Part shown: positions 1 to 64,000 of the stretch, one piece after another
Layout of the letters: every line of letters begins with the position of its first letter
Position numbering within the stretch: position 1 is the stretch's first letter
NCBI GenBank assembly: GCA_018350325.1
Contig: JAEVLN010000006.1
Location: 1,812,693 to 1,876,692 of the forward strand
Origin: Globodera rostochiensis
Lineage: Eukaryota; Nematoda; Chromadorea; Rhabditida; Heteroderidae
Direction of reading: 5' to 3'
DNA: 64,000 nt
Notes under the pieces: model-generated
What the model was told of the DNA's origin: nothing
What the model saw: the letters and a program-made list of their open reading frames with translations, nothing else
The model's database searches: none
Program-made: the position numbers and the translations under genes

Positions 1-153
1 GATGCGCACATATGATTGCTCATCAGATCCAGCTCGTCATATTTGAGCTTGAATCTGATGTGACGATCATATAGGAGATGTGATTACATGATGCTAATTT
101 GAACGGACATATGATTTATCAGACATCACATCCCTGATGTGACGTTAATTTGA

Positions 154-318
154 ATAGGCCCCTGGCTGGGGAGTTCCTGCGATCACTGAGGCAGGACTCC
201 TGTGGCGAGGCTCCACCATTGCACTTTCGGTTGGGGCTGACCCGCAGGGCGGTCCCGAACTGGGATAGGCCCACAGCTAAATTTTTGAGTGCGGGGGACG
301 GCGTTCGCGCCTCCCCTT
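154..318 (+). ncRNA. U1 snRNA-like copy with altered 5' end (probable pseudogene)
   Basis: From CCTGGCTGGGG onward this matches the second U1 copy at 58599-58762 nearly base for base. It includes the CATTGCACTTTCGGTTGGGG region, the Sm site AAATTTTTGA near 280-290, and the terminal stem-loop GGGGGACGGCGTTCGCGCCTCCCC. The first ten bases differ: where functional U1 has ACTTACCTG for pairing with 5' splice sites, this copy reads GGCCCCTG. The RNA body is conserved while the recognition sequence is lost. It is probably a retro- or DNA-duplicated pseudogene; a variant U1 is possible but less likely. Confidence 0.8.
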
Positions 319-388
319 TAAAAGACAATCCTTTGGACGGCAGGTTTACCTGCTGCCAATTATATTGCATTTTATTCTTACAAATTTA

Positions 389-791
389 CTAAACAAATAA
401 TACAAAAAGAAGCCGAAAAGCCTCTGAACATATTCTGATCACAGTTTGTTCACAATACATTGGCCAAATGAACAGGGGAGCCTGAACCAAAAAGGCGGCA
501 GCCAAAAAGGCAAACGTTGACCCCACCCCTCCATTGGAATGATCGGCTTCATCTCGACTATGCGCAACATTTAAACGATACAGAGTTTGTGCCGATGCCA
601 ACAATCCTGCCCCGTTTTGATCGGATCTAAAATTTGCTAAATCAATTTTAGAATTAATTTACAAACATTTTTGATAAAATATATATTTTATATAAATCCA
701 AACCTTTTTCACATTCATTTTTTGCTGTCGATTGACTAATAAACGCCAACAAAACGGCAATTATCAAATATTTGTGTGAATAAAACATCAT
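389..791 (-). pseudogene. Secreted family 2, copy X (frameshifted)
   Basis: Exon 1 (791-704) encodes a clear signal peptide, M-M-F-Y-S-H-K-Y-L-I-I-A-V-L-L, followed by QSTAKNECEK. It ends at a GTTTGG donor in phase 1. Exon 2 begins at 626 after TTTTAG with an expected D-P-I-K-T-G-Q start. A single base is missing relative to the sibling copies at 28871 and 53522 (GCAGGATTG against GCAGGAATTG), which breaks the frame. An open frame continues in another phase to 389. The family is not recognised. The signal peptide suggests a secreted protein, and this copy is probably dead. Exon 1 and its flanks match 53350-53450 in inverted orientation. Confidence 0.6.
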
Positions 792-954
792 TCACTTGCC
801 ATAATATTTTTTAAATTTAATTTTTTATTATATTAATTAATTATTTGTGTCCGGGCGTATTTATTCATTATTTAAATGTTCACGGGGAAATAAAATATTA
901 ATTTTTATGTGCATACGAAAGAGTTTAAATACGAATATTCCATTTGCGATAAGC

Positions 955-1303
955 TTTAAATTCATTTTTGTAATGTGAATTCTTTGTTTAATACTAACTA
1001 TAATATATTTTCTCTTCTTTGGGATTCCGAATGTTTTATTGAAGATATCGTATATACTGTTTTAATCCCCCACCCTGTAATAATCCCCCACTCTCTGAGT
1101 AGCTGAACTCACAAAACCCTTTTCTGTAATAATCTCGCACCCCCTAATAATGTCGCCCTTTCTGAGGAGGTTGAAAAATAATTCCTCATGGGGGATTAAA
1201 AAAGTTATACGATATGCTTCAATAAAACATTCGGAACCAAAGATGAGAAAAATATATTATAGTTATTAAACAAAGAATTCACATTACAAAAATGAATTTA
1301 TTA
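955..1303. repeat. Hairpin (inverted-repeat) element
   Basis: Arms of about 60-110 bases read toward each other. The left arm (about 958-1055) contains TTCTTTGTTTAATACTAACT and TTTGGGATTCCGAATGTTTT. The right arm (about 1213-1300) contains the reverse complements. The spacer carries repeats of AATCCCCCA. Related pieces occur at 36580-36740 and, reversed, at 53035-53110. No coding sequence is seen. Confidence 0.55.
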
Positions 1304-1435
1304 TTTTTGGCCAAGATTTGCGAGAATAAAATCCTGATTTTCAGGATATCCAGATCGACAAAAATTCCATGATTTCGGATCAGCGTCCAGGTCCTGTCTG
1401 ATCTCTTAGAACTTCAGGTTCAGAACGTTTATTTT

Positions 1436-1525
1436 GTGGAAGATTAACCGATCATCGCTATGAACCGGGCACACCAGAATTCGTCGAATATCTTGAGGCA
1501 CTCATTTTGACGCAAAAGTGATTAT
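1436..1525 (+). pseudogene. Fossil exon 2 fragment of secreted family 1
   Basis: The translation contains R-Y-E-P-G-T-P-E-F-V-E followed by ALIL. This matches the most conserved block of family 1 exon 2 (YEPGTPEFVDFVESLIL) in copies A-F. It is isolated from any signal-peptide exon, and stops follow. A reverse-orientation relative lies at 62420-62600, so this fragment and its flank (1305-1510) were duplicated in inverted orientation. Confidence 0.6.
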
Positions 1526-2530
1526 CTACTAATTGTTTAATCGATTAATTACCAATTTTTGCCTGTATTGCCTGGATTTTTTTGATTAACGCAAAACTGA
1601 ACATTTTGTGAAAATTGCTCTGTTTGCAGAACAAAAACCACACATATGGGGAAAGATTAATGGGGATTTTCCCACAATTTTAGCCGGTCATTTTCATAAT
1701 TTTTTCCATTGCCCACTAATCGGTAAATTACTTATAATAAAAAGTTTCAGAGACTTTCGAATATTTCCTCTCATAATTTAACAAATTGCGAGTTAAACCA
1801 ATAGAATTTATTTTTAATGAAAACGTTAACAAATTCGGGGGGGGTAAGCAAATTTAATCTAGTCATAGAATTGAATTTGTGTGAATACATCATTCACTTG
1901 CCTTCATTTTAAATTTAATTCTTATTATATTTAAATACATTTCTTCCATTTGCGTAATATGCTTTTTCGATGTTTAATCAATTAAATGTTAATGGGCAAC
2001 TGCGCAGAGATGCCAGTGCCATTCTCAAACTCCAAATCAATTGAATTATTTTAGTTTGTGTTCTGTGCTTTATTTGTTTCAACAAATAAATTATTATTTT
2101 TTTATTAGAATTAAAATTCTGACTTATTTTTTAGAGGTTGTAAATTTCAGTCCCCAGGTATAAAGAAAGGACACTTCAGTATAGGAAGCTGTAGTAAATC
2201 CGCTTTAAAGGCGTAGCGACAAAAAAAATTTTGGCCATTTTTTGTTTTCAGCACAAAAGAAAACTTATAAATAGAGATGGGATTTTCACGTTTTTGTAGA
2301 ATAGGGGACAACGAGAGAATGTTTGTTTGTGCTTTGAATGTGTACTAACGTCATAAATAGTTAAATAACTAAAAATCCCCCGGTTTTTTGATCCTATTTT
2401 GAGATTTTTCGGTCCTATAAGTAGCAGCCCTGGTTATATAATTTTATGAAAACCCAAAGTTTAAAAAAAACAAATTTAGGAGGCGGGTTTCAATAGCCAA
2501 AGGGCAATTTTTACGCTCAGGGCATCCGAC
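1526..2530. other. Gene-free AT-rich stretch with dispersed repeats
   Basis: I see no supportable gene here. The segment at about 2030-2120 (ATTTGTTTCAACAAATAAAT and flanks) recurs at 32960, 36080, 44210, 48470 and 52900, next to copies of secreted family 1. It is therefore part of the duplicated unit. The words CCTATTTTGAGATTTTT and CAGCCCTGGTTATATAA near 2390-2440 recur inverted near 32110-32160 and 41050. Confidence 0.4.
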
Positions 2531-2539
2531 TTTGAATTC

Positions 2540-2665
2540 CATAAAATTATCGTAGACGGTTGACGAGTTTGACTAAAATTGCGATGGAAGAAACGGCTTC
2601 ATTAAAAGCATTATCACAAAAAGCCAAAAGCGAGAGGGGAGCTTATAAAAACGGAAAATAAAATG
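2540..2665 (+). pseudogene. Fossil exon 3 fragment of secreted family 1
   Basis: Bases 2550-2620 translate as R-R-R-L-T-S-L-T-K-I-A-M-E-E-T-A-S-L-K-A. They resemble the start of family 1 exon 3 (RKRLDDLAEKAMEETAPLKA). The same fragment occurs in the same place relative to promoters at about 31925-31995, 40855-40935 and 52440-52500. It marks the edge of the duplicated unit and is not a working exon. Confidence 0.55.
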
Positions 2666-2771
2666 AAAAAGATAAATAAATTTTAGTAAAGTAAATCCTA
2701 AAAAGAAAAATCAATTTTAGTAATGTAATTTCTAAAAATAAAAGCAATGAAAGCACAAATTTTTTGGAATC

Positions 2772-2990
2772 ATGCCATTCTTGGGGGCTTGGGGATGGCA
2801 CCCGCGCGCGCCAATGTCAAATTATGCCACCAAATGCACTTTGCACGCTTTTACTCCAATTTTGGTGATCAATGATCATATGCCATGCCTTGGGGGCTTG
2901 GGGATGGCACCCGCGCGCGCCAATGCCAAATTATGCCACAAATTTTTTGAGGGCAATATAAAAACCCCCAGTGCGTAGTGTCATCAGATC
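2772..2990 (+). promoter_or_regulatory. Promoter of copy A: ATGCCA cluster plus TATA box
   Basis: Five ATGCCA hexamers lie at 2772, 2824, 2880, 2923 and 2933. They sit within two copies of a GC-rich unit (TTGGGGGCTTGGGGATGGCA then CGCGCGCGCCAATG). ATGCCA is the published DOG-box core of dorsal-gland effector promoters in potato cyst nematodes. AATATAAAAACCCCCAG at about 2955 looks like a TATA box, and the conserved AGTGTCATCAGATCATTCTA follows about 25 bases later. The start codon is at 3069, preceded by a T-run ending in AG that could be a trans-splice acceptor. Confidence 0.65.
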
Positions 2991-3068
2991 ATTCTAAACC
3001 CATTTTTTTAAACAATTATTTAAAAAAAATTATTTATAAAAACATAATTCTTTTTTTTTTAGAAAAAA

Positions 3069-4775
3069 ATGAAACTCTTCACAATGCTTATGTTGCGTTG
3101 TGCGCTTATAATGCTTTTGTCTCCGCTTCTTCAAAATGGAACTTTGGCAACTTTGGGAGAATGGGAGAAATCGTGCCAGAAATTGGAAGAATGGACGGTA
3201 TCGTGCCATAAAATGGTCAATACCATTTCATTTGCACTACGCTTAATCACTTTGGGTTAGTTAAATTCTTTGGCTTTGTCCTAATTTTGTAAGTAAAACA
3301 GGGATCGCATCGAAAGTTAATTCAAAATCAGTACACTAGACACAAAATATCAGATTTTACAAATTTTTGCATTTTTCATTAATGAATTTGATAATTAACC
3401 AGATAATCTAAGCCGTTTTCCTGAAACCAAGAAATCGCTGGACAAAGTGAATAAATTTCCACTCGAAGGAATGGACGAACTTTTGGATCATCGACTACAA
3501 AAACCTCTAAAACTTGCAAAATTCATTTTCAATAAATTATTGAATGAAGTTGAACATTCTGGACTGGAGAAGGACAAAAAATATTTGGAGAATTTATTGT
3601 TCAAGATACATTCAATTGCAATGGGAATTGACAAGGAGTTCAACACGTTCATCTTCGAGGTGCAGCTGGAGCTCATCAAGAAGGTCAAATGGACGTCGGA
3701 AAGCAAGACAGAATTGGCAAAAAAATTTTCGAATCTTTGCGAATTGTCACAAAAAATTCCGTCTTATTGTAACCCGGAATCGTTTAGCCGCGCATTTATA
3801 TGGGCATCAGGAATGAGTCGACCTCAATATGAACCGGGCACACCAGAATTTGTCGATTTTGTTGAGTCACTCATTCTGAACGCAAAACTGAACATTTTGA
3901 AGAAAGAATTGGCAGCAAAAATTGCTGTGTTTGCACAACAACAACAACCATTCATTGATGGGGACGGATTTATGGCATTTTCCCACAACTTTAAAAATGA
4001 ATGGAACAAAATTAAACAACAAATGGACCAAGTTAACAATAATGATATTGCTTCCACAATGGCAAGCTGATTTTTTTTCAATAATACACAGTAGATTTTA
4101 TAAATATATTTATATTAAGAGACTTTATCGTAAAAAGTTGGACGATTTGGCGAAAACGGCGATGGAAGAAACGGATCCATTAAAAGCCATTATCACCGAA
4201 AAGCTTGACCAACTGATCACAAAATGCCAAAATTCGAGTGGGAAGTTTAACGAAGAAGAAGCATCAAACCAGCTGGTTGCGACAAAAGAAAAGGGTACAT
4301 CGAAAAACCTTCTCAAACTAATTCTGGGATCGAACATAAGTAAACAAAAAAAACAAAAAGAAGAAGCTAAAAAGAAAGAAATTGATGCAATGAAAGAGAT
4401 TATAAACGACATTGGCATGTTTGATGGTGCCGCATATAAACTACTTGTACGCTTTGAACATGGGGAATTCGGCAAAACTGACTTTTGTGCTAAATTAAAA
4501 AAGGCTGTTGCGGAAGACAAGAAAATGGTCTCAACGGCTTATCAAGTCAAGGTAATATACGGTACTTTTCTGTTGTAGACAAATTGTACGGTACTTTCTG
4601 TTATAATAAATTGTACGGTTCTCTATAGACAATTGTACGGTATTTTTTGTTATAGACAAATTGTACGGTACTTTCAAATCCAGCAGGTAATTTACGGTGC
4701 AATTTTGTTGCGCGGTTTTTAAATAATTGGCTATTTTTAAAACTCAATAAATATTTTTAGGACAACGAGTTGTGA
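3069..4775 (+). CDS. Secreted family 1 protein, copy A (effector candidate)
   Basis: The exons are 3069-3255, 3403-4031 (or reading on to a stop at 4070), 4120-4551 and 4761-4775. Phases agree at each junction. Exon 1 encodes a signal peptide (MKLFTMLMLRCALIMLLSPL, likely cut after GTLA) and a short mature start with two cysteines. Exon 2 is a helical, charged core with the family block YEPGTPEFVDFVESLIL. Exon 3 is lysine/glutamate-rich and ends with I-G-M-F-D-G-A-A-Y-K-L-L-V-R-F-E-H and AYQVK. Exon 4 encodes only DNEL and the stop. The family is not recognised. The signal peptide, multicopy state and ATGCCA promoter suggest a gland-secreted effector (inference). The exon 2 donor is the least certain point. 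Confidence 0.75.
4552..4680 (+). repeat. Short tandem repeats in last intron of copy A
   Basis: The intron begins GTAATATACGGTACTTTTCT. It then repeats a unit of about 28 bases (ACAAATTGTACGGTACTTTC) four to five times with variation. Every other family 1 copy carries the same type of array in this intron, with differing unit number. Confidence 0.6.
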
Positions 4776-4968
4776 CGGACCAAGTGATGGATGTGACTGA
4801 CGGATGAAGTGTATTTGGAGCTGTTTACTCATTTATTTCGCGATTTTTTTGGCTTTCTTTTTCTTTTATCTTTCATTTCGGTTTAGAATTTAGTCGTATT
4901 TTCATAAACTTTGTACTTTTTATTCGATTATCGGCATTAGGCACTCAATCAGTTGGGTTTTGACCAGT

Positions 4969-5060
4969 GATGTCCCGGTTCTGTATTTTGGCGGTTCCGG
5001 GAACCGGTTCCAAAAACGGGGCCGGATTCAGGGTTTCGATTTCATGGATTTAGCAGCATT
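4969..5060. mobile_element. Partial MITE, CAGTGATGTCCCGGTTC family
   Basis: The terminus CAGTGATGTCCCGGTTC is followed by reiterated GGTTCCGGGAACCGGTTCC words. The opposite terminus (GGAACCGGGACATCACTG) is seen in a relative at about 44820-44935. No duplicated flank could be identified here, so it is probably truncated. Confidence 0.4.
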
Positions 5061-5309
5061 TTGCGGATTTTTGAACAGCTGATTAATATTTTTTTAAATG
5101 CACTTTTTTAACTCATAATTTGCTTGGTTTCCTAATCAAAATTTTGATACCATTCGAATTCTCTTGACGAGAGGAGTCTGATGGAAAAACAAAAGTTGTT
5201 GGATTTTTTCCTGAGTGATTAGGTTTTTGCACTTTTTTGGAGATTTTTTAATTTGGCATTTGTTCGTTCATCATTTTATACTTCTTTTTGTGCGCGAGTT
5301 TTGACAAAA

Positions 5310-5415
5310 ACAACAATACTGACTTCTGTGCTGAATTAGAAAAGGCTGTTGCGGAAGACAAGAAAATGGTCTCAAAGGCATATAAAGTCCAGCAAATAAT
5401 TTACGGTGCATTTCT
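5310..5415 (+). pseudogene. Fossil 3' part of family 1 exon 3
   Basis: The sequence translates with D-F-C-A-E-L-E-K-A-V-A-E-D-K-K-M-V and continues SKAYKV. This matches the end of exon 3 in copies A-F, but it lacks everything upstream and a proper donor. It lies just downstream of copy A. Confidence 0.6.
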
Positions 5416-5439
5416 GTTGCGCGGTTCGCCTTTTAACAA

Positions 5440-8040
5440 AGGATAAATCCTCGAATGAATTAGTATTTTAAATTAGGGTTCAGCCCCGACCCCTCGGGGT
5501 CGGGAAAGTCGGGGGTCAAGGAGGCCGGGGTTGGCAATGTCGGGGCTCGGGGTCAGGGTTGAAGAAATTTATGTTCATACATTTTTTCCCATAAAAATTT
5601 CAGCAATAAAGCTTTACTAGGCAAGTATAAAATATTTTATTTAAAATCATTCATCATCATTAAAATCTTAAGAGTGAAGGCAATTTTGTAGTTCGAAATC
5701 AAAAAACCAAAGTGGGCGGGGGGCTTAATAAGTTAGAAAATGTTTACAAATTGTTTTCTCCACTATTTAAATAATTTGGCTATTTTTAAAACTCAAAAAA
5801 TATTTTTAGGACAACGAGTTGCGACAGACTAAGCGCGAGAATTTAGGCATTTTTTGGGCAACTTTTCCCTTCCTACCATAACTGTCGGGCACATTTTTTA
5901 GCCAAATAACCCGAAAGCCCGGCTGGTTAAAGCATTTTATATGTTTGCTTGATTTTTTGTGAGTGTGTCTAATTTTACACTAATTAGATTCATTTTTTTG
6001 CAGAAATTTTTTGAAAACCGAATCACAATTGTTAGGCTCTACTAAACCGGTGACTAAAGCAGATCACAAAAATGTCATGTCAAGCTTTTTGGGTTTTCGA
6101 TCCGTTCTTTCGTTGTGTTGAAGAGTCAAGACTTTAGCACAAAAGTCACACCAATACTCACCATCTGTGAGGGGGGGGGGCATGCATTTTTTGCGGATTT
6201 CGCCGGAGGGGGGGGGGAGGGCTAATTGCATTTTTCGCGGATTTGGCCAGACGCAGTTGTTGTTTTTTGCGGCGGCTGGCATTCACTGCCGCTTTGCTGC
6301 CAGTCGATCCGATTGACGAGACGCCCCCCCCCCGGGGGAAAAAGTGATTAGGTAAGCCCCCCCCCCCGCCCCTCCCCCGGGGGAAGGAACAAAGTGATTA
6401 ATTTGAAGGATCGATGGATCGCTCGACACACATTTTATACCCTCACTGGTGTTCAACATTTATTAGCCTTTTAATATGCACTTTTATTTGAAGAAAAATG
6501 CTTAATTAGAAAAGAAACAACTTGCCACATTATTCTAAAATTTTCTGTGACCTTCTCATTAAATTGAATTTTAAAATCCTTTTTTATATGTATGAACAAC
6601 TCTTTCATTTTCACATGGGTTAACAAATTCCATTTTCTGCAAAAAGGAAAATCGAATTTTCGACAATTGCCTCAAGCAAAGTGACAAATTTTCGGCTGGA
6701 ACTCGCCGTGTAAAATCCATTCTCACATTCATAGCCCCGTCAAAAAATATTCCATTGCCAATTTTAGTGGGACATAAATTATTCAAAATTCCATTAATCA
6801 AAAAAAAAATGACATTATGAACCTCTGAATTTTAAAAACATCCACAAAATAGGCACTGGAAACCTCAACATAAGCCGATTTCCTGTCAGGAGAAGCATCA
6901 TTTTTTTTTGGATATTTTTGCAAAAAAGATATATTAAGGGGGTGCTTTTTTGTTTATTTTTGCATTTTTTTAAAATGAATTTTTCGATAAAAAAGCAAAA
7001 TAGGCATTTATAAACATAAAAAGTCTTTTTTTTTGACTAATTTTTGAATTTAACCGATGCTCAAAGATCATATAATTTTGGCACATTTTCCTCGAAACTC
7101 ATTGGGGAATAAGTTAATTAAATAGAACATTTTTTCAACAACTGTCGCCAAAATTTGGCCAAATAATTTTCTCGTTTCATTTCATTTATTGATTTTTCGT
7201 GATACGCAATTTTAAGGGTTAACATTTTTTTTTTGAATTTTCTTAAAATTTATTTTTTCTGACTTTTTGGTTTTGTTAAGCCGCGCCGCCATTCATTACA
7301 TTTTCGTCCACCACCCAAAAAAAAAAAATTTTTGGTGGCGGTGGGCTTAATTTTGCCCCCACACCATTGGCACCCGCCCGACCACAAAAATTCCCCCGAG
7401 GGCATTAGAGTGCCGTCGTTTTTTACTGCTTTCTGCTTTTTTTGGGAGAGGAAATTAATTGCGAAAATTTGACGATTGTTGGCACGGCACGACCTTCACA
7501 GTAAACAGTTAAAACATTCTCTATCTTTTCTTTTGGAACAAAAAAAAAAAGAACAACTTTTGCTGTACAGTTTTTGTTTGTTTGTTTGAAGAAAATTGGA
7601 AATTTATTTTTGTTGCAAAAATTTGTTAGACCAATAAATTGGGTATTGTTTTTTTGGCAGAAGTCAATGTAAAAAACCTGCGTGCTTTTCAGCCACTTTT
7701 ATTTAAAATTTTGAAAAAAAATTCAATCTTTTTTCATGCCCTCTGACATGATTTGTTAAACCAAAAAAAAATACGAGGAAGTTGATAAGGAGAAAAAATA
7801 ATTCAAATCTCGCCGAAAAACCCGGGATTAACGGACAAAAACCAAAGATTTGTAAATTTTGAAAAAAAGAAAACTTAATATCATATAAGGGAAAATTTCA
7901 GTCCCAAAAAAGGACATTTCCGTCTCAATGGCCGATCCCACTCTACTCTAATTTTTATTAAAATTCCATGCAATGATAAATGAATGCTGTTAAGCGCCAA
8001 TCTTGATAATTATGTGTTTAATATTTAAATTTGACAAATC
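5440..8040. other. Gene-free repeat-rich interval
   Basis: I see no gene that I can support. The interval has a CCCCGACCCCTCGGGGTCGG-type patch at 5480-5560. It has G- and C-homopolymer tracts at 6170-6210 and 6325-6390; the latter is in two tandem GCCCCCC-n-AAAGTGATTA copies. A and T runs continue through 6900-7900. An open frame at 6064-6282 on the minus strand contains a single CxxC pair (YWCDFCAK) but nothing else to support a zinc finger gene. Confidence 0.4.
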
Positions 8041-8058
8041 CTTTTAAAAAAATTAATC

Positions 8059-11000
8059 ATGGCACATGCCATTCGGCTAATGCTTCTTCTGCTGCTCGTC
8101 AGCTGTTCGGTGTGGCCAAATCGGCACCAGTGTGCCTCAACAACGCTGCTCGTCTGGGCCGCAGTGATTGTGGCCAGTGAAATCGATCCGGGCGTCCATG
8201 CGCTGTTGTGGCGCGAGGTCGCGCGGCACGACAACAAAAATATAAGCGGTAATTTTGGTGTTAAAAAATTGGGTAAAAATATATAGGGCCGGCTGAGCCC
8301 CAGAAGGTTGAGTCACAGAAATTTGTGAGGCCCACTGAGTCCCAGAATAGGCCAACTGAGTTAGGGCCGGCTGAGCCCCAGAAGGCCAACTGAGTCACAG
8401 AAATTCGTAGGCCGACTGGGTTCCAGAAATTAATACTTTATTAATTATAATAAATAAATGAATTTTTTTTTGATTTTTAAATACTTTTTTAAAACAAAAT
8501 TTACACACAACTTTCATTCAGATTCAGCTAATGTAATTTTTAAGATCGTGCCATGAGTGCCACAATCTTGCAAAATCTCAACGGATACAATGAAGATGAC
8601 GTGGACGAGAATTCTGATGAGGAGCCCGTACATTACAGGCTGGAGAGACATCTGATGTCACGCTACAATAATCGGTGATTAAAATCAATTAAATTAGCTC
8701 AATAAAGTTAGCTAATTGTTAATAAAAATCAAAAATCCCGAACCCCAAAATGATTGGTCGGGATCCCGACAAATTCCGATCAATTTAGGGGTGGGAAAGT
8801 GAATTTTTTTTTGAAAAATAGTGCCAATTTTGAAAAAAGAGATCAACAATGGCCGGGAACCCGACCAAGTCCCTATCCCGATCAATCCCGGCATTCAAAA
8901 AACGGCTCCCGTGGGATTCCGACAAAATCCCGATGGAATCCAGAGCCCGTGCCGATCTTATTATTAGCTAATATAAAAACAGTGCTTAAATTAAATTTTT
9001 AAAAATGAATTATGTTTATATTTTAGATTAATTCCACGCCGATCAACGGCCAAGTAACACATTTTGAATTTAATTAAAACGCAAAAACAAAAATATTTTT
9101 CATTTCAGGCCTATACAGGTGCTATTCACAATTGGTCTCTACCAAATCATTGAAGTGAATGAACCACAACAATACATTTTACTCAATTCGTGGATCGTCG
9201 AGGTGCAAAAACATTGAAGAAAATTTTAAAAATAAAATTCTAAAAAAAAGATTGAAAAATCAACGATTTCGATTGCCTTTATTCGTCTAGCCAAAATGCT
9301 CTTCTCTCTATGATCATTGATCATTGATCAATTTCAAAGAAAAATAAAAGAAATTTTCACTCCCCGACCTTGACCCCCGGCTTTTTGACAACAAGAAACT
9401 TCGTCCCCGACTTTTGACCCCGAGAAACTCCGTCCCCGACTTTTTGACCCCGAGAAACTCCGTCCCCGACTTTTTGACCCCAAGAAACTCCGTCCCCGAC
9501 ATTTTGACCCCGAGAAACTCCGTCCCCGACTTTTTGACCACAAGAAACTCCGTCCCCGACTTTTTGACCCCGAGAAACTCCGTCCCCGACTTTTTGACCC
9601 CAAGAAACTCCGTCCCCGACTTTTTGACCCCGAGAAACTCCGTCCCCGACTTTTTGACCCCAAGAAACTCCGTCCCCGACTTTTTGACCCCGAACTCCGT
9701 CCCCGACTTTTTGACCCCGAGAAACTCCGTCCCCGACTTTTTGACCCCGAGAAATCCGTCCCCGACTTTTTGACCCCGAGAAACTCTGTCCCCGACTTTT
9801 TGACCCCGAGAAACTCCGTCCCCGACTTTTTGACCCCGAGAAACTCTGTCCCCGACTTTTTGACCCCGAGAAACTCCGTCCCCGACATTTTGACCCCGAG
9901 AAACTCCGTCCCCGACTTTTTGACCCCGAGAAACTCTGTCCCCGACTTTTTGACCCCGAGAAACTCCGTCCCCGACTTTTTGACCCCGAGAAATCCGTCC
10001 CCGACTTTTTGACCCCGAGAAACTCTGTCCCCGACTTTTTGACCCCGAGAAACTCCGTCCCCGACTTTTTGACCCCGAGAAACTCTGTCCCCGACTTTTT
10101 GACCCCGAGAAACTCCGTCCCCGACTTTTTGACTCCGAGAAACTCTGTCCCCGACTTTTTGACCCCGAGAAACTCCGTCCCCTACTTTTTGACTCCGAGA
10201 AACTCTGTCCCCGACTTTTTGACCCCGAGAAACTCCGTCCCCGACTTTTTGACCCCGAGAAATCCGTCCCCGACTTTTTGACCCCGAGAAACTCCGTCCC
10301 CGACTTGAAACTTCATTCCCGACTTCCCCCCCCCCGCCCCCGAAAACAAAGAGCAAAAAAGCGAATTTTAAGTATTAAAATAAAGTATTGTCCAAAAATT
10401 GTAAAAAAAAAATTACATAATTGTAAAATGCTTAATATTTAAAGCGTTGGCGTGACGACCTGCTCCACTGGACGCCGTCTCAATTTGGCGGCATGCGCGA
10501 AATTGTGTTGCCACGTGAAGCGGTCGGTATCAGCAGAATAATTAAATGAATAAAACAAATTTTTTTATTATTATTTTTGTAAAACTAATCAAAGACACCC
10601 CCCACTCTCCATTTTGAAATTTTGGCGCAATTTTAGTACACAATCTTGAATTTCGAGGTTTTCTTGGGTTTTCAACATCGAGACTCTCGGAACGCTTGAC
10701 GGGACTCCCGTCCGGGTCGTCCAAGAACGGTTTTGGGTGTTTTGGCATTGGTTTTTCTGGAATAATTAAACCATTATAATTTTATTGGGAAAAAACGCGT
10801 AGGTATGGATTCCGGACACAACATTGTACAATTCATTGGTGATGGACGATCAGCAAAGTCGTCGGATTCTCAACGTTAAAGTGCGCCAATGAAATTCGTC
10901 AAAATTCTTTAATATTTTGTTGTTTATCATTAAAAAAATTTAAAGGTAGCAAATTTCAGTTGAACACCTTGCAAAGGGAGCGATCAGCTCTGGTCGAGTG

Positions 11001-14000
11001 AGTGTGTTAACAAACAAGTTGGCAAAATGGACAAAAAAAATGTTTAAAAAAAATTACAGAATGCTCTACCCGACATTATACCAATTTTCGTGCATGTTAG
11101 ACCTTCGCTTTTTTCCATTTGACATTCAGGTATAGTTAAAGGATTAAAATTTTAGGCCTATTAAGGCTTAAATAGGACCCTTCGGGGGTAGGAAAGTCGG
11201 GGGCCGCGGGGTGGGGGGGGCAATTCTTCGGGGGGCGTCCGGGGAATCGCCCTAAACTTAAACCAAAATGCCATAATATGTAAAACAAAATTCTTGGGGA
11301 CGCTATTTTTTAATGTTTCTCTCTATAAACTTTTTTGTTATAAAAACCCAATTTGTTAGCTCTGAATAATTTTAGATTTTAATTTAAATAGGTGAACCTA
11401 AAAGTCTAATAAAGTTTTGGAGAAGTGCCGTATTTTACACGCTTCCTGTCTGAATCCCCCCCCCCCCTCCCCCGCCCGAATCCCCCCACAGCCAAATGTG
11501 TCTCGAATCCCCTCAACGTCTTAGGCTAAATCTAAGTTTGGTCTAAGCTAAGCTAAAGCTTAGGCTAGCCTAGGCTTGGCCTAAGCCTAACAAACCCCAA
11601 GCCAGGGTGGGGCTTAGGCTAAGTTAGGCTTAATCTTAGCTTAAGTACGGGATTGAATCAGCCATCGTGGGGAGATTCAGACCGGTAGCCATTTTACAAC
11701 AACAACAAAAAAAGAAATTCAACTTAAAGCATTGCGTGATGATGTTCGGCAGTTGGTCGCACGACAACACGCACATTGACTACTTTGCCTACGATGACAT
11801 TGCGGACGCGGTGATGCCCAGCCTGCGCGCGGACGGCACACCGCTGCACGACGCGACCGCAAGCGGCGGCATCAGCATTGAGCATTGCATACCCAACGAG
11901 GGCTGGAACATCCTCTCCACCGAAGGTGGTGTGCCATGACCCTCCTAATTTGGAGCAGAGTAGGTAGGGACCGGGATTTTTTGGGAAAAACCGGGACCGG
12001 GATTTTTTGGGAAAAGCCAGAACCGGGATTGAGAAATTTAAAAAAACGGGATTTATAAGGGGGAAATTCAGTCCCAAAATTGAAGACTTCAGTCCCAGTC
12101 CCGGTCCCGAGAGCTACTCTAATTTGGAGTGGTGCCAAAACATTGTGGGGTGGTTCGGGGGATTGGACAAGCTTTAAGGAATGTCAAAATTTTGAGAATC
12201 TCGACAAAATCTCGTAACCCGAAGCTGGCGGGTGCTGCTGTTCTGTGCCAATTCCATATGCTTTATAATTCAAAAAAAAACTTTATTTAAGCGAATTAAA
12301 ATGGAATTTTATTTTTAAAAAAAAATGTAAATTTTTTTTTGCTTAAATTTATTTAGTGTCGAGGCGTGAAGTCAAATTCCATTGCTGCGAAAATGTGAGC
12401 AAAACCTCAAAAATTTATTATTGTTTTTTTTTAAATTTTTCTACTCAGAATTACACGCTGCTGGAGTTCAAGCTGCACATTCAGCGAAGGCCACTCTTCT
12501 ACTTAGTCAATCTGATCATACCAACTTCGATCATCAGTAATTCCATGAAGAAAAAATTTAAACATTTTACCGACTAATCGAAAAGTGGACATTTTGTCGA
12601 CTAATCGAAAATTGGACATTTACCGATTGAGGAAAATACGGGATAAACAGAGCCCTACATAAATAGACTCGTTTTCCCCATTGTCGATGATTTGATGCGG
12701 CACTGATCGGCTAAACGTCCGAATTTCAATGTGTCGACAAAATGTCCAAGTGACGAAATGTCATGGAGCTATACAAATATTCTTGTCAGCTCTGATCGCT
12801 ATTGTGGGCTTCTTCAGCTCTTCGACAGTAAACGATGTTCGAGACGAGAAGATTAGCCTCGGGATCACTACGGTAATTTTTTAAATCTTTTTTTTTGTCT
12901 TAATAAAAATGTGTTCAGCTGCTTTCGATGTCCATTCTGATCTTCATGGTGTCCGATCAGATGCCCTCCACCAGTTCGTTCATCCCGCTGATCGGCTGGT
13001 TCTACACATCCATGATGGCCTTAATTTCGGGTGCGAAAAATTATATATTTATATATCAAAGACCGGACGGGAATTTTTCGGCATCCGGACGAGCCTTTTT
13101 TTGAATTGTTTAAAATTGATTGAGATCGGTATTTGTCGGCATTTTAAGCCGGAATTCCAACCGACCATTTTTGGGGGGAATTTCGGCATTGTGCCGGGAT
13201 CCTCCCCAAAAAATCGGTTGAGACCAGCATCTGTCGGCATCCCAAGCCATAATCCCGACCGATTATTTTGGGGGAATTTCGGCATTGTGCCGGGATCGAA
13301 ATTTAGCCGGGATCCTCCCAACAAATCGGTTTCCTGTTGCTGTTGCGCTACAGTAGCAACTAAAAATTTTAAACTAAAAAATTTCTGTCCCCTTAAATAG
13401 GCGGCACTCTTGCGGCTTCGTTTGTCATTTATGTGCAGAAAATGGGCATCATCGGTACGTTTTTGCTGGCCATGTTTTGAATGTTTTTTTAATTTGGCAT
13501 TTTACATTAACAAATGAGTAGAGCCGGTGCCGAGATCTTGGGAACACCCGAGACTAGGGGACCAAGAAAAGTGCCCGCCAAATGGCGCCGGGGACTAATG
13601 CCCAAAACTAGAGTAGGTCGGGACCGGGATTTTTGGGAAAGCCCGGGACCGGGATTCTTGAGAAAACCCGGGACCGGGATTCTTGGGAAAACTCGGGACC
13701 GGGATTTTTGGGAAACTCGGGACCGGGATTTTTGGAAAAACCGGGACCGGGATTCTTGGGAAAACTCGGGACCGGGATTTTTGGGAAAACCCGGGACCGG
13801 GATTTTTGGAAAAACCGGGACCGGGATTCTTGGGAAAACTCGGGACCGGGATTTTTGGAAAAACCGGGACCGGGATTCTTGGGAAAACTCGGGACCGGGA
13901 TTTTTGGAAAAACCGGGACCGGGATTCTTGGGAAAACTCGGGACCGGGATTTTTGGGAAAACTCGGGACCGGCATTTTTGGGAAAACTCGGGACCGGGAT

Positions 14001-17000
14001 TTTTGGGAAAGCCCGGGACCGGGATTCTTGAGAAAACCCGGGACCGGGATTCTTGGGAAAACTCGGGACCGGGATTTTTGGGAAAACTCGGGACCGGGAG
14101 GAAAAACCCGGGACCGGGATTCTTGGGAAAACTCGGGACCGGGATTTTTGGGAAAACCCGGGATTGAGTCCCGCGCTCTATTCAAATTTTAACGCTAAAA
14201 AATATTTAATTTGTAAAAATTAAAAAGGACAACGCCCGTCACGGAACACAATGCGATGGGCACGTCGGCTGGGCAAAATGGTGTGGATGGAGATGCCGTT
14301 GATGATGAAGCAAGCATATGCCATCAAAGCCAAGGTCAGAGGAGAAGCGGCATAGTTTTTGATGGCACACAATGATTTTTGGCATACAGTTTTGGCCAAA
14401 CTTTTAATTTAGTGTAATTTTTGTTGTGAATAAAAAAGAATTAATTAAATTTAGCATATTTTATTTGTTTAACTCAAAATCCATTTTAGCAAGACAAAAT
14501 TCAAAAAATCCGTCAACATTTGGAGCTGCAACATCAGAAGCTGCTTCGTCGTCAACAACAGAATGGCGGTCCAAATCAACAGTTTGGCGGCGGCACTTCG
14601 CCCAGAAAGCCCACATTTTGGCAACTTCGACCACGCATCGGCGGCACCGGTGCCGGACAACAGCAGAATGAAGCAGCGGTTAGTGCCCTTACAATTTTTT
14701 TTGATTAAAAAATTGATCGGGGACCCTTTTTTATCCCGAGATTTATTTGATCAAGGAAGCAGCATATAGCGTCAAAACCTCGCGGGTACCTCGCGGGTCT
14801 GAAAACTCGCGGGTCGTTTATGATTATGCCGCCCAAAGCCAAAACCTATTGGAGGGGTCAAATCCTTTGATCTTGCCGCCCCAAGTCAAAACCTATTGGA
14901 GGGGTCGGGGTCTTTGACCTTACCGCCACCACCCCAAACCTATTGGACAGGCCGGGTCCGTTGACCAACATTAAACCCAAACCTATGGGAGGGCTCAGAG
15001 GCTTTGAACTTACCGCCACCAGGCCAAAAGCTGGAATCGTCCCGCCAAAAGCGTCCGGGTACCGCCGCCCTTTGATCGTGCCGCCTTCTACCTGATCCCA
15101 AAAGCGAGACATTTCAGTCCCAACCAAAATATCGCGGGGTTAGCGGATTAACACGCAACCCAAAGGAGCCAGAGGGTTGTGAAGGAAACTAATTAATGGC
15201 ATATAAAGAAGGTCGAAGGATGAGATGCCATAGTATGACTCGGGTATGACAAAATTATGACTATTGTATGACATATTATTACAAAGTATGACAAACAGTA
15301 TGACTATGCATGACAAATAGATGACAAAGGACGACTAAGGCATGATAAAAGGTGAACATTTATGACAAACTGTATGACAAAATATAACATACGCATGAAC
15401 CGACAAAAGATGACAATAATATGACAAAACGACTATGATGAGGATGACAGCGATTGTTAATGATGATTAGGCAATTCTCTTTTATTACCCGTACTATCGA
15501 TAAGAGGTCTACAAAACCTATCTAGTCTGTGAATTTTGATCTATTTTTTACAAACGATATACCATTTGAAAGAGGAGATTTTTCTGTACAAAATTACTTC
15601 ACAAATATTTTTTTAAGGACCAGTGAACGATACTATGTGCTCTCAATGTAAAAAGGGTATTGGCGCCTAATCCAAAATTCAACTTTTTCCTCCCCCATCC
15701 CTCAAGGTCATTACGGCACCTGTCAATCAAACTTTCGCCGCGCACCTAAAATTTTCCCCCCTCACCTGTCAATCAAACTTCCGCGCTCAAATTTTGCAAC
15801 AAAAACATTTATAAATCGATTTTCACTTTTGTGACATTTTTAAATAGGGCATAATGTGATAGTACATTTCATGAATTTCTTCAATATTTTTTCCACCAGT
15901 TATTACCACTTTGCCCGTCCAAAAAATTAAGGCAGTCAATCTTTTTCCTCTTTTGTAGTTTAGACCACAAAAAATTTCAGGCTCATAAAAACTATTTTTA
16001 GAACGAATTTTACGAAATTCATTTAGATCAATTTCACGCCCAAAATTGAAAGAGGTAACAACATTTTCAATTAAATGTCCTGTGTAAAAGACACTGGGAC
16101 ATCCCGAGAATTTAATAATTTCAACAAATTTTCTTATCGCTTTTTCGCAATCTTCCAAATTTTTGGTACCCAAACAAATTATTTTTCCAGACTCCCATAA
16201 TAAAGCAGTGGATTCCGGACACGCCGCACCCGGATGAGCGAATGAGAGATGCAATTGAGGACATGATTAAAAAGGCCTTCAAGCGGACGGAGGAGACAAT
16301 GGGGCGAAAAGTGAAAATGTTTGGAGTGTCACTGACGGGAGCTGGACTTGGATACCCGGTATATTTGCCGTACCGGCCATACCCGCAAAACAATGCGGAC
16401 GTCGTAATGGAGGAAATCAACAAGTTGGGGCAAAGCGGAGGAGAAAGCGGAGATGACATGCGGACGATTTTACTTTCTCATCCTGTGCAGATGAATGTTA
16501 CATGTGTGGCGCTACCAGCTGGAGAGGGTCCTAGAAATATTCACAAATTCGATTATGGATTCAAGGAGCATCAGCGGATACAGTGAGTTTAATTAAAAAT
16601 AAAAAATAAAAAAAAAATTTCCACTAAAGGAATTATTGAACAAATTATTATTTAGGATCAACAATAACGACAAATTTTGCTTATTTTATGCGTTGGCGGC
16701 ATCGAGGAATTATTTGGAGCTGCATGTTGACAGCTTTAGAAGATTTATGAACAACAATAGTCGTCAAAGGGAGGCAGCATTTGAAATTTTGCACAAATCC
16801 GGAGTTAACAATATGGAAAATGGCTATGGAGTTGAGGAACTATCGGCAGTTCAGAAATATTGGGTAATAATAATAAAAAAAATATTTCAGAAAAATATTT
16901 TATTATTTTCAGGATCAAACTTTTCCGGGAAAATACCGAATTGCGGCTTTTGAAAAATGCGTTGACCCGAGGAAATCAATTCGTGTGCTTTGGAAGGGAC

Positions 17001-20000
17001 CGATCGGGCGTGAAGCGGTTGTGCCGATATTTTTGGAGAACAATCATTGGGATGGACTGAAGAATTTCGTGTGTTTCTTCAACAAAGGGAAGAAGTTCTG
17101 TATCGACTGTGAATGTTTTTACGACCAAGCCGTTTATCATACGTATGAGTGCAAGGCCAGATGTTACTATTGCAACCGAGTCGGAGGAATGCCATGCACC
17201 AAGGAACGAGAAGTGAAAATTGAATGCCCAAAATGCCGCCGATACTTTTACAACCAACAATGCTACAATTACCATCAAGGACATCAAACGTGCAACATAT
17301 GGAAGCGGTGCGTAGAGTGCAACAAGACTTATTTGTTCAATCCGAAGAGTAAACATGAATGTGGGGAGACTTTTTGCCGATCATGTGGGATTTGCCATGA
17401 CCCGAAGCGAGGATGTTATATTAAGCCGATCGGGGTCAAAGAGGAGAAGGATATTTACAGGATCGTTGTTTGGGTAAGTCAATATTAAGCCCGATAGCAG
17501 GAAAACTTTCATAAATTTTAGGATTCGGAGACGTCACAGGACAAGACTTATAAGGGGGAGCAAAAGGAACATGTGATTAATTACATCTCGGCGAGAGTGA
17601 CGTGTACCGAGTGCTGCGATGATGGAAGCAGGAAGGACTGTCGGATTTGTGGGACTGAAAGAGAAAAGGACTGGAGCGAGGCGGAAGGACGTGAGCCCAT
17701 CAAGGAATTTTTGGAGTGGATTTTGTCGGCATTTGATAAGAAGTTCAAGACCTACTTATTCGCACATAACGCCGGGAGATTTGATGGACATTTTGTGTTT
17801 AACTACCTTTGCCGAGCCGGGAAGAGCCCGATGCCGCTGATTAATGGGTTGAAGATTTACGAATTTACGGTGCAAAACTCGAAGAAACATTCAATACTGA
17901 TATGGAGGGACTCATGCTTGCTGATGCCGGTGAAACTTGAAGCGATGAAGGCGACCTTTAATTTGGACTGCGAGGAGAAGCCTTTCTTTCCGTACTACTA
18001 CAACAAGAAGGAGAATTACAACACCCATCTGCCCCATTTACCACCCATGGAAGACTATTCGCCCGGATCAATGAAGAAGGAAAAGTTCGACAAATTTGAG
18101 AAATGGTACAACGAGAATAAGGAGACGCCGTTTTATTTGCCCGAGGAGCTGAAGAATTATTGCCGAAACGACACGGAGATTTTGCTGAAGTCGATAGTTG
18201 AGTTCCGGAGGATCTTGGTCAAGGACATTACGGGAGGATTTGACCCGCTGCCTAGGAGTTGCACGAATGCGGGAGTTGCAATGAGTATTTTTAAGGCCAT
18301 GTTTTTACAAGAGGAGGAGTTATCGATTGTGCCGGAGCGGGGATATGAGCGCTGTGACAGAGCCAGCGTTATCGCCATCAAATATTTGGAGTGGAGGAGC
18401 AAAAGAGACAATGTGGACATTAAGCATGCGGGCAATGGGCGAGAGGAACAAGTCGGGAAATACAAATTGGACGGATATATTGAGAAAGGGAGCGGCAGAG
18501 GAAAATGTATTGAAGTTATGGGCTGTTTCATCCATGGATGTTTGAAATGTTATGACCCGACGGCGCAATTGATTGGAGGACGATCAGCGCAAGATTTGTA
18601 TGATGAAACGCAGGAGCGGTTGGCTGAGCTGCGGGAAACGCTGGATGTTGAGGAAGTCTGGACTTGTGAAATTGAGCAAGAGTTGAAAAGGGACGCCGAG
18701 ATGAAAGAATTTTTCGAGGACAGAGGGAACGAGAAGGGGCCAATTGACCCGAGGATGGCATATGCGGGAGGGAGGACGGGACCGATGAAGTTATTTGCAA
18801 AGGCCGATGAGAAGAAGAAGATTTCCGTCTACGATATTGTGAGCTTGTACCCGGCAGTGAACTACGAAACAGCATACCCGACACGACTGCCCGACATTAT
18901 TATACCGACGCGAGATGAAATTGAAGTGAGCTGGACAAAGCCGGATGATTTAAAGTACAAGGGGCTGTACAAAGTGAGGGTCAACCCGCCGAAGGGGCTT
19001 AGAATACCGGTGTTGCAGTTGAAGTGTGATGAGAGATTATTGTTTCCGCTGTGTTGGAGGTGCGCATCAAGCTTTAAGAAGGAGAATACGAGATGTGAAT
19101 ACAAGTGCCCCCATGATGAATGTCAGAGGAGATATGTTGCCACGTATACAAGTGTTGAATTGGTAAGAAAAAAAATTTATAAAATAATTTGGTTAATAAA
19201 AATGTTTTTAGGCAAAGGCGTTGGAAAGCGGATACACAGTGGACAGATTTTATAGGGCGTGGCACTATGGGGAGGATAACGACGATTTGTTCAAGGGCTA
19301 TGTGAGATTGTTTTTAAAATTGAAGGAGGAGGCAAGCGGTTTTCCGAAAGGCGTTGAGACAGGGGAGCAGAAGAGGAAATGGGCAGAAGAATATAAGGAA
19401 AAGTATGGTATTGAGATAGAATTGGAAAGTGTGAAAAAGAATGCGGGCCTGCGGTACACCAGTAAGCTGATGTTGAATAGTTTATGGGGGAAATTTTCAA
19501 TGAGAAATTCGTTGTGCAAGAATAAAGTTATCGAGAAAGCCCGCACCTGTTAGCCGCATTATTTTTTGTAAAAGTTCCAGGGGAAAATAATTTCGATGAC
19601 CACTATTTTGGTACATCACTATGCAAGGGAATTGCGGGTAGTGTAATTTGACTCGATGTTTGGAATACAAATGCTGTTCTACTGTTACGCCAAGGAATCC
19701 CCTGTATGCAAATAATCTATTTGCGCCAATAAAAGTGATGTTGTCCGGTGAAACAAATTGATTATGCCTAAGATGTATGGTGACCAGCGGGTTATTTCTT
19801 AAAAAAATTTAGATTTTCAACTCTTCTTCTCTTTAAAATTTGTGCAAGCTCATGGGGCTCACACCTATTAAATTCGCATAAAATTTCAATGAGACTGGTG
19901 CACATTTTGCATAGGCGGTCGTATTGTCTCAATCACTTCCTTATATACTCTTCATCATCCATCCGATGCATAAAACATAGAGAGCGTGCAAGAGGTGAAA

Positions 20001-23000
20001 TCGGGTGAAAGTTCACCTAAAAGTATATAGGAAATGCGTTTTAGTGGTAATAAGCAAAATAAAAAAAAAAGCCAAAATTAAACACAATAAAAGATGGCAA
20101 AGGGAAATTTTCCGATGGTTATCGATATTATAAACATGGGATCTTTAATCAAATTAAAGTTATCAAAATATCCTTCCCGCCTAGCAAGATAGTCTAGAGC
20201 TCTTTTTTATATATGGTTTTTATAATTTATGTAATTAGAGTCCTTGCAATTGTTATAGGTTTATGCTGGGGATTTAAATAACATTTTTTAATAAATCTTA
20301 CCTATAACCGTGCCCATAAAGTTGGCTTAAATAATTTTTTCTTCTGCTGCAATGTTCCGGTAGTTTTTATAGGTTTGTCTTTAATAAAAACTTTTTTACC
20401 TTTTCCCCACATAGCGCTTGACCTGTCAACCATTTCTCGTATTGTCGCATCTTTTAAGAGCCGATCTTTTAGAAATTTCGCTCCCCTGGGTGTGTCGCCC
20501 TCTTCTCCAGAGAGATATCTCAAGACGTTCTTATAATTACTATCATCAATTGGCAGATTTTTATTAGATTGAACTTTCCCCATTGCCGTTATTTTAAATG
20601 TATCCTTGTTTTTAGATACATAATTAAAAAGATCCCCCAACAATTTTGGGTGAAAGATCGTAGTACTGCGCAATTTTTCGGGTGTTTGAAAAATCGATGA
20701 TGTTTCTGAAGAAACTGGGGACTGTAATTCGGATGGAATTTCCTCTTCAATTAATGAAGATTGGATAAACTCCCTCGTATTTTCATCTCTCAAGTTTTTA
20801 TCAACTTCTTCACTTTCGTTTTCTTCTCTTCTGAGCCTTTTTGTAGGCACTATAAATTTTCTTGGCTCCTCGGTTGCCTGGGTGTTCGTCTGACTAACCC
20901 CCAAATATGGTGCAACATTAGGTGCCGGGTTTTGGTTAACAATCACAACTCTTTGCGGTCTATTATCAACCATTCTTTTTATCATTCTTCGCTCCTTATA
21001 GAGCCAACTATGCCTACTCGCTTTAAGATCTTCACTTATTGTCGGATCTTGTAAATTTTGCATAATCTTTGCATCCAACATGGCCTTTTCATTTTGCAAA
21101 TAGTCTCCGCCCCTGAGCGAATTTAATAATGCATGGTATTCCGCCTCCGGGACCAGTGTCATTTTCTTTGCAAACTTCATCATACGATTTTTTCTAACAA
21201 ATCTTGAGCTAGAACGCTTAAAATCGGGACTAAAATCGCTCCTAATGCTATTCCGCTTCCCTGCTGTATCGCCTTTCTTGCTGTTTTTTCTGATTTTGAT
21301 TTGGCAATGGCTCGATAAAAATCTGCGTACTGGACAAGTTTTTGTTTTTGGCCTTTATTAAGTTTAAAATTAAAACTCAAAATGTTTACACAAATTTCAA
21401 CAATTGCCAAAATTTGATCGGTAGTTGCAGATTCGATTTGCTGTATTATCGCTTACTTGATGACTAAATTGATACATTTCATCATGTTTTGGTATTTGAA
21501 TTTGCTTTTATAGGTTTCAAATGGTTCACCTTTTTCCCCTAATATTCTCACACTTTTGACTGTCATTCTCGGTTTTCTTCTACTGTTTTTCATATTTGTC
21601 ATTCTATTCTCATTTCAGACCATCAATTTTCGTGTTGTAATTTTTTTTTTCTTTGTTTTCAACAAACTCTACTTTTTTCCATATTTTAAATTTTTATTTT
21701 TTCCTTAAAATTATCAAGTTATTTTTCGATTGGTACATATCTGCATCACAAGTCTTTTTTTTAGCGGGCGGATAATGAAAAGTTCAATGTTTGTTTTGGT
21801 GGTCAATTTTCTGTGGTAGGTTCAATTTAGTGTTGAGTGGGAGTGGAAGATGGCAGTGGTAGACTTTCGTTTTGGTTAACCAGTACAAAATTTCCTCTGT
21901 TTAAGTCTGACATTTTATGCATACTACCCCCATAAAACACATGTCCTTTTAGGTGAAATTTCACCCGATTTCACCTCTTTTCACCAATTTGTGTTACACT
22001 TTTTCACCTATTTTATGTTCACCTCTTTTCACCTATTTTATGTTCACCTCTTTTCACCTATTTTATGTTCACCTCTTTTCAAAATTTGTTGAAATTATTA
22101 AATTCTCGGGATGTCCCAGTGTCTTTTACACAGGACATTTAATTGAAAATGTTGTTACCTCTTTCAATTTTGGGCGTGAAATTGGTCTAAATGAATTTCG
22201 TAAAATTCGTTCTAAAAATAGTTTTGAGCCTGAAATTTTTTGTGGTCTAAACTACAAAAGAGGAAAAAGATTGACTGCGTTAATTTTTTGGACGGGCAAA
22301 GTGGTAATAACTGGTGGAAAAAATATTGAAGAAATTCATGAAATGTACTATCACATTATGCCCTATTTAAAAATGTCACAAAAGTGAAAATCGATTTATA
22401 AATGTTTTTGTTGCAAAATTTGAGCGCGGAAGTTTGATTGACAGGTGAGGGGGGAAAATTTTAGGTGCGCGGCGAAAGTTTGATTGACAGGTGCCGTAAT
22501 GACCTTGAGGGATGGGGGAGGAAAAAGTTGAATTTTGGATTAGGCGCCAATACCCTTTTTACATTGAGAGCACATAGTATCGTTCACTGGTCCTTAAAAA
22601 AATATTTGTGAAATAATTTTGTACAGAAAAATCTCCTCTTTCAAATGGTATATCGTTTGTAAAAAATAGATCAAAATTCACAGACTAGATAGGTTTTGTA
22701 GACCTCTTATCGATAGTACGGGTAACAAAAGAGAATTGCCTAATCATCATTAACAATCGCTGTCATCCTCATCATAGTCGTTTTGTCATATTATTGTCAT
22801 CTTTTGTCGGTTCATGCGTATGTTATATTTTGTCATACAGTTTGTCATAAATGTTCACCTTTTATCATGCCTTAGTCGTCCTTTGTCATCTATTTGTCAT
22901 GCATAGTCATACTGTTTGTCATACTTTGTAATAATATGTCATACAATAGTCATAATTTTGTCATACCCGAGTCATACTATGGCATCTCATCCTTCGACCT

Positions 23001-26000
23001 TCTTTATATGCCATTAATTAGTTTCCTTCACAACCCTCTGGCTCCTTTGGGTTGCGTGTTAATCCGCTAACCCCGCGATATTTTGGTTGGGACTGAAATG
23101 TCTCGCTTTTGGGATCAGGTAGAAGGCGGCACGATCAAAGGGCGGCGGTACCCGGACGCTTTTGGCGGGACGATTCCAGCTTTTGGCCTGGTGGCGGTAA
23201 GTTCAAAGCCTCTGAGCCCTCCCATAGGTTTGGGTTTAATGTTGGTCAACGGACCCGGCCTGTCCAATAGGTTTGGGGTGGTGGCGGTAAGGTCAAAGAC
23301 CCCGACCCCTCCAATAGGTTTTGACTTGGGGCGGCAAGATCAAAGGATTTGACCCCTCCAATAGGTTTTGGCTTTGGGCGGCATAATCATAAACGACCCG
23401 CGAGTTTTTAGACCCGCGAGGTTTGTTTGGGACTGAATTAACCGCTCGCTTTTGGGCGGTGAGTTCAAAGGGCTGGACCCCTTCAATAGGTTTGGGTTTG
23501 GGCGGCATGGTCAAAAACGACCCGCGAGTTTTTAGACCCGCGAGGTACCCGCGAGGTTTTGACGCTATATGCTGCTCAAGGAGAAATAAAAATTTAATTT
23601 AATTTCGGCACAATTTTCACCGCCATTCTCCAGCAGCAGATGACTGTAATGACGGGCCTTGGCACAGCGTTTGGCCGCTACCGTACACAGACAAGCAGCA
23701 GTGCCGGTGCCGGTACCGGTACTGTAAGCGACTTGGCCAGTGGCACAGCGTTTGTGGGCCCAACGCTTGGCCATGCGATGAGTCTGCTGATGCCCCGGGG
23801 GAATGGGGGCGCGTCACGTGGAGCTGAGAGTCCGCCTCTCGCGCACAAAGTGTCGCAGTCCATCAGTGGGGTTTTTACAGTAAAATTGTGTAAAATAATA
23901 AAGAAACTGACTGATCAGCAGATCAAGAGTGATCAGGGGGTTCATTGAAAAAAATGTTTGATCAAAAATTGGCGAAATTTTACTCAAGATGAAGAAGCGT
24001 CGGATGATTTGCATGAAGAAGGTGAATCCAGCAGCGACATGGAGACGACCAGCTTGCTCAGTGCCAAAGATGCACCACCATCGGGCACCGTCAGCAAAAA
24101 GCATTCGGGCACTGTGCCAACGCCGGAGGGTATCGCCATGATCGACATGGAGGAGGAGCAGCACGAGCAGCAGCAGCAGATGGAGAAAGACAGCTTAAAA
24201 AAGAGTACCAGCATCCGGTCCAGGGTCGAATTGACGGGCCAAAACGGACCCGTGGTTGAATGACAAAATTTTTGGTTTTAAAATTCAAAAACAAAAATCA
24301 GGAAACTGGAACGCTAAGGCCTGTGCGAAAAGTTACCACAAATTTACCAATGGACCATTCGCCATCGCCTCAACCACCGTACACCCACCAAACCCATTAT
24401 CCTCCACAGCAAAACGACGCCTACAGTAATGCGATGGCCGACAATACCGTACTGTCTATCCACTAGTGATGCACGAGACCCAAAATTTCCCAATACTCGA
24501 GACTCGATACCGAGACCGAGACTTGACCCCGAGATTCGATACCGAGACCGAGACTTGACCCCGATACTCGATACCGAGACTTCACCCCGATACTCGATAC
24601 CGAGACCGACCAAAAACTCGAGACTTTTCTCGAGTCGATACTCGATACCGAGACTCTCGTGCATCACTACTATCCACCATTGGTGGGCACAAATATAAAT
24701 TAAACAAAAAGTTTTCAGCCAATGAACCTGGAAAACCCATTGGTGGCCAACGTGGCGTGTGTTGAGCCGCTGAAGCAGTGGGCCCAACAAATGTTGGAAC
24801 GGCAGCGCGAGTTGGAGCGCCAGATGGGACTGAATGCTGCGGCGCGCAAACGGCACGGTGGCAAGGGCCCAGCACCGCTGCACACACGGCGCTCAACCTC
24901 GTACCAGTCAATGGCGGATTTATACGGTAAGATAATGGGCGAGTTTATACAATTACGGTAAAAAATGGCGCATACGGTAATAAATAGTGGGAATTTATAC
25001 GGTAAAAAAATGGCGCATTTATACGGTAATAAATAGGGGAATTTATACGGTAATAAATGGGCGAATTTATACGGTAAGAAAATAGGCGAATTTATGCGGT
25101 AAGAAAAATGCGCGAATCGGGCCGGATTATCCCGGTTTTTGGAATCCCGATCCCGGTCCCGGTTAATTTTGTCTCACCATTGACCATTACAAAAAAATTT
25201 TTCCGCTATTGTCAATCCCGATTAATCCCGATCCCGGTTTTAAAAAAAGCGAAATCCCGATCCCGGTCCCGATTCAACATGCTGATCCCGATCCCGGCTT
25301 TCACGATCCCGGTCAATCCCGATCCCGGTTTTTACCAAAAATCCCGATCCCGGCCAACTCTAATTTTGTGTGAAATGGGGCGGCAATATCATAAAGGAAT
25401 TTTTATTTACTTATACAATAAGAAAAGTAAATGTTTTTTTTTTAAATTTTTTTAGCCGCCTCAATGTTGCCGACACCAGCGGAGCCCGCGGCGTTTGGTG
25501 GCGGCGGCGGTGGCACTTCATCCGCTGGCGGCACCGCTCCGACGGACACCGGCACAACGCTGGCGGAGGCCAGTGCCACGTTGGCCGCGCTGCATCCGCA
25601 AGTGCAGCGGAATTTGGCCGAAATTGAATACGATTGGTACTGTTTTTAACGGGTTTCATAAATTGTCGTAATTTAAAATTTTAGAAAATCAGAGGACCGC
25701 TTTCTTTTTAAGTTCTGATCATTTTTTAGACTCCATTAGCCTAAAGTTCATTTTTTAAAAAAATCTGATCATTGATTTTTAGACCCTATTGGCCATAATT
25801 TTATTTTAAATTATTTGGCATTCTGTTGAACGTATTTTCTCTGTTTGCTTCTAATTTATAGGCCTACGTAATTTTATTTTTACAAATTTGTAGGCCTTGA
25901 ATTTTCCCCGAAATTCAGGCTTGCTGCCGTGGTGGAACGAATGTTTTTGATACTGTTTTGGTGAGGAGTACAAAATAGAGACCGGAGACTTGGACCCAAA

Positions 26001-26496
26001 CCCAAAACCAAAAAATTTTTTTGGAATTTTTTGGGTTGACAAAACCCAAAATTCTGTACAAAAAACCCAAAACATTTTTTGGTTTTGGGTTTTGGGTCCG
26101 GTCTCTAGTACAAATGTATTATAGTTAATAAAAAATAATAGGCCCAAAATTTTAATTATATTTTAATTTTTGTAAAACTTGTTTTTTTGGTATGCATAAT
26201 TAAAAAAAATAAATTTGAAAATTAAAAATGGGTTTCTCTTATAAAATATTTTTTTTAGTTAAAAAATCAATTTTATTAAAAAAAATTGCAGCACATTATT
26301 TTTTCTGATGTCTTTCGGCATCAACGGAATTGGCCTCTACTACTGGTACTTCTTCTTTGATAAACCTTTGCAATGGTTCAAGTTGCCGAATATCTTTCTG
26401 AACAATGCATCCCACTTTCTGCCAGTCCGTTTTCATACTGGCTTTCAAGGTCAGCAACTATCCCATTTCGGAAACAAATTGGTTTTTAAAAAATGA
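8059..26496 (+). CDS. Nicotinic acetylcholine receptor-like alpha-type subunit, interrupted by a Maverick in an intron
   Basis: The exons, chosen by matching phases and GT-AG, are 8059-8248, 8545-8674, 9109-9202, 10445-10522, 10803-10880, 10960-10997, 11060-11129, 11730-11925, 12357-12394, 12449-12536, 12790-12872, 12919-13030, 13401-13454, 14228-14334, 14490-14678, 23634-23865, 23989-24251, 24302-24448, 24719-24926, 25456-25636 and about 26294-26496. The product begins with a signal peptide. It shows VWIPDTTLYNS, a Cys-loop with 13 residues between cysteines (C-MLDLRFFPFDIQH-C), and the vicinal pair HCCE of alpha-type subunits. M1 contains RRPLFYLVNLIIP. The M2 start DEKISLGITTLLSMSILIF carries the Glu expected of a cation channel, and M3 follows. 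The M3-M4 loop is very long (about 440 residues, Gln/Gly/Ser-rich). M4 is LFFLMSFGINGIGLYYWYF. The junction into the M4 exon is unresolved: a candidate exon near 25673 (E-D-R-F-L-F) would create a stop. The nematode subfamily cannot be assigned by eye. Confidence 0.85.
9358..10330. repeat. 30-bp minisatellite in a receptor intron
   Basis: About 31 tandem copies of a 30-base unit occur (TTTTTGACCCCGAGAAACTC followed by CGTCCCCGAC). There are point variants (CAAGAAAC, CTCTGTCC) and a few 2-5 base deletions. The array fills most of the intron between the exons ending at 9202 and starting at 10445. Because the unit is divisible by three it is open in several frames, but those frames are not genes. 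Confidence 0.9.
11500..11660. repeat. Degenerate TTAGGC-like palindromic repeat
   Basis: The stretch consists of variants of CTTAGGCTAA and its complement (for example GCTTAGGCTAGCCTAGGCTT). It lies inside a receptor intron. TTAGGC is the nematode telomere unit, but the array here is irregular and switches strand. A MITE-type interior is as likely as an old telomeric insertion. Confidence 0.45.
11965..12120. mobile_element. GGGACCGGGATT-type repeat element
   Basis: The sequence reads GAGTAGGTAGGGACCGGGAT at the left, contains repeated GGGACCGGGATTTTTTGGGA, and closes with CAGTCCCGGTCCCGAGAGCT and CTACTC. The two ends are inverted copies of each other. It belongs to the same repeat family as 13610-14165, 31480-31530, 40190-40365 and 47375-47555. 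Confidence 0.5.
13610..14170. repeat. 25-bp minisatellite in a receptor intron
   Basis: About 22 copies of a 25-base unit (GGGACCGGGATTCTTGGGAA followed by AACTC) occur with T/C, A/G and one- to two-base variants. They sit in the intron between exons ending at 13454 and starting at 14228. The unit is the terminal word of the GGGACCGGGATT element family, so the array probably arose by expansion within such an element (inference). Confidence 0.85.
14758..16132 (+). repeat. Left terminal inverted repeat of Maverick
   Basis: It is the reverse complement of 22081-23576, with few differences. It is about 120 bases shorter because one of two near-identical blocks (CGCGGGTCT-AAAACTCGCGGGTCGTTT type) has been lost near 14810. 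Subrepeats of AAAACCTATTGGAGGGGTC occur near the tip. The inner boundary lies inside the TBP-like reading frame, at ACAAATTTTC. Confidence 0.9.
15229..15450. repeat. TATGACAAA iterons in the left inverted repeat
   Basis: Roughly fifteen variants of TATGACAAA or TATGACTA are spaced every 10-20 bases. They are mirrored in the right repeat at about 22760-22985. The function is unknown; iterated sites near the ends of a protein-primed element could bind a replication or transcription factor (inference). Confidence 0.65.
15823..16215 (-). CDS. TATA-binding-protein-like protein, left copy (N-terminally truncated)
   Basis: The frame reads outward toward the left tip. From about 16212 it matches the TBP core. 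TALLWESGKIICLGTKN corresponds to the end of the first TBP repeat (TALIF-SGK--C-GAK). Then come a KFVEIIK helix, an NVVTSFNFG strand, and the second repeat hallmark S-F-Y-E-P-E-I-F-C-G-L-N-Y followed by LTALIFWTGKVVITGGKN and a final helix ending MPYL. Both second-repeat intercalating Phe positions are kept (EIF, LIF), while the equivalent position in the first repeat is Trp (LLW). About 55 residues of the first repeat are missing, because PolB coding sequence starts at 16201 on the other strand. Some large DNA viruses are known to encode TBP-like proteins; I do not know of one in Mavericks. Origin from host or virus is open. Confidence 0.8.
   Translation of the reverse strand, partial: ESTALLWESGKIICLGTKNLEDCEKAIRKFVEIIKFSGCPSVFYTGHLIENVVTSFNFGREIDLNEFRKIRSKNSFYEPEIFCGLNYKRGKRLTALIFWTGKVVITGGKNIEEIHEMYYHIMPYLKMSQK
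16201..19553 (+). pseudogene. polB: Protein-primed family B DNA polymerase (Maverick type), C-terminally truncated
   Basis: The exons are about 16201-16582, 16656-16863, 16914-17472, 17521-19161 and 19212-19553, all in phase. The N-terminal region contains FGVSLTGAGLGYPVYLPYRP, then a cysteine-rich zinc-binding stretch (residues coded at 17095-17430). The exonuclease domain shows motif I (WDSET at the 17521 junction), motif II (HNAGRFDGHF) and motif III (YCRND). The polymerase domain shows motif A (DIVSLYPAVN) and motif B (KLMLNSLWGKF). The frame stops at 19553 before any DTD-type motif C. The following DNA is an Argonaute fragment on the opposite strand, so the catalytic C-terminus has been lost and the enzyme should be inactive. 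Replication of element DNA is the family role. Confidence 0.9.
19531..19985 (-). pseudogene. Argonaute fragment with PAZ domain inside the Maverick
   Basis: The minus strand from about 19781 down to 19535 is open. It reads PLVTIHLRHNQFVSPDNITF, then GANRLFAYRGFLGVTVEQHL, then YSKHRVKLHYPQFPC and a closing FPLELLQKI. This follows the PAZ pattern of Argonautes (TVxQYF, RHKLxLxYPxLPC, YLPLExC). Just upstream (19925-19800), in a frame shifted by one across a T-run, is LIEILCEFNRCEPHELAQIL, like the linker before PAZ. A stop and the frame change show it is broken, and no PIWI domain follows. It abuts the truncated PolB at about 19540. Whether it is host-derived or was ever Maverick cargo cannot be told from this copy. 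Confidence 0.75.
20302..21183 (-). CDS. Maverick-associated KKM-motif protein
   Basis: This is an intact frame of 293 residues starting MMKFAKKMTLVPEAEYHALL. A KKM-x-LVPE start followed by a helical segment recurs in hypothetical proteins of polinton/adintovirus-like elements as I remember them, next to the pX-like protein as here. The middle is acidic and low-complexity. The C-terminus is basic (LFKPTLWARL), with a conserved-looking block around YKNVLRYLSGEEGDTPRGAK. The start ATG overlaps the stop of the preceding pX-like frame by four bases (ATGA). Function is unknown; a virion or core role is a guess from its neighbour. Confidence 0.65.
   Translation of the reverse strand: MMKFAKKMTLVPEAEYHALLNSLRGGDYLQNEKAMLDAKIMQNLQDPTISEDLKASRHSWLYKERRMIKRMVDNRPQRVVIVNQNPAPNVAPYLGVSQTNTQATEEPRKFIVPTKRLRREENESEEVDKNLRDENTREFIQSSLIEEEIPSELQSPVSSETSSIFQTPEKLRSTTIFHPKLLGDLFNYVSKNKDTFKITAMGKVQSNKNLPIDDSNYKNVLRYLSGEEGDTPRGAKFLKDRLLKDATIREMVDRSSAMWGKGKKVFIKDKPIKTTGTLQQKKKLFKPTLWARL
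21180..21602 (-). pseudogene. Adenovirus pX-like small core protein frame with internal stop
   Basis: The frame begins at ATG 21602 with a basic start (MTNMKNSRRKPRMTVKSVRI). It is cut by TAA at 21453-21455 and then continues in the same frame to 21180. The second part holds the recognisable pattern: ILAIVEICVNIL, a Q-K-Q-K-L basic stretch, YRAIAKSKSEKTARKAIQQG, then GSGIALGAILVPIL. This resembles the KxLL-QKGGFLPALL-P segment of pX-like proteins in polinton and adintovirus-type elements. There is no ATG after the stop. It is probably a nonsense-mutated gene, though readthrough cannot be excluded. Confidence 0.6.
22081..22387 (+). pseudogene. TATA-binding-protein-like protein, right copy (5'-truncated)
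   Basis: It is the inverted-repeat partner of the left copy, from KFVEIIKFSG onward to KMSQK. It differs by one Asp to Gly change and an in-frame 3-base loss (SFYEPE to SFEPE). It starts at the inner edge of the right repeat, directly after three copies of a TTCACCTATTTTATGTTCAC repeat (about 22000-22080). The TBP part encoded upstream in the left copy is therefore absent. The frame upstream is open through the repeats, but that is not TBP. Confidence 0.7.
22081..23576 (-). repeat. Right terminal inverted repeat of Maverick
   Basis: 1496 bp, the fuller of the two terminal repeats. Near the tip (23400-23560) it retains two blocks of GACCCGCGAGTTTTTAGACC, where the left repeat has one. The outer end GACGCTATATGCTGCT is followed by the target duplication CAAGGA. 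Confidence 0.9.
24464..24669. mobile_element. hAT-type MITE, TAGTGATGCACGAGA family
   Basis: The termini TAGTGATGCACGAGA and TCTCGTGCATCACTA are inverted. The flanks CTATCCAC (24456-24463 and 24670-24677) form a perfect 8-bp duplication. The interior is made of CGAGACCGAGACTTGACCCC-type short repeats. It lies in a receptor intron. Confidence 0.85.
24921..25110 (+). repeat. Tandem repeat reiterating an exon/5' splice site junction
   Basis: The exon end TTTATACG and donor GTAAGA at 24921-24932 are followed by about eight degenerate copies of a 24-28 base unit (ATTTATACGGTAATAAATGG). Each contains TATACGGTAA, so the true donor is followed by several near-identical decoy donors. Confidence 0.7.
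25976..26107. mobile_element. MITE with TAGAGACCGGA ends
   Basis: The inverted ends TAGAGACCGGA and TCCGGTCTCTA are flanked by GTACAAAA and GTACAAAT (7 of 8 matching). The interior is GGGTTTTGGGT-type repeats. It lies in the last region of the receptor gene, before the M4 exon. Confidence 0.65.
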
Positions 26497-26499
26497 TTG

Positions 26500-26955
26500 A
26501 CAATCAGGAAAAATAGTGGAAAATGGCCATTGCTGAGTGCACTCGCGATGAAATACTTATGTGCTCCATGCGGGTCGGTAGAGAGTGAAAGGCTTTTTTC
26601 CAAGGCGGGAATGATTTGCACAGATTTACGGAATCGATTAAAGCCGGAAAATGTTAGAAAGTTGTTATTTTTGAATGCAAATTTGCCTATTGTGAATTTT
26701 GATTATTGATTTGTAATCATTGTGTTCAATATAAAATAATGATTCGTTAAAAATTTTTTAAAAAATTTCTGTTCTGGTTTTCTGATTTACCAGAATTTCT
26801 GGTCGTTTTGGGCACCAGAATTCTGTTTTCTGATTTCTGATTTTTAAAAGGGGCACCAGAATTCTGATTTCTGGTTTCTGATTTTTTTTTATGCAACCAG
26901 AATTCTGATTTCTGGTTTCTGGTTTTTAAAAAGGCGACCAGAGCACATCCCTGTC
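26500..26955 (+). pseudogene. hAT transposase C-terminal remnant
   Basis: The frame at about 26512-26709 reads WPLLSALAMKYLCAPCGSVE, then SERLFSKAG and LRNRLKPENVRKLLFLNANL. This is the dimerisation domain typical of hAT transposases. It is followed by CTGGTTTCTGATTT repeats and ends with GGCGACCAGAGCACATCCCTG, a hAT-like terminus. No left terminus or upstream transposase domain is found, so it is a 5'-truncated remnant just past the receptor M4 exon. Confidence 0.8.
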
Positions 26956-26984
26956 ATAAATATGTTAAAAATAATACTATTTAT

Positions 26985-27788
26985 TAGGGATGCTCGGGAA
27001 TTGAAATTTACCGAGAATCGAGAACCGAGACCGAGACCGGGAAATGACACCGAGACTCGAGACCGAGACCCAAAAAAACCGAGAAATTTCTCGAATCGGG
27101 AACCGAGAATCGAGAAATTTCAAATTTTTTTCGAAATTCACTAAAAAAATATTAATTATAAGCTCCAAAAATTTTCAATAAATAATTTTACACTCAGGGC
27201 TGCCAACTGTCCTTATTTATAAGATTTTTCCTTATTTTCAGTAGAATTTTATTGAAAAAACGTCTGGGTTCGCGAAAGTTTTTTGAAGTTAGTTGAATTG
27301 TGAAGGCTTGGTGTAATTTTTTCCGACTAAAAAGATTTTTGAATTTCCATTTTTATTTCTGGAACAATTTTTGCCCGATTCCATTCCATCGTAACCGCCG
27401 GAAAAAAGAATTTAAAAAAAAAAATTAAAGTTTTAGTGAATTCAATTAGAAAATGTGCTTAAATTGCAAAAAAACATCATTTTTGTAAGATTTTGTTAGA
27501 TTTATTAAATAAAAGAATAAAATGATTTTAGGTAAGGTAATAGAACTAACGATAAATAAATTACTGGTTAGAATTAAACCACTGAGCCATATGACAACCG
27601 AGTACAAATGGTTTACAAAAGTATATAATTAAAGATTTTTTAAAATTGATTTGTCATTTATGCATTTTTTAAATCTTTCAAGCTCAGATTCTGTAATGAA
27701 TTCCACCAAAAATCCAATCTTTACCAGTGTAAAAAAGTCTCGTTTTCCGAGACTAAAAACCCGAGACCGAAAATCTCGAGCATCCCTA
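26985..27788. mobile_element. MITE with TAGGGATGCTCG ends
   Basis: The inverted ends TAGGGATGCTCGGGAAT and TCTCGAGCATCCCTA are flanked by CTATTTAT on both sides (26977-26984 and 27789-27796). The left part is CGAGACCGAGACC-type repeats. The middle has a tRNA A-box-like word on the minus strand (ATGGCTCAGTGGTTTAATTC at about 27575-27594). Confidence 0.8.
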
Positions 27789-28025
27789 CTATTTATATTC
27801 ACAATTATTATTTTTTTGTTTGTAAATATATTTTGCGGGTAAAATTGTATACATTTTTTTAAATAATTTTTTAGCGTTCAATTATCAGTTTTGATCGTTT
27901 GTCACGGTTGATTAAGTGTCACTAATGCAAATTGGTTTATAATAACAGTTGGCTGCGGCTGCAACTGCCTGAAAAATGGATAAATTTCTCTACACATTTT
28001 GGCCGCAAATGTCCTGGGCGCAAAT

Positions 28026-28147
28026 TAGGGTTGTCACCCCGACCCCGCAAATTTAGGCCATTTTTCGTGCTTTTCCTCGACCCCGAGGCTTCTAACCCCG
28101 AAAAACCCCGAATCCCATCCCCGACTCGGGGTTAGCATACACCCCTA
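28026..28147. mobile_element. MITE with TAGGGTTGTCACCCCGACC end
   Basis: The ends TAGGGTTGTCACCCC and GCATACACCCCTA enclose CCCCGA-type repeats. A second copy, reversed, is at 59759-59888. Both copies share the adjoining word AAGATGGCATC, so the true boundary may lie outside it. No duplication was found. Confidence 0.5.
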
Positions 28148-28217
28148 AAGATGGCATCCGTTGAGTGAAATTTGCAAATCTCTCAACAAATTGAGTAAAA
28201 AAATTCAAAAATTTACT

Positions 28218-28243
28218 CGGCGGCGCCTATCGGCACCGCCGAC
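28218..28243. repeat. Recurrent GC-rich hairpin GGCGGCGCC-TATC-GGCACCGCC
   Basis: A 9-base stem with a TATC/GATA loop is embedded in AT-rich DNA and followed by a C-run. The same hairpin occurs near 42058, 42706, 48796, 51066 (partial), 51838 (decayed), 54413, 57647 and 60695. It is usually next to CAAATCTCTTAACAAATTGA-type sequence and a homopolymer of C or G. Confidence 0.7.
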
Positions 28244-28342
28244 CCCACCCCCCCCCCCCCCACAAAAGTGAATAAAAATTCTCAAAAAATTTGTTTGACA
28301 AATTAGAAATTACTTTCAAAATTTAAGGGGCATTTTTAGGTC

Positions 28343-28682
28343 AGGAAGGCAAAATCACTCATATAGGCTTTTAAAATGACTAATTTGTCGATAGAAAATA
28401 AAAATTGGGAATTTAATCCGTTTTTGAACCGGTTCAAAATTTTGAAAATTAAGGAAAAACGACTTTTAAGTAAACCAAAGGCCGATTGTGGAAAATTTAG
28501 ACAGTAAGGTGGAAAATAGCAGCCAAAGTACCGCACACTAGACTACTCCGGCTTTTGTTACTTAAAAGTCGTTTTTTCTTAATTTTCAAAATTTTGAACC
28601 GGTTCAAAAACGGATTTAAATTCCTAATTTTTATTTTCTATCGACAAATTGGTCATTTTAAAAGCCTATATGAGTGATTTTG
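28343..28682. repeat. Large palindrome
   Basis: Arms of about 130 bases are near-perfect inverted copies (28345-28475 and 28553-28682). They include TTTTGAACCGGTTCAAAATT and CATATAGGCTTTTAAAATGA. They are separated by about 80 bases of non-repeated DNA. It looks like a foldback element; no coding is seen. Confidence 0.8.
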
Positions 28683-28870
28683 CCCATTTTTTAATCAATA
28701 TTTTGGCACTTTTTGGGTTTTTGGTCAATATTTTAAGTCAATATTTTGTCGTTTTTAGTCAATATAAATCTCGGCTCTAAACATAAGACACCAAAAAGTG
28801 TCAAAATAAAACAAAATGCCACGGAGGTTATGACAAATTCAATTTTCAATTAATTTAAGTCATCGTTTAG

Positions 28871-29282
28871 GTCCGATCAAGACGGGGCAGGAATTGTTGG
28901 ACTCGGCCCCTTGAATGGAATCAAATCGGAAAGTTTTGACAGCAACGTGGCCTTAAAATGGCTTCAAAAATATGCCTTTGGCGTTTTGTGTTGTCAGAAA
29001 ATTGAGTCAAAATTTGAAATGAAAGAAAATTTTAAAAATTTGCAAAATAATTTTTGCCAGCAATTGAAAAACGGCAAAAGCATTGAAGAAGCGGCGGTAA
29101 AAGTTGAAAGCTTGGCGCGAAAATTGATAGAAAATGTGGATAAGCAAATCGTACAACAAAATTTCAAAAAATTGGCATTACATTTCTCAATAGGAAAAAA
29201 ATTGAGAATAAATTGGGAAAACTATGGCCAGACGTTAATGGCCCTGACAAAGGGAAGGTCCCCAGGTGTCCACGGAGTTTAG
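28871..29282 (+). pseudogene. Secreted family 2 exon, copy Z (longest, frameshifted at start)
   Basis: After GTTTAG the exon begins like its siblings (GTCCGATCAAGACGGGGCAG). It has lost seven bases after TCGGCCCC, so its opening runs into a stop in the expected frame. From 28911 a frame of 123 residues stays open: NGIKSESFDSNVALKWLQKY, a cysteine pair (VLCC), then a helical charged stretch with ENVDKQIVQQNFKKLALHFS. The last residues (after TLMALTKG) come from a repeat shared with 59525-59605. No signal-peptide exon is seen upstream. Confidence 0.5.
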
Positions 29283-29330
29283 GGATGAAACTTGGCACAC
29301 CGATAGATCACCCCCAAACCAATCGAAGAA
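29255..29330. repeat. Dispersed repeat shared with 59525-59605
   Basis: The word GATGAAACTTGGCACACCGA with TCACCCCC and GGAAGGTCCCC recurs, reversed, near 59525-59605 with scattered substitutions. It supplies the 3' end of the copy Z reading frame. Its nature is unknown. Confidence 0.5.
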
Positions 29331-29457
29331 AGTAAACAAATTTATAATCAAATAAAAAGCATAAAATCGACTAAATTCTAAACCGAAAATCGCGAAATAA
29401 ATGAGTAAACAGCTCCAAATACACTTCATCCGTCAGTCACATCCATCACTTGGTCCG

Positions 29458-31014
29458 TCACAACTCGTTGTCCTAAAAATATTTTTGAGTTTTAAAAATA
29501 GCCAATTTTTAAAAACCGCGCAACAAAAAGGCACCGTAAATTACCTGCTGGATTTGAATGTACCGTACAATTTGACTATAACAGAAAAGTACCGTACAAT
29601 TTGTTTACAACAGAAAAGTACCGTACAATTTGTTTACAACAGAAAGTACCGTACAATTTGTTTACAACAGAAAAGTACCGTATATTACCTTGACTTTATA
29701 TGCCTTTGAGACCATTTGCTTGTCTTCCGCAACAGCCTTTTCTAATTCAGCACAGAAATCATCAGTGTCCAACTCCACATGTTCAAAGCGTACCAATAGT
29801 TTATATGCGGCACCATCAAACATGCCAATGTCATTTATAACCTTTTTTGCATTAATTTGGGCTTCTTTTTGTTTTTTTTGATCACTTTTGAAGGCTTTTA
29901 TGAAAATGTTTTTCAGTGGCCCGGGGCACAGTTCGTCCAGCTTTTTTGTGATAATGGCTTTTAATGGAGCCGTTTCTTCCATCGCCTTTTCACCCAAATT
30001 GTCCAACCTTTTACGGAAAGTCTAAATATATAAATTTATTTTTAAAGCAAAAATCAATTTACGTCTTTATCATTATTGCTTGTGAGTTGTCCGATCATTT
30101 TTTCAATTAGTTTCCATTCAACTTTAAAGTATTTGGAAAATTCCAAAAATCCGTCCCCATCATTGAGTGGTTGTTGTTCTGCAAGCCCAGCAATTTTTGA
30201 ATAAAATTCTGTCTCCAAAATTTTAAGTTTTGCGTTCAGAATGAGTGACTCAACAAAATCGACAAATTCTGGTGTGCCCGGCTCATAGCGAGGATTATTG
30301 CCCATTCCACTTGATAACAAGGAGTATTCTTTCGAAAAATAAGCGCCGTCACTATAAGAATTGTTTGACAATTTGACAAAATCCAAAAGTTTGTTTGTCA
30401 ATTCGAATCTTTTTTGAAATGTCCGGTAAAACTTTGTGAAAAGTTCCAGCTCAACCTCGAAGATGAACGTGTTGAACTCCTTGCCAATTCCGTTTGCAAT
30501 TGAACTTGTCTTGGCCACTAAGCTTTCCAAATATTTTTTGTTGTCCTCCCGTCCAGATTGTTTAAGTTCATTCAATATTTTCTTGCAATTGCCTATTGCA
30601 AGTCCCAAAGGTTTTTTTAGTCGACGATCCAAAAGTTCGTCCATTCCTTCGAGTGGAAATTTTTTCACGTCGTTAAGCAAGTCAGTCAAAGGCTTCTTGA
30701 TCATGTCATTAATATAGGTTGGATCTGTGTTAATTAACAACTCATTAATGAAAAATGCAAAAATTTGTAATTGTGCCTAGTGTGCTGATTTTGAAAAACA
30801 TTCGATACTATCCCTGTTTTAATTACAAATTAGGACAAAGCCAAGAATTTAACTAACCCAAAGAGATAAAGCCTGGCGAAAATGAAACGATACTGACATA
30901 AAACTGGCACGATTTCTCCCATTTTCCCAAAGTTGCCAAAGTTCCGCTTTGAAGAAGCGGACACAAAAGCATTATAAGCGTACAACGCAACATAATCAGT
31001 GCGAACATTTTCAT
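29458..31014 (-). CDS. Secreted family 1 protein, copy B
   Basis: The exons are 31014-30858, 30724-30063, 30021-29689 and 29472-29458, in matching phases. The signal peptide starts MKMFALIMLRCTLIMLLCPL. The mature start is shorter than in A (one CxxF-type cysteine region, KWEKSCQFY). Exon 2 begins DPTYINDMIKKPLTDLLNDV and carries RYEPGTPEFVDFVESLIL. Exon 3 has lost the middle Lys/Gln segment found in A and uses a CPGPLKNIFIKAF block shared only with E. Exon 4 encodes DNEL. It appears intact. The last intron has the GTACGGTAC-type array. Confidence 0.75.
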
Positions 31015-31134
31015 TTTTTTCTAAAAAAAAAGAATTATGTTTTATAAATAATTTTTTTCTAAATAATTTGTTAAAAAATAAATTATATATGAGAGAATAA
31101 AATGAGTTTAGAATGATCTGATGACACTACTCAC

Positions 31135-31225
31135 TGGGGTTTTTATATTGCCCTCAAAAAATTTGTGGCATAATTTGGCATTGGCGCGCGCGAGTGCCAT
31201 CCCCAAGCCCCAAGAAATGGCATGA
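31135..31225 (-). promoter_or_regulatory. Promoter of copy B
   Basis: On the minus strand AATATAAAAACCCCAGTGAG gives a TATA box at about 31149-31140. ATGCCA lies at 31171, 31181 and 31223 (TGGCAT on the plus strand), within the same GC-rich unit as in copy A. A further block with ATGCCA sits at about 31715-31780. Confidence 0.6.
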
Positions 31226-31924
31226 AGCTTTTATTGCCACGGTGGATTCTCGCTGGGTTATTATATTGCCCACAACGATTTGTGGTTTAAACTACAAAAC
31301 ACAAAACTACAGTAGAATTATGTTTTATAAATTATTTTTTAAAAATAATTTGTTAAAAAGTAAATGTTATAAGAGAGAATAAAATGGGTTTAGAATGAGG
31401 AAGATGAATTTGAATAAAAAAATTTGTGTTTTACCTTTAACCATTACAAAAAACAATTATTGCCAGTCTCAATTTTTCCGTTTCCCGGTCCCGATTTTTA
31501 ACCAAAAATTCCGGTCCCGGCCTACTCTATATATACAATTAAAAAACAATTTTGTTAAAAATTAGAATTATATTCGGTTGAAGCAAGGCGAACCATAAGA
31601 TTTGTAGTTTGAAAACTACAAAATAAAAACTACAGTATATTTCATCATAAAGATGACGCTAATTTGTACACATTCAAAGCACACACAAACACACTACGCA
31701 CAGTGAGTGCACATTGGTGGCATTATTTGACATTGGGGCGCGGGGATGTCATCCCCAAGCCCCCAAGAATGGCATGATTCCAAAAATTTGTGCTTTCATT
31801 GACTTTTTTTATAGAAATTACATTACTAAAATTGATTTTTCGTTTTAGGATTTACTTTACTAAAATGTATTCATCTTTTTCATTTTCAAGATTTAGATTA
31901 ATAAATTTTATTTTCCGTTTTTAT

Positions 31925-32060
31925 AAGTTCCCCTCTCGCTTTTTGTGATAATGCAAATGAAGCTGTTTCTTCCATCGCTGTTCTTTCAACCGTCTACGAT
32001 AATTTTATGGAATTCGAAGTCGGATGCCCTGAGCAGTAAAAATAGCCCTTTGGCTATTGA
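31925..32060 (-). pseudogene. Fossil exon 3 fragment upstream of copy B
   Basis: This is the reverse-strand counterpart of 2540-2665 (GCGATGGAAGAAACAGCTTC on the minus strand), followed by the same CGTAGACGGTTGA word. It marks the end of the duplicated promoter block. Confidence 0.5.
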
Positions 32061-32489
32061 AACCCGCCTCCTAAATTTGTTTTTTTTAAAACTTTGGGTT
32101 TTCATGAAATTATATAACCAGGGCTGCTACTTTTAGGACCAAAAAATCTCAAAATAGGATGGGAGGGGTTCACTACAGGGTTGCCATGTCCAAAACCCAA
32201 AAACGTGAAAAACGAGTTCAAGAGCTCCGTCATCGCATGCTCGCTGTTGGCGGGCCGCCAGCGGCCTTTCAATTTTCGGTACTGAAGTGTCCCTTATACA
32301 CTGGGACTCAGTCGACGGTATCTAAATCGTGTCTGATCGTGTTCTGTTATCGTCGAGAGCTATCAAATGATACTAAATTTGTTGCAATTGATCCACAGGA
32401 AGATACAAAATTTTGGTCAAAAAGCTCCATTTTTGGCAATTTCAAATTTTGCATGAAACCCTTCAAAATTCGTCATTTTTTATTAGGGT

Positions 32490-32720
32490 GAATTTTTGTC
32501 AAAAAAAGTCATTATTATATGGATGCATTTTTGGCTTAAAAAATTTTTGAATTTTAAGGATACATTTTTCGTTTTTATTGTATTTTTCTTAAGAAAAAAA
32601 GTGCCTAAAATATTGAATTTCTTATTTCGGAAAAACCTAAAAAATTGCAGTTTTCTTAAAAAATATCCAAAAAAATTGTTGAAATATGGATTTTATAAAA
32701 AAAATGCCCGAACCAAATTC
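32490..32720. repeat. Interspersed repeat unit (AAGTCATTATTATATGGATG type)
   Basis: The segment recurs at about 35670-35890, 41440-41646 and, more degraded, 48120-48250, always on the same strand between family 1 copies. It contains GAAATATGGATTTTAT, which is the target of the nested MITE insertion at 41647. Confidence 0.65.
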
Positions 32721-33222
32721 GAACAAGTTTAGAACTTTCGGGTTCAGTTCACATTTGGTCGAAACGGAAGACAGATTCGGATTTTACACCACCTTAAAAC
32801 CCATAGAAACACTTTTTTATCGACTTTGAAAAAAGAAATTATTTTTTACCGACTGGGAGCCCACAAACCACAGTATTACCCCATTTCGTAGTGTATTATT
32901 TTAAAAAATCCGGAATTAGTGTCCAAATGACATGGCGCCAAAAATAAGCCAGAAATTTAATTTAAAAAAAAAAATTAATTTATTTGTTGAAACAAATAAA
33001 GCACAGAATGCCCGTGCCGATGATTTTTTTTAACCAATCGAAGAAAGTAAACAAATTTATAATCGAATTAAAAAACATAAAGTTTATGAAAATTCGACTA
33101 AATTCTAAACCGAAATGAAAGATAAAAGAAAAAGAAAACCAAAAATCGCGAAATAAATGAGTGAACAGCTCCAAATACACTTCTCCAACTTCATCCGTCA
33201 GTCACATCCATTACTTGGTCCG

Positions 33223-34905
33223 TCACAACTCGTTGTCCTAAAAATATTTTTGAGTTTTAAAAATAGCCAATTATTTAAAAACCGCGCAACAAAAATGCAC
33301 CGTAAATTACCTGCTGGATTTGAAAGTACCGTACAATTTATATATAACAGAAAGTACCGTACAATTTGTCTACAACAGAAAAGTACCGTATATTACCTTG
33401 ACTTGATAAGCCGTTGAGATCATTTGCTTGTCTTCCGCAACAGCCTTTTCTAATTCAGCACAAAAGTCAGTTTTGCCCATTTCCTCATGTTCAAAGCGTA
33501 CAAGTAGTTTATATGCGGCACCATCAAACATGCCAATGTCACTTATAAACTCTTTCATTGCATCAATTTCTTTCTTTTTAGCTTCTTCTTTTTGTTGATC
33601 ACTTTTGAACGGGTTCAGCAATTGTTTAATAGCGTTTTTCAATTTTGTCACAACCGGTTGGTTTGATATTTCTTCTTTGTTAAACTTCCCTAACGAATTT
33701 TGGCATTTTGTCATCAGTTGGCCAAGCTTTTCTATGATAATGGCTTTTAATGGAGCTGTTTCATCCATTGCCTTTTCAGCCAAATCGTCCAACCTTTTAC
33801 GGAAAGTCTAAATTATAAATTTATTTTAAAAGCAAAAATCAATTTACATCTTTATTATCATTGCTTGTGAGTTGTCCGATCATTTGTTCAATTATATTCC
33901 ATTCAAGTTTAAAATAATGGGAAAATGCTATAAATCCGTCCCCATCAATGAGTGGTTGTTGTTGTGCAAACCCAGCAATTTTTGCTTTAAATTCTGTCTC
34001 CAAAATTTTAAGTTTTGCGTTCAGAATGAGTGACTCAACAAAATCGACAAATTCTGGTGTGCCCGGCTCATAGCACGGATTATTGCCCATTCCGCTTGAA
34101 ATCTTAAGCCATTCTTTCGCAAAATAACCGATGTCACTATAAGAATTGTTTGGAAAATTGGCAAGATCCACAAATTTGTTTGCCAATTCGACTCTTTTTT
34201 GCAATGTCCGATAAGACTTTGTGAAAAGTTCCAGCACAACCTCGAAGCTGAACGTGTTGAACTCCTTGTCAATTCCGTTTGCAATTGAACTTGTCTTGGA
34301 CAGTAAACTTTCCAAATATTTTTTGTTGTCCTCCCGTCCAGAATGTTTAACTTCATTCAATATTTTCTCGCAATTGCCTATTGCAAGTTTCAGAGGTTTT
34401 TTTAGTCGACGGCTCAAAAGTTCTTCCATTTCATCTTTTAGTGGAAATTCATTCACTTCGGAAAGAAATTTCTTCAATGATTTCTTGGTTTCAAGAATAT
34501 TGCTTGGTTTATCTGGTTAATTATCAAATTATCAAATTCATTAATGAAAAATGCAAAAATTTGTAAAATCTGATATTTTGTGTCTAATGTACTGATTTTG
34601 AATTAACTTTCAATGCGATCCCTGTTTTACTTACAAAATTAGGACAAAGCCAAAGAATTTAACTAACCCAAAGTGATAAAGCCTGACAAAGAAGAAATGG
34701 GGATGACATATATCTGGCACAATGCCGCCCATTCTTTTAATTTCTTGCACGATTTCTCCCATTCTCCCAAAGCTTTCAATTCTTCCAATTGGTGATACGA
34801 TTTCGTATATTCTTCAAAGTTCTGTGCTAAAGTTCCGTTTTGAAGAAGCGAAGACAAAAGCATTACAAGCGCACAACGCAACATAATCAATGCGAACACT
34901 TTCAT
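33223..34905 (-). CDS. Secreted family 1 protein, copy C
   Basis: The exons are 34905-34668, 34512-33848, 33807-33397 and 33237-33223, in phase. The signal peptide is MKVFALIMLRCALVMLLSSL then LQNGTLA. The mature start is longer than in the other copies, with an inserted QNFEEYTKSYHQLEELKALG. Exon 2 starts DKPSNILETKKSLKKFLSEV-like and carries CYEPGTPEFVDFVESLIL. Exon 3 has KAMDETAPLKAIIIEKLGQL and the block DIGMFDGAAYKLLVRFEHEE. Exon 4 is DNEL. It is intact by eye. Confidence 0.75.
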
Positions 34906-35024
34906 TTTTTCCGAAAAAAAAGAATTATGTTTTATAAATAATTTTTTCCTAAATAATTTGTTAAAAAATAAATTATATATGAGAGAATAAATGAATTTTG
35001 AATGATCTGATGACACTACTCATT

Positions 35025-35335
35025 GGGGGTTATTATATTGCCCTCAGAAATCTGTGGTTTGAAAACTACAAAACTAAAACTACAGTATATCTCATCATAA
35101 AAATGACATTAATTTGTACACATACAAAGCACAAACAAACACACTACGCACAGTGAGTGAATTTGGTGGCATTATTTGAAATTGGGGCGCGGGGATGCCA
35201 TCCCCAAGCCCCCAAGGCATGGCATATGATCACTGAAAAGCGTGCAAAGTGCATTTGGTGGCATTATTTGAAATTGGCGCGCGCGAGTGCCATCCCCAAG
35301 CCCCCAAGAATGACATGATTCCAAAAAATTTGTGC
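35025..35335 (-). promoter_or_regulatory. Promoter of copy C
   Basis: The conserved start-site word (TGATCTGATGACACTACTCA on the plus strand) is at about 35003. The TATA-like AATATAATAACC follows. ATGCCA on the minus strand recurs in the two GC-rich units between about 35165 and 35320. The region adjacent to the TATA box is more diverged than in B, D and F. Confidence 0.5.
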
Positions 35336-36265
35336 TTTCATTGACTTTTTTTTAGAAATTACATTACTAAAATTGATTTTCTTTTTAGGATTTACTTTAC
35401 TAATTTATTTATCTTTTTCCATTTTCAAGATTTACATTAATAAAAAGAGTTCGATTTTATGTGATGCATTTTGTGGGTAAAGGAAAAAATTTTCATTGAA
35501 GGATCTTGACAAGAAAATTCAAATTTTACTTAAAAAATTTTTATGAAAATTTTTCGAAAAAATGCGCAAATAGTGGTATAAATAGCCCGTTTTTGAGGGC
35601 CGGGCGGGTATTCGAAAAAGTGCCGGGCGGGTAATCCGGGCGGGTCTAGGCGCTAAAAGGCATTTTTGGTCAAAAAAAAGTCATTATATGGATGCATTTT
35701 TGGCTTAAAAAATTTTTGAATTTTTTAAGGATACATTTTTCGTTTTTATTGTATTTTTCTTAAGAAAAAAAGTGCCTAAAATATTGAATTTCTTATTTCG
35801 GAAAAACCTAAAAAATTGCAGTTTTCTTAAAAAATATCCAAAAAAATTGTTGAAATATGCATTTTATGAAAAAATGGCGAAATATGGATTTATTCTCAAA
35901 AAAGCAAAAATATGGATTTATATGGACTAAAAATTCGCTCTAATTGTAAATTTTTGAAATGAATGCTTTTTTTGGGCTTCTCTCTTTCTACAAAAAACAT
36001 GTTAAAACGTGAAAATCCCATCTCTTCTTTACCTGGGGACTGGAAATTTACTACCACCAAAAATAAGCCAGAATTTTAATTCTAATAAAAAAAAATTAAT
36101 TTATTTGTTGAAACAAATAAAGCACAGAGCACAAACAAAAAGAATACAATTGATTTGGAAGTTTGGGAATGGCACTGGCATCTCTGCGCGGTTGCCCAAT
36201 ATGAAGAAATGTATTTAAATATAATAAGAATTAAATTTAAAATAAAGGCAAGTGAATGTATTCAT

Positions 36266-36375
36266 TAGTGATGCACGAGACCCAAAATTTACCGAGACTC
36301 GAGACGACCGAGACCCAAAAAACCCGAGACTTTTCTCGAGTCGCGACTCGAGACCGAGACTCTCGTGAAGCACTA
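36266..36375. mobile_element. MITE, TAGTGATGCACGAGA family
   Basis: The ends TAGTGATGCACGAGA and TCTCGTGAAGCACTA are flanked by GTATTCAT on both sides. The same insertion site is occupied at 44407, so the host segment was duplicated after insertion. Confidence 0.8.
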
Positions 36376-36973
36376 GTATTCATACACAAATTCAATCCAA
36401 AATTCTATAACTAGCCCCCCCCCGACCCCAGAATTCGTTAAAGTTTTTATAGCATATTTTTTTGATTAAAAATAAATTCTTTGGTGTCTGGTTGTTGTTC
36501 TGCAAACACAGCAATTTTGCATGCACAAAATGTTCAGTTTTGCGTTAATCAAAGAAATCCCGGCAATATTTTTGTAATGTAAATCTATTTTCTCTTCTTT
36601 GGGAAAATATTTTTAAATGTTTTATTGAATCATACCGTATCTACTGTTTTAATCCCCCATGGGGGATTATTTTTCAACCTCCTCAGAAAGAGCGACATTC
36701 TTAGAGATAGCGATATTATTTTTCAATGTATTTGGCGATATGTTCATCTAGCACGAAAATTCTTCACTTTATTTGTAGTTTTTGAACCAATTTTCTTAGC
36801 AAATTTGATCAAAAAACACAAAAATTTGACCCCCAAATTGATTTTGGAGAAAATTTTCTTCTGGAAAAATTCTTTAAGGAAAATCTATAAAAGCCAAAAA
36901 TACAGCCCTAAAATCCAACTTTTTTTCGAAAAAATTCATTAAGAAAAATGCAATAAACTCCAAAAATGCACCC

Positions 36974-37795
36974 CTAAAAATCGACTTTTAGCTCCTCCAC
37001 GAAAAAAATTACTGGGTACATACTTGAAACACACTCATAGTTTTTCCCCGTTTTGGGCACTGACGGATTGTCCACTGACGCATTGTCTTTCACTGACGGA
37101 TTGTCCTCTGACGGATTGTCCTCTGACGGATTGTCCAATGACGCATTGTCTTTCACTGACGGATTGTCCACTGACGCATTGTCTTTCACTGACGGATTGT
37201 CCTCTGACGGATTGTCCACTGACGCATTGTCTTTCACTGACGGATTGTCCTCTGACGGATTGTCCTCTGACGGATTGTCCTCTGACGGATTGTCCACTGA
37301 CGCATTGTCCTCTGACGGAATGTCCTCTGACGGATTGTCCTCTGACGGATTGTCCTCTGACGGATTGTCCACTGACGCATTGTCTTTCACTGACGGATTG
37401 TCCTCTGACGGATTGTCCTCTGACGGATTGTCCTCTGACGGATTGTCCTCTGACGGATTGTTCACTGACGCATTGTCTTTCACTGACGGATTGTCCTCTG
37501 ACGGATTGTCCTCTGACGGATTGTCCTCTGACGGATTGTCCTCTGACGGATTGCCCTCTGACGCATTGTCTTTCACTGACGGATTGTCCTCTGACGGATT
37601 ATCTTTCACTGACGGATTGTCCTCTGACGGATTGTCCACTGACGCATTGTCTTTCACTGACGGATTGTCCTTTGACGGATTGTCCTCTGACGGATTGTCC
37701 ACTGACGCATTGTCTTTCACTGACGGATTGTCCTTTGACGGATTGTCCTCTGACGCATTGTCCACTGACGCATTGTCTTTCACTGACGGATTGTC
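36974..37795 (-). repeat. 15-bp tandem array open in three frames
   Basis: About 45 units of CTGACGGATTGTCCT (plus strand) have variants CACTGACGCATTGTC and TTTCACTGACGG. On the minus strand the frame is 269 residues of SEDNP/SVKDN/ASVDN pentapeptides with a non-repeat tail ending EELKVDF. The plus strand also has 277- and 248-residue open frames. TTAG-GAC-AAT-CCG at the minus-strand start looks like a splice acceptor, and the GAC-AAT resembles the family 1 DNEL exon. No promoter or signal peptide is attached, so coding is unproven. Confidence 0.7.
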
Positions 37796-38169
37796 CTAAC
37801 TTCCCACCAACAAAGGGGGAATTACGGCGGCGATCAGTTCAGTGCCGGACGGTTTAGTGCTAAAAGGCTTTTTTTCTTTTTTATTGTAAATACAGTTTAC
37901 TTCTTTTGGTTCACTTTTCTTCGGCACAACCAATTGTCCTAACCCAACTGATTGAGTGCCAATGCCGATGATTTTTTTTAACCAATCGAAGAAAGTAAAC
38001 AAATTTATAATCGAATAAAAAGCATAAAGTTTATGAAAATTCGACTAAATTCTAAACCGAAATGAAAGATAAAAGAAAAAGAAAGCCAAAAATCGCGAAA
38101 TAAATGAGTAAACAGCTCCAAATACACTTCTCCAACTTCATCCGTCAGTCACATCCATCACTTGGTCCG

Positions 38170-39760
38170 TCACAACTCGTTGTCCTAAAAATATTTTTGA
38201 GTTTTAAAAATAGCCAATTATTTAAAAACCGCGCAACAATTACCTGCTGGATTTGAAAGTACCGTACAATTTGTTTACAACAGAAAAGTACCGAACAATT
38301 TGTCTATAACAGAAAAGTGCCGTATATTACCTTGACTTGATAAGCCGTTGAGACCATTTTCTTGTCTTCCGCAACAGCCTTTTTTAATTTAGCACAAAAG
38401 TCAGTTTTGCCGAATTCCCCACGTTCAAAGCGTACAAGTAGTTTATATGCGGCACCATCAAACATGCCAATGTCACTTATAATCTCTTTCATTGCATCAA
38501 TTGCTTTTTTTTTAGCTTCTTTTTTTTCTTTACTTTTGTTCGATCCCCCGACTTTGAAAAAAACGGGTTTCGATGGACCCATTCCTTTTGCCGCAGCAAC
38601 CCGTTGTTTTGATGCTTCTTCTTTGTAAAGCTTCCCTAACGAATTTTGACATTTTGTCATCAATTGGTCAAAGTTTTCTGTAATAATGGCTTTTAATGGA
38701 GCCGTTTCTTCCATCGCCTTTTCAGCCAAATTGTCCAACCTTTCACGCAAAGTCTAAATATATAAATTTATTTTTAAAGCAAAAATCAATTTACATCTTT
38801 ATCATCATTGCTTGTGAGTTGTCTGGTCATTTGGTCAATTTGGTTCCATTCGAGTTTAAAATTATGGCAAAATGCTATAAATTCGTCCCCATCAATGTGT
38901 GGTTGTTCTACGAACCTAGCAATTTTTGCATGTAATTCTCTCTTCAAAATGCCAAGTTTTGCGTTCAGAATGCGTATGACAAGACCTTCGACGAATTCTG
39001 GTGTGCCCGGTTCAAATTGTTGAGGTCTACCCAGTCTTGATACCCAAAAAGCTGCGCGGTTAAAAGATTCGGGGTCACAATAAGACTCAATTTGTTTTGA
39101 CAATTTATAAAGATTCGAAAATCTGTGTTCCAATTCTTTTTTGTTTCCTGACGTCCAGTTGACCTTCTTGATGAGCTCCAGCTCAACCTCCATGGTGAAC
39201 GTGTTGAACTCCGTGCGAATTCCTTTTGCAATTGAACGTATTTTGGACGATAAACTTTCCAAATATTTTTTGTTGTCCTGACGCCCAGAATGTTCAACTT
39301 CATTCAATAATTGATCGCAATTGCCTATTGCAAGTCCCAACGGTTTTTTTAGTCGACGATCCAAAAGTTCGTCCATTCCTCCAATTGGAAAGTTGTTCAC
39401 TTCGTTAAGCAAGTCAGTCAAAGGCTTCTTGATCACCTCATTAATATAGTTTGGATCTGTGTTAATTAACAACTCATTAATGAAAAATGCAAAAATTGTA
39501 ATTGTGCCTAGTGTGCTGATTTTGAAAAACTTTCGATACGATCCCTGTTTTAATTACAAATTAGGACAAAGCCAAGAATTTAACTAACCCAAAGTGATAA
39601 AGCCTGGCGAAACTGAAACGATATTGACAATTTTATAGCACGAATACTCCCAATCCCGCAATGCCAAAGTTGCCAAAGTTCCCAAAGGTTCGTTTTGAAC
39701 AAATGAAGACAAAAGCATTATAAGCGCACAACGCAACGTAATCAGTGCGAACACTTTCAT
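38170..39760 (-). CDS. Secreted family 1 protein, copy D
   Basis: The exons are 39760-39589, 39456-38795, 38753-38331 and 38184-38170, in phase. The signal peptide is MKVFALITLRCALIMLLSSF. The mature start is diverged, with one cysteine (LRDWEYSCYKIV). Exon 2 begins DPNYINEVIKKPLTDLLNEV and has FEPGTPEFVEGLVIRILNAK, the most diverged form of the core block. Its middle (WTSGNKKELEHRFSNLYKLS) is like copy A rather than B, C and F, pointing to exon mixing between copies. Exon 3 carries AAKGMGPSKPVFFKVGG and the standard ending. Exon 4 is DNEL. Confidence 0.75.
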
Positions 39761-39867
39761 TTTTTCTAAAAAAAAAAAATAATTTTTTTCTAAATAATTT
39801 GTTAAAAAATAAATTATATATGAGAGAATAAAATGGGTTTAGAATGATCTGATGACACTACTCACTG

Positions 39868-39960
39868 GGGGTTTTTATATTGCCCTCAAAAAATTTGTGG
39901 CATAATTTGGCATTGGCGCGCGCAAGTGCCATCCCCAAGCCCCCAAGAAATGGCATGAAG
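39868..39960 (-). promoter_or_regulatory. Promoter of copy D
   Basis: ATATAAAAACCCCCAGTGAG on the minus strand (about 39880-39862) is the TATA region. ATGCCA is at 39903, 39913 and 39956 on the minus strand, in the same GC-rich unit as copies A, B and E. A further ATGCCA-bearing block is at about 40545-40715. Confidence 0.6.
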
Positions 39961-40184
39961 CTTTTATTGCCACGGTGGATTCTCGCTGGGTTATTATATT
40001 GCCCACAACGATTTGTGGTTTAAACTACAAAACACAAAACTACAGTAGAATTATGAACAGGGATGCCATCACCAAGCCCCCAAGAAATGGCATGATTCCA
40101 AAATTGTGCTTTCATTGACTTTTTTTTTTAGAAATTACATTACTAAAATTGATTTTTCTTTTTAGGATTTACTTTACTTTGTTA

Positions 40185-40365
40185 TACAACTGGGACCGGG
40201 ATTGACTGAGACCGGTCGGGAAATTCCCGGGTTTTCGAATCCCGGTGAAGATGAATTTGAATAAAAAAATTACAACCCCATTTTTCCGTTCCCCGGTCCC
40301 GGTTTTTGATAAAGTTAATCCCGGTCCCGATTTTTAACCAAAAATTCCGGTCCCGGCCTACTCTA
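40185..40365. mobile_element. GGGACCGGGATT-family element between copies D and E
   Basis: ACTGGGACCGGGATTGACTG at the left and GGTCCCGGCCTACTCTATAT at the right bound a core of CCCGGT words. A near-identical copy lies at 47375-47555 in the same position relative to copy E, so it was duplicated with the gene. A partial copy is at about 31480-31530. Confidence 0.5.
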
Positions 40366-40854
40366 TATATACAATTAAAAAACAATTTTGTTAAAAATTA
40401 GAATTATATTCGGTGAAGCAAGCGAACCATAAGATTTGTGGTTTAAAACTACAAAACAAAAACTACAGTATATCTCATCTTAAAGATAACGTTAATTTGT
40501 ATACATTCAAAGCACAAATAAACACACTACGCACAGTGCACATTTGGTGGCATAGTTTTACATTGGCGCGGGGATGCCGTCCCCAAGCCCCCAAGGCATG
40601 GCATATGATCATTGATCACCAAAATTGGAGTAAAAGCGTGCAAAGTGCATTTGGTGGCATAAATTGACATTGACGCACAGGGATGTCATCCCCAAGCCCC
40701 AAGAATGGCATGATTCCAAAAAATTTGTGCTTTCATTGCCTTTATTTTTAGAAATTACATTACTAAAATTGATTTTTCTTTTTAGGATTTACTTTACTAA
40801 AATTTATTTATCTTTTTCATTTTATTTTCCGTTTTTATAAGCTCCCCTCTCGCT

Positions 40855-40935
40855 TTTGCTTTTGTGATAATGCTTTTAATGAAGCCGTTTCATCCATCGA
40901 AATTTTAGTCAAACTCGTCAACCGTCTACGATAAT
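40855..40935 (-). pseudogene. Fossil exon 3 fragment upstream of copy D
   Basis: The minus strand carries the AMxETASLKA-like fragment seen at 2540 and 31925, including the CGTAGACGGTTGACGAGTTT word. Confidence 0.5.
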
Positions 40936-42255
40936 TTTATGGAATTCGAAGTCGGATGCCCTGAGCGTAAAAATAGCCCTTTGGCTATTGAAACCCGCCT
41001 CCTAAATTTGCTTTTTTTAAACTTTGGGTTTTCATGAAATTATATAACCAGGGCTGTTACTTTTAGGACCGAAAAATGGATCAACCGGGTTCATAAGCAA
41101 AAATAGGATCGAAAAAATGTTTGTAAAAATAACAATAATGGCTTAAAAATTTGTTTTTTACATGTAAAAATTATCATTCAGTAGGTCTGCTACTTTAAGG
41201 CACGAAAGTTGCAAAATAAGCGCTAAAAAGGCACGAAATTCTATGAAGAAAAAATTCAAAATTCTATTGCATAAACATTGATTTCTGTTGTTTTTGAAAA
41301 ACAATTCATCTTTTAACAATAACTTTTATTATCACGAAATATTGACTTGTGCCTAAATATGGACTAAAAATGCACTGACCAAATCCAGTCAAATTTTGCA
41401 TGAAACCCTTCAAAATTCGTCATTTTTTATTAGGGTGAATTTTTGTCAAAAAAAGTCATTATTATATGGATGCATTTTTGGCTTAAAAAATTTTTGAATT
41501 TTAAGGATACATTTTTCGTTTTTATTGTATTTTTCTTAAGAAAAAAAGTGCCTAAAATATTGAATTTTTTATTTCGGAAAAACCTAAAAAATTGCAGTTT
41601 TTTTCTTAAAAAATATCCAATAAAATTGTTGAAATATGGATTTTATCAGGCGTGCTCACGGATACGAATTTTTGTATCCGTATCCGTCCGCCCCCAAAAT
41701 CTCTATCCGTCATCCGTCCGTATCCGTGACGTTCCAAAATTCCATATCCGGATATCCGTCCGCGGATGTTCCGCGGATATCCGCATTATTTAAAAATCAC
41801 TAAAGTTTTCTCCAAAGTTCGAAAAAATGATTTTTCAAAGCGAATTTTTTCCGATCGCGTTATCGTCTGATTAAAATTAAATCGAAATTAATATGTATTG
41901 AGCTTAACACGAAAATTTTAAATGAAAAGATTGAACTTTTGATTGTTTGTTAATCATTTTTTCCAAAAAAAAATTTTCTGTAAGAATTTTTAACATTAAT
42001 GTTAAAAAAAATCAAAAATTTTTTGAAAATTCTGCTTTACTGCTGTGGGGTGGGAGGTCGGCGGTGCCGATAGGCGCCGCCGAAAGAAAAATTGAATATT
42101 TAAAGACTTATGCTAAGAAAAATCGTCCAATTTTTAGGTAATTGAGTTCTAAAATTAACTAATTTATGTAAATGCTTAAAATTTATTTTTTAAGTCTGAT
42201 TTTTTTAAAAAGTTATAAGAATACAAAAAAGAATATAAAAACAAAAAATAAAGAT

Positions 42256-43064
42256 CATGTCGCGAGAGGGTATAGAACCCTCGACCCAAAGTAGCATCAG
42301 GGATGGGCGGAATTCCGTTTTCCGTTAAAATGCCCTTTTTAACGGAAAAACGGAAAAAATATACACCCCTAAGAATGGGATTTTTGGAGGATTGTGATGC
42401 TGTTTGGTTGTGGTGTAATGGTGAGTGGTTGGTGTGGGGAGATAAGTGTGGGTGGGGGTTCAGATCCCCGACAGTGTCAGTGATTATTTCTTATTTTCTG
42501 TATAGTTACGGTGGTTAAACAATTTTTAAAAATTCTTTTTAACTTTTTCCAATTACAAACAAACATTTTAGATGACAATTCACAAGCTTTTCATTCATTT
42601 TTTGTTGGACGAAATTAAAAAACATTTGGGGGATTTTGTTTTCCATTTTCATTTTTGGAGCGATTTTCTTAACAAATCTTGTTAAGTTTTTAAAAAAAAT
42701 TCTTCCGGCGGCGCCTATCGGCGCCGCCGACCCCCCCCCCCCCCCACCCAAAAGCTTTAGATTCAGAAGGTTGCTGAAAAAAAGACACCCTTCAAAATTT
42801 TAAAAAATAACTACTGTTAATATTTCAAAAAATATTTATTAAATAAATTATTTTTAAAAAAAAAATAATTTTTTTATTTTATTTGAAAATTTTTCCGTTT
42901 TCCGTTTTCCGTTTTTCCGTTGTTTTTGGCCCTTTTTTCCGTTTTACGTTTTCCGTTAAAAAAAATATTTCCGTTTTTCCGTTTTCCGTTTTTTGAAAAT
43001 AAATTTCCGCCCATCCCTGAGTAGCATCACTATAAAAGTTTAACCACTAGGCCATGTTCAAACG
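42256..43064 (-). mobile_element. tRNA-derived SINE-like sequence split by a MITE
   Basis: On the minus strand an A-box-like TGGCCTAGTGGTTAA (43054-43040) is separated by the MITE from a B-box-like GGGTTCTATACCC (42280-42268). With the 42298-43019 insertion removed, the spacing is about that of a tRNA. It is a tRNA-like head, not a functional tRNA. Confidence 0.5.
42298..43019. mobile_element. Nested MITE with CAGGGATGGGCGGAA ends
   Basis: CAGGGATGGGCGGAATTCCG and AAATTTCCGCCCATCCCTG are inverted ends. AGTAGCAT flanks both sides (42290-42297 and 43020-43027). The interior has CCGTTTTCCGTTTTT repeats. It also has a second tRNA-like piece: A box TGGTGTAATGGTGAGTGG at 42411 and B box GGTTCAGATCCC at 42457. 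A truncated relative lies at 48554-48829. Confidence 0.85.
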
Positions 43065-43496
43065 TGAAATTCATACTTGAAAATCAATTAGGAAAATCGT
43101 TTTAATAAATTTTCCTTCAGCAGTAAAAAAACAGTGGATGCGACGGATATCCGCGGATCTTAAGGTCATATCCGTCATCCGTCCGTATCCGGATATATCC
43201 GAAAACCCATATCCGTTATCCGTCCATATCCGGATATATCCGCGGATATCCGGATATCCGTGAGCACGCCTGGATTTTATGAAAAAAATGGCGAAATATG
43301 GATTTATTCTCAAAAAAGCAAAAATATGGATTTATATGGACTAAAGATTAGCTCTAATTGTAAAATTTTTGAAATGAATACTATTTTTGGGCTTCTCTCA
43401 TCCCCTATTCTCAAAAAAAAAACATGTTAAAACGTGAAAATCCCATCTCTTCTTATTACAGCGGCTCAATTTTGGGGCTCTAGTTTGAAAAAGATT

Positions 43497-43570
43497 TGAA
43501 TTTTGGCTTAGTGGTCTGTGAGCTTTTCAACAAAAAAGGGGGGCACGGGTACGAGTCCCCCGAATGTTTT
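43497..43570 (+). mobile_element. tRNA-like SINE head
   Basis: TTGGCTTAGTGGTCTGTGAG resembles an A box and GGGTACGAGTCCC a B box, with tRNA-like spacing of about 45 bases. No acceptor stem or CCA-compatible end is convincing, so it is more likely a SINE relic than a tRNA gene. Confidence 0.4.
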
Positions 43571-44406
43571 TGCTGAATTTCGATGAATTGTTTCGTCAAT
43601 TCCCCAGAAAGCTAATAAAAAGTTCTATGGGTTGCATACAGCTGCTGGATGCACCCCAAGTGTTACACGTTCTCTCTCGTTACGCTAGTGTGTCTAACCG
43701 TCCCTCTCACTTTTGCACACTATTTCGTCAATTTAGCATTTCTGGGCATAACCTTCTTGGGAGCTATCCAATCGCTTAGCTCTTGCTTACAAATAGCTTC
43801 TATGAATCAAGAGCTTTCGAATGGTACTAAATTTCGAACAATTATTCTTGCACAATAATTTTCTTTAAGCCATAATATCTGTAAAACAGGAAAATTATGC
43901 ACACTTTTCCCTATAACTCGAAAAAAATCGTATAAAAACAAAATAAATTCGTATTAAATGATATGCATAGTAGGCAAATCGGTATGTTCAATCAAAAATT
44001 CTTGTGTTCAAAGTGCGCGATGCTTTTTTTATTGTTGAAAAAGGTGAGAGAGAACGCCAAACGAGAGAAAGTTAGAGAAAGAAAGGAAATTTGTTTAATT
44101 CTCTCGCACTCTCTATTTATTGGCACACATCTCGTTTTTTGAGCCGCTGTGTTATGTGCTGAAAACAAAAATCGCCAAAAATTTTTTGTCGCTACGCCTT
44201 TAAAGTTAAAAAAAAAATTAATTTATTTGTTGAAACAAATAAAGCACAGAACACAAACAAAAATAATTCAATTGATTTGGAGTTTGGGAATGGCACTGGC
44301 ATCTCTGAGCAGTTGCCCAATAACATTTAATTGATTAAACATCGAAAAAGCATATTACGCAAATGGAAGAAATGTATTTAAATATAATAAGAATTAAATT
44401 ATTCAT

Positions 44407-44471
44407 TAGTGATGCACGAGACCCAAAATTTAACGAGACTCGATACCGAGACTCTCGTGCATCACTCACTA
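44407..44471. mobile_element. Short MITE, TAGTGATGCACGAGA family
   Basis: It is a 65-base version at the same host position as 36266-36375 (flanks TTATTCAT and GTATTCAT, with an extra CTCA at the right end). It has lost part of the interior. Confidence 0.7.
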
Positions 44472-44819
44472 GTATTCATACACAAATTCAATCCAAAATT
44501 CTATGACAGATAATGGCATACATCCCCCCGAATTTGTTCATAGCTTATTTTTTCATTAAAAATAAATTCTACTGGTTTAACTCGCAATTTGTTAAATTAT
44601 GAGAGAGGAAATATTCGAAACGTCTCTGAACCTTTTTATTAATTTACCAATCGAAAATAGTGGGCAATGGAAAAAATTATGAAAATGAAAGGCCTTTTTG
44701 CATCAAAGGACCGCAAGTTTATTGAATGCCCGAGGAGGCAATTGGGCAAATGTGAATGAATGGGAGGTGTGCCCAAATAATGTGAATTTTCTAATTTTTT
44801 TTAAATTTTTGAACGCATT

Positions 44820-44936
44820 TACAAATTTTTGGAATATAGAACCGGTCCGGGAACCGGTTCCATGAAAATTCGAAACCGTTTTTGGAACCGGTTCCGGAAC
44901 CGCCAGAAAAAATGGAACCGGGACATCACTGGTCCT
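44820..44936. mobile_element. MITE, CAGTGATGTCCCGGTTC family
   Basis: It ends GGAACCGGGACATCACTG and contains GGTCCGGGAACCGGTTCC words. The left edge is indistinct. It is in the 3' region of copy E, where copy A has its own partial relative (4969). Confidence 0.5.
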
Positions 44937-45155
44937 GGCCCAACTGATTGAGTGCCAATGCCGATGATTTTTTAACAAATCGAAGAAAGCAACCAAATTT
45001 ATAATCGAATCAAAAGTATAAAGTTTATGAAAATACGACTAAATTCTAAATCGAAATAAAAGATAAAAGAAAAAGAAACCCAAAAATCGCGAAATAAATG
45101 AGTAAACAGCTCCAAATACACTTCTCCAACTTCATCCGTCAGTCACATCCATCAA

Positions 45156-46707
45156 TCAATTCATTCGACGCAACTCGTTGTCCTAAAAATATTTTTGAGT
45201 TTCAAAAATAGCCAATTATTTAAAAACCGCGCAACAAAATTGCACGGCAAATTACCTGCTGGATTTGAAAGTACCGTACAATTTGTTTACAACAGAAAAG
45301 TACCGTACAATTTGTCTATAACAGAAAAGTACCGTATATTACCTTGACTTGATAAGCCGTTGAGATCATTTGCTTGTCTTCCGCAACAGCCTTTTTTAAT
45401 TTAGCACAAAAGTCAGTTTTGCCGAATTCCTCATGTTCAAAGCGTACCAGTAGTTTATATGCGGCACCATCAAACATGCCAGTCATTTATAACCTTTTTT
45501 GCATTAATTTGGGCTTCTTTTTGTTTTTTTGATCACTTTTGAAGGCTTTTATGAAAATGTTTTTCAGGGGCCCGGGGCACAGTTCGTCCAGCTTTTTTGT
45601 GATAATGGCTTTTAATGGAGTTGTTTCTTTCATTGCACTTTTAGCCAACTCGTCCAACCTTTTACGCAAAGTCTAAATTATAAATTTATTTTTAAAAGTT
45701 ACTTTTCTACAAATTAAAAAATCAACTTTTTCTGTATTAGCAATTTTTTTATCGGCAATATTTGCGGTGATCATTTTTTGTTCAATTTTATTCCATTCAT
45801 TTTTAAAGTATGTGGAAAATTTCAAAAATCCGTCCCCATCAATGTGTGGTCGTTGTGCAAACATAGCAATTTTTGCTGGAAATTCTTTCTTCAAAATGTT
45901 CAGTTTTGCGTTCAGAATGAGTGACTCAACAAAATCGACAAATTCTGGTGTGCCCGGCTTATAGCGAGGATTATTGCCCATTAACAAGGAGTATTCTTCC
46001 ATAAAATAAACGCCGTCACTATAAGAATCGGTTGAAAATTTGGCAAGATCCAAAAGTTTGTCTGTCAATTTGATTTTGTTTAGCAATGTCCGGTAAAACA
46101 TTGTGAGAAGCTCCAGCTCAACCTCGACGCTGAACGTGTTGAACTCCTTGTCAATTCTCTTTGCAATTGAATGTATTTTGGACGATAAACTTTCCAAATA
46201 TTTTTTGTTGTCCTCCCGTCCAGAATGTTTAACTTCATTCAACAAATTATAGGCCATTTTTAGAGGTTTTTGTAGTCGACGATCCAAAAGTTCGTCCATT
46301 GAAAAAAAAAATAGACCATGTTTACCTTCAAGTGGAAATTCATTCACTTTGTTCAGCAATAAATCCAATGATTTCTTGGTTTCAGGAATATCGCTTAGAT
46401 CATCTGGTTAATTATCAAATACATTAATGAAAAATGCAAAATTTGTAAATATCTGATATTATTTTACTGATTTTGAAAAAATTTTCGATACGATCCCTGC
46501 TTTACTTATAAATTAGGACAAAGCCAAAGAATTTAACTAACCCAAAGTGATTGATCCTAGCGACTTTGAAATGGTATTGACCATTTTACGGCACGATGTC
46601 TTCCATTCATTCAATTTCTGGCACGATTTCTCCCATTCTCCCAAAGCTGCCAAAGTTCCGTTTTGAAGAAATGCAGACAAAAGCATTAAAAGCGCACAAC
46701 GCAACAT
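45156..46707 (-). pseudogene. Secreted family 1, copy E (decaying)
   Basis: The exons correspond to 46707-46542, 46403-45703, 45672-45343 and 45182-45156. Several lesions are visible. The family start ATGAAAGTG reads ATAAAGTG, leaving only an internal ATG that still begins a hydrophobic stretch (MLRCALLMLLSAFLQNGTLA). Exon 2 has an insertion (KHGLFFFSM) and a longer end. Exon 3 has lost an A in a homopolymer and two bases further on, giving an in-frame stop near 45487. The last exon has lost its TGA, so DNEL would be followed by RRMN. The copy is almost certainly non-functional, but its promoter is conserved. Confidence 0.75.
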
Positions 46708-46854
46708 AATCAGTGCGAACACTTTATTTTTTTTTCTCAAAAAAAAAGAATTATGATTTATAAATAATTTTTTTCTAAATAATTTGTTAAAAAATAATTT
46801 TATATATGAGAGAATAAAATGGGTTTAGAATGATCTGATGACACTACTCATTGG

Positions 46855-46945
46855 GGGTTTTATTTGCCCTCAAAAATTTTGTGGCATAATTTGGCATTGG
46901 CGCGCGCAAGTCCCATCCCCAAGCCCCCAAGAAATGGCATGAAGC
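46855..46945 (-). promoter_or_regulatory. Promoter of copy E
   Basis: ATGCCA on the minus strand is at 46887, 46897 and 46940, in the standard GC-rich unit. The TATA region is eroded (GGCAAATAAAACC instead of GGGCAATATAAAAACC). A further ATGCCA block is at about 47110-47275. Confidence 0.55.
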
Positions 46946-47374
46946 TTTTATTGCCACGGTGGATTCTCGCTGGGTTATTATATTGCCCACAACGATTTGT
47001 GGTTTAAACTACAAAACACAAAACTACAGTATATCTCATCATAAAGATAACGTTAATTTGTATACATTCAAAGCACACACAAACACACTACGCACAGTGC
47101 ACATTTGGTGGCATAGTTTTACATTGGGCGCGGGGATGCCATCCCCAAGCCCCCAAGGCATGGCATATGATCATTGATCACCAAAATTGGAGTAAAAGCG
47201 CGCAAAGTGCATTTGGTGGCATTATTTGACATTGACGCACAGGGATGTCATCCCCAAGCCCCCAAGAAAGGCATGATTCCAAAAATTTGTGCTTTCATTG
47301 ACTTTTTTTTTAGAAATTACATTACTAAAATTGATTTTTCTTTTTAGGATTTACTTTACTTTGTTATACAACTG

Positions 47375-47555
47375 GGACCGGGATTGACCGAGACCGGTCG
47401 GGAAATTCCCGGGTTTTCGAACCCCGGTGAAGATGAATTTGAATAAAAAAATTACAAAAAACAATTATTGCCAGTCCCCATTTTTCCGTTTCCCGGTCCC
47501 GGTTTTTGATAAAGTTAATCCCGGTCCCGATTTTTAACCAGTCCCGGCCTACTCT
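47375..47555. mobile_element. GGGACCGGGATT-family element upstream of copy E
   Basis: It is near-identical to 40185-40365 and occupies the same relative position (upstream of a family 1 copy, after the word TTTACTTTGTTATACAACTG). Confidence 0.5.
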
Positions 47556-48553
47556 ATATATACAATTAAAAAACAATTTTGTTAGAAATTAGAATTATAT
47601 TCAGTTGAAGCAAGGCGAACCTTAAGATTTGTAGTTTAAAAACTACAAAACACAAAACTACAGTATATTTCATCATAAAGATAACGTTAATTTGTACACA
47701 TTCAAAGCACAAACAAACAAACTACGCACAGTGAGTGCATTTGGTGGCATTATTTGAAATTGGCGCGCGGGGATGCCATCCCCAAGCCCCCAAGGCATGG
47801 CATATTATCACTAAAAAGCGTGCAAAGTGCATTTGGTGGCATAATTTGACATTGGGGCGGGACTAATTCATCTTTTTAACAATAACTTTTATTAACGCGA
47901 AATATTGAGTTAAAATATGGACTTAAAACCCCAAAAATATGGATCAAAAACCCCAAAAGTGCCAAAATATGGACTAAAAATGCGTAAAAACTGACCAAAT
48001 CCAGTCAAATTTTGCATGAAACCCTTCAAAATCCGTCATTTTTATTTTTTTCTCTCAGAATGGGAATGTACTCTTTTTCACATGTTTTTTTGTTTTATAA
48101 AAAATAATAAATTTTTCGGGAAAATATCGATCTTTATTCATGGATGCATTTTGGATTAAAAAAATTTTGAATTTTAAGGATACAATTTCGTTTTTATTGT
48201 ATTTTTATTAAGTGCCTAAAATATTGATTTCTTCAAGAATTTTGGGAAAAACCTAAAAAAATTGCTGAAACAAACCACTAGGTCACAGATTCACTTGGGA
48301 CGTCGAAAATCGAAATTTCGAGACAGCCCTAATTAATATGGACTAAAAATTCGCTCCAATTGTAAAATCTTTGAAATGAATGTGAAGTGTCCTTTCTTTT
48401 TATACGTGGGGACTGAAATTTACTACCACCAAAAATAAGCCAGAATTTTAATTCTAATAAAAAAAAAAATAATTTATTTGTTGAAACAAATAAAGCACAG
48501 AAACAAACCAAAAATAATTCAATTGATTTGGAGTTTGGTAATGGCACTGGCAT

Positions 48554-48829
48554 CAGGGATGGGCGGAAATTTATTTTCAAAAAACGGAAAACGGAAAAAA
48601 AGGGCCAAAAACAACGGAAAAACGGAAAACGGAAAAATTTTCAAATAAAATAAAAAAATTTTTTTTTTTTAAATAATTTATTTAATAATATTTTTTGAAA
48701 TATTAACAGTAATTAATTTTAAAAATTTGGAAGGATGTCTTTTTTTCAGCGGCCTTCTAAATCTATTTTAAGCTTTTGGGTGGGGGGCGGGGAGGTCGGT
48801 GGTGCCGATAGGCGCCGCCGGAGAAAAAT
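48554..48829. mobile_element. Truncated MITE, CAGGGATGGGCGGAA family
   Basis: It begins CAGGGATGGGCGGAAATTTA and holds CGGAAAACGGAAAA repeats and the GC-rich hairpin at 48796. It then passes directly into the 3' region of copy F without a right terminus. Confidence 0.6.
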
Positions 48830-48896
48830 CGCGAAATAAATGAGTAAACAGCTCCAAATACACTTCATCCGTCAGTCACATCCATCATTTGGTCCG

Positions 48897-50510
48897 TCAC
48901 AACTCGTTGTCCTAAAAATATTTTTGAGTTTTAAAAATAGCCAATTATTTAAAAACCGCGCAACAAAAATGCACCGTAATTACCTGCTGGATTTGAAAGT
49001 ACCGTACAATTTGTCTATAACAGAAAAGTACCGAACAATTTGTCTATAACAGAAAAGTACCGTATATTACCTTGACTTGATATGCTTGTAATACCATTTT
49101 CTTGTCTTGCTCAACAGCCTTTTCTAATTCAGCACAAAAGTCAGTTTTGCCCAACTCCTCATGTTCAAAGCGTACAAGTAGTTTATATGCGGCACCATCA
49201 AACATGCCAATGTCACTTATAATCTGCTTCATTGCATCAATTTCTTTCTTTTTAGCTTCTTCTTTTTGTTTGTTTTGATCACTTTTGAACGGTTTCAGCA
49301 ATTTTTTAAGAGCGTTTTTCAATTTGGTCACAACCGGTTGGTTTGATATTTCTTCTTTGTTAAACTTCCCTAACGAATTTTGGCATTTTGTGATCAGTTG
49401 GTCAAACTTTTCTGTAATAATGGCTTTTAATGGAGCCGTTTCTTCCATCGCCTTTTCACCCAAATTGTCCAACCTTTTACGGAAAGTCTAAATATATAAA
49501 TTTATTTTTAAAGCAAAAATCAATTTACATCTTTATCATCATTGCTTGTGAGTTGTCCGATCATTTTTTCAATTAGTTTCCATTCAACTTTAAAGTATTT
49601 GGAAAATTCCAAAAATCCGTCCCCATCATTGAGTGGTTGTTGTTCTGCAAGCCCAGCAATTTTTGAATAAAATTCTGTCTCCAAAATTTTAAGTTTTGCG
49701 TTCAGAATGAGTGACTCAACAAAATCGACAAATTCTGGTGTGCCCGGCTCATAGCGAGGATTATTGCCCATTCCTATTGATAACAAGGACCATTCTTTTG
49801 CAAAATAAGCGCCGTCACTATAAGAATTGGTTGAAAATTTGGCAAGATCCAAAAGTTTGTTTGACAATTTGCCTCTGTTTTGCAATGTCCGGTAAAACTT
49901 TGTGAAAAGTTCCAGCTCAACCTCAAAGATGAACGTGTTGAACTCCTTGCCAATTCCGTTTGCAATTGAACTTGTCTTGGACACTAAGCTTTCCAAATAT
50001 TTTTTGTTGTCCTCCAGTCCAGATTGTTTAACTTCATCCAACAGTTTCTCGCAATTGCTTATTGCCATTTTCAGAGGTTTTTGTAATCGACGATCCTTAA
50101 GTTCGTCCATTCCTTCGAGTCGAAAATTGTTCACTTCGGAAAGCAACACATCCAATGAGTGATTGATGTTAGGAATATTGCTTAGATCATCTGGTTAAAA
50201 ATAGATTAATTAAAAAGGCAAAATTTTAAAAGTCTTTGAGTCTAATATACTGATTTTGAAAAACTTTCGTTGCGATCCTTGTTTTACTTATAAATTAGGA
50301 CAAAGCCAAAGAATTTAACTAACCCAAAGTGATTAAGCCTAGCGAAAAAGAAATGGGGATGACATATAACTGGCACAATGCCGCCCATTCTTTCAATTCC
50401 TGGCACGATTTCTCCCATTCTCCCAAAGTTGCCAAAGTTCCGTTTTGAAGAAGCGAAGACAAAAGCATTACAAGCGCACAACGCAACATAATCAATGCGA
50501 ACACTTTCAT
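48897..50510 (-). CDS. Secreted family 1 protein, copy F
   Basis: The exons are 50510-50324, 50190-49529, 49487-49071 and 48911-48897, in phase. The signal peptide MKVFALIMLRCALVMLLSSL is followed by LQNGTLA and TLGEWEKSCQELKEWAALCQ, with two cysteines. Exon 2 starts DDLSNIPNINHSLDVLLSEV and contains RYEPGTPEFVDFVESLIL; its end is nearly identical to copy B. Exon 3 is closest to copy C (KFNKEEISNQPVVTKLKNAL). Exon 4 is DNEL. It appears intact. Confidence 0.75.
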
Positions 50511-50633
50511 TTTTTTATCTCAAAAAAAAAGAATTATGTTTTATAAATAATTTTTTTCTAAATAATTTGTTAAAAAATAAATTATATATGAGAGAATAAA
50601 TGAATTTTGATTGATCTGATGACACTACTCACT

Positions 50634-50730
50634 GGGGGTTTTTATATTGCCCTCAAAAATTTTGTGGCATAATTAGACATTGGCGCGCGCGCGGGTGCCA
50701 TCCCCCCAAGCCCCCAAGAAATGGCATGAT
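50634..50730 (-). promoter_or_regulatory. Promoter of copy F
   Basis: A TATA region (AATATAAAAACCCCCAGTGA on the minus strand, about 50648-50629) is followed upstream by ATGCCA at 50670 and 50727 around the CGCGCGCGC unit. Confidence 0.6.
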
Positions 50731-51472
50731 TCCAAAAAATTTGATTTCATTGACTTTTTTTTATAAATTACATTACTAAAATTGATTTTTCTTTTTAGGA
50801 TTTACTTTACTAAAATTTATTTATCTTTTACATTTTCAAGATTTTTCAGAAACAAAGATTGTTATACAATCAGGGTAGGCTGGGACCGGGATCCCGACCG
50901 AGACGGGTCGGGAAATTCCCGGGTTTTCCAAATCCCGGTCCTGGTCCCGGTTCCCTGATCCGTCCCAAAATTACAAAACCATAGTTGGAAGCCTTATTGC
51001 CGTATTTAAAATTTTGGTTGCAAATCTGTTAACAAATTGAGTCAACAATTCAAAAATTTTTCCCTACGGCGCCTATCGGCACCCGACCTCCCCCCCCCCC
51101 TTTGACATTGGCGCGCACGGGTGCCATCCCCAAGCACAATTATATATGAGAGAATAAATGTGTTTGGAATGAGGAAGATGAATTTGAATAAAAAAAAATT
51201 TGTTTCATTTACAAAAAACAATTACTGTCAGTCCCGATTTTTACATAAAGTAAAATCCCGATCCCGGCTTCACGCTTCCGGTCAATCCCGGTCCCGATTT
51301 TCCCCAAACCGTGCGCGGGTGCCATCCCCAAGCCCCAAGAAATGGCATGATTCCAAAAAATTTTGTGCTTTCTTTCCTTTATTTTTAGAAATTACATTAC
51401 TAAAATTGATTTTTCTTTTTAGGATTTACTTTACTAAAATTTATTTATCTTTTTCATTTTCAAGATTTACAT

Positions 51473-52390
51473 TAGGGTAGATGGTGGTCGGTTAACCGAA
51501 CCGGAGACTGGCTTTTTTGGCTCAAAACCCGAAACCGAAATCGTAAACCCGGCTTAAACGAAAAACGGTACCCCCGGCTTTCCTGTTACGGTTTAAAAAA
51601 ATCAAAAAAATACACACCTAATGGTGGCACTTTTATGGCAGTTTGGTTGAGAAAAGTGGTGGTGTAGTGGTGAGTGGTGGGGAGCAGTTGAACAGATGTT
51701 GGGTTGCGGTTCAGATCCCGATTAGTTACAATTCACAAGTTTTTCATTTTATTTTTTGATTGGACGAATTCAATGCATATTTAAAAAAATGTAAATTTTG
51801 GTTGAAAATCTCTTAACAAATTGAGTCAAAAATTTCTCAGCACCGCCTACCCCCCCCCCTAAAATCTTATTTTTAACCTTCACTGTCATTATTTTTGAAA
51901 AATTTTAGTTACGCACCCTGCTTTATAGTGTGCGAAAAATAGCTTGGATTAGTGTCATAAAATGCAGAAAACCTAATTAGGCCTATAGAGCCACTGGCAG
52001 GGCCGTAGCCAAAAAATTTTGAAAACAAAGGGTCCCACCCCGGCTTTACACTTGGGGGTATCGAAAAAAATCACTTTTTAGGGGGTGCTTTTCCCTTTAT
52101 TTGTTGAGAGATTTGTAAGCATTTTAAAAAGACGCTAATTTTTTTCATGTTTTTAGGAATGGGAGGAGTCCCTGCCGGGAAAAAATTATAAGATTTTAAC
52201 AATTTTGCTTAAAAAAAAAAAAATTGGCCCAAAAAAATTACGAATTTGAAAATCAATAGGGTCCCCCTATTTTCGGTTTTCGGTCAACAGGGTGTCGGCC
52301 AAAAACCAAAACTGAAAAAACCGGGGGTCGGGAAACCGGCCTAACCGAAAACCGGTACCCCCGGTTTAAAACCGATTTTGCTCTACCCTA
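51473..52390. mobile_element. MITE with TAGGGTAGA ends
   Basis: TAGGGTAGATGGTGGTCGGT and CGATTTTGCTCTACCCTA end the element. ATTTACAT flanks it on both sides (right copy 52391-52398). The ends are built of AACCGGTACCCC-like words. It carries a tRNA-like head (A box TGGTGTAGTGGTGAGTGG at 51660, B box GGTTCAGATCCC at 51708), closely related to that at 42411. Confidence 0.8.
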
Positions 52391-52439
52391 ATTTACATTA
52401 ATAAATTTTATTTTACCATTTTTATTTTTGGCTTTTTGT

Positions 52440-52520
52440 GATAATGCTTTTTAATGAAGCCGTTTCTTAGCCAAATCGTCCAACCTTCTACGAATGGCAT
52501 TCGAAGTCGGATGCCCTGAG
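52440..52520 (-). pseudogene. Fossil exon 3 fragment upstream of copy F
   Basis: GATAATGCTTTTTAATGAAG and CAAATCGTCCAACCTTCTAC on the plus strand are the reverse complement of a decayed exon 3 start, as at 2540, 31925 and 40855. Confidence 0.45.
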
Positions 52521-53355
52521 CAGTAAAATAGCCATTTGGCTATTGACACCCCGCCTCCTAAATTTGTTTTTTTTCCTATTTTTGCATCTACTTTTTCAAA
52601 ATATCCGTGTCCTCGCCAAAAATTTAAAAACCGGGACCACCGACTTTCGAAATTATTTTCAAAAAACAGCCCATTTTCTCGAAATTCGAAAATCGAAAGA
52701 AAAAACGTCGAAAAACATGAAAATCCCGTCTCTTCTTATGTGCTGAAAACAAAAATCGCTAAAATTTTTTTGTCTCTCCGCCTTTAAAGCGGATTTACTA
52801 CAGCTTCTATACTGAAGTGTCCTTTCTTTTTATACCTGGGGACTGAAATTTACAACCACCAAAAATAAGCCAGAATTTTATTTCTAATATTAATTTATAG
52901 TTGGTAGTTTGTTGAAACAAATAAAGCACAAAGCACAAATCAAAAATAATTCAATTGATTTTTGGAATTATTTTGTAGTTTGGGAATGGCACTGGCATCT
53001 CTGACGTTTCTTGCATGGGTTTTGTGAGTTCAGCTACTCAGAGAGTGGGGGATTATTACAAGTGGGGAATTATTACAGGGTGGGGGATTAAAACAGTATA
53101 TACGGTATTCTCCTATAACAAATAGTATCAATTTTTTTCACCGGAAATTGGACGTCATAATGATTACATTTATTTGATTAATCGAAAAGCTTATTATGCA
53201 AATGGAAAGTTCGTATTTAAGCTCTTTCATATGGACATAAAAATTAATATTTTATTTTCCCATGAACATTTAAATAATGAATAAATACGCCCGGACAAAA
53301 TAATTAATTAATATAATAATAAGAAATTAAATTTAAAAAATATTTAGGCAAGTGA

Positions 53356-53660
53356 ATGATGTTTTATTCAAAAAAATATTTGATAATTGCCGTTTTGTTG
53401 ATGTTTATTAGTCAAACGACAGCAAAAAATGAATGTGAAAAAGGTTTGGATTTATATAAAATATTTATATTTATCAAAAATGTTTGTAAATTAATTCTAA
53501 AATTGATTTAGCAAATTTTAGATCCGATCAAAAACGGGGCAGGAATTGTTGGACACGGCCCCAACTCTATTCAATGGGATAAAATCGGAAAGTTTTGACG
53601 GGGAAATGGCCACAAAATTTCTTCAAAATATGCTTTTACCCCATCTGAAAATACAGTATG
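53356..53660 (+). pseudogene. Secreted family 2, copy Y (frameshifted)
   Basis: Exon 1 (53356-53443) encodes MMFYSKKYLIIAVLLMFISQ followed by TTAKNECEK, a signal peptide, and ends at GTTTGG in phase 1. Exon 2 starts at 53522 after TTTTAG. One extra A (GATCAAAAACGGGG) shifts the frame away from the conserved TGQELLDTAPTLFNGIKSES reading, which is open in the neighbouring frame. The copy is inactive as it stands. Its surroundings match 596-1000 in inverted orientation. Confidence 0.6.
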
Positions 53661-53784
53661 ACCTACTTTATTGTTTTTTTTTAAATTTTTGTATGTGATT
53701 CTTATTCAAACTATAAAATTCCTTTCAATTTTACTCATAAAATACTGTTTTACAACAATAATCTTAGTCCTCTTTATTTGTTCT

Positions 53785-53792
53785 CTATCTTC

Positions 53793-53823
<31 letters not shown>

Positions 53824-53831
53824 ACTGCTCG
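53785..53831. repeat. CTG/GTT trinucleotide tract
   Basis: About a dozen CTG, TTG and CTA triplets lie just after the stop of the GH5-like gene, in its 3' untranslated region. Confidence 0.7.
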
Positions 53832-56518
53832 TCACAAAAGGTTGTAAATGGTATTGAAGTATGCGGATTTGGTGAAGGAGGTCGCGCCCGGCTGGTTGCT
53901 CCACGACGGCTGTGCCATGTTCATACCGTAGCCGTCACCGTTCCAGGCCCAGCCCAAGATGGTGTACCTGTTGCAATTGATGGACAAAAAGAATCTTAAA
54001 AGCGCCCATTCACATTATACCAGGGCTCCGGATATCTGCGGATTTTTCCTCATTATGTGGTTTTTGGAAAGGCCAATGAGGATTTTTTTTTGAAATGTGG
54101 ATTTGCGGATTTTTGTGGTCTTTTGAGATCTTTGTGGGCTTTATGTGGTTTTTTTAGGAAAATTTGACAACAAAAAGCTTTTTTCTCTTATCAAAAATTG
54201 TTAAATCTTCAAAAAATGACTATTTTTCTAATTTAAGTTGCAAATCTCTTAACCAGGGCTCACAAATCTGAGGTTTGAGCCTCATTTTGTGGTTTTTTTT
54301 TTGTGGATTTTCAAAAGATCGGGAGTTTTTTATTGCTAAAAAGGATCACATTCCTTCCAATTCTGGTTGCAAATCTATTAACAAATTGAGTAAAAAAATT
54401 CAAAAATTTTCCCGGCGGCGCCTATCGGCACCGCCGGACCCACCCCCCTTCCCCTTTTCCCCTAATTTTTGAAAAATCGCGCGCAAAAAATGATGTAAAA
54501 TCGCTAAAATGCTCATTTGTGACAGGAAGTTGCTCAAGTGATTGTTGGTAACCAGAAATATAATGAATAAAGCTATATTTACTTAATTTTGTGTGTTTAA
54601 TGAAGAAATGTTGAATTTGCGGATTTTAGGCAGCAAATGAGGATTTTTTAATGCTCCGATGCGGATTTTAAAAATTTTGAGATCGCAGCACTGATCATTA
54701 TACCCCTTGGATTTGGCATAGGACACAATGCCAGCCCAGTCGACACTGCCCGCCGGCAAACTGCCAAACTCGCCGATGATCAACGAACGGCCCGCGGACG
54801 CCAGGTCGTCAATGTCCGACGTGTTCAACCACTGGCCCTTCCCATGATTGTATGCGTCCGGGTAAATGTGCAGGGACGGAATGATGTTGGTGTCCGAAAT
54901 TTTGACGCCTCCGACGCCTGAAGAAATAGGGTGCTAGGTAGAGCCCGGTCCAGAGACGAGAATCTCGTCTCGAGATCTCGAAAAATCTCGACAAGATTTT
55001 CGAGAAATCTCGTCTCGAATCTCGTCTCAAATAAAACTGAATTTTCGAGATCCGAGATTTTTTTAAGAATCTCGTCTCGAGTCTCGCACAAAAGAAGCTC
55101 GAGATTCTCGATCAAAATTTTCATGAAAACTGTGCTTTTCTTTTGTAAAAAATTCCATCACCGGCCTAATTGCCTGGTTATCTTTTGTTTATTTGTTTTT
55201 TCTTCTTTCAGAGCTAACCAAATCAAACATTTTTGATATCATTCGAAAGCTTAGGAGGAGGAGGAGGAGAAGCTATTAGCAAGCAAAAGCTAAGCAATTG
55301 GACAATTCTGAAAAAAAGTTATGGGCAGAAAACGCTTTTTTTGACCTCAATTGGCCTTTAATGTTTGGCCAATCGCTTAGCTTTTGCTTGCTAATAGCTT
55401 CTCCTCCTCCTAAGCTTTCGAATAATACTAATATTGTTTGATTTGGTTAGCTTTGAAAGACGTTATAACAAAAACGTCCCATTTGCAGGTTTTACGAAAC
55501 GACCCAGCACGAAGAAATAGTGCCGAATCTGATCAGAGCTCTGATCAACTCGCGTTTCCGTAATACCTAAAATTGCGTTTTTGACAGTCTGCGGCTCTTG
55601 GCCCCATCCGGGCGCGTCGATGATCACCGTGCCGCTGTACACTTTGCGCACAACTTTCAACGCGTCATTATACGCGGTCGCATAGTCTTTGGCACTGATT
55701 GAATGGTCGCCCCATTCGTTCATCAAATTGACCACAAAATTGCCGGCCTTTTTTAATTTGTTATAATTGGCTTTCCACCAATTGGCGCCTTGCAATAATT
55801 CATCTAAATGGAAGCCCCAATTAGTATGTGCTTAATGGTCCCAATTTTTCAAAAAAAATATTTATTTTTGCCAGTTAGTTTCCGTTTTTTTGAGCGGTAC
55901 TGACTTGGTTCCGCTTTTTCCAAAAAGACGCGGTCCCGATCAGAAGTTCTACTTTATTTAATGATAGGCCCGTGGTTAGAAGAAATGGCGCCAAATTAGA
56001 AAATTGTTTTGGCAAAACTTTTGGGATTAATCCGCTTCCCAAGGCCCCTCGGCATTTGCTCACTACTCAGTAGTGCTGCACGAGACCCAAGAGACTCGAG
56101 CCCGATGCTTTACCTCGAGCCCGAGACCCAAAAAACCCGAGACTTTTCTCGAGTCGATATTCGAGACTCTCGTGCAGCACTACTACTCACTTGCGCTGTT
56201 GGAACCCAGCACAGTTGCCTTGTGGTAAGTGACGATGACGGCGTAACCGTTGTTGACCGCCTCGCTGATCCACGACACGGCCAACGAGATGGGCACTGTT
56301 GGCTCAACTTCGATGCGTACCGTTTGGACTTTGGGTGCTGCCGACTTCATCAACGCGAAGCCAAGCGACACATTGCCGCCGTTGTAGTAGCTCGGCTGCA
56401 AATTGACGCCATGCCCGAGGCCGGCGGTGAGCGCTTCCGCAAACGACGACAAGCAGCAGATGCTAATCAGCAAAAAAAGTGGGACAGATCCGAACATTTT
56501 GTGATGAATTTGAACCAT
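53832..56518 (-). CDS. GH5-type glycoside hydrolase, secreted (plant cell-wall enzyme candidate)
   Basis: The exons are 56518-56191, 55803-55567, 54917-54704 and 53967-53832, all in phase, giving about 304 residues. The signal peptide is FGSVPLFLLISICCLSSFAE, and MFGS at 56497 is a second possible start. The mature protein begins LGHGVNLQPSYYNGGNVSLG. It shows TVRIEVEP, the acid/base motif NLMNEWG, HIYPDAYNHG, the nucleophile motif IIGEFG, and LGWAWNGDGYGMN near the end, all as in clan GH-A family 5 enzymes of bacteria. Exons are GC-richer than their surroundings. Plant-parasitic nematodes are known to have acquired GH5 cellulases from bacteria. The substrate here (cellulose, mannan or other) cannot be told by eye. 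Introns 1 and 3 each contain a MITE at the donor site. Confidence 0.85.
54021..54695. mobile_element. MITE inserted at 5' splice site of GH5 intron 3
   Basis: The ends CAGGGCTCCGGATATC and GATCGCAGCACTG are imperfectly inverted. CATTATAC is duplicated at 54013-54020 and 54696-54703, with two extra bases (AT) at the right. On the gene strand the right duplication reads GTATAATG and is the actual splice donor. The interior has TGCGGATTTTT words and the GC-rich hairpin at 54413. Confidence 0.65.
54940..55125. repeat. GAGACGAGAATCTCGTCTCG palindromic repeats
   Basis: The stretch is dense in GAGATCTCG and CTCGTCTCGA words, in intron 2 of the GH5-like gene. It looks like a MITE interior, but no terminal duplication could be fixed. 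Confidence 0.45.
55212..55452. repeat. Foldback element in GH5 intron 2
   Basis: Arms of about 85 bases are inverted copies. AGCTAACCAAATCAAACATT and AGCTATTAGCAAGCAAAAGC are in the left arm, with complements in the right arm ending GATTTGGTTAGCT. A diverged relative of one arm lies near 43745-43840. Confidence 0.75.
56071..56182. mobile_element. MITE inserted at 5' splice site of GH5 intron 1
   Basis: The ends TAGTGCTGCACGAGA and TCTCGTGCAGCACTA are flanked by CTACTCAG and CTACTCAC. Read on the gene strand, the CTACTCAC copy is GTGAGTAG, the donor used directly after the exon. The other copy has lost the GT. Confidence 0.8.
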
Positions 56519-57213
56519 TTTTTGGTTGATTTTTGTTTTCTTAATTTGTTGGCATTTAATTCGATCAATATATTTTTTGAATATTTGGCGTAAGAAAAAT
56601 TTGACAAATTCAAAACGAATATACCAATTTTAAGGTAAAATTAATCTTTTGGATATCGCCGGTAATTTTTTGTTGTTGTTAATTTTAAGAAAATTGCTTA
56701 GAATTTTTCAAAAATCAGTAACATTTTGTCAATTTTAAAAACCCTCAAAATTTTTGTAATGGAATGTGGTGAAAAGAAGTCGATATTTGTGGCCGATACC
56801 TAGAGATCGGACGATCACGATTCTCGATCGAAATCTCGATCAGTGAGAATTTTTGTCAATCTAAATCTCGATCGGTACTCAAGTCCGTTTTCTAGTGATA
56901 CTTCTAATTCGCCCACTCCCCAAAAATGTGCCCCCACCACCAATGAAGCTTCAGAATGATATGTATCAAGTTATTGGCTTTTAGACGAAATTATGGCTTT
57001 CAAATAAAGTGGCAAACAAATTGGGGGGGGGGGGTGGGGAGGGGACGAGGACAATTTGGGGGGGGGGGATGGAGGCGAATATTGGAGCTACGGGTCGGCA
57101 AATTGGGTTATCAGGCGCTTGAATGGGGCTGATCTCTCGCTTATCCCTTAGGCTGTGAGGCGCTCGCATGCGGTTGGCGATTTATATTTTGCGTTGCTTT
57201 GGCGTCTCGTTTT

Positions 57214-57350
57214 TCTAATGGTAAATAGAGAAAAAAAAATGTAAGAAATAGTGAAGAGGTAGGAGGTGGGAGGACACTCTGCTCTCTTTTTCCATTCACT
57301 ATTTCTTACTTTTTTTTTCTTCTCTGTTTACCATTAGAAAACCGGGCTAC
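57214..57350. repeat. Foldback element
   Basis: CTAATGGTAAATAGAGAAAA with TAAGAAATAGTGAA on the left is inverted as TTCACTATTTCTTAC with CTCTGTTTACCATTAG on the right, around a short spacer. Confidence 0.7.
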
Positions 57351-57376
57351 CACAGCTATGCAAAATATAGCCAGAC

Positions 57377-57969
57377 CAGGGATGTGATGGCCAAACCCCA
57401 AAAACGTGGAAAATTTTTTTAAGCATTTAATTTAATGTAAAATTGCTCGAACAATCCTTAACTAGCATATTTATCAACTTTCACTATTTTGAGCAAATTT
57501 GGCTGAGTAATTGTGGGAAAAAAGTCAATTTTTAGGGGGTGTATTTTTACCTTTTTACTTTGTTAAGGAGCTTTCAAAAATGCAAAATTTTTTTGCGAAT
57601 TCTGCTTCATTTTTACAAATTAGGGGGGGGGGGGGTGGGTGGTGGGTCGGCGGTGCCGATAGGCGCCGCAGAGAAAATTTTGAAATTTTTACTCAATTTT
57701 GTTAAGAGATTTGCAATCAAAATGTTAAAAATGGCCTTTTGAAGCTTTTTTAAGAATAGGAGAGGTCCGGCGCCGCCGAATTATTTTTTTTGAAGATTAA
57801 AGATTGGTTAAAAAAATTGGTCCAAATAATTGGCAAAATGTTTTCAAATTTTTTAAATATATCCAATAAATTGAGAGAAAGTCCATTCAATACTATACCG
57901 TGGAAAAAACGTGGCAAAAACCCCAAAACGTGGAAATTTCCACGTTTCCGTGGTAAAATCGCACCCCTG
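57377..57969. mobile_element. MITE with CAGGGATGTGATGG end
   Basis: It starts CAGGGATGTGATGGCCAAAC and ends GGTAAAATCGCACCCCTG. AGCCAGAC flanks both sides (57369-57376 and 57970-57977). ACGTGGAAATTTCCACGTTT words lie at the right, and the GC-rich hairpin with a G-run is at 57620-57670. Confidence 0.8.
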
Positions 57970-58598
57970 AGCCAGACTCCATGCGAGACCTACAGCCACA
58001 CTTACAGGCTCAACAAAAGACATCATCAGCCCCATTTAAGCGCCCCATAGCCACATTGCCGGGCCGTAATGGAGTTGGAGCAGTTCAGAGACTCAACGAA
58101 TCAATAAATGTGTTTGAATAGGAAGGAGAGTTTGGATCATATGATCCATTTTTACTGGCGCCGTCGAGAAAATTTTGAAGACTCAATTGTTAAGGAATTT
58201 GAACAAAATCATTAAAAATTGGGCACATTTTCAAAAAGCTTGAATTATGGCAAAACATAAAATATGTCAAATATCCAAAAGATGCCAATGCCATATAAAA
58301 ATGGTATTATGGTCACCCTCCTGCCTACGGTGGGCGCATATGTTGAGCGACGAGACGAAAGTGATGGTATTCCGAGTCCGTATATAACAAATTACAAAAT
58401 TATATATTTTTTTAATTTTCTCTCCGTCTTCCATTCGTCCTCAGCTTTCTCTTTTCGGGCTCACTTAGGTCTCCGAACCAACAGCAAAAAGTCTTCGTCA
58501 AAGCACAATCGCTTTCCCGTCAAATTGTTGCGCAACTCAAATGGCACAATGCCATCCGAAGAGCAATTCCAAATAAAAATGATAAAAAATGAATTTAA

Positions 58599-58762
58599 AG
58601 GGGAGGCGCGAACGCCGTCCCCCGCACTCAAAAATTTAGCTGTGGGCCTATCCCAGTTCGGGACCGCCCTGCGGGTCAGCCCCAACCGAAAGTGCAATGG
58701 TGGAGCCTCGCCACAGGAGTCCTGCCTCAGTGATCGCAGGAACTCCCCAGCCAGGTAAGTTT
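58599..58762 (-). ncRNA. U1 snRNA
   Basis: The 5' end reads AAACTTACCTGGCTGGGG, with the ACTTACCTG needed to pair with 5' splice sites. The body has CATTGCACTTTCGGTTGGGG. The Sm site AAATTTTTGA precedes a GC-rich terminal stem-loop with a TTCG loop (GGCGTTCGCGCC). Length of about 164 nt is normal for nematode U1. A proximal element should lie upstream (about 58810-58830), but I cannot identify it with confidence. Confidence 0.9.
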
Positions 58763-59758
58763 ATGAAGGGCCGCACAGCCCACGGACAAGCAATGTGCGA
58801 CGGGAATGTCCGATGGGGAGCAAACGGGGGAAGGGTGGGAGCAGAAAAGAGAGTGAAATATGCACTCTCTCTCACTGATGCTCTCGTTTCTTTTCCCTCA
58901 GAATCTCTGCACTATTTCGTTTGATTGCTCGTTATGACCGCTCTGTATTTCTCATATTTCCTTTCTCTCTCTATCTTCTCCTTGAAGCTGAAGCACAGAG
59001 AAAAAACAGCAGTCTGTCTTATAGACAAAAATGAGAGAAAATAGAGTAAAGTGAGAGAGTACGTGACAGAAAAAGAAAGTTGAGAGAGAGTGAGTGAATT
59101 CATTCTAGGGTTGTCATAAAATTTTTCTTCAAAATTTTAGAGGTCAAATTTTTGTTTTAATTTGAATAATTTCCGAAATTTATTGGCATTAGAGCCTGTA
59201 ATTTGTTAACTTTATTCTTATAGAAGAGAAAGGAATGGCATCAGTGATGTAACCGGATCCTAAACAGTGTCCGAAAACCGCAATTTTTAAAATTCTAAAA
59301 ATTGATTTGAATAAAATTTTATGGGTTGATCATATTTTTTTGTCTTTAGTAAAAAAAAATTGTTGAATTGAAAAGGACTCCAACTTTCACAGACAAAAAG
59401 GAAATCGAGCACCAGCACTTGAATGCTTGTTGTCTTTTGTCGTTAAGTGAAAAACCAAAAACTTTGAGGGCCTATATCTCGTTCCCCAGGCCTCCTTAGC
59501 AAAAATTAATGTCATTTTGTGGTAGAAATGTGGGGGGTGATCGATCAGTGTGCCAAGTTTCATCCCGAAACTCCACGGGAACTTGGGGACCTTCCCTTTG
59601 TAAAACCCACACTCACATTTTTCTTCCCGAAGAGACAAACCGCTAGACCATCGATTTCTTGTCAATCATTTTGTAAAAAAGAAATTAATTTTTTGACAAA
59701 AAGTACGCGTCCACCACAGTCAAGCCCTCGGAAAAAATGCACTCAATGATGCCATCTT

Positions 59759-59888
59759 TAGGGGGTGTATGCTAACCCCGACCCCGCGTCGGGGATGGGG
59801 TTCGGTGTTTTTCGGGGTTAGAAGTGTCGGGGTCGTGGAAAACCCCGAAAAATGGCCTAAATTTGCGGGGTCGGGGTGACAACCCTAG
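59759..59888. mobile_element. MITE, TAGGGTTGTCACCCCGACC family (reverse copy)
   Basis: TAGGGGGTGTATGCTAACCC on the left and GGGGTGACAACCCTA on the right enclose GGGGTCGGG-type repeats. It is the partner of 28026-28147. Confidence 0.5.
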
Positions 59889-60239
59889 TTCAAATGGCAC
59901 AATGCCATCTGAAGCGGAATCCAAAGACTGATGAATTGGTTTATTCTGGCACTTTCGTTTTCGACAGGCATTACAAAAAGCTTGTTGGGTGGTTGCGCTT
60001 TGGGATTTCGTAAAAATAGTGCACAAAACATACAAATTTAGAGGATGCCCAAAAGTTCCACGTCACCTTCAATATCTTTGTTGAAGTAAGGCAATGTATA
60101 CATATGTAAATAAATAATAAAATAAATGATGACAGCAGGGGAATTATTGCACTATTTCTTTTTTGACAATAGGGCCAAAATCATGGCCAATGCCAACGCA
60201 AATGCCACTCAAAATAGGCACCAGGGGGGGGGGGCGTTC

Positions 60240-60602
60240 ATGCCAACGCCATATTTTGCTTTACGCAAATGCCAACACATTCTCTCGCATCCCCTCCGCA
60301 CCGCAGTTTGTTTGATCGTCGTGGCCTCTCTTCTGCTCGAGACGGGTCAGAAATTTCGTTGCAAATTAATATTTCTGGCGCAATTCAATATTTCATGACT
60401 AATTAGTAAATATTCAAAAAAATTTTAACTTACATTTCTACTCACGATAGAGAATTTAGATGCATCGCCAAAACCAAAGATTAAAGTCAAAAATGGAGCA
60501 TCAAGTTCTGGCAATGCTGAAGTCAATGCACGTGGCACCGGCCTCACGCGCTATGATGAGAGCAAACAAAAGTATTTTCGACAAAAATATCAAAAGTCGG
60601 AG
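60240..60602 (+). CDS. Candidate small secreted protein (unrecognised)
   Basis: A phase-compatible two-exon model has exon 1 at 60240-60345 (upstream in-frame ATGs exist from 60126) with the hydrophobic stretch TAVCLIVVASLLL, donor GTCAGA, and exon 2 from 60460 after TTTAG. Exon 2 reads DASPKPKIKVKNGASSSG, then NARGTGLTRYDESKQKYFRQ, and leaves at GTCCCGG near 60602 or runs on. Four ATGCCA words lie between about 60190 and 60277, partly inside the proposed exon 1. No family is recognised. The coding status rests on the phase match and codon-like composition only. Confidence 0.35.
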
Positions 60603-60994
60603 GTCCCGGTTTTTAAATTTTTGGCAAGGACGGGCAATGGGTCTTGCCAACGAAAATTTTGGTGAAATTGCTTAACAAAACCCCCAAATTTCTCCCGGCG
60701 GCGCCTATCGGCACCGCCGACACCCCACCCTCCCTAAAAGCTTAAAATGGGCTTATGAAGGCCTCTGAAACAAAAAATGCATCCTTCAAAATTTTAAAAA
60801 TGAATAAGTGAATATTTCAAAAAATATTTATTAAATAAATTATTTTAAGAAAAATTTTTCATAATCACATAAAAAAAATTTCAATTTTGTTTCGATTTTC
60901 GATTCGAACTTTTCAGTTTCGATTTTCGATTTCGACTTTTTTTTTACTTTCGACACAGCCCTGGGGGGGGGGGGGAACGAATCGTCCTCCGCCC

Positions 60995-61804
60995 CGCATA
61001 CATAACCGATTTAGGCTATCAAGAATTTTGGGGTCACGATGTTGAGGGATGTTCCTACGACCCTCCTTACATCGGAGGAAAGCCCGGATCTAAGAAAGGT
61101 TCCAACGCCCCCAACAATCGACGTCCTTACATCGGAGGACAGCCCGGATTTGATGAAGGCGACGTCGTCGGTTGCGGCGTCAAGTTGAAAACGCGCGAAA
61201 TCATTTATACGCTAAACGGAAAGCCTTTGGGTGAGAAAGAATAAAAATTAAAAGCAATTTAAATTTTTTAAAATACACCAAGTCGATTAAAAGGTGTTCC
61301 TAGGGGTATTCGGGGCGGGAGGGGGGGGGGGGGGGCATGGACTTCGAATCTGACATCCAAGCTTCAACTGATTCTGAAATTTTTTCTAAAATTACAAATC
61401 TTTTTTTATTATACAAATCGTTCAAAAATGGCACTAAAAAGGAAAGTAAAATTTCCAATTAAAATTTACAACAAAGATTAGCAGCCAGTTAGTTTACATG
61501 GATAAATAACAGCAATATGTTTATTTCCTTTAAAAACAAAATAGTTTTTTATTCTTCAATAAAATGGAGAGGCACCGACTCGCCAAACATTAAAAATATA
61601 ATAAAAAATTGCTTTTAACTACTTATTTGATTTATTAATTAAAAACAATATTTATTTTTTTGTTTGTTTGCAGAAACTGCCGGTTTGCTTGTCTCATCTA
61701 CCGCCGATTTGTTTCCAAGCGTTTGGATGTATGGTCCTGGCAACAAAATTGAAGCAAACTTTGGACCGCAATTTTTATGCAATGAGGAAGCCCTCGGACA
61801 GTGA
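60995..61804 (+). pseudogene. SPRY-domain protein fragment (SPRYSEC-like)
   Basis: Exon A (about 60995-61230) reads [20 protein letters not shown], then [20 protein letters not shown] and GKPLG, ending at GTGAGA in phase 1. Exon B (61674-61804) continues ETAGLLVSSTADLFPSVWMY, GNKIEANFGPQF and a stop. These are the second half of a SPRY domain, as in the SPRYSEC effectors and RanBP-type proteins of cyst nematodes. The first half of SPRY and any signal peptide are missing: the left edge runs into a G-run at 60964. An internal 60-base segment (PYIGGKPG to PYIGGQPG) is duplicated. It is a truncated copy. Confidence 0.75.
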
Positions 61805-62404
61805 AAAACGATTTTTTAAAATTTTATTTTCTTCTGTTTTCTTGGCCCGGTCAGAACTGATTTCCTGCTCTCTCTCTTTCGGGATCTATCATTTTGTAAA
61901 TCGACAAAAGAGTAAAAAAAAATCTTACGCTTTATTAAAGTTTCATTTTGTTGATAAAAGTTATTTTTCGCCGATCGGACATTTGGCAAATGAACCGGAC
62001 GAGTTTGGGCTTTCCTTCGATGAAAACAATCACAATAGCGGCGCAACATTCAATCAACCGCGTGACCCCAAAATTCAAATTAAAGTTCGTGTGGGTTCGA
62101 ATCCGCTTGAGAGCGATGCATTATTAACTTTTATTCGTCCTCTATTCTCTTCGCTCGTTCATTAAAGAAACATTTTTAAAAACTTTCAAATATTTTAATT
62201 AAAATGCGCGAAAAAATAAGATTTTTTGAAAAAAATTCGCCCCATCTTCTGAATTTTTGCTGCAAGCATTTTACTAAACTAAAAAATAAACAAAACCCGC
62301 CAAAATAAAAAAAAAAAAGATTTTTGTTTTGAATTATTTTTTTTGTTTTTTTTTTGTTTTTTTTTTTTGCTTTTTTTTGTTTTTTTTTTTTGTTTTTTTT
62401 TTGT

Positions 62405-62600
62405 CTTAACAAAGATATATTCGACGCATTCTGGTGTACCCGGTTCACAGCGAAGATGGGTTAATCTTCCGCAAAATAAAACGTTTCTGGACCTGAAGTT
62501 CTAAGAGATCAGACAGGACCAGGACGCTGACCCGAAATCATGGATTTTTGTCGATCTGGATATCTTGAAATCATGATTTTTATATCATGGCCTTGGTCAT
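62405..62600 (-). pseudogene. Inverted duplicate of the 1305-1510 fossil fragment
   Basis: The minus strand carries the G-T-P-E-like end of family 1 exon 2 (GGTGTACCCGGTTCACAGCG on the plus strand). It is followed by the same AAACGTTTCTGGACCTGAAG flank as at 1305-1445. It is preceded by a 130-base T-rich simple tract (62290-62405). Confidence 0.5.
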
Positions 62601-62740
62601 TTCCAATTTTAAATAATAATCAGGGCTTCCACTTTTAGGCAAATGCCTATTCTGCGAACTTGGCACAGTGAGTTAAGCACGAAAAACATATTTTTAGCTT
62701 TATTTGGAGCTTCTAGAATGGACTTTATAATGCCTATCAC

Positions 62741-63308
62741 TAGGGAAGCAAATTATATGCAAATGCATATTTTTTTCCTGAACTGGGAACGGTCTGAAAC
62801 GCACGAAAAAGTTGTTTTCAGCTTGGTTTGAAGCTTCTAGACCGCATTTCCATCTGCATATTTTGCATATTTTTGCATATTTCGCGATTTATGTGCATAT
62901 TTGCATATTTGTGCATATTTCGCTATTTATTTGCATATTTTATATGCATATTTTGGCATTTTCGCCATTTTTATCCATATTTTGCTATTTTTCAAAAATT
63001 CCTTAACAAAAATGCAATAAAAATGAAAAATATACCCCTAAAGATCGACTTTTTCAAAATTTTCAAAAAATAACCCCAAAAAATGATTTTTTAAAAATTT
63101 TCAAAAAATGCACCTCTAAAATTGATTTTTTAAAAATTTTCAAAAATGCAACCCTAAAAATTTACTTTTTCGTGATTTGGGGAAATTATATTGAATTTGG
63201 AAAAATTTATGTGCATATTTTTTCATTTTATGTGCATATTTTGCAATTTTTGGTGCATATTTTATGCGCATATTTCAAGATTTTATGTGCATATTTTTTG
63301 CCTCCCTA
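62741..63308. mobile_element. MITE with TAGGGAAGCAAA ends
   Basis: TAGGGAAGCAAATTATATGC and ATATTTTTTGCCTCCCTA are inverted ends. CCTATCAC flanks both sides (62733-62740 and 63309-63316). The interior is GTGCATATTTTGCATATTT-type repeats around a core of AAAATTTTCAAAAA words. Confidence 0.85.
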
Positions 63309-63472
63309 CCTATCACTGATGGGCGGGGACAAAGTGATGGAACGAAATGTAAATGTGTGAAAAGGAAATACAACGGGGAGGGACGGTTAGAGCGAATGAA
63401 TGTGTTGGGGGGGGGGGTGGGGATGTTTGGCCATTGAAAATGGCGATCGGAAGGAAAAGGTTGCTTTCCCTC

Positions 63473-63592
63473 CAGGGCTGCACGTGATCGGAAAAAAAAA
63501 ATCCGTGAACGTGATCCGTGATCACGGACCCCCAAAAACGCCGTGATTTGGCGTGATCCGTGATACGTGATCCGTGATCACGTGCAGCCCTG
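63473..63592. mobile_element. MITE with CAGGGCTGCACGTGATC ends
   Basis: This compact 120-base element has inverted ends and TTTCCCTC on both sides (63465-63472 and 63593-63600). The interior repeats GTGATCCGTGATCACG. Confidence 0.85.
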
Positions 63593-63599
63593 TTTCCCT

Positions 63600-64000
63600 C
63601 CCTTTTTTGATGGCACTTGTCGGCGCCGGCGGAACCTCCAATTTTATAAAAAAATTTTGAAAATTTCTGAACTGTAAATTATTATATTCTTTGAGGATGA
63701 GAAAACATAAAGAAGCAAAATAAAATCAATTTTTGTAAAGTAAATTCTAATAATAAAATCATAGTGTAATCCGCTATAATAAAAATCAATTTTAGTAATG
63801 TAAATGCTTTGTTTAATAATATAATAAATATTTTAACAATGTTGTAATGTTAATACTTGTTTATAAATAAAAAAAATCAATTTTAGTAATATAACCCTTT
63901 GTTTAATAAATATAATATTAACTTTTTTGTTAATATTTTTGAATGTTTTATCAAAGCCACCAATTCTTCCGCTAAGAATATCATAAATGCCTATTACGCA
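63600..64000. other. Gene-free AT-rich end of window
   Basis: Three variants of AAAATCAATTTTAGTAATGTAA occur between 63720 and 63900. The same word is found downstream of fossil fragments at 2680-2740 and elsewhere. No gene is seen. Confidence 0.4.

Follow-up and report, generated by a model that had tools for sequence, protein, structure and literature searches.

A TATA-binding protein gene carried by Maverick elements in the genome of the cyst nematode Globodera rostochiensis

Some of the Maverick elements of Globodera rostochiensis carry a gene for a TATA-binding protein (TBP). Its intact version encodes a full TBP core, and we posit, with a probability of roughly 60%, that this protein binds TATA boxes upstream of element genes, where it enlists host TFIIB and RNA polymerase II (Pol II) for their transcription. 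Two truncated copies of the gene lie in the window, i.e., the 64,000-nucleotide stretch of contig JAEVLN010000006.1 (assembly GCA_018350325.1, positions 1,812,693 to 1,876,692) that was analysed, and intact copies are found elsewhere in the genome.

Broken and intact TBP genes in Mavericks

A Maverick-type element of 8.8 kb, bounded by a 6-bp target duplication, holds the two window frames within its long inverted repeats; terminal inverted repeats and a 5–6 bp target duplication are hallmarks of Mavericks. By eye, the repeats open with AGCAGCATATAGCG at 14758 and close at 23576, flanked by the duplicated CAAGGA at 14752–14757 and 23577–23582. Repeat comparison places the left arm, which holds the C-terminal part of the TBP, at 14758–16132 (plus strand) and the right arm at 22081–23576 (minus strand); the arms are 99–100% complementary where they hold TBP sequence, and 94% complementary at their extreme outer end. 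The initial annotation had read both frames as TBP and called for a profile search, which returned strong matches to the Pfam TBP family PF00352 for each: the left frame (15823–16266, minus strand) with an E-value of 2.7e-30 in two stretches and the right frame (21953–22387, plus strand) with 6.1e-17 in one. Among PDB sequences, the left frame matches yeast TBP (E 3.4e-24).

Both copies are of the version that we term type A, and, as had been noted, most of the first TBP repeat is missing from them. The left one (15823–16214, minus strand) spans about residues 51–179 and begins at a junction at 16214/16215, as seen against a close copy on contig C49, its open frame continuing to 16266 through foreign sequence; the right one (22081–22387, plus strand) spans about residues 78–179. 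Comparison by eye bears out that they differ by one Asp/Gly substitution and one missing Tyr, a 3-base in-frame indel. Lacking a start codon and most of repeat 1, the two copies of the window are dead, broken remnants unable to make a TBP. Between them lie, on the plus strand, pieces of the gene or exons found upstream of the DNA polymerase B (PolB) core in type A elements (16215–17488) and PolB pieces (17522–19553; PF03175, E 2.5e-29) that end abruptly at about 19534/19535. On the minus strand, 19535–19977 is 94% identical to L035:7995–8432 and corresponds to a PAZ-like gene of other copies, the assignment being that of the PAZ match of those copies rather than of the window stretch, where the frame is broken (open part 19497–19808). 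These are followed, also on the minus strand, by a 350-aa open frame common to other type A copies (20302–21354) and the open end of a 125-aa gene known from other copies (21180–21452), both lacking a Pfam match. No integrase was seen in the window copy.

The type A gene is intact elsewhere in the genome, as a 179-aa single-exon TBP core at nine places in seven elements. As the initial annotation had it, the TBP belongs to the Maverick. Ten distinct places were examined, and in the tenth, on C45, just 42 aa follow the corresponding methionine. The full-length copies match PF00352 in both tandem repeats with 70–75 bits each (E 4e-19 to 1e-17; curated cut-off 22.9), and the gene adjoins the terminal repeat and the polymerase gene. 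The C31 and C14 elements are rearranged copies, each end of which bears a TBP. The sole canonical element with mapped ends, on C3, is about 12.8 kb long. It has one TBP gene, located just inside the repeat with its stop codon about 20 nt inside the inner border; this border is blurred, the inner portions of the two repeats being only about 70% alike. The TBP gene is normally not part of the terminal repeat, and its description as spanning the inverted repeat holds for the rearranged copies (window, C31 and C14) but not for the canonical element. The type A copies are under purifying selection: among seven of the nine intact places (C31 and C14 each being represented by the first TBP of its pair), dN/dS is 0.04–0.27 in 20 of 21 pairs and 0.56 in one, the latter resting on three changes. 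The L002 and L003 copies, for instance, are separated by 19 synonymous and three nonsynonymous changes (Fisher p 5e-11).

Most Mavericks in this genome lack a TBP. A TBP match within 15 kb was found for 11 of 38 integrase clusters, a figure that includes decayed TBPs and one case in which the TBP is that of a neighbour; the clusters derive from the first 46 of 110 integrase rows and 41 TBP positions, counted without the host TBP, host TLF and second-repeat rows. PolB is matched in the L029 element (E 6.3e-18), which carries a second TBP type (type B, see below), and an integrase with rve and Chromo domains is present in the type B element L023; type A elements have a homologous frame at their far end. 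The packaging ATPase, Pox_A32 in L023, is barely above threshold (22.9 bits against a cut-off of 22.8). Three frames of type B and one of type A are candidate capsid or protease genes, all of them lacking a Pfam match; the model of the PAZ-like protein is poor (pLDDT 61), and PADLOC gave no match for three proteins at E 0.01. A genome search with the TFIIB family PF00382 returned eight matches at E ≤ 1, four of them over the cut-off (on C8, C34, C38 and C4), and none of the eight is near a TBP-carrying Maverick.

Predicted fold, contact residues and a second TBP type

The AF2 model of the element TBP (pLDDT 95.1, pTM 0.85) aligns in Foldseek with human TBP (1cdw and 7egb) at TM-scores of 0.90–0.91, and the type A protein is accordingly predicted to adopt the TBP saddle fold. 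A very different TBP, type B, is carried by other Mavericks of this genome. It is 30% identical to host TBP and 22–24% identical to type A, and has homologues in Heterodera and Globodera, those of Heterodera being up to 59% identical. Unlike the type A gene, which is next to a terminal repeat, it is located in the interior of the gene array, between the polymerase and ATPase genes, and in L023 it adjoins a thymidine kinase gene. A further type B-like frame is found at C45:1589013 (41% identical). Trees do not join the two types, but a constraint that unites them is not rejected (AU p 0.054); A and B may have a single origin or, perhaps, stem from two acquisitions. IMG/VR scans with both types found no relative, and type A has relatives in metagenomes at 69% identity.

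The contact residues were compared in three type A and 13 type B rows, 13 of these 16 being database entries whose context is unknown; the comparison excluded P0053, P0058 and P0061. All four DNA-intercalating positions are aromatic in every row: F99 and F190 are Phe throughout, F116 is Trp in type A and Phe in type B, and F207 is Phe in the three type A rows and one type B row and Tyr in the other 12. The central Asn pair, N69 and N159, is likewise kept in 16/16. At two further sites, which we take to be DNA-contact positions of TBP, T124 is Leu in all three type A rows and V71 is Thr or Ser in all 13 type B rows. K133, K138 and K145, presumably the basic patch through which TBP contacts TFIIA, are mostly replaced (E/E/E, K/I/Y and F/G/Y in the type A rows), and the element TBP has no N-terminal domain. 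The TFIIA patch is an interaction feature and does not form part of the PF00352 family definition. The two TFIIB-contact glutamates, recognized as such in PMC7221094, are both kept in the three type A rows, and in all 13 type B rows one is Asp and the other Thr or Ser.

TATA boxes and the proposed role

A TATA[AT]A[AT] motif starting −60 to −31 of the ATG precedes 10 of 18 element genes (5/8 in type A, 5/10 in type B), as against zero or one gene in each of the other 30-nt bins from −150 to +209, the −60 to −31 bin having been picked once these genes had been inspected a first time. The eight genes without a match in this bin include the type B TBP gene itself. The type A TBP gene is preceded by CCTATATAAAGG in the four copies whose stretch reached that site, 39 nt before the ATG in the three copies measured. 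The initial annotation had suggested that the TBP redirects transcription of the element's terminal genes, which is too narrow since the boxes precede 10/18 genes at similar distance rather than the terminal ones alone; that the protein drives transcription at all is something we infer. TATA boxes are not a hallmark of TBP carriers: in a control of 12 integrases of Mavericks counted as TBP-less, taken from the 38 clusters, five of 10 scorable genes have a box at this distance. One control member, C1:3154556, and the type B TBP of L029 are 14.7 kb apart. This integrase was counted as TBP-less because other polymerase pieces lie between them, although the 15-kb rule assigns it to the L029 TBP; its removal changes the figure to 5/9. 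Since TBP-less Mavericks also have these boxes, host TBP may suffice for their use.

In the mechanism we favor, the putative TBP made by the element would bind the TATA boxes of element promoters and, once bound, would seed Pol II initiation with host TFIIB. The use of host TFIIB is suggested by the retention of both TFIIB-contact glutamates in type A and the lack of a TFIIB homologue at TBP-carrying Mavericks; this step is weaker for type B, since its TFIIB contacts are changed. The element TBP may also depend less on TFIIA and TFIID, as the basic TFIIA patch is mostly lost and the N-terminal domain is absent. The element would then benefit by being transcribed while host TBP or TFIID is scarce, busy or regulated. 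A more elaborate scenario, which we offer tentatively, is that a stripped-down TBP, gained perhaps twice, builds a private Pol II complex on the element's TATA promoters, with type A using host TFIIB and escaping TFIID and TFIIA, and type B re-cut for another partner.

It is improbable, in our estimate, that the element TBP instead targets the host by competing with host TBP for TATA sites or TFIIB, reshaping or dampening host transcription with element transcription as a side effect. The type A protein, with the TFIIA-contact lysines mostly lost and the DNA and TFIIB surfaces kept, has the make-up of a partial competitor, and the altered TFIIB contacts of type B would suit such a role; however, those of type A are kept, and the TATA boxes precede genes of the element itself, among them the type A TBP gene, and a pure inhibitor would silence these too. 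A role in replication or packaging, with the DNA-bending TBP fold acting at element ends or origins rather than in transcription, would agree with the place of the type A gene beside the terminal repeat and polymerase gene. The interior position of the type B gene and the mostly kept set of DNA-contact residues make this quite unlikely. We see a similarly slim chance that the proteins, at least type B, are TATA-independent relatives of the TLF/TRF2 type rather than TBP proper: one tree joins type B to host TLF with a support of 91/90, but the TLF branch is long (2.35), joins to it are flagged as possibly false and type A stays outside. The intercalating aromatics (F, W/F, F, F/Y) contrast with the Y/F/M/H of host TLF at these sites, and a TLF origin is thus disfavored by the residues despite that tree. 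Finally, although host genes are indeed captured by mobile elements and this protein is clearly a TBP, an accidental recent capture of host tbp without a role in the element, which the initial annotation had itself raised, is hardly credible and we reject it, given the mere 39% identity of type A to the multi-exon host TBP with its intact core, the purifying selection between copies, and the wide spread of the gene in seven other elements, in metagenomes and, as a second type, in Heterodera.

Known systems and meaning

Many of the large DNA viruses that carry a TBP bring their own polymerase. The TBPs of large dsDNA viruses, e.g., B263R of African swine fever virus, offer a precedent for a virus-type genome with its own TBP, that virus also encoding its own RNA polymerase and TFIIB (PMC7458399). 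A TFIIB-like sequence is present in almost all viruses with a TBP-like one, poxviruses excepted, according to PMC7221094; in contrast, none was found at the TBP-carrying Mavericks, where type A has host-like TFIIB contacts. KSHV ORF24, the herpesviral late-gene TBP mimic, likewise combines a viral TBP fold with host Pol II and needs its conserved TBP-like phenylalanines, but it is a divergent mimic embedded in a larger protein, has viral partners and uses a TATT-type promoter (PMC12529657), whereas the elements here have a highly TBP-like protein reduced to the bare core, and their TATA boxes are ordinary. With host TBP, the TFIID subunit, the element proteins share the two-repeat saddle, intercalating aromatics, central Asn pair and, in type A, the TFIIB glutamates; they differ in their low identity, single exon, missing N-terminal domain, largely lost TFIIA patch and mobile-element context. 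With other Mavericks/Polintons, the elements share PolB, an RVE integrase with a chromodomain, an A32-type ATPase, terminal inverted repeats and the 6-bp duplication, and add to these the TBP, a PAZ-like gene (type A) and a thymidine kinase (type B).

One vertebrate study (PMC7786948) reportedly contains the terms Maverick, Polinton and TATA-binding protein together. Literature word searches for TBP in Mavericks, Polintons, virophages or adintoviruses found none by title, and an earlier mention is possible, for example in a nematode polinton study (Jeong 2023). Among papers on Mavericks, Polintons or adintoviruses, the terms TATA and TBP have no match in PMC11071308, PMC10120064 and PMC11071296, nor has TATA in PMC8097293.

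An element of about 13 kb keeps a general transcription factor under purifying selection, and access to promoter recognition therefore matters to it; the TBP likely helps the transposon to turn on its own genes. Some cyst nematode database entries named "TATA-box-binding protein" are likely element genes and not host paralogues. A Pol II-dependent transposon with its own TBP would be a natural separation-of-function TBP, with DNA and TFIIB contacts kept and TFIIA contacts mostly lost, and would offer a testable example of the way a selfish element might evade the host's control of initiation. If true, a general transcription factor of the host would here be replaced by a minimal viral system that brings no polymerase.

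The window element and its intact relatives

A Maverick-borne TATA-binding protein (TBP) is real, full-length and under selection, and it comes in two very different types, hereinafter A and B. Both outward-pointing frames that the initial annotation had assigned to the TBP core are present in the window and are TBP: the left one (15823-16266, minus strand) matches PF00352 with an E-value of 2.7e-30, and also yeast TBP in the PDB (sequence search, E 3.4e-24), and the right one (21953-22387, plus strand) matches PF00352 with 6.1e-17. They lie inside the long inverted repeats (14758-16132 and 22081-23576) of an element delimited at 14758-23576 (8,819 bp), because a 6-bp duplication, CAAGGA, closes it at these positions. 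Alignment with a close copy on contig C49 (identity 97-99%, but 88% in a short outer stretch) reveals two deletions within the window element, at junctions 16214/16215 and 19534/19535, and a second, inverted copy of its TBP end. Its TBP copies are truncated, keeping residues ~51-179 (left) and ~78-179 (right), and both are without their own start codon; they are thus remnants. Just outside the element, positions 13507-14192 are minisatellite-like, with repeats such as FPKIPVPSFPKNPGP and several open frames on both strands.

The same genome holds 86 matches to the type A protein, of which the best ten, the window itself aside, are 95-99% identical with open frames of 151-213 aa. At nine of ten distinct places examined, in seven elements (contigs C49, C24, C31 twice, C26, C14 twice, C1 and C3), there is a 179-aa single-exon frame with an MQKP start; the copy on C45 is readable for just 42 aa from that methionine. 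In the full-length copies both TBP repeats score 70-75 bits each (PF00352). The sole canonical element with both ends compared, on C3, spans ~12.8 kb between terminal repeats at ~1065367-1065825 and 1077571-1078207, whose outer 108 bp are 99% alike and the remainder ~70%. Its only TBP gene has the stop codon ~20 nt inside the repeat and is accompanied by a divergent polymerase gene and, at the opposite end, an integrase. We read the paired TBPs of the window, C31 and C14 elements as a rearranged form. L021 (on C31) and L024 (on C14) are foldback-like with TBP at both ends, and in L024 a 349-aa frame is also doubled in inverted orientation.

Among seven intact type A copies, dN/dS was 0.04-0.27 in 20 of 21 pairs, the remaining value of 0.56 resting on three changes; between the copies L002 and L003, 19 changes are synonymous and 3 are nonsynonymous (Fisher p 5e-11). 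Decayed copies with internal stops occur genome-wide (e.g., C13:492165, C45:448671, C12:1706870), many of them 53-77% identical to type A; they suggest that TBP-carrying elements have long been present in this lineage.

A second TBP type and the neighboring genes

Two Mavericks, L023 on C14 and L029 on C1, carry a type B TBP, and L032 on C17 holds a degraded relative. L023 also codes for an integrase with a chromodomain, an A32-type ATPase (barely above cut-off) and, adjoining the TBP, a thymidine kinase (L023:2785-3297, minus strand; PF00265, E 3.9e-39), while the DNA polymerase PolB was found in L029. The two type B genes give a dN/dS of 0.19 at a dS of 1.05. A type B query recovered 57 database proteins, many of them from Heterodera trifolii and H. 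schachtii (identity up to 59%, some below 35%) and two from Globodera pallida; several carry the source label TATA-box-binding protein. These matches suggest that the host is a cyst nematode. The two G. pallida models, with TBPs 74-75% identical to that of L023, look like element neighbors fused to TBP: the end of P0030 is PAZ-like (by eye), and P0047 matches thymidine kinase in Pfam. Two relatives of type A, at 69% identity, come from metagenomes. The two types share only 22-24% identity with each other. To the host TBP, whose gene is ordinary and has several exons, A is 39% and B 30% identical; the host TBP-like factor, TLF, is encoded by a separate gene. Trees did not join A and B, and a forced common clade was not rejected (AU p 0.054).

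Type A Mavericks also carry a stand-alone PAZ-like gene of ~117 aa, on the minus strand: window 19535-19977 (frame broken), L035:8013-8363 and L028:8707-9081. Two element copies match PF02170 below the Pfam cut-off (E 2.2e-5 and 6.4e-5), the database relative P0069 lies above it (30.1 versus 28.8 bits), and the best PDB match is the PAZ region of Argonaute 1 (E 7.6e-4); the structure model was too poor for use. By eye, a seemingly related gene precedes the type B TBP (L023:3999-4343 and L029:6407-6847, both minus strand); its two pieces gave no PAZ match in Pfam. The PAZ-like protein might serve as a decoy that diverts host RNA interference.

Predicted contacts and promoters

The confident AlphaFold2 model of type A (pLDDT 95.1, pTM 0.85) superposes on DNA-bound human TBP with TM-scores of 0.90 (1cdw) and 0.91 (7egb). 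We tabulated contact residues in yeast numbering for three type A and 13 type B sequences, leaving out P0053, P0058 and P0061; all site numbers and the roles of the Asn, Thr, Val and TFIIA sites are taken as general background. All 16 rows keep an aromatic residue at the four intercalating sites, which host TLF does not, and both asparagines. Two departures at DNA-contact sites count against a conserved function: T124 to Leu in type A and V71 to Thr or Ser in type B. Glu186 and Glu188 are kept in type A and replaced by Asp and Thr/Ser in type B, and the basic TFIIA patch is mostly gone from type A. What the four phenylalanines do is described in PMC12529657, and the role of the two glutamates in TFIIB contact in PMC7221094. 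The latter also reports that viral TBPs diverge at these glutamates and that almost all genomes encoding them also encode a TFIIB-like protein. Here, none of the eight TFIIB matches of a genome-wide search was found near a TBP-carrying Maverick.

The stretch between the TBP and polymerase genes, aligned across five copies, bears CCTATATAAAGG on the TBP side in the four copies reaching that far, and CCTTATATAG, an opposite-strand TATA box, on the polymerase side in all five, albeit at a distance of 149 nt upstream of the first ATG on that side. Between these two conserved boxes lies a variable number of units like TCATCAATCATTTTTGATTGACAGGTGACA (L026:6440-7050 and matching stretches of L027, L034, L035 and L028), a possible enhancer, operator or origin. 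Across 18 genes (eight of type A, pooled from three elements, and ten of one type B element), ten have a TATA[AT]A[AT] match beginning 31-60 nt upstream of the ATG, a bin chosen once these genes had already been inspected; each of the remaining bins between -150 and +209 holds a match in 0-1 genes. The notion that such boxes are specific to TBP carriers is disfavored by a control set of 12 integrases counted as TBP-less (start not found for two): five have a match 32-47 nt before the ATG, four of these seemingly of one lineage, and five carry only CATAAATAGG. Among eight TBP-carrying integrases, six have a match and two lack a sure start. A TBP match, in some cases decayed, lies within 15 kb of only 11 of 38 integrase clusters (from the best 46 of 110 integrase matches). 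Taken together, TATA promoters at such a distance seem widespread among these Mavericks, with some lineages adding a TBP of their own.

What the element may gain

Since TBPs of viruses are already known, the Maverick-borne TBP is a new variant of these; the literature searched, which covered work on nematode polintons only in part, reported no TBP in a Maverick. We propose that the element TBP would seed Pol II initiation on the TATA promoters of the element, with type A presumably working with host TFIIB. The main rival is that it would interfere with host transcription. For a TBP acting on the element's own promoters, the likeliest gain to the element would be independence from the supply or control of host TBP/TFIID.
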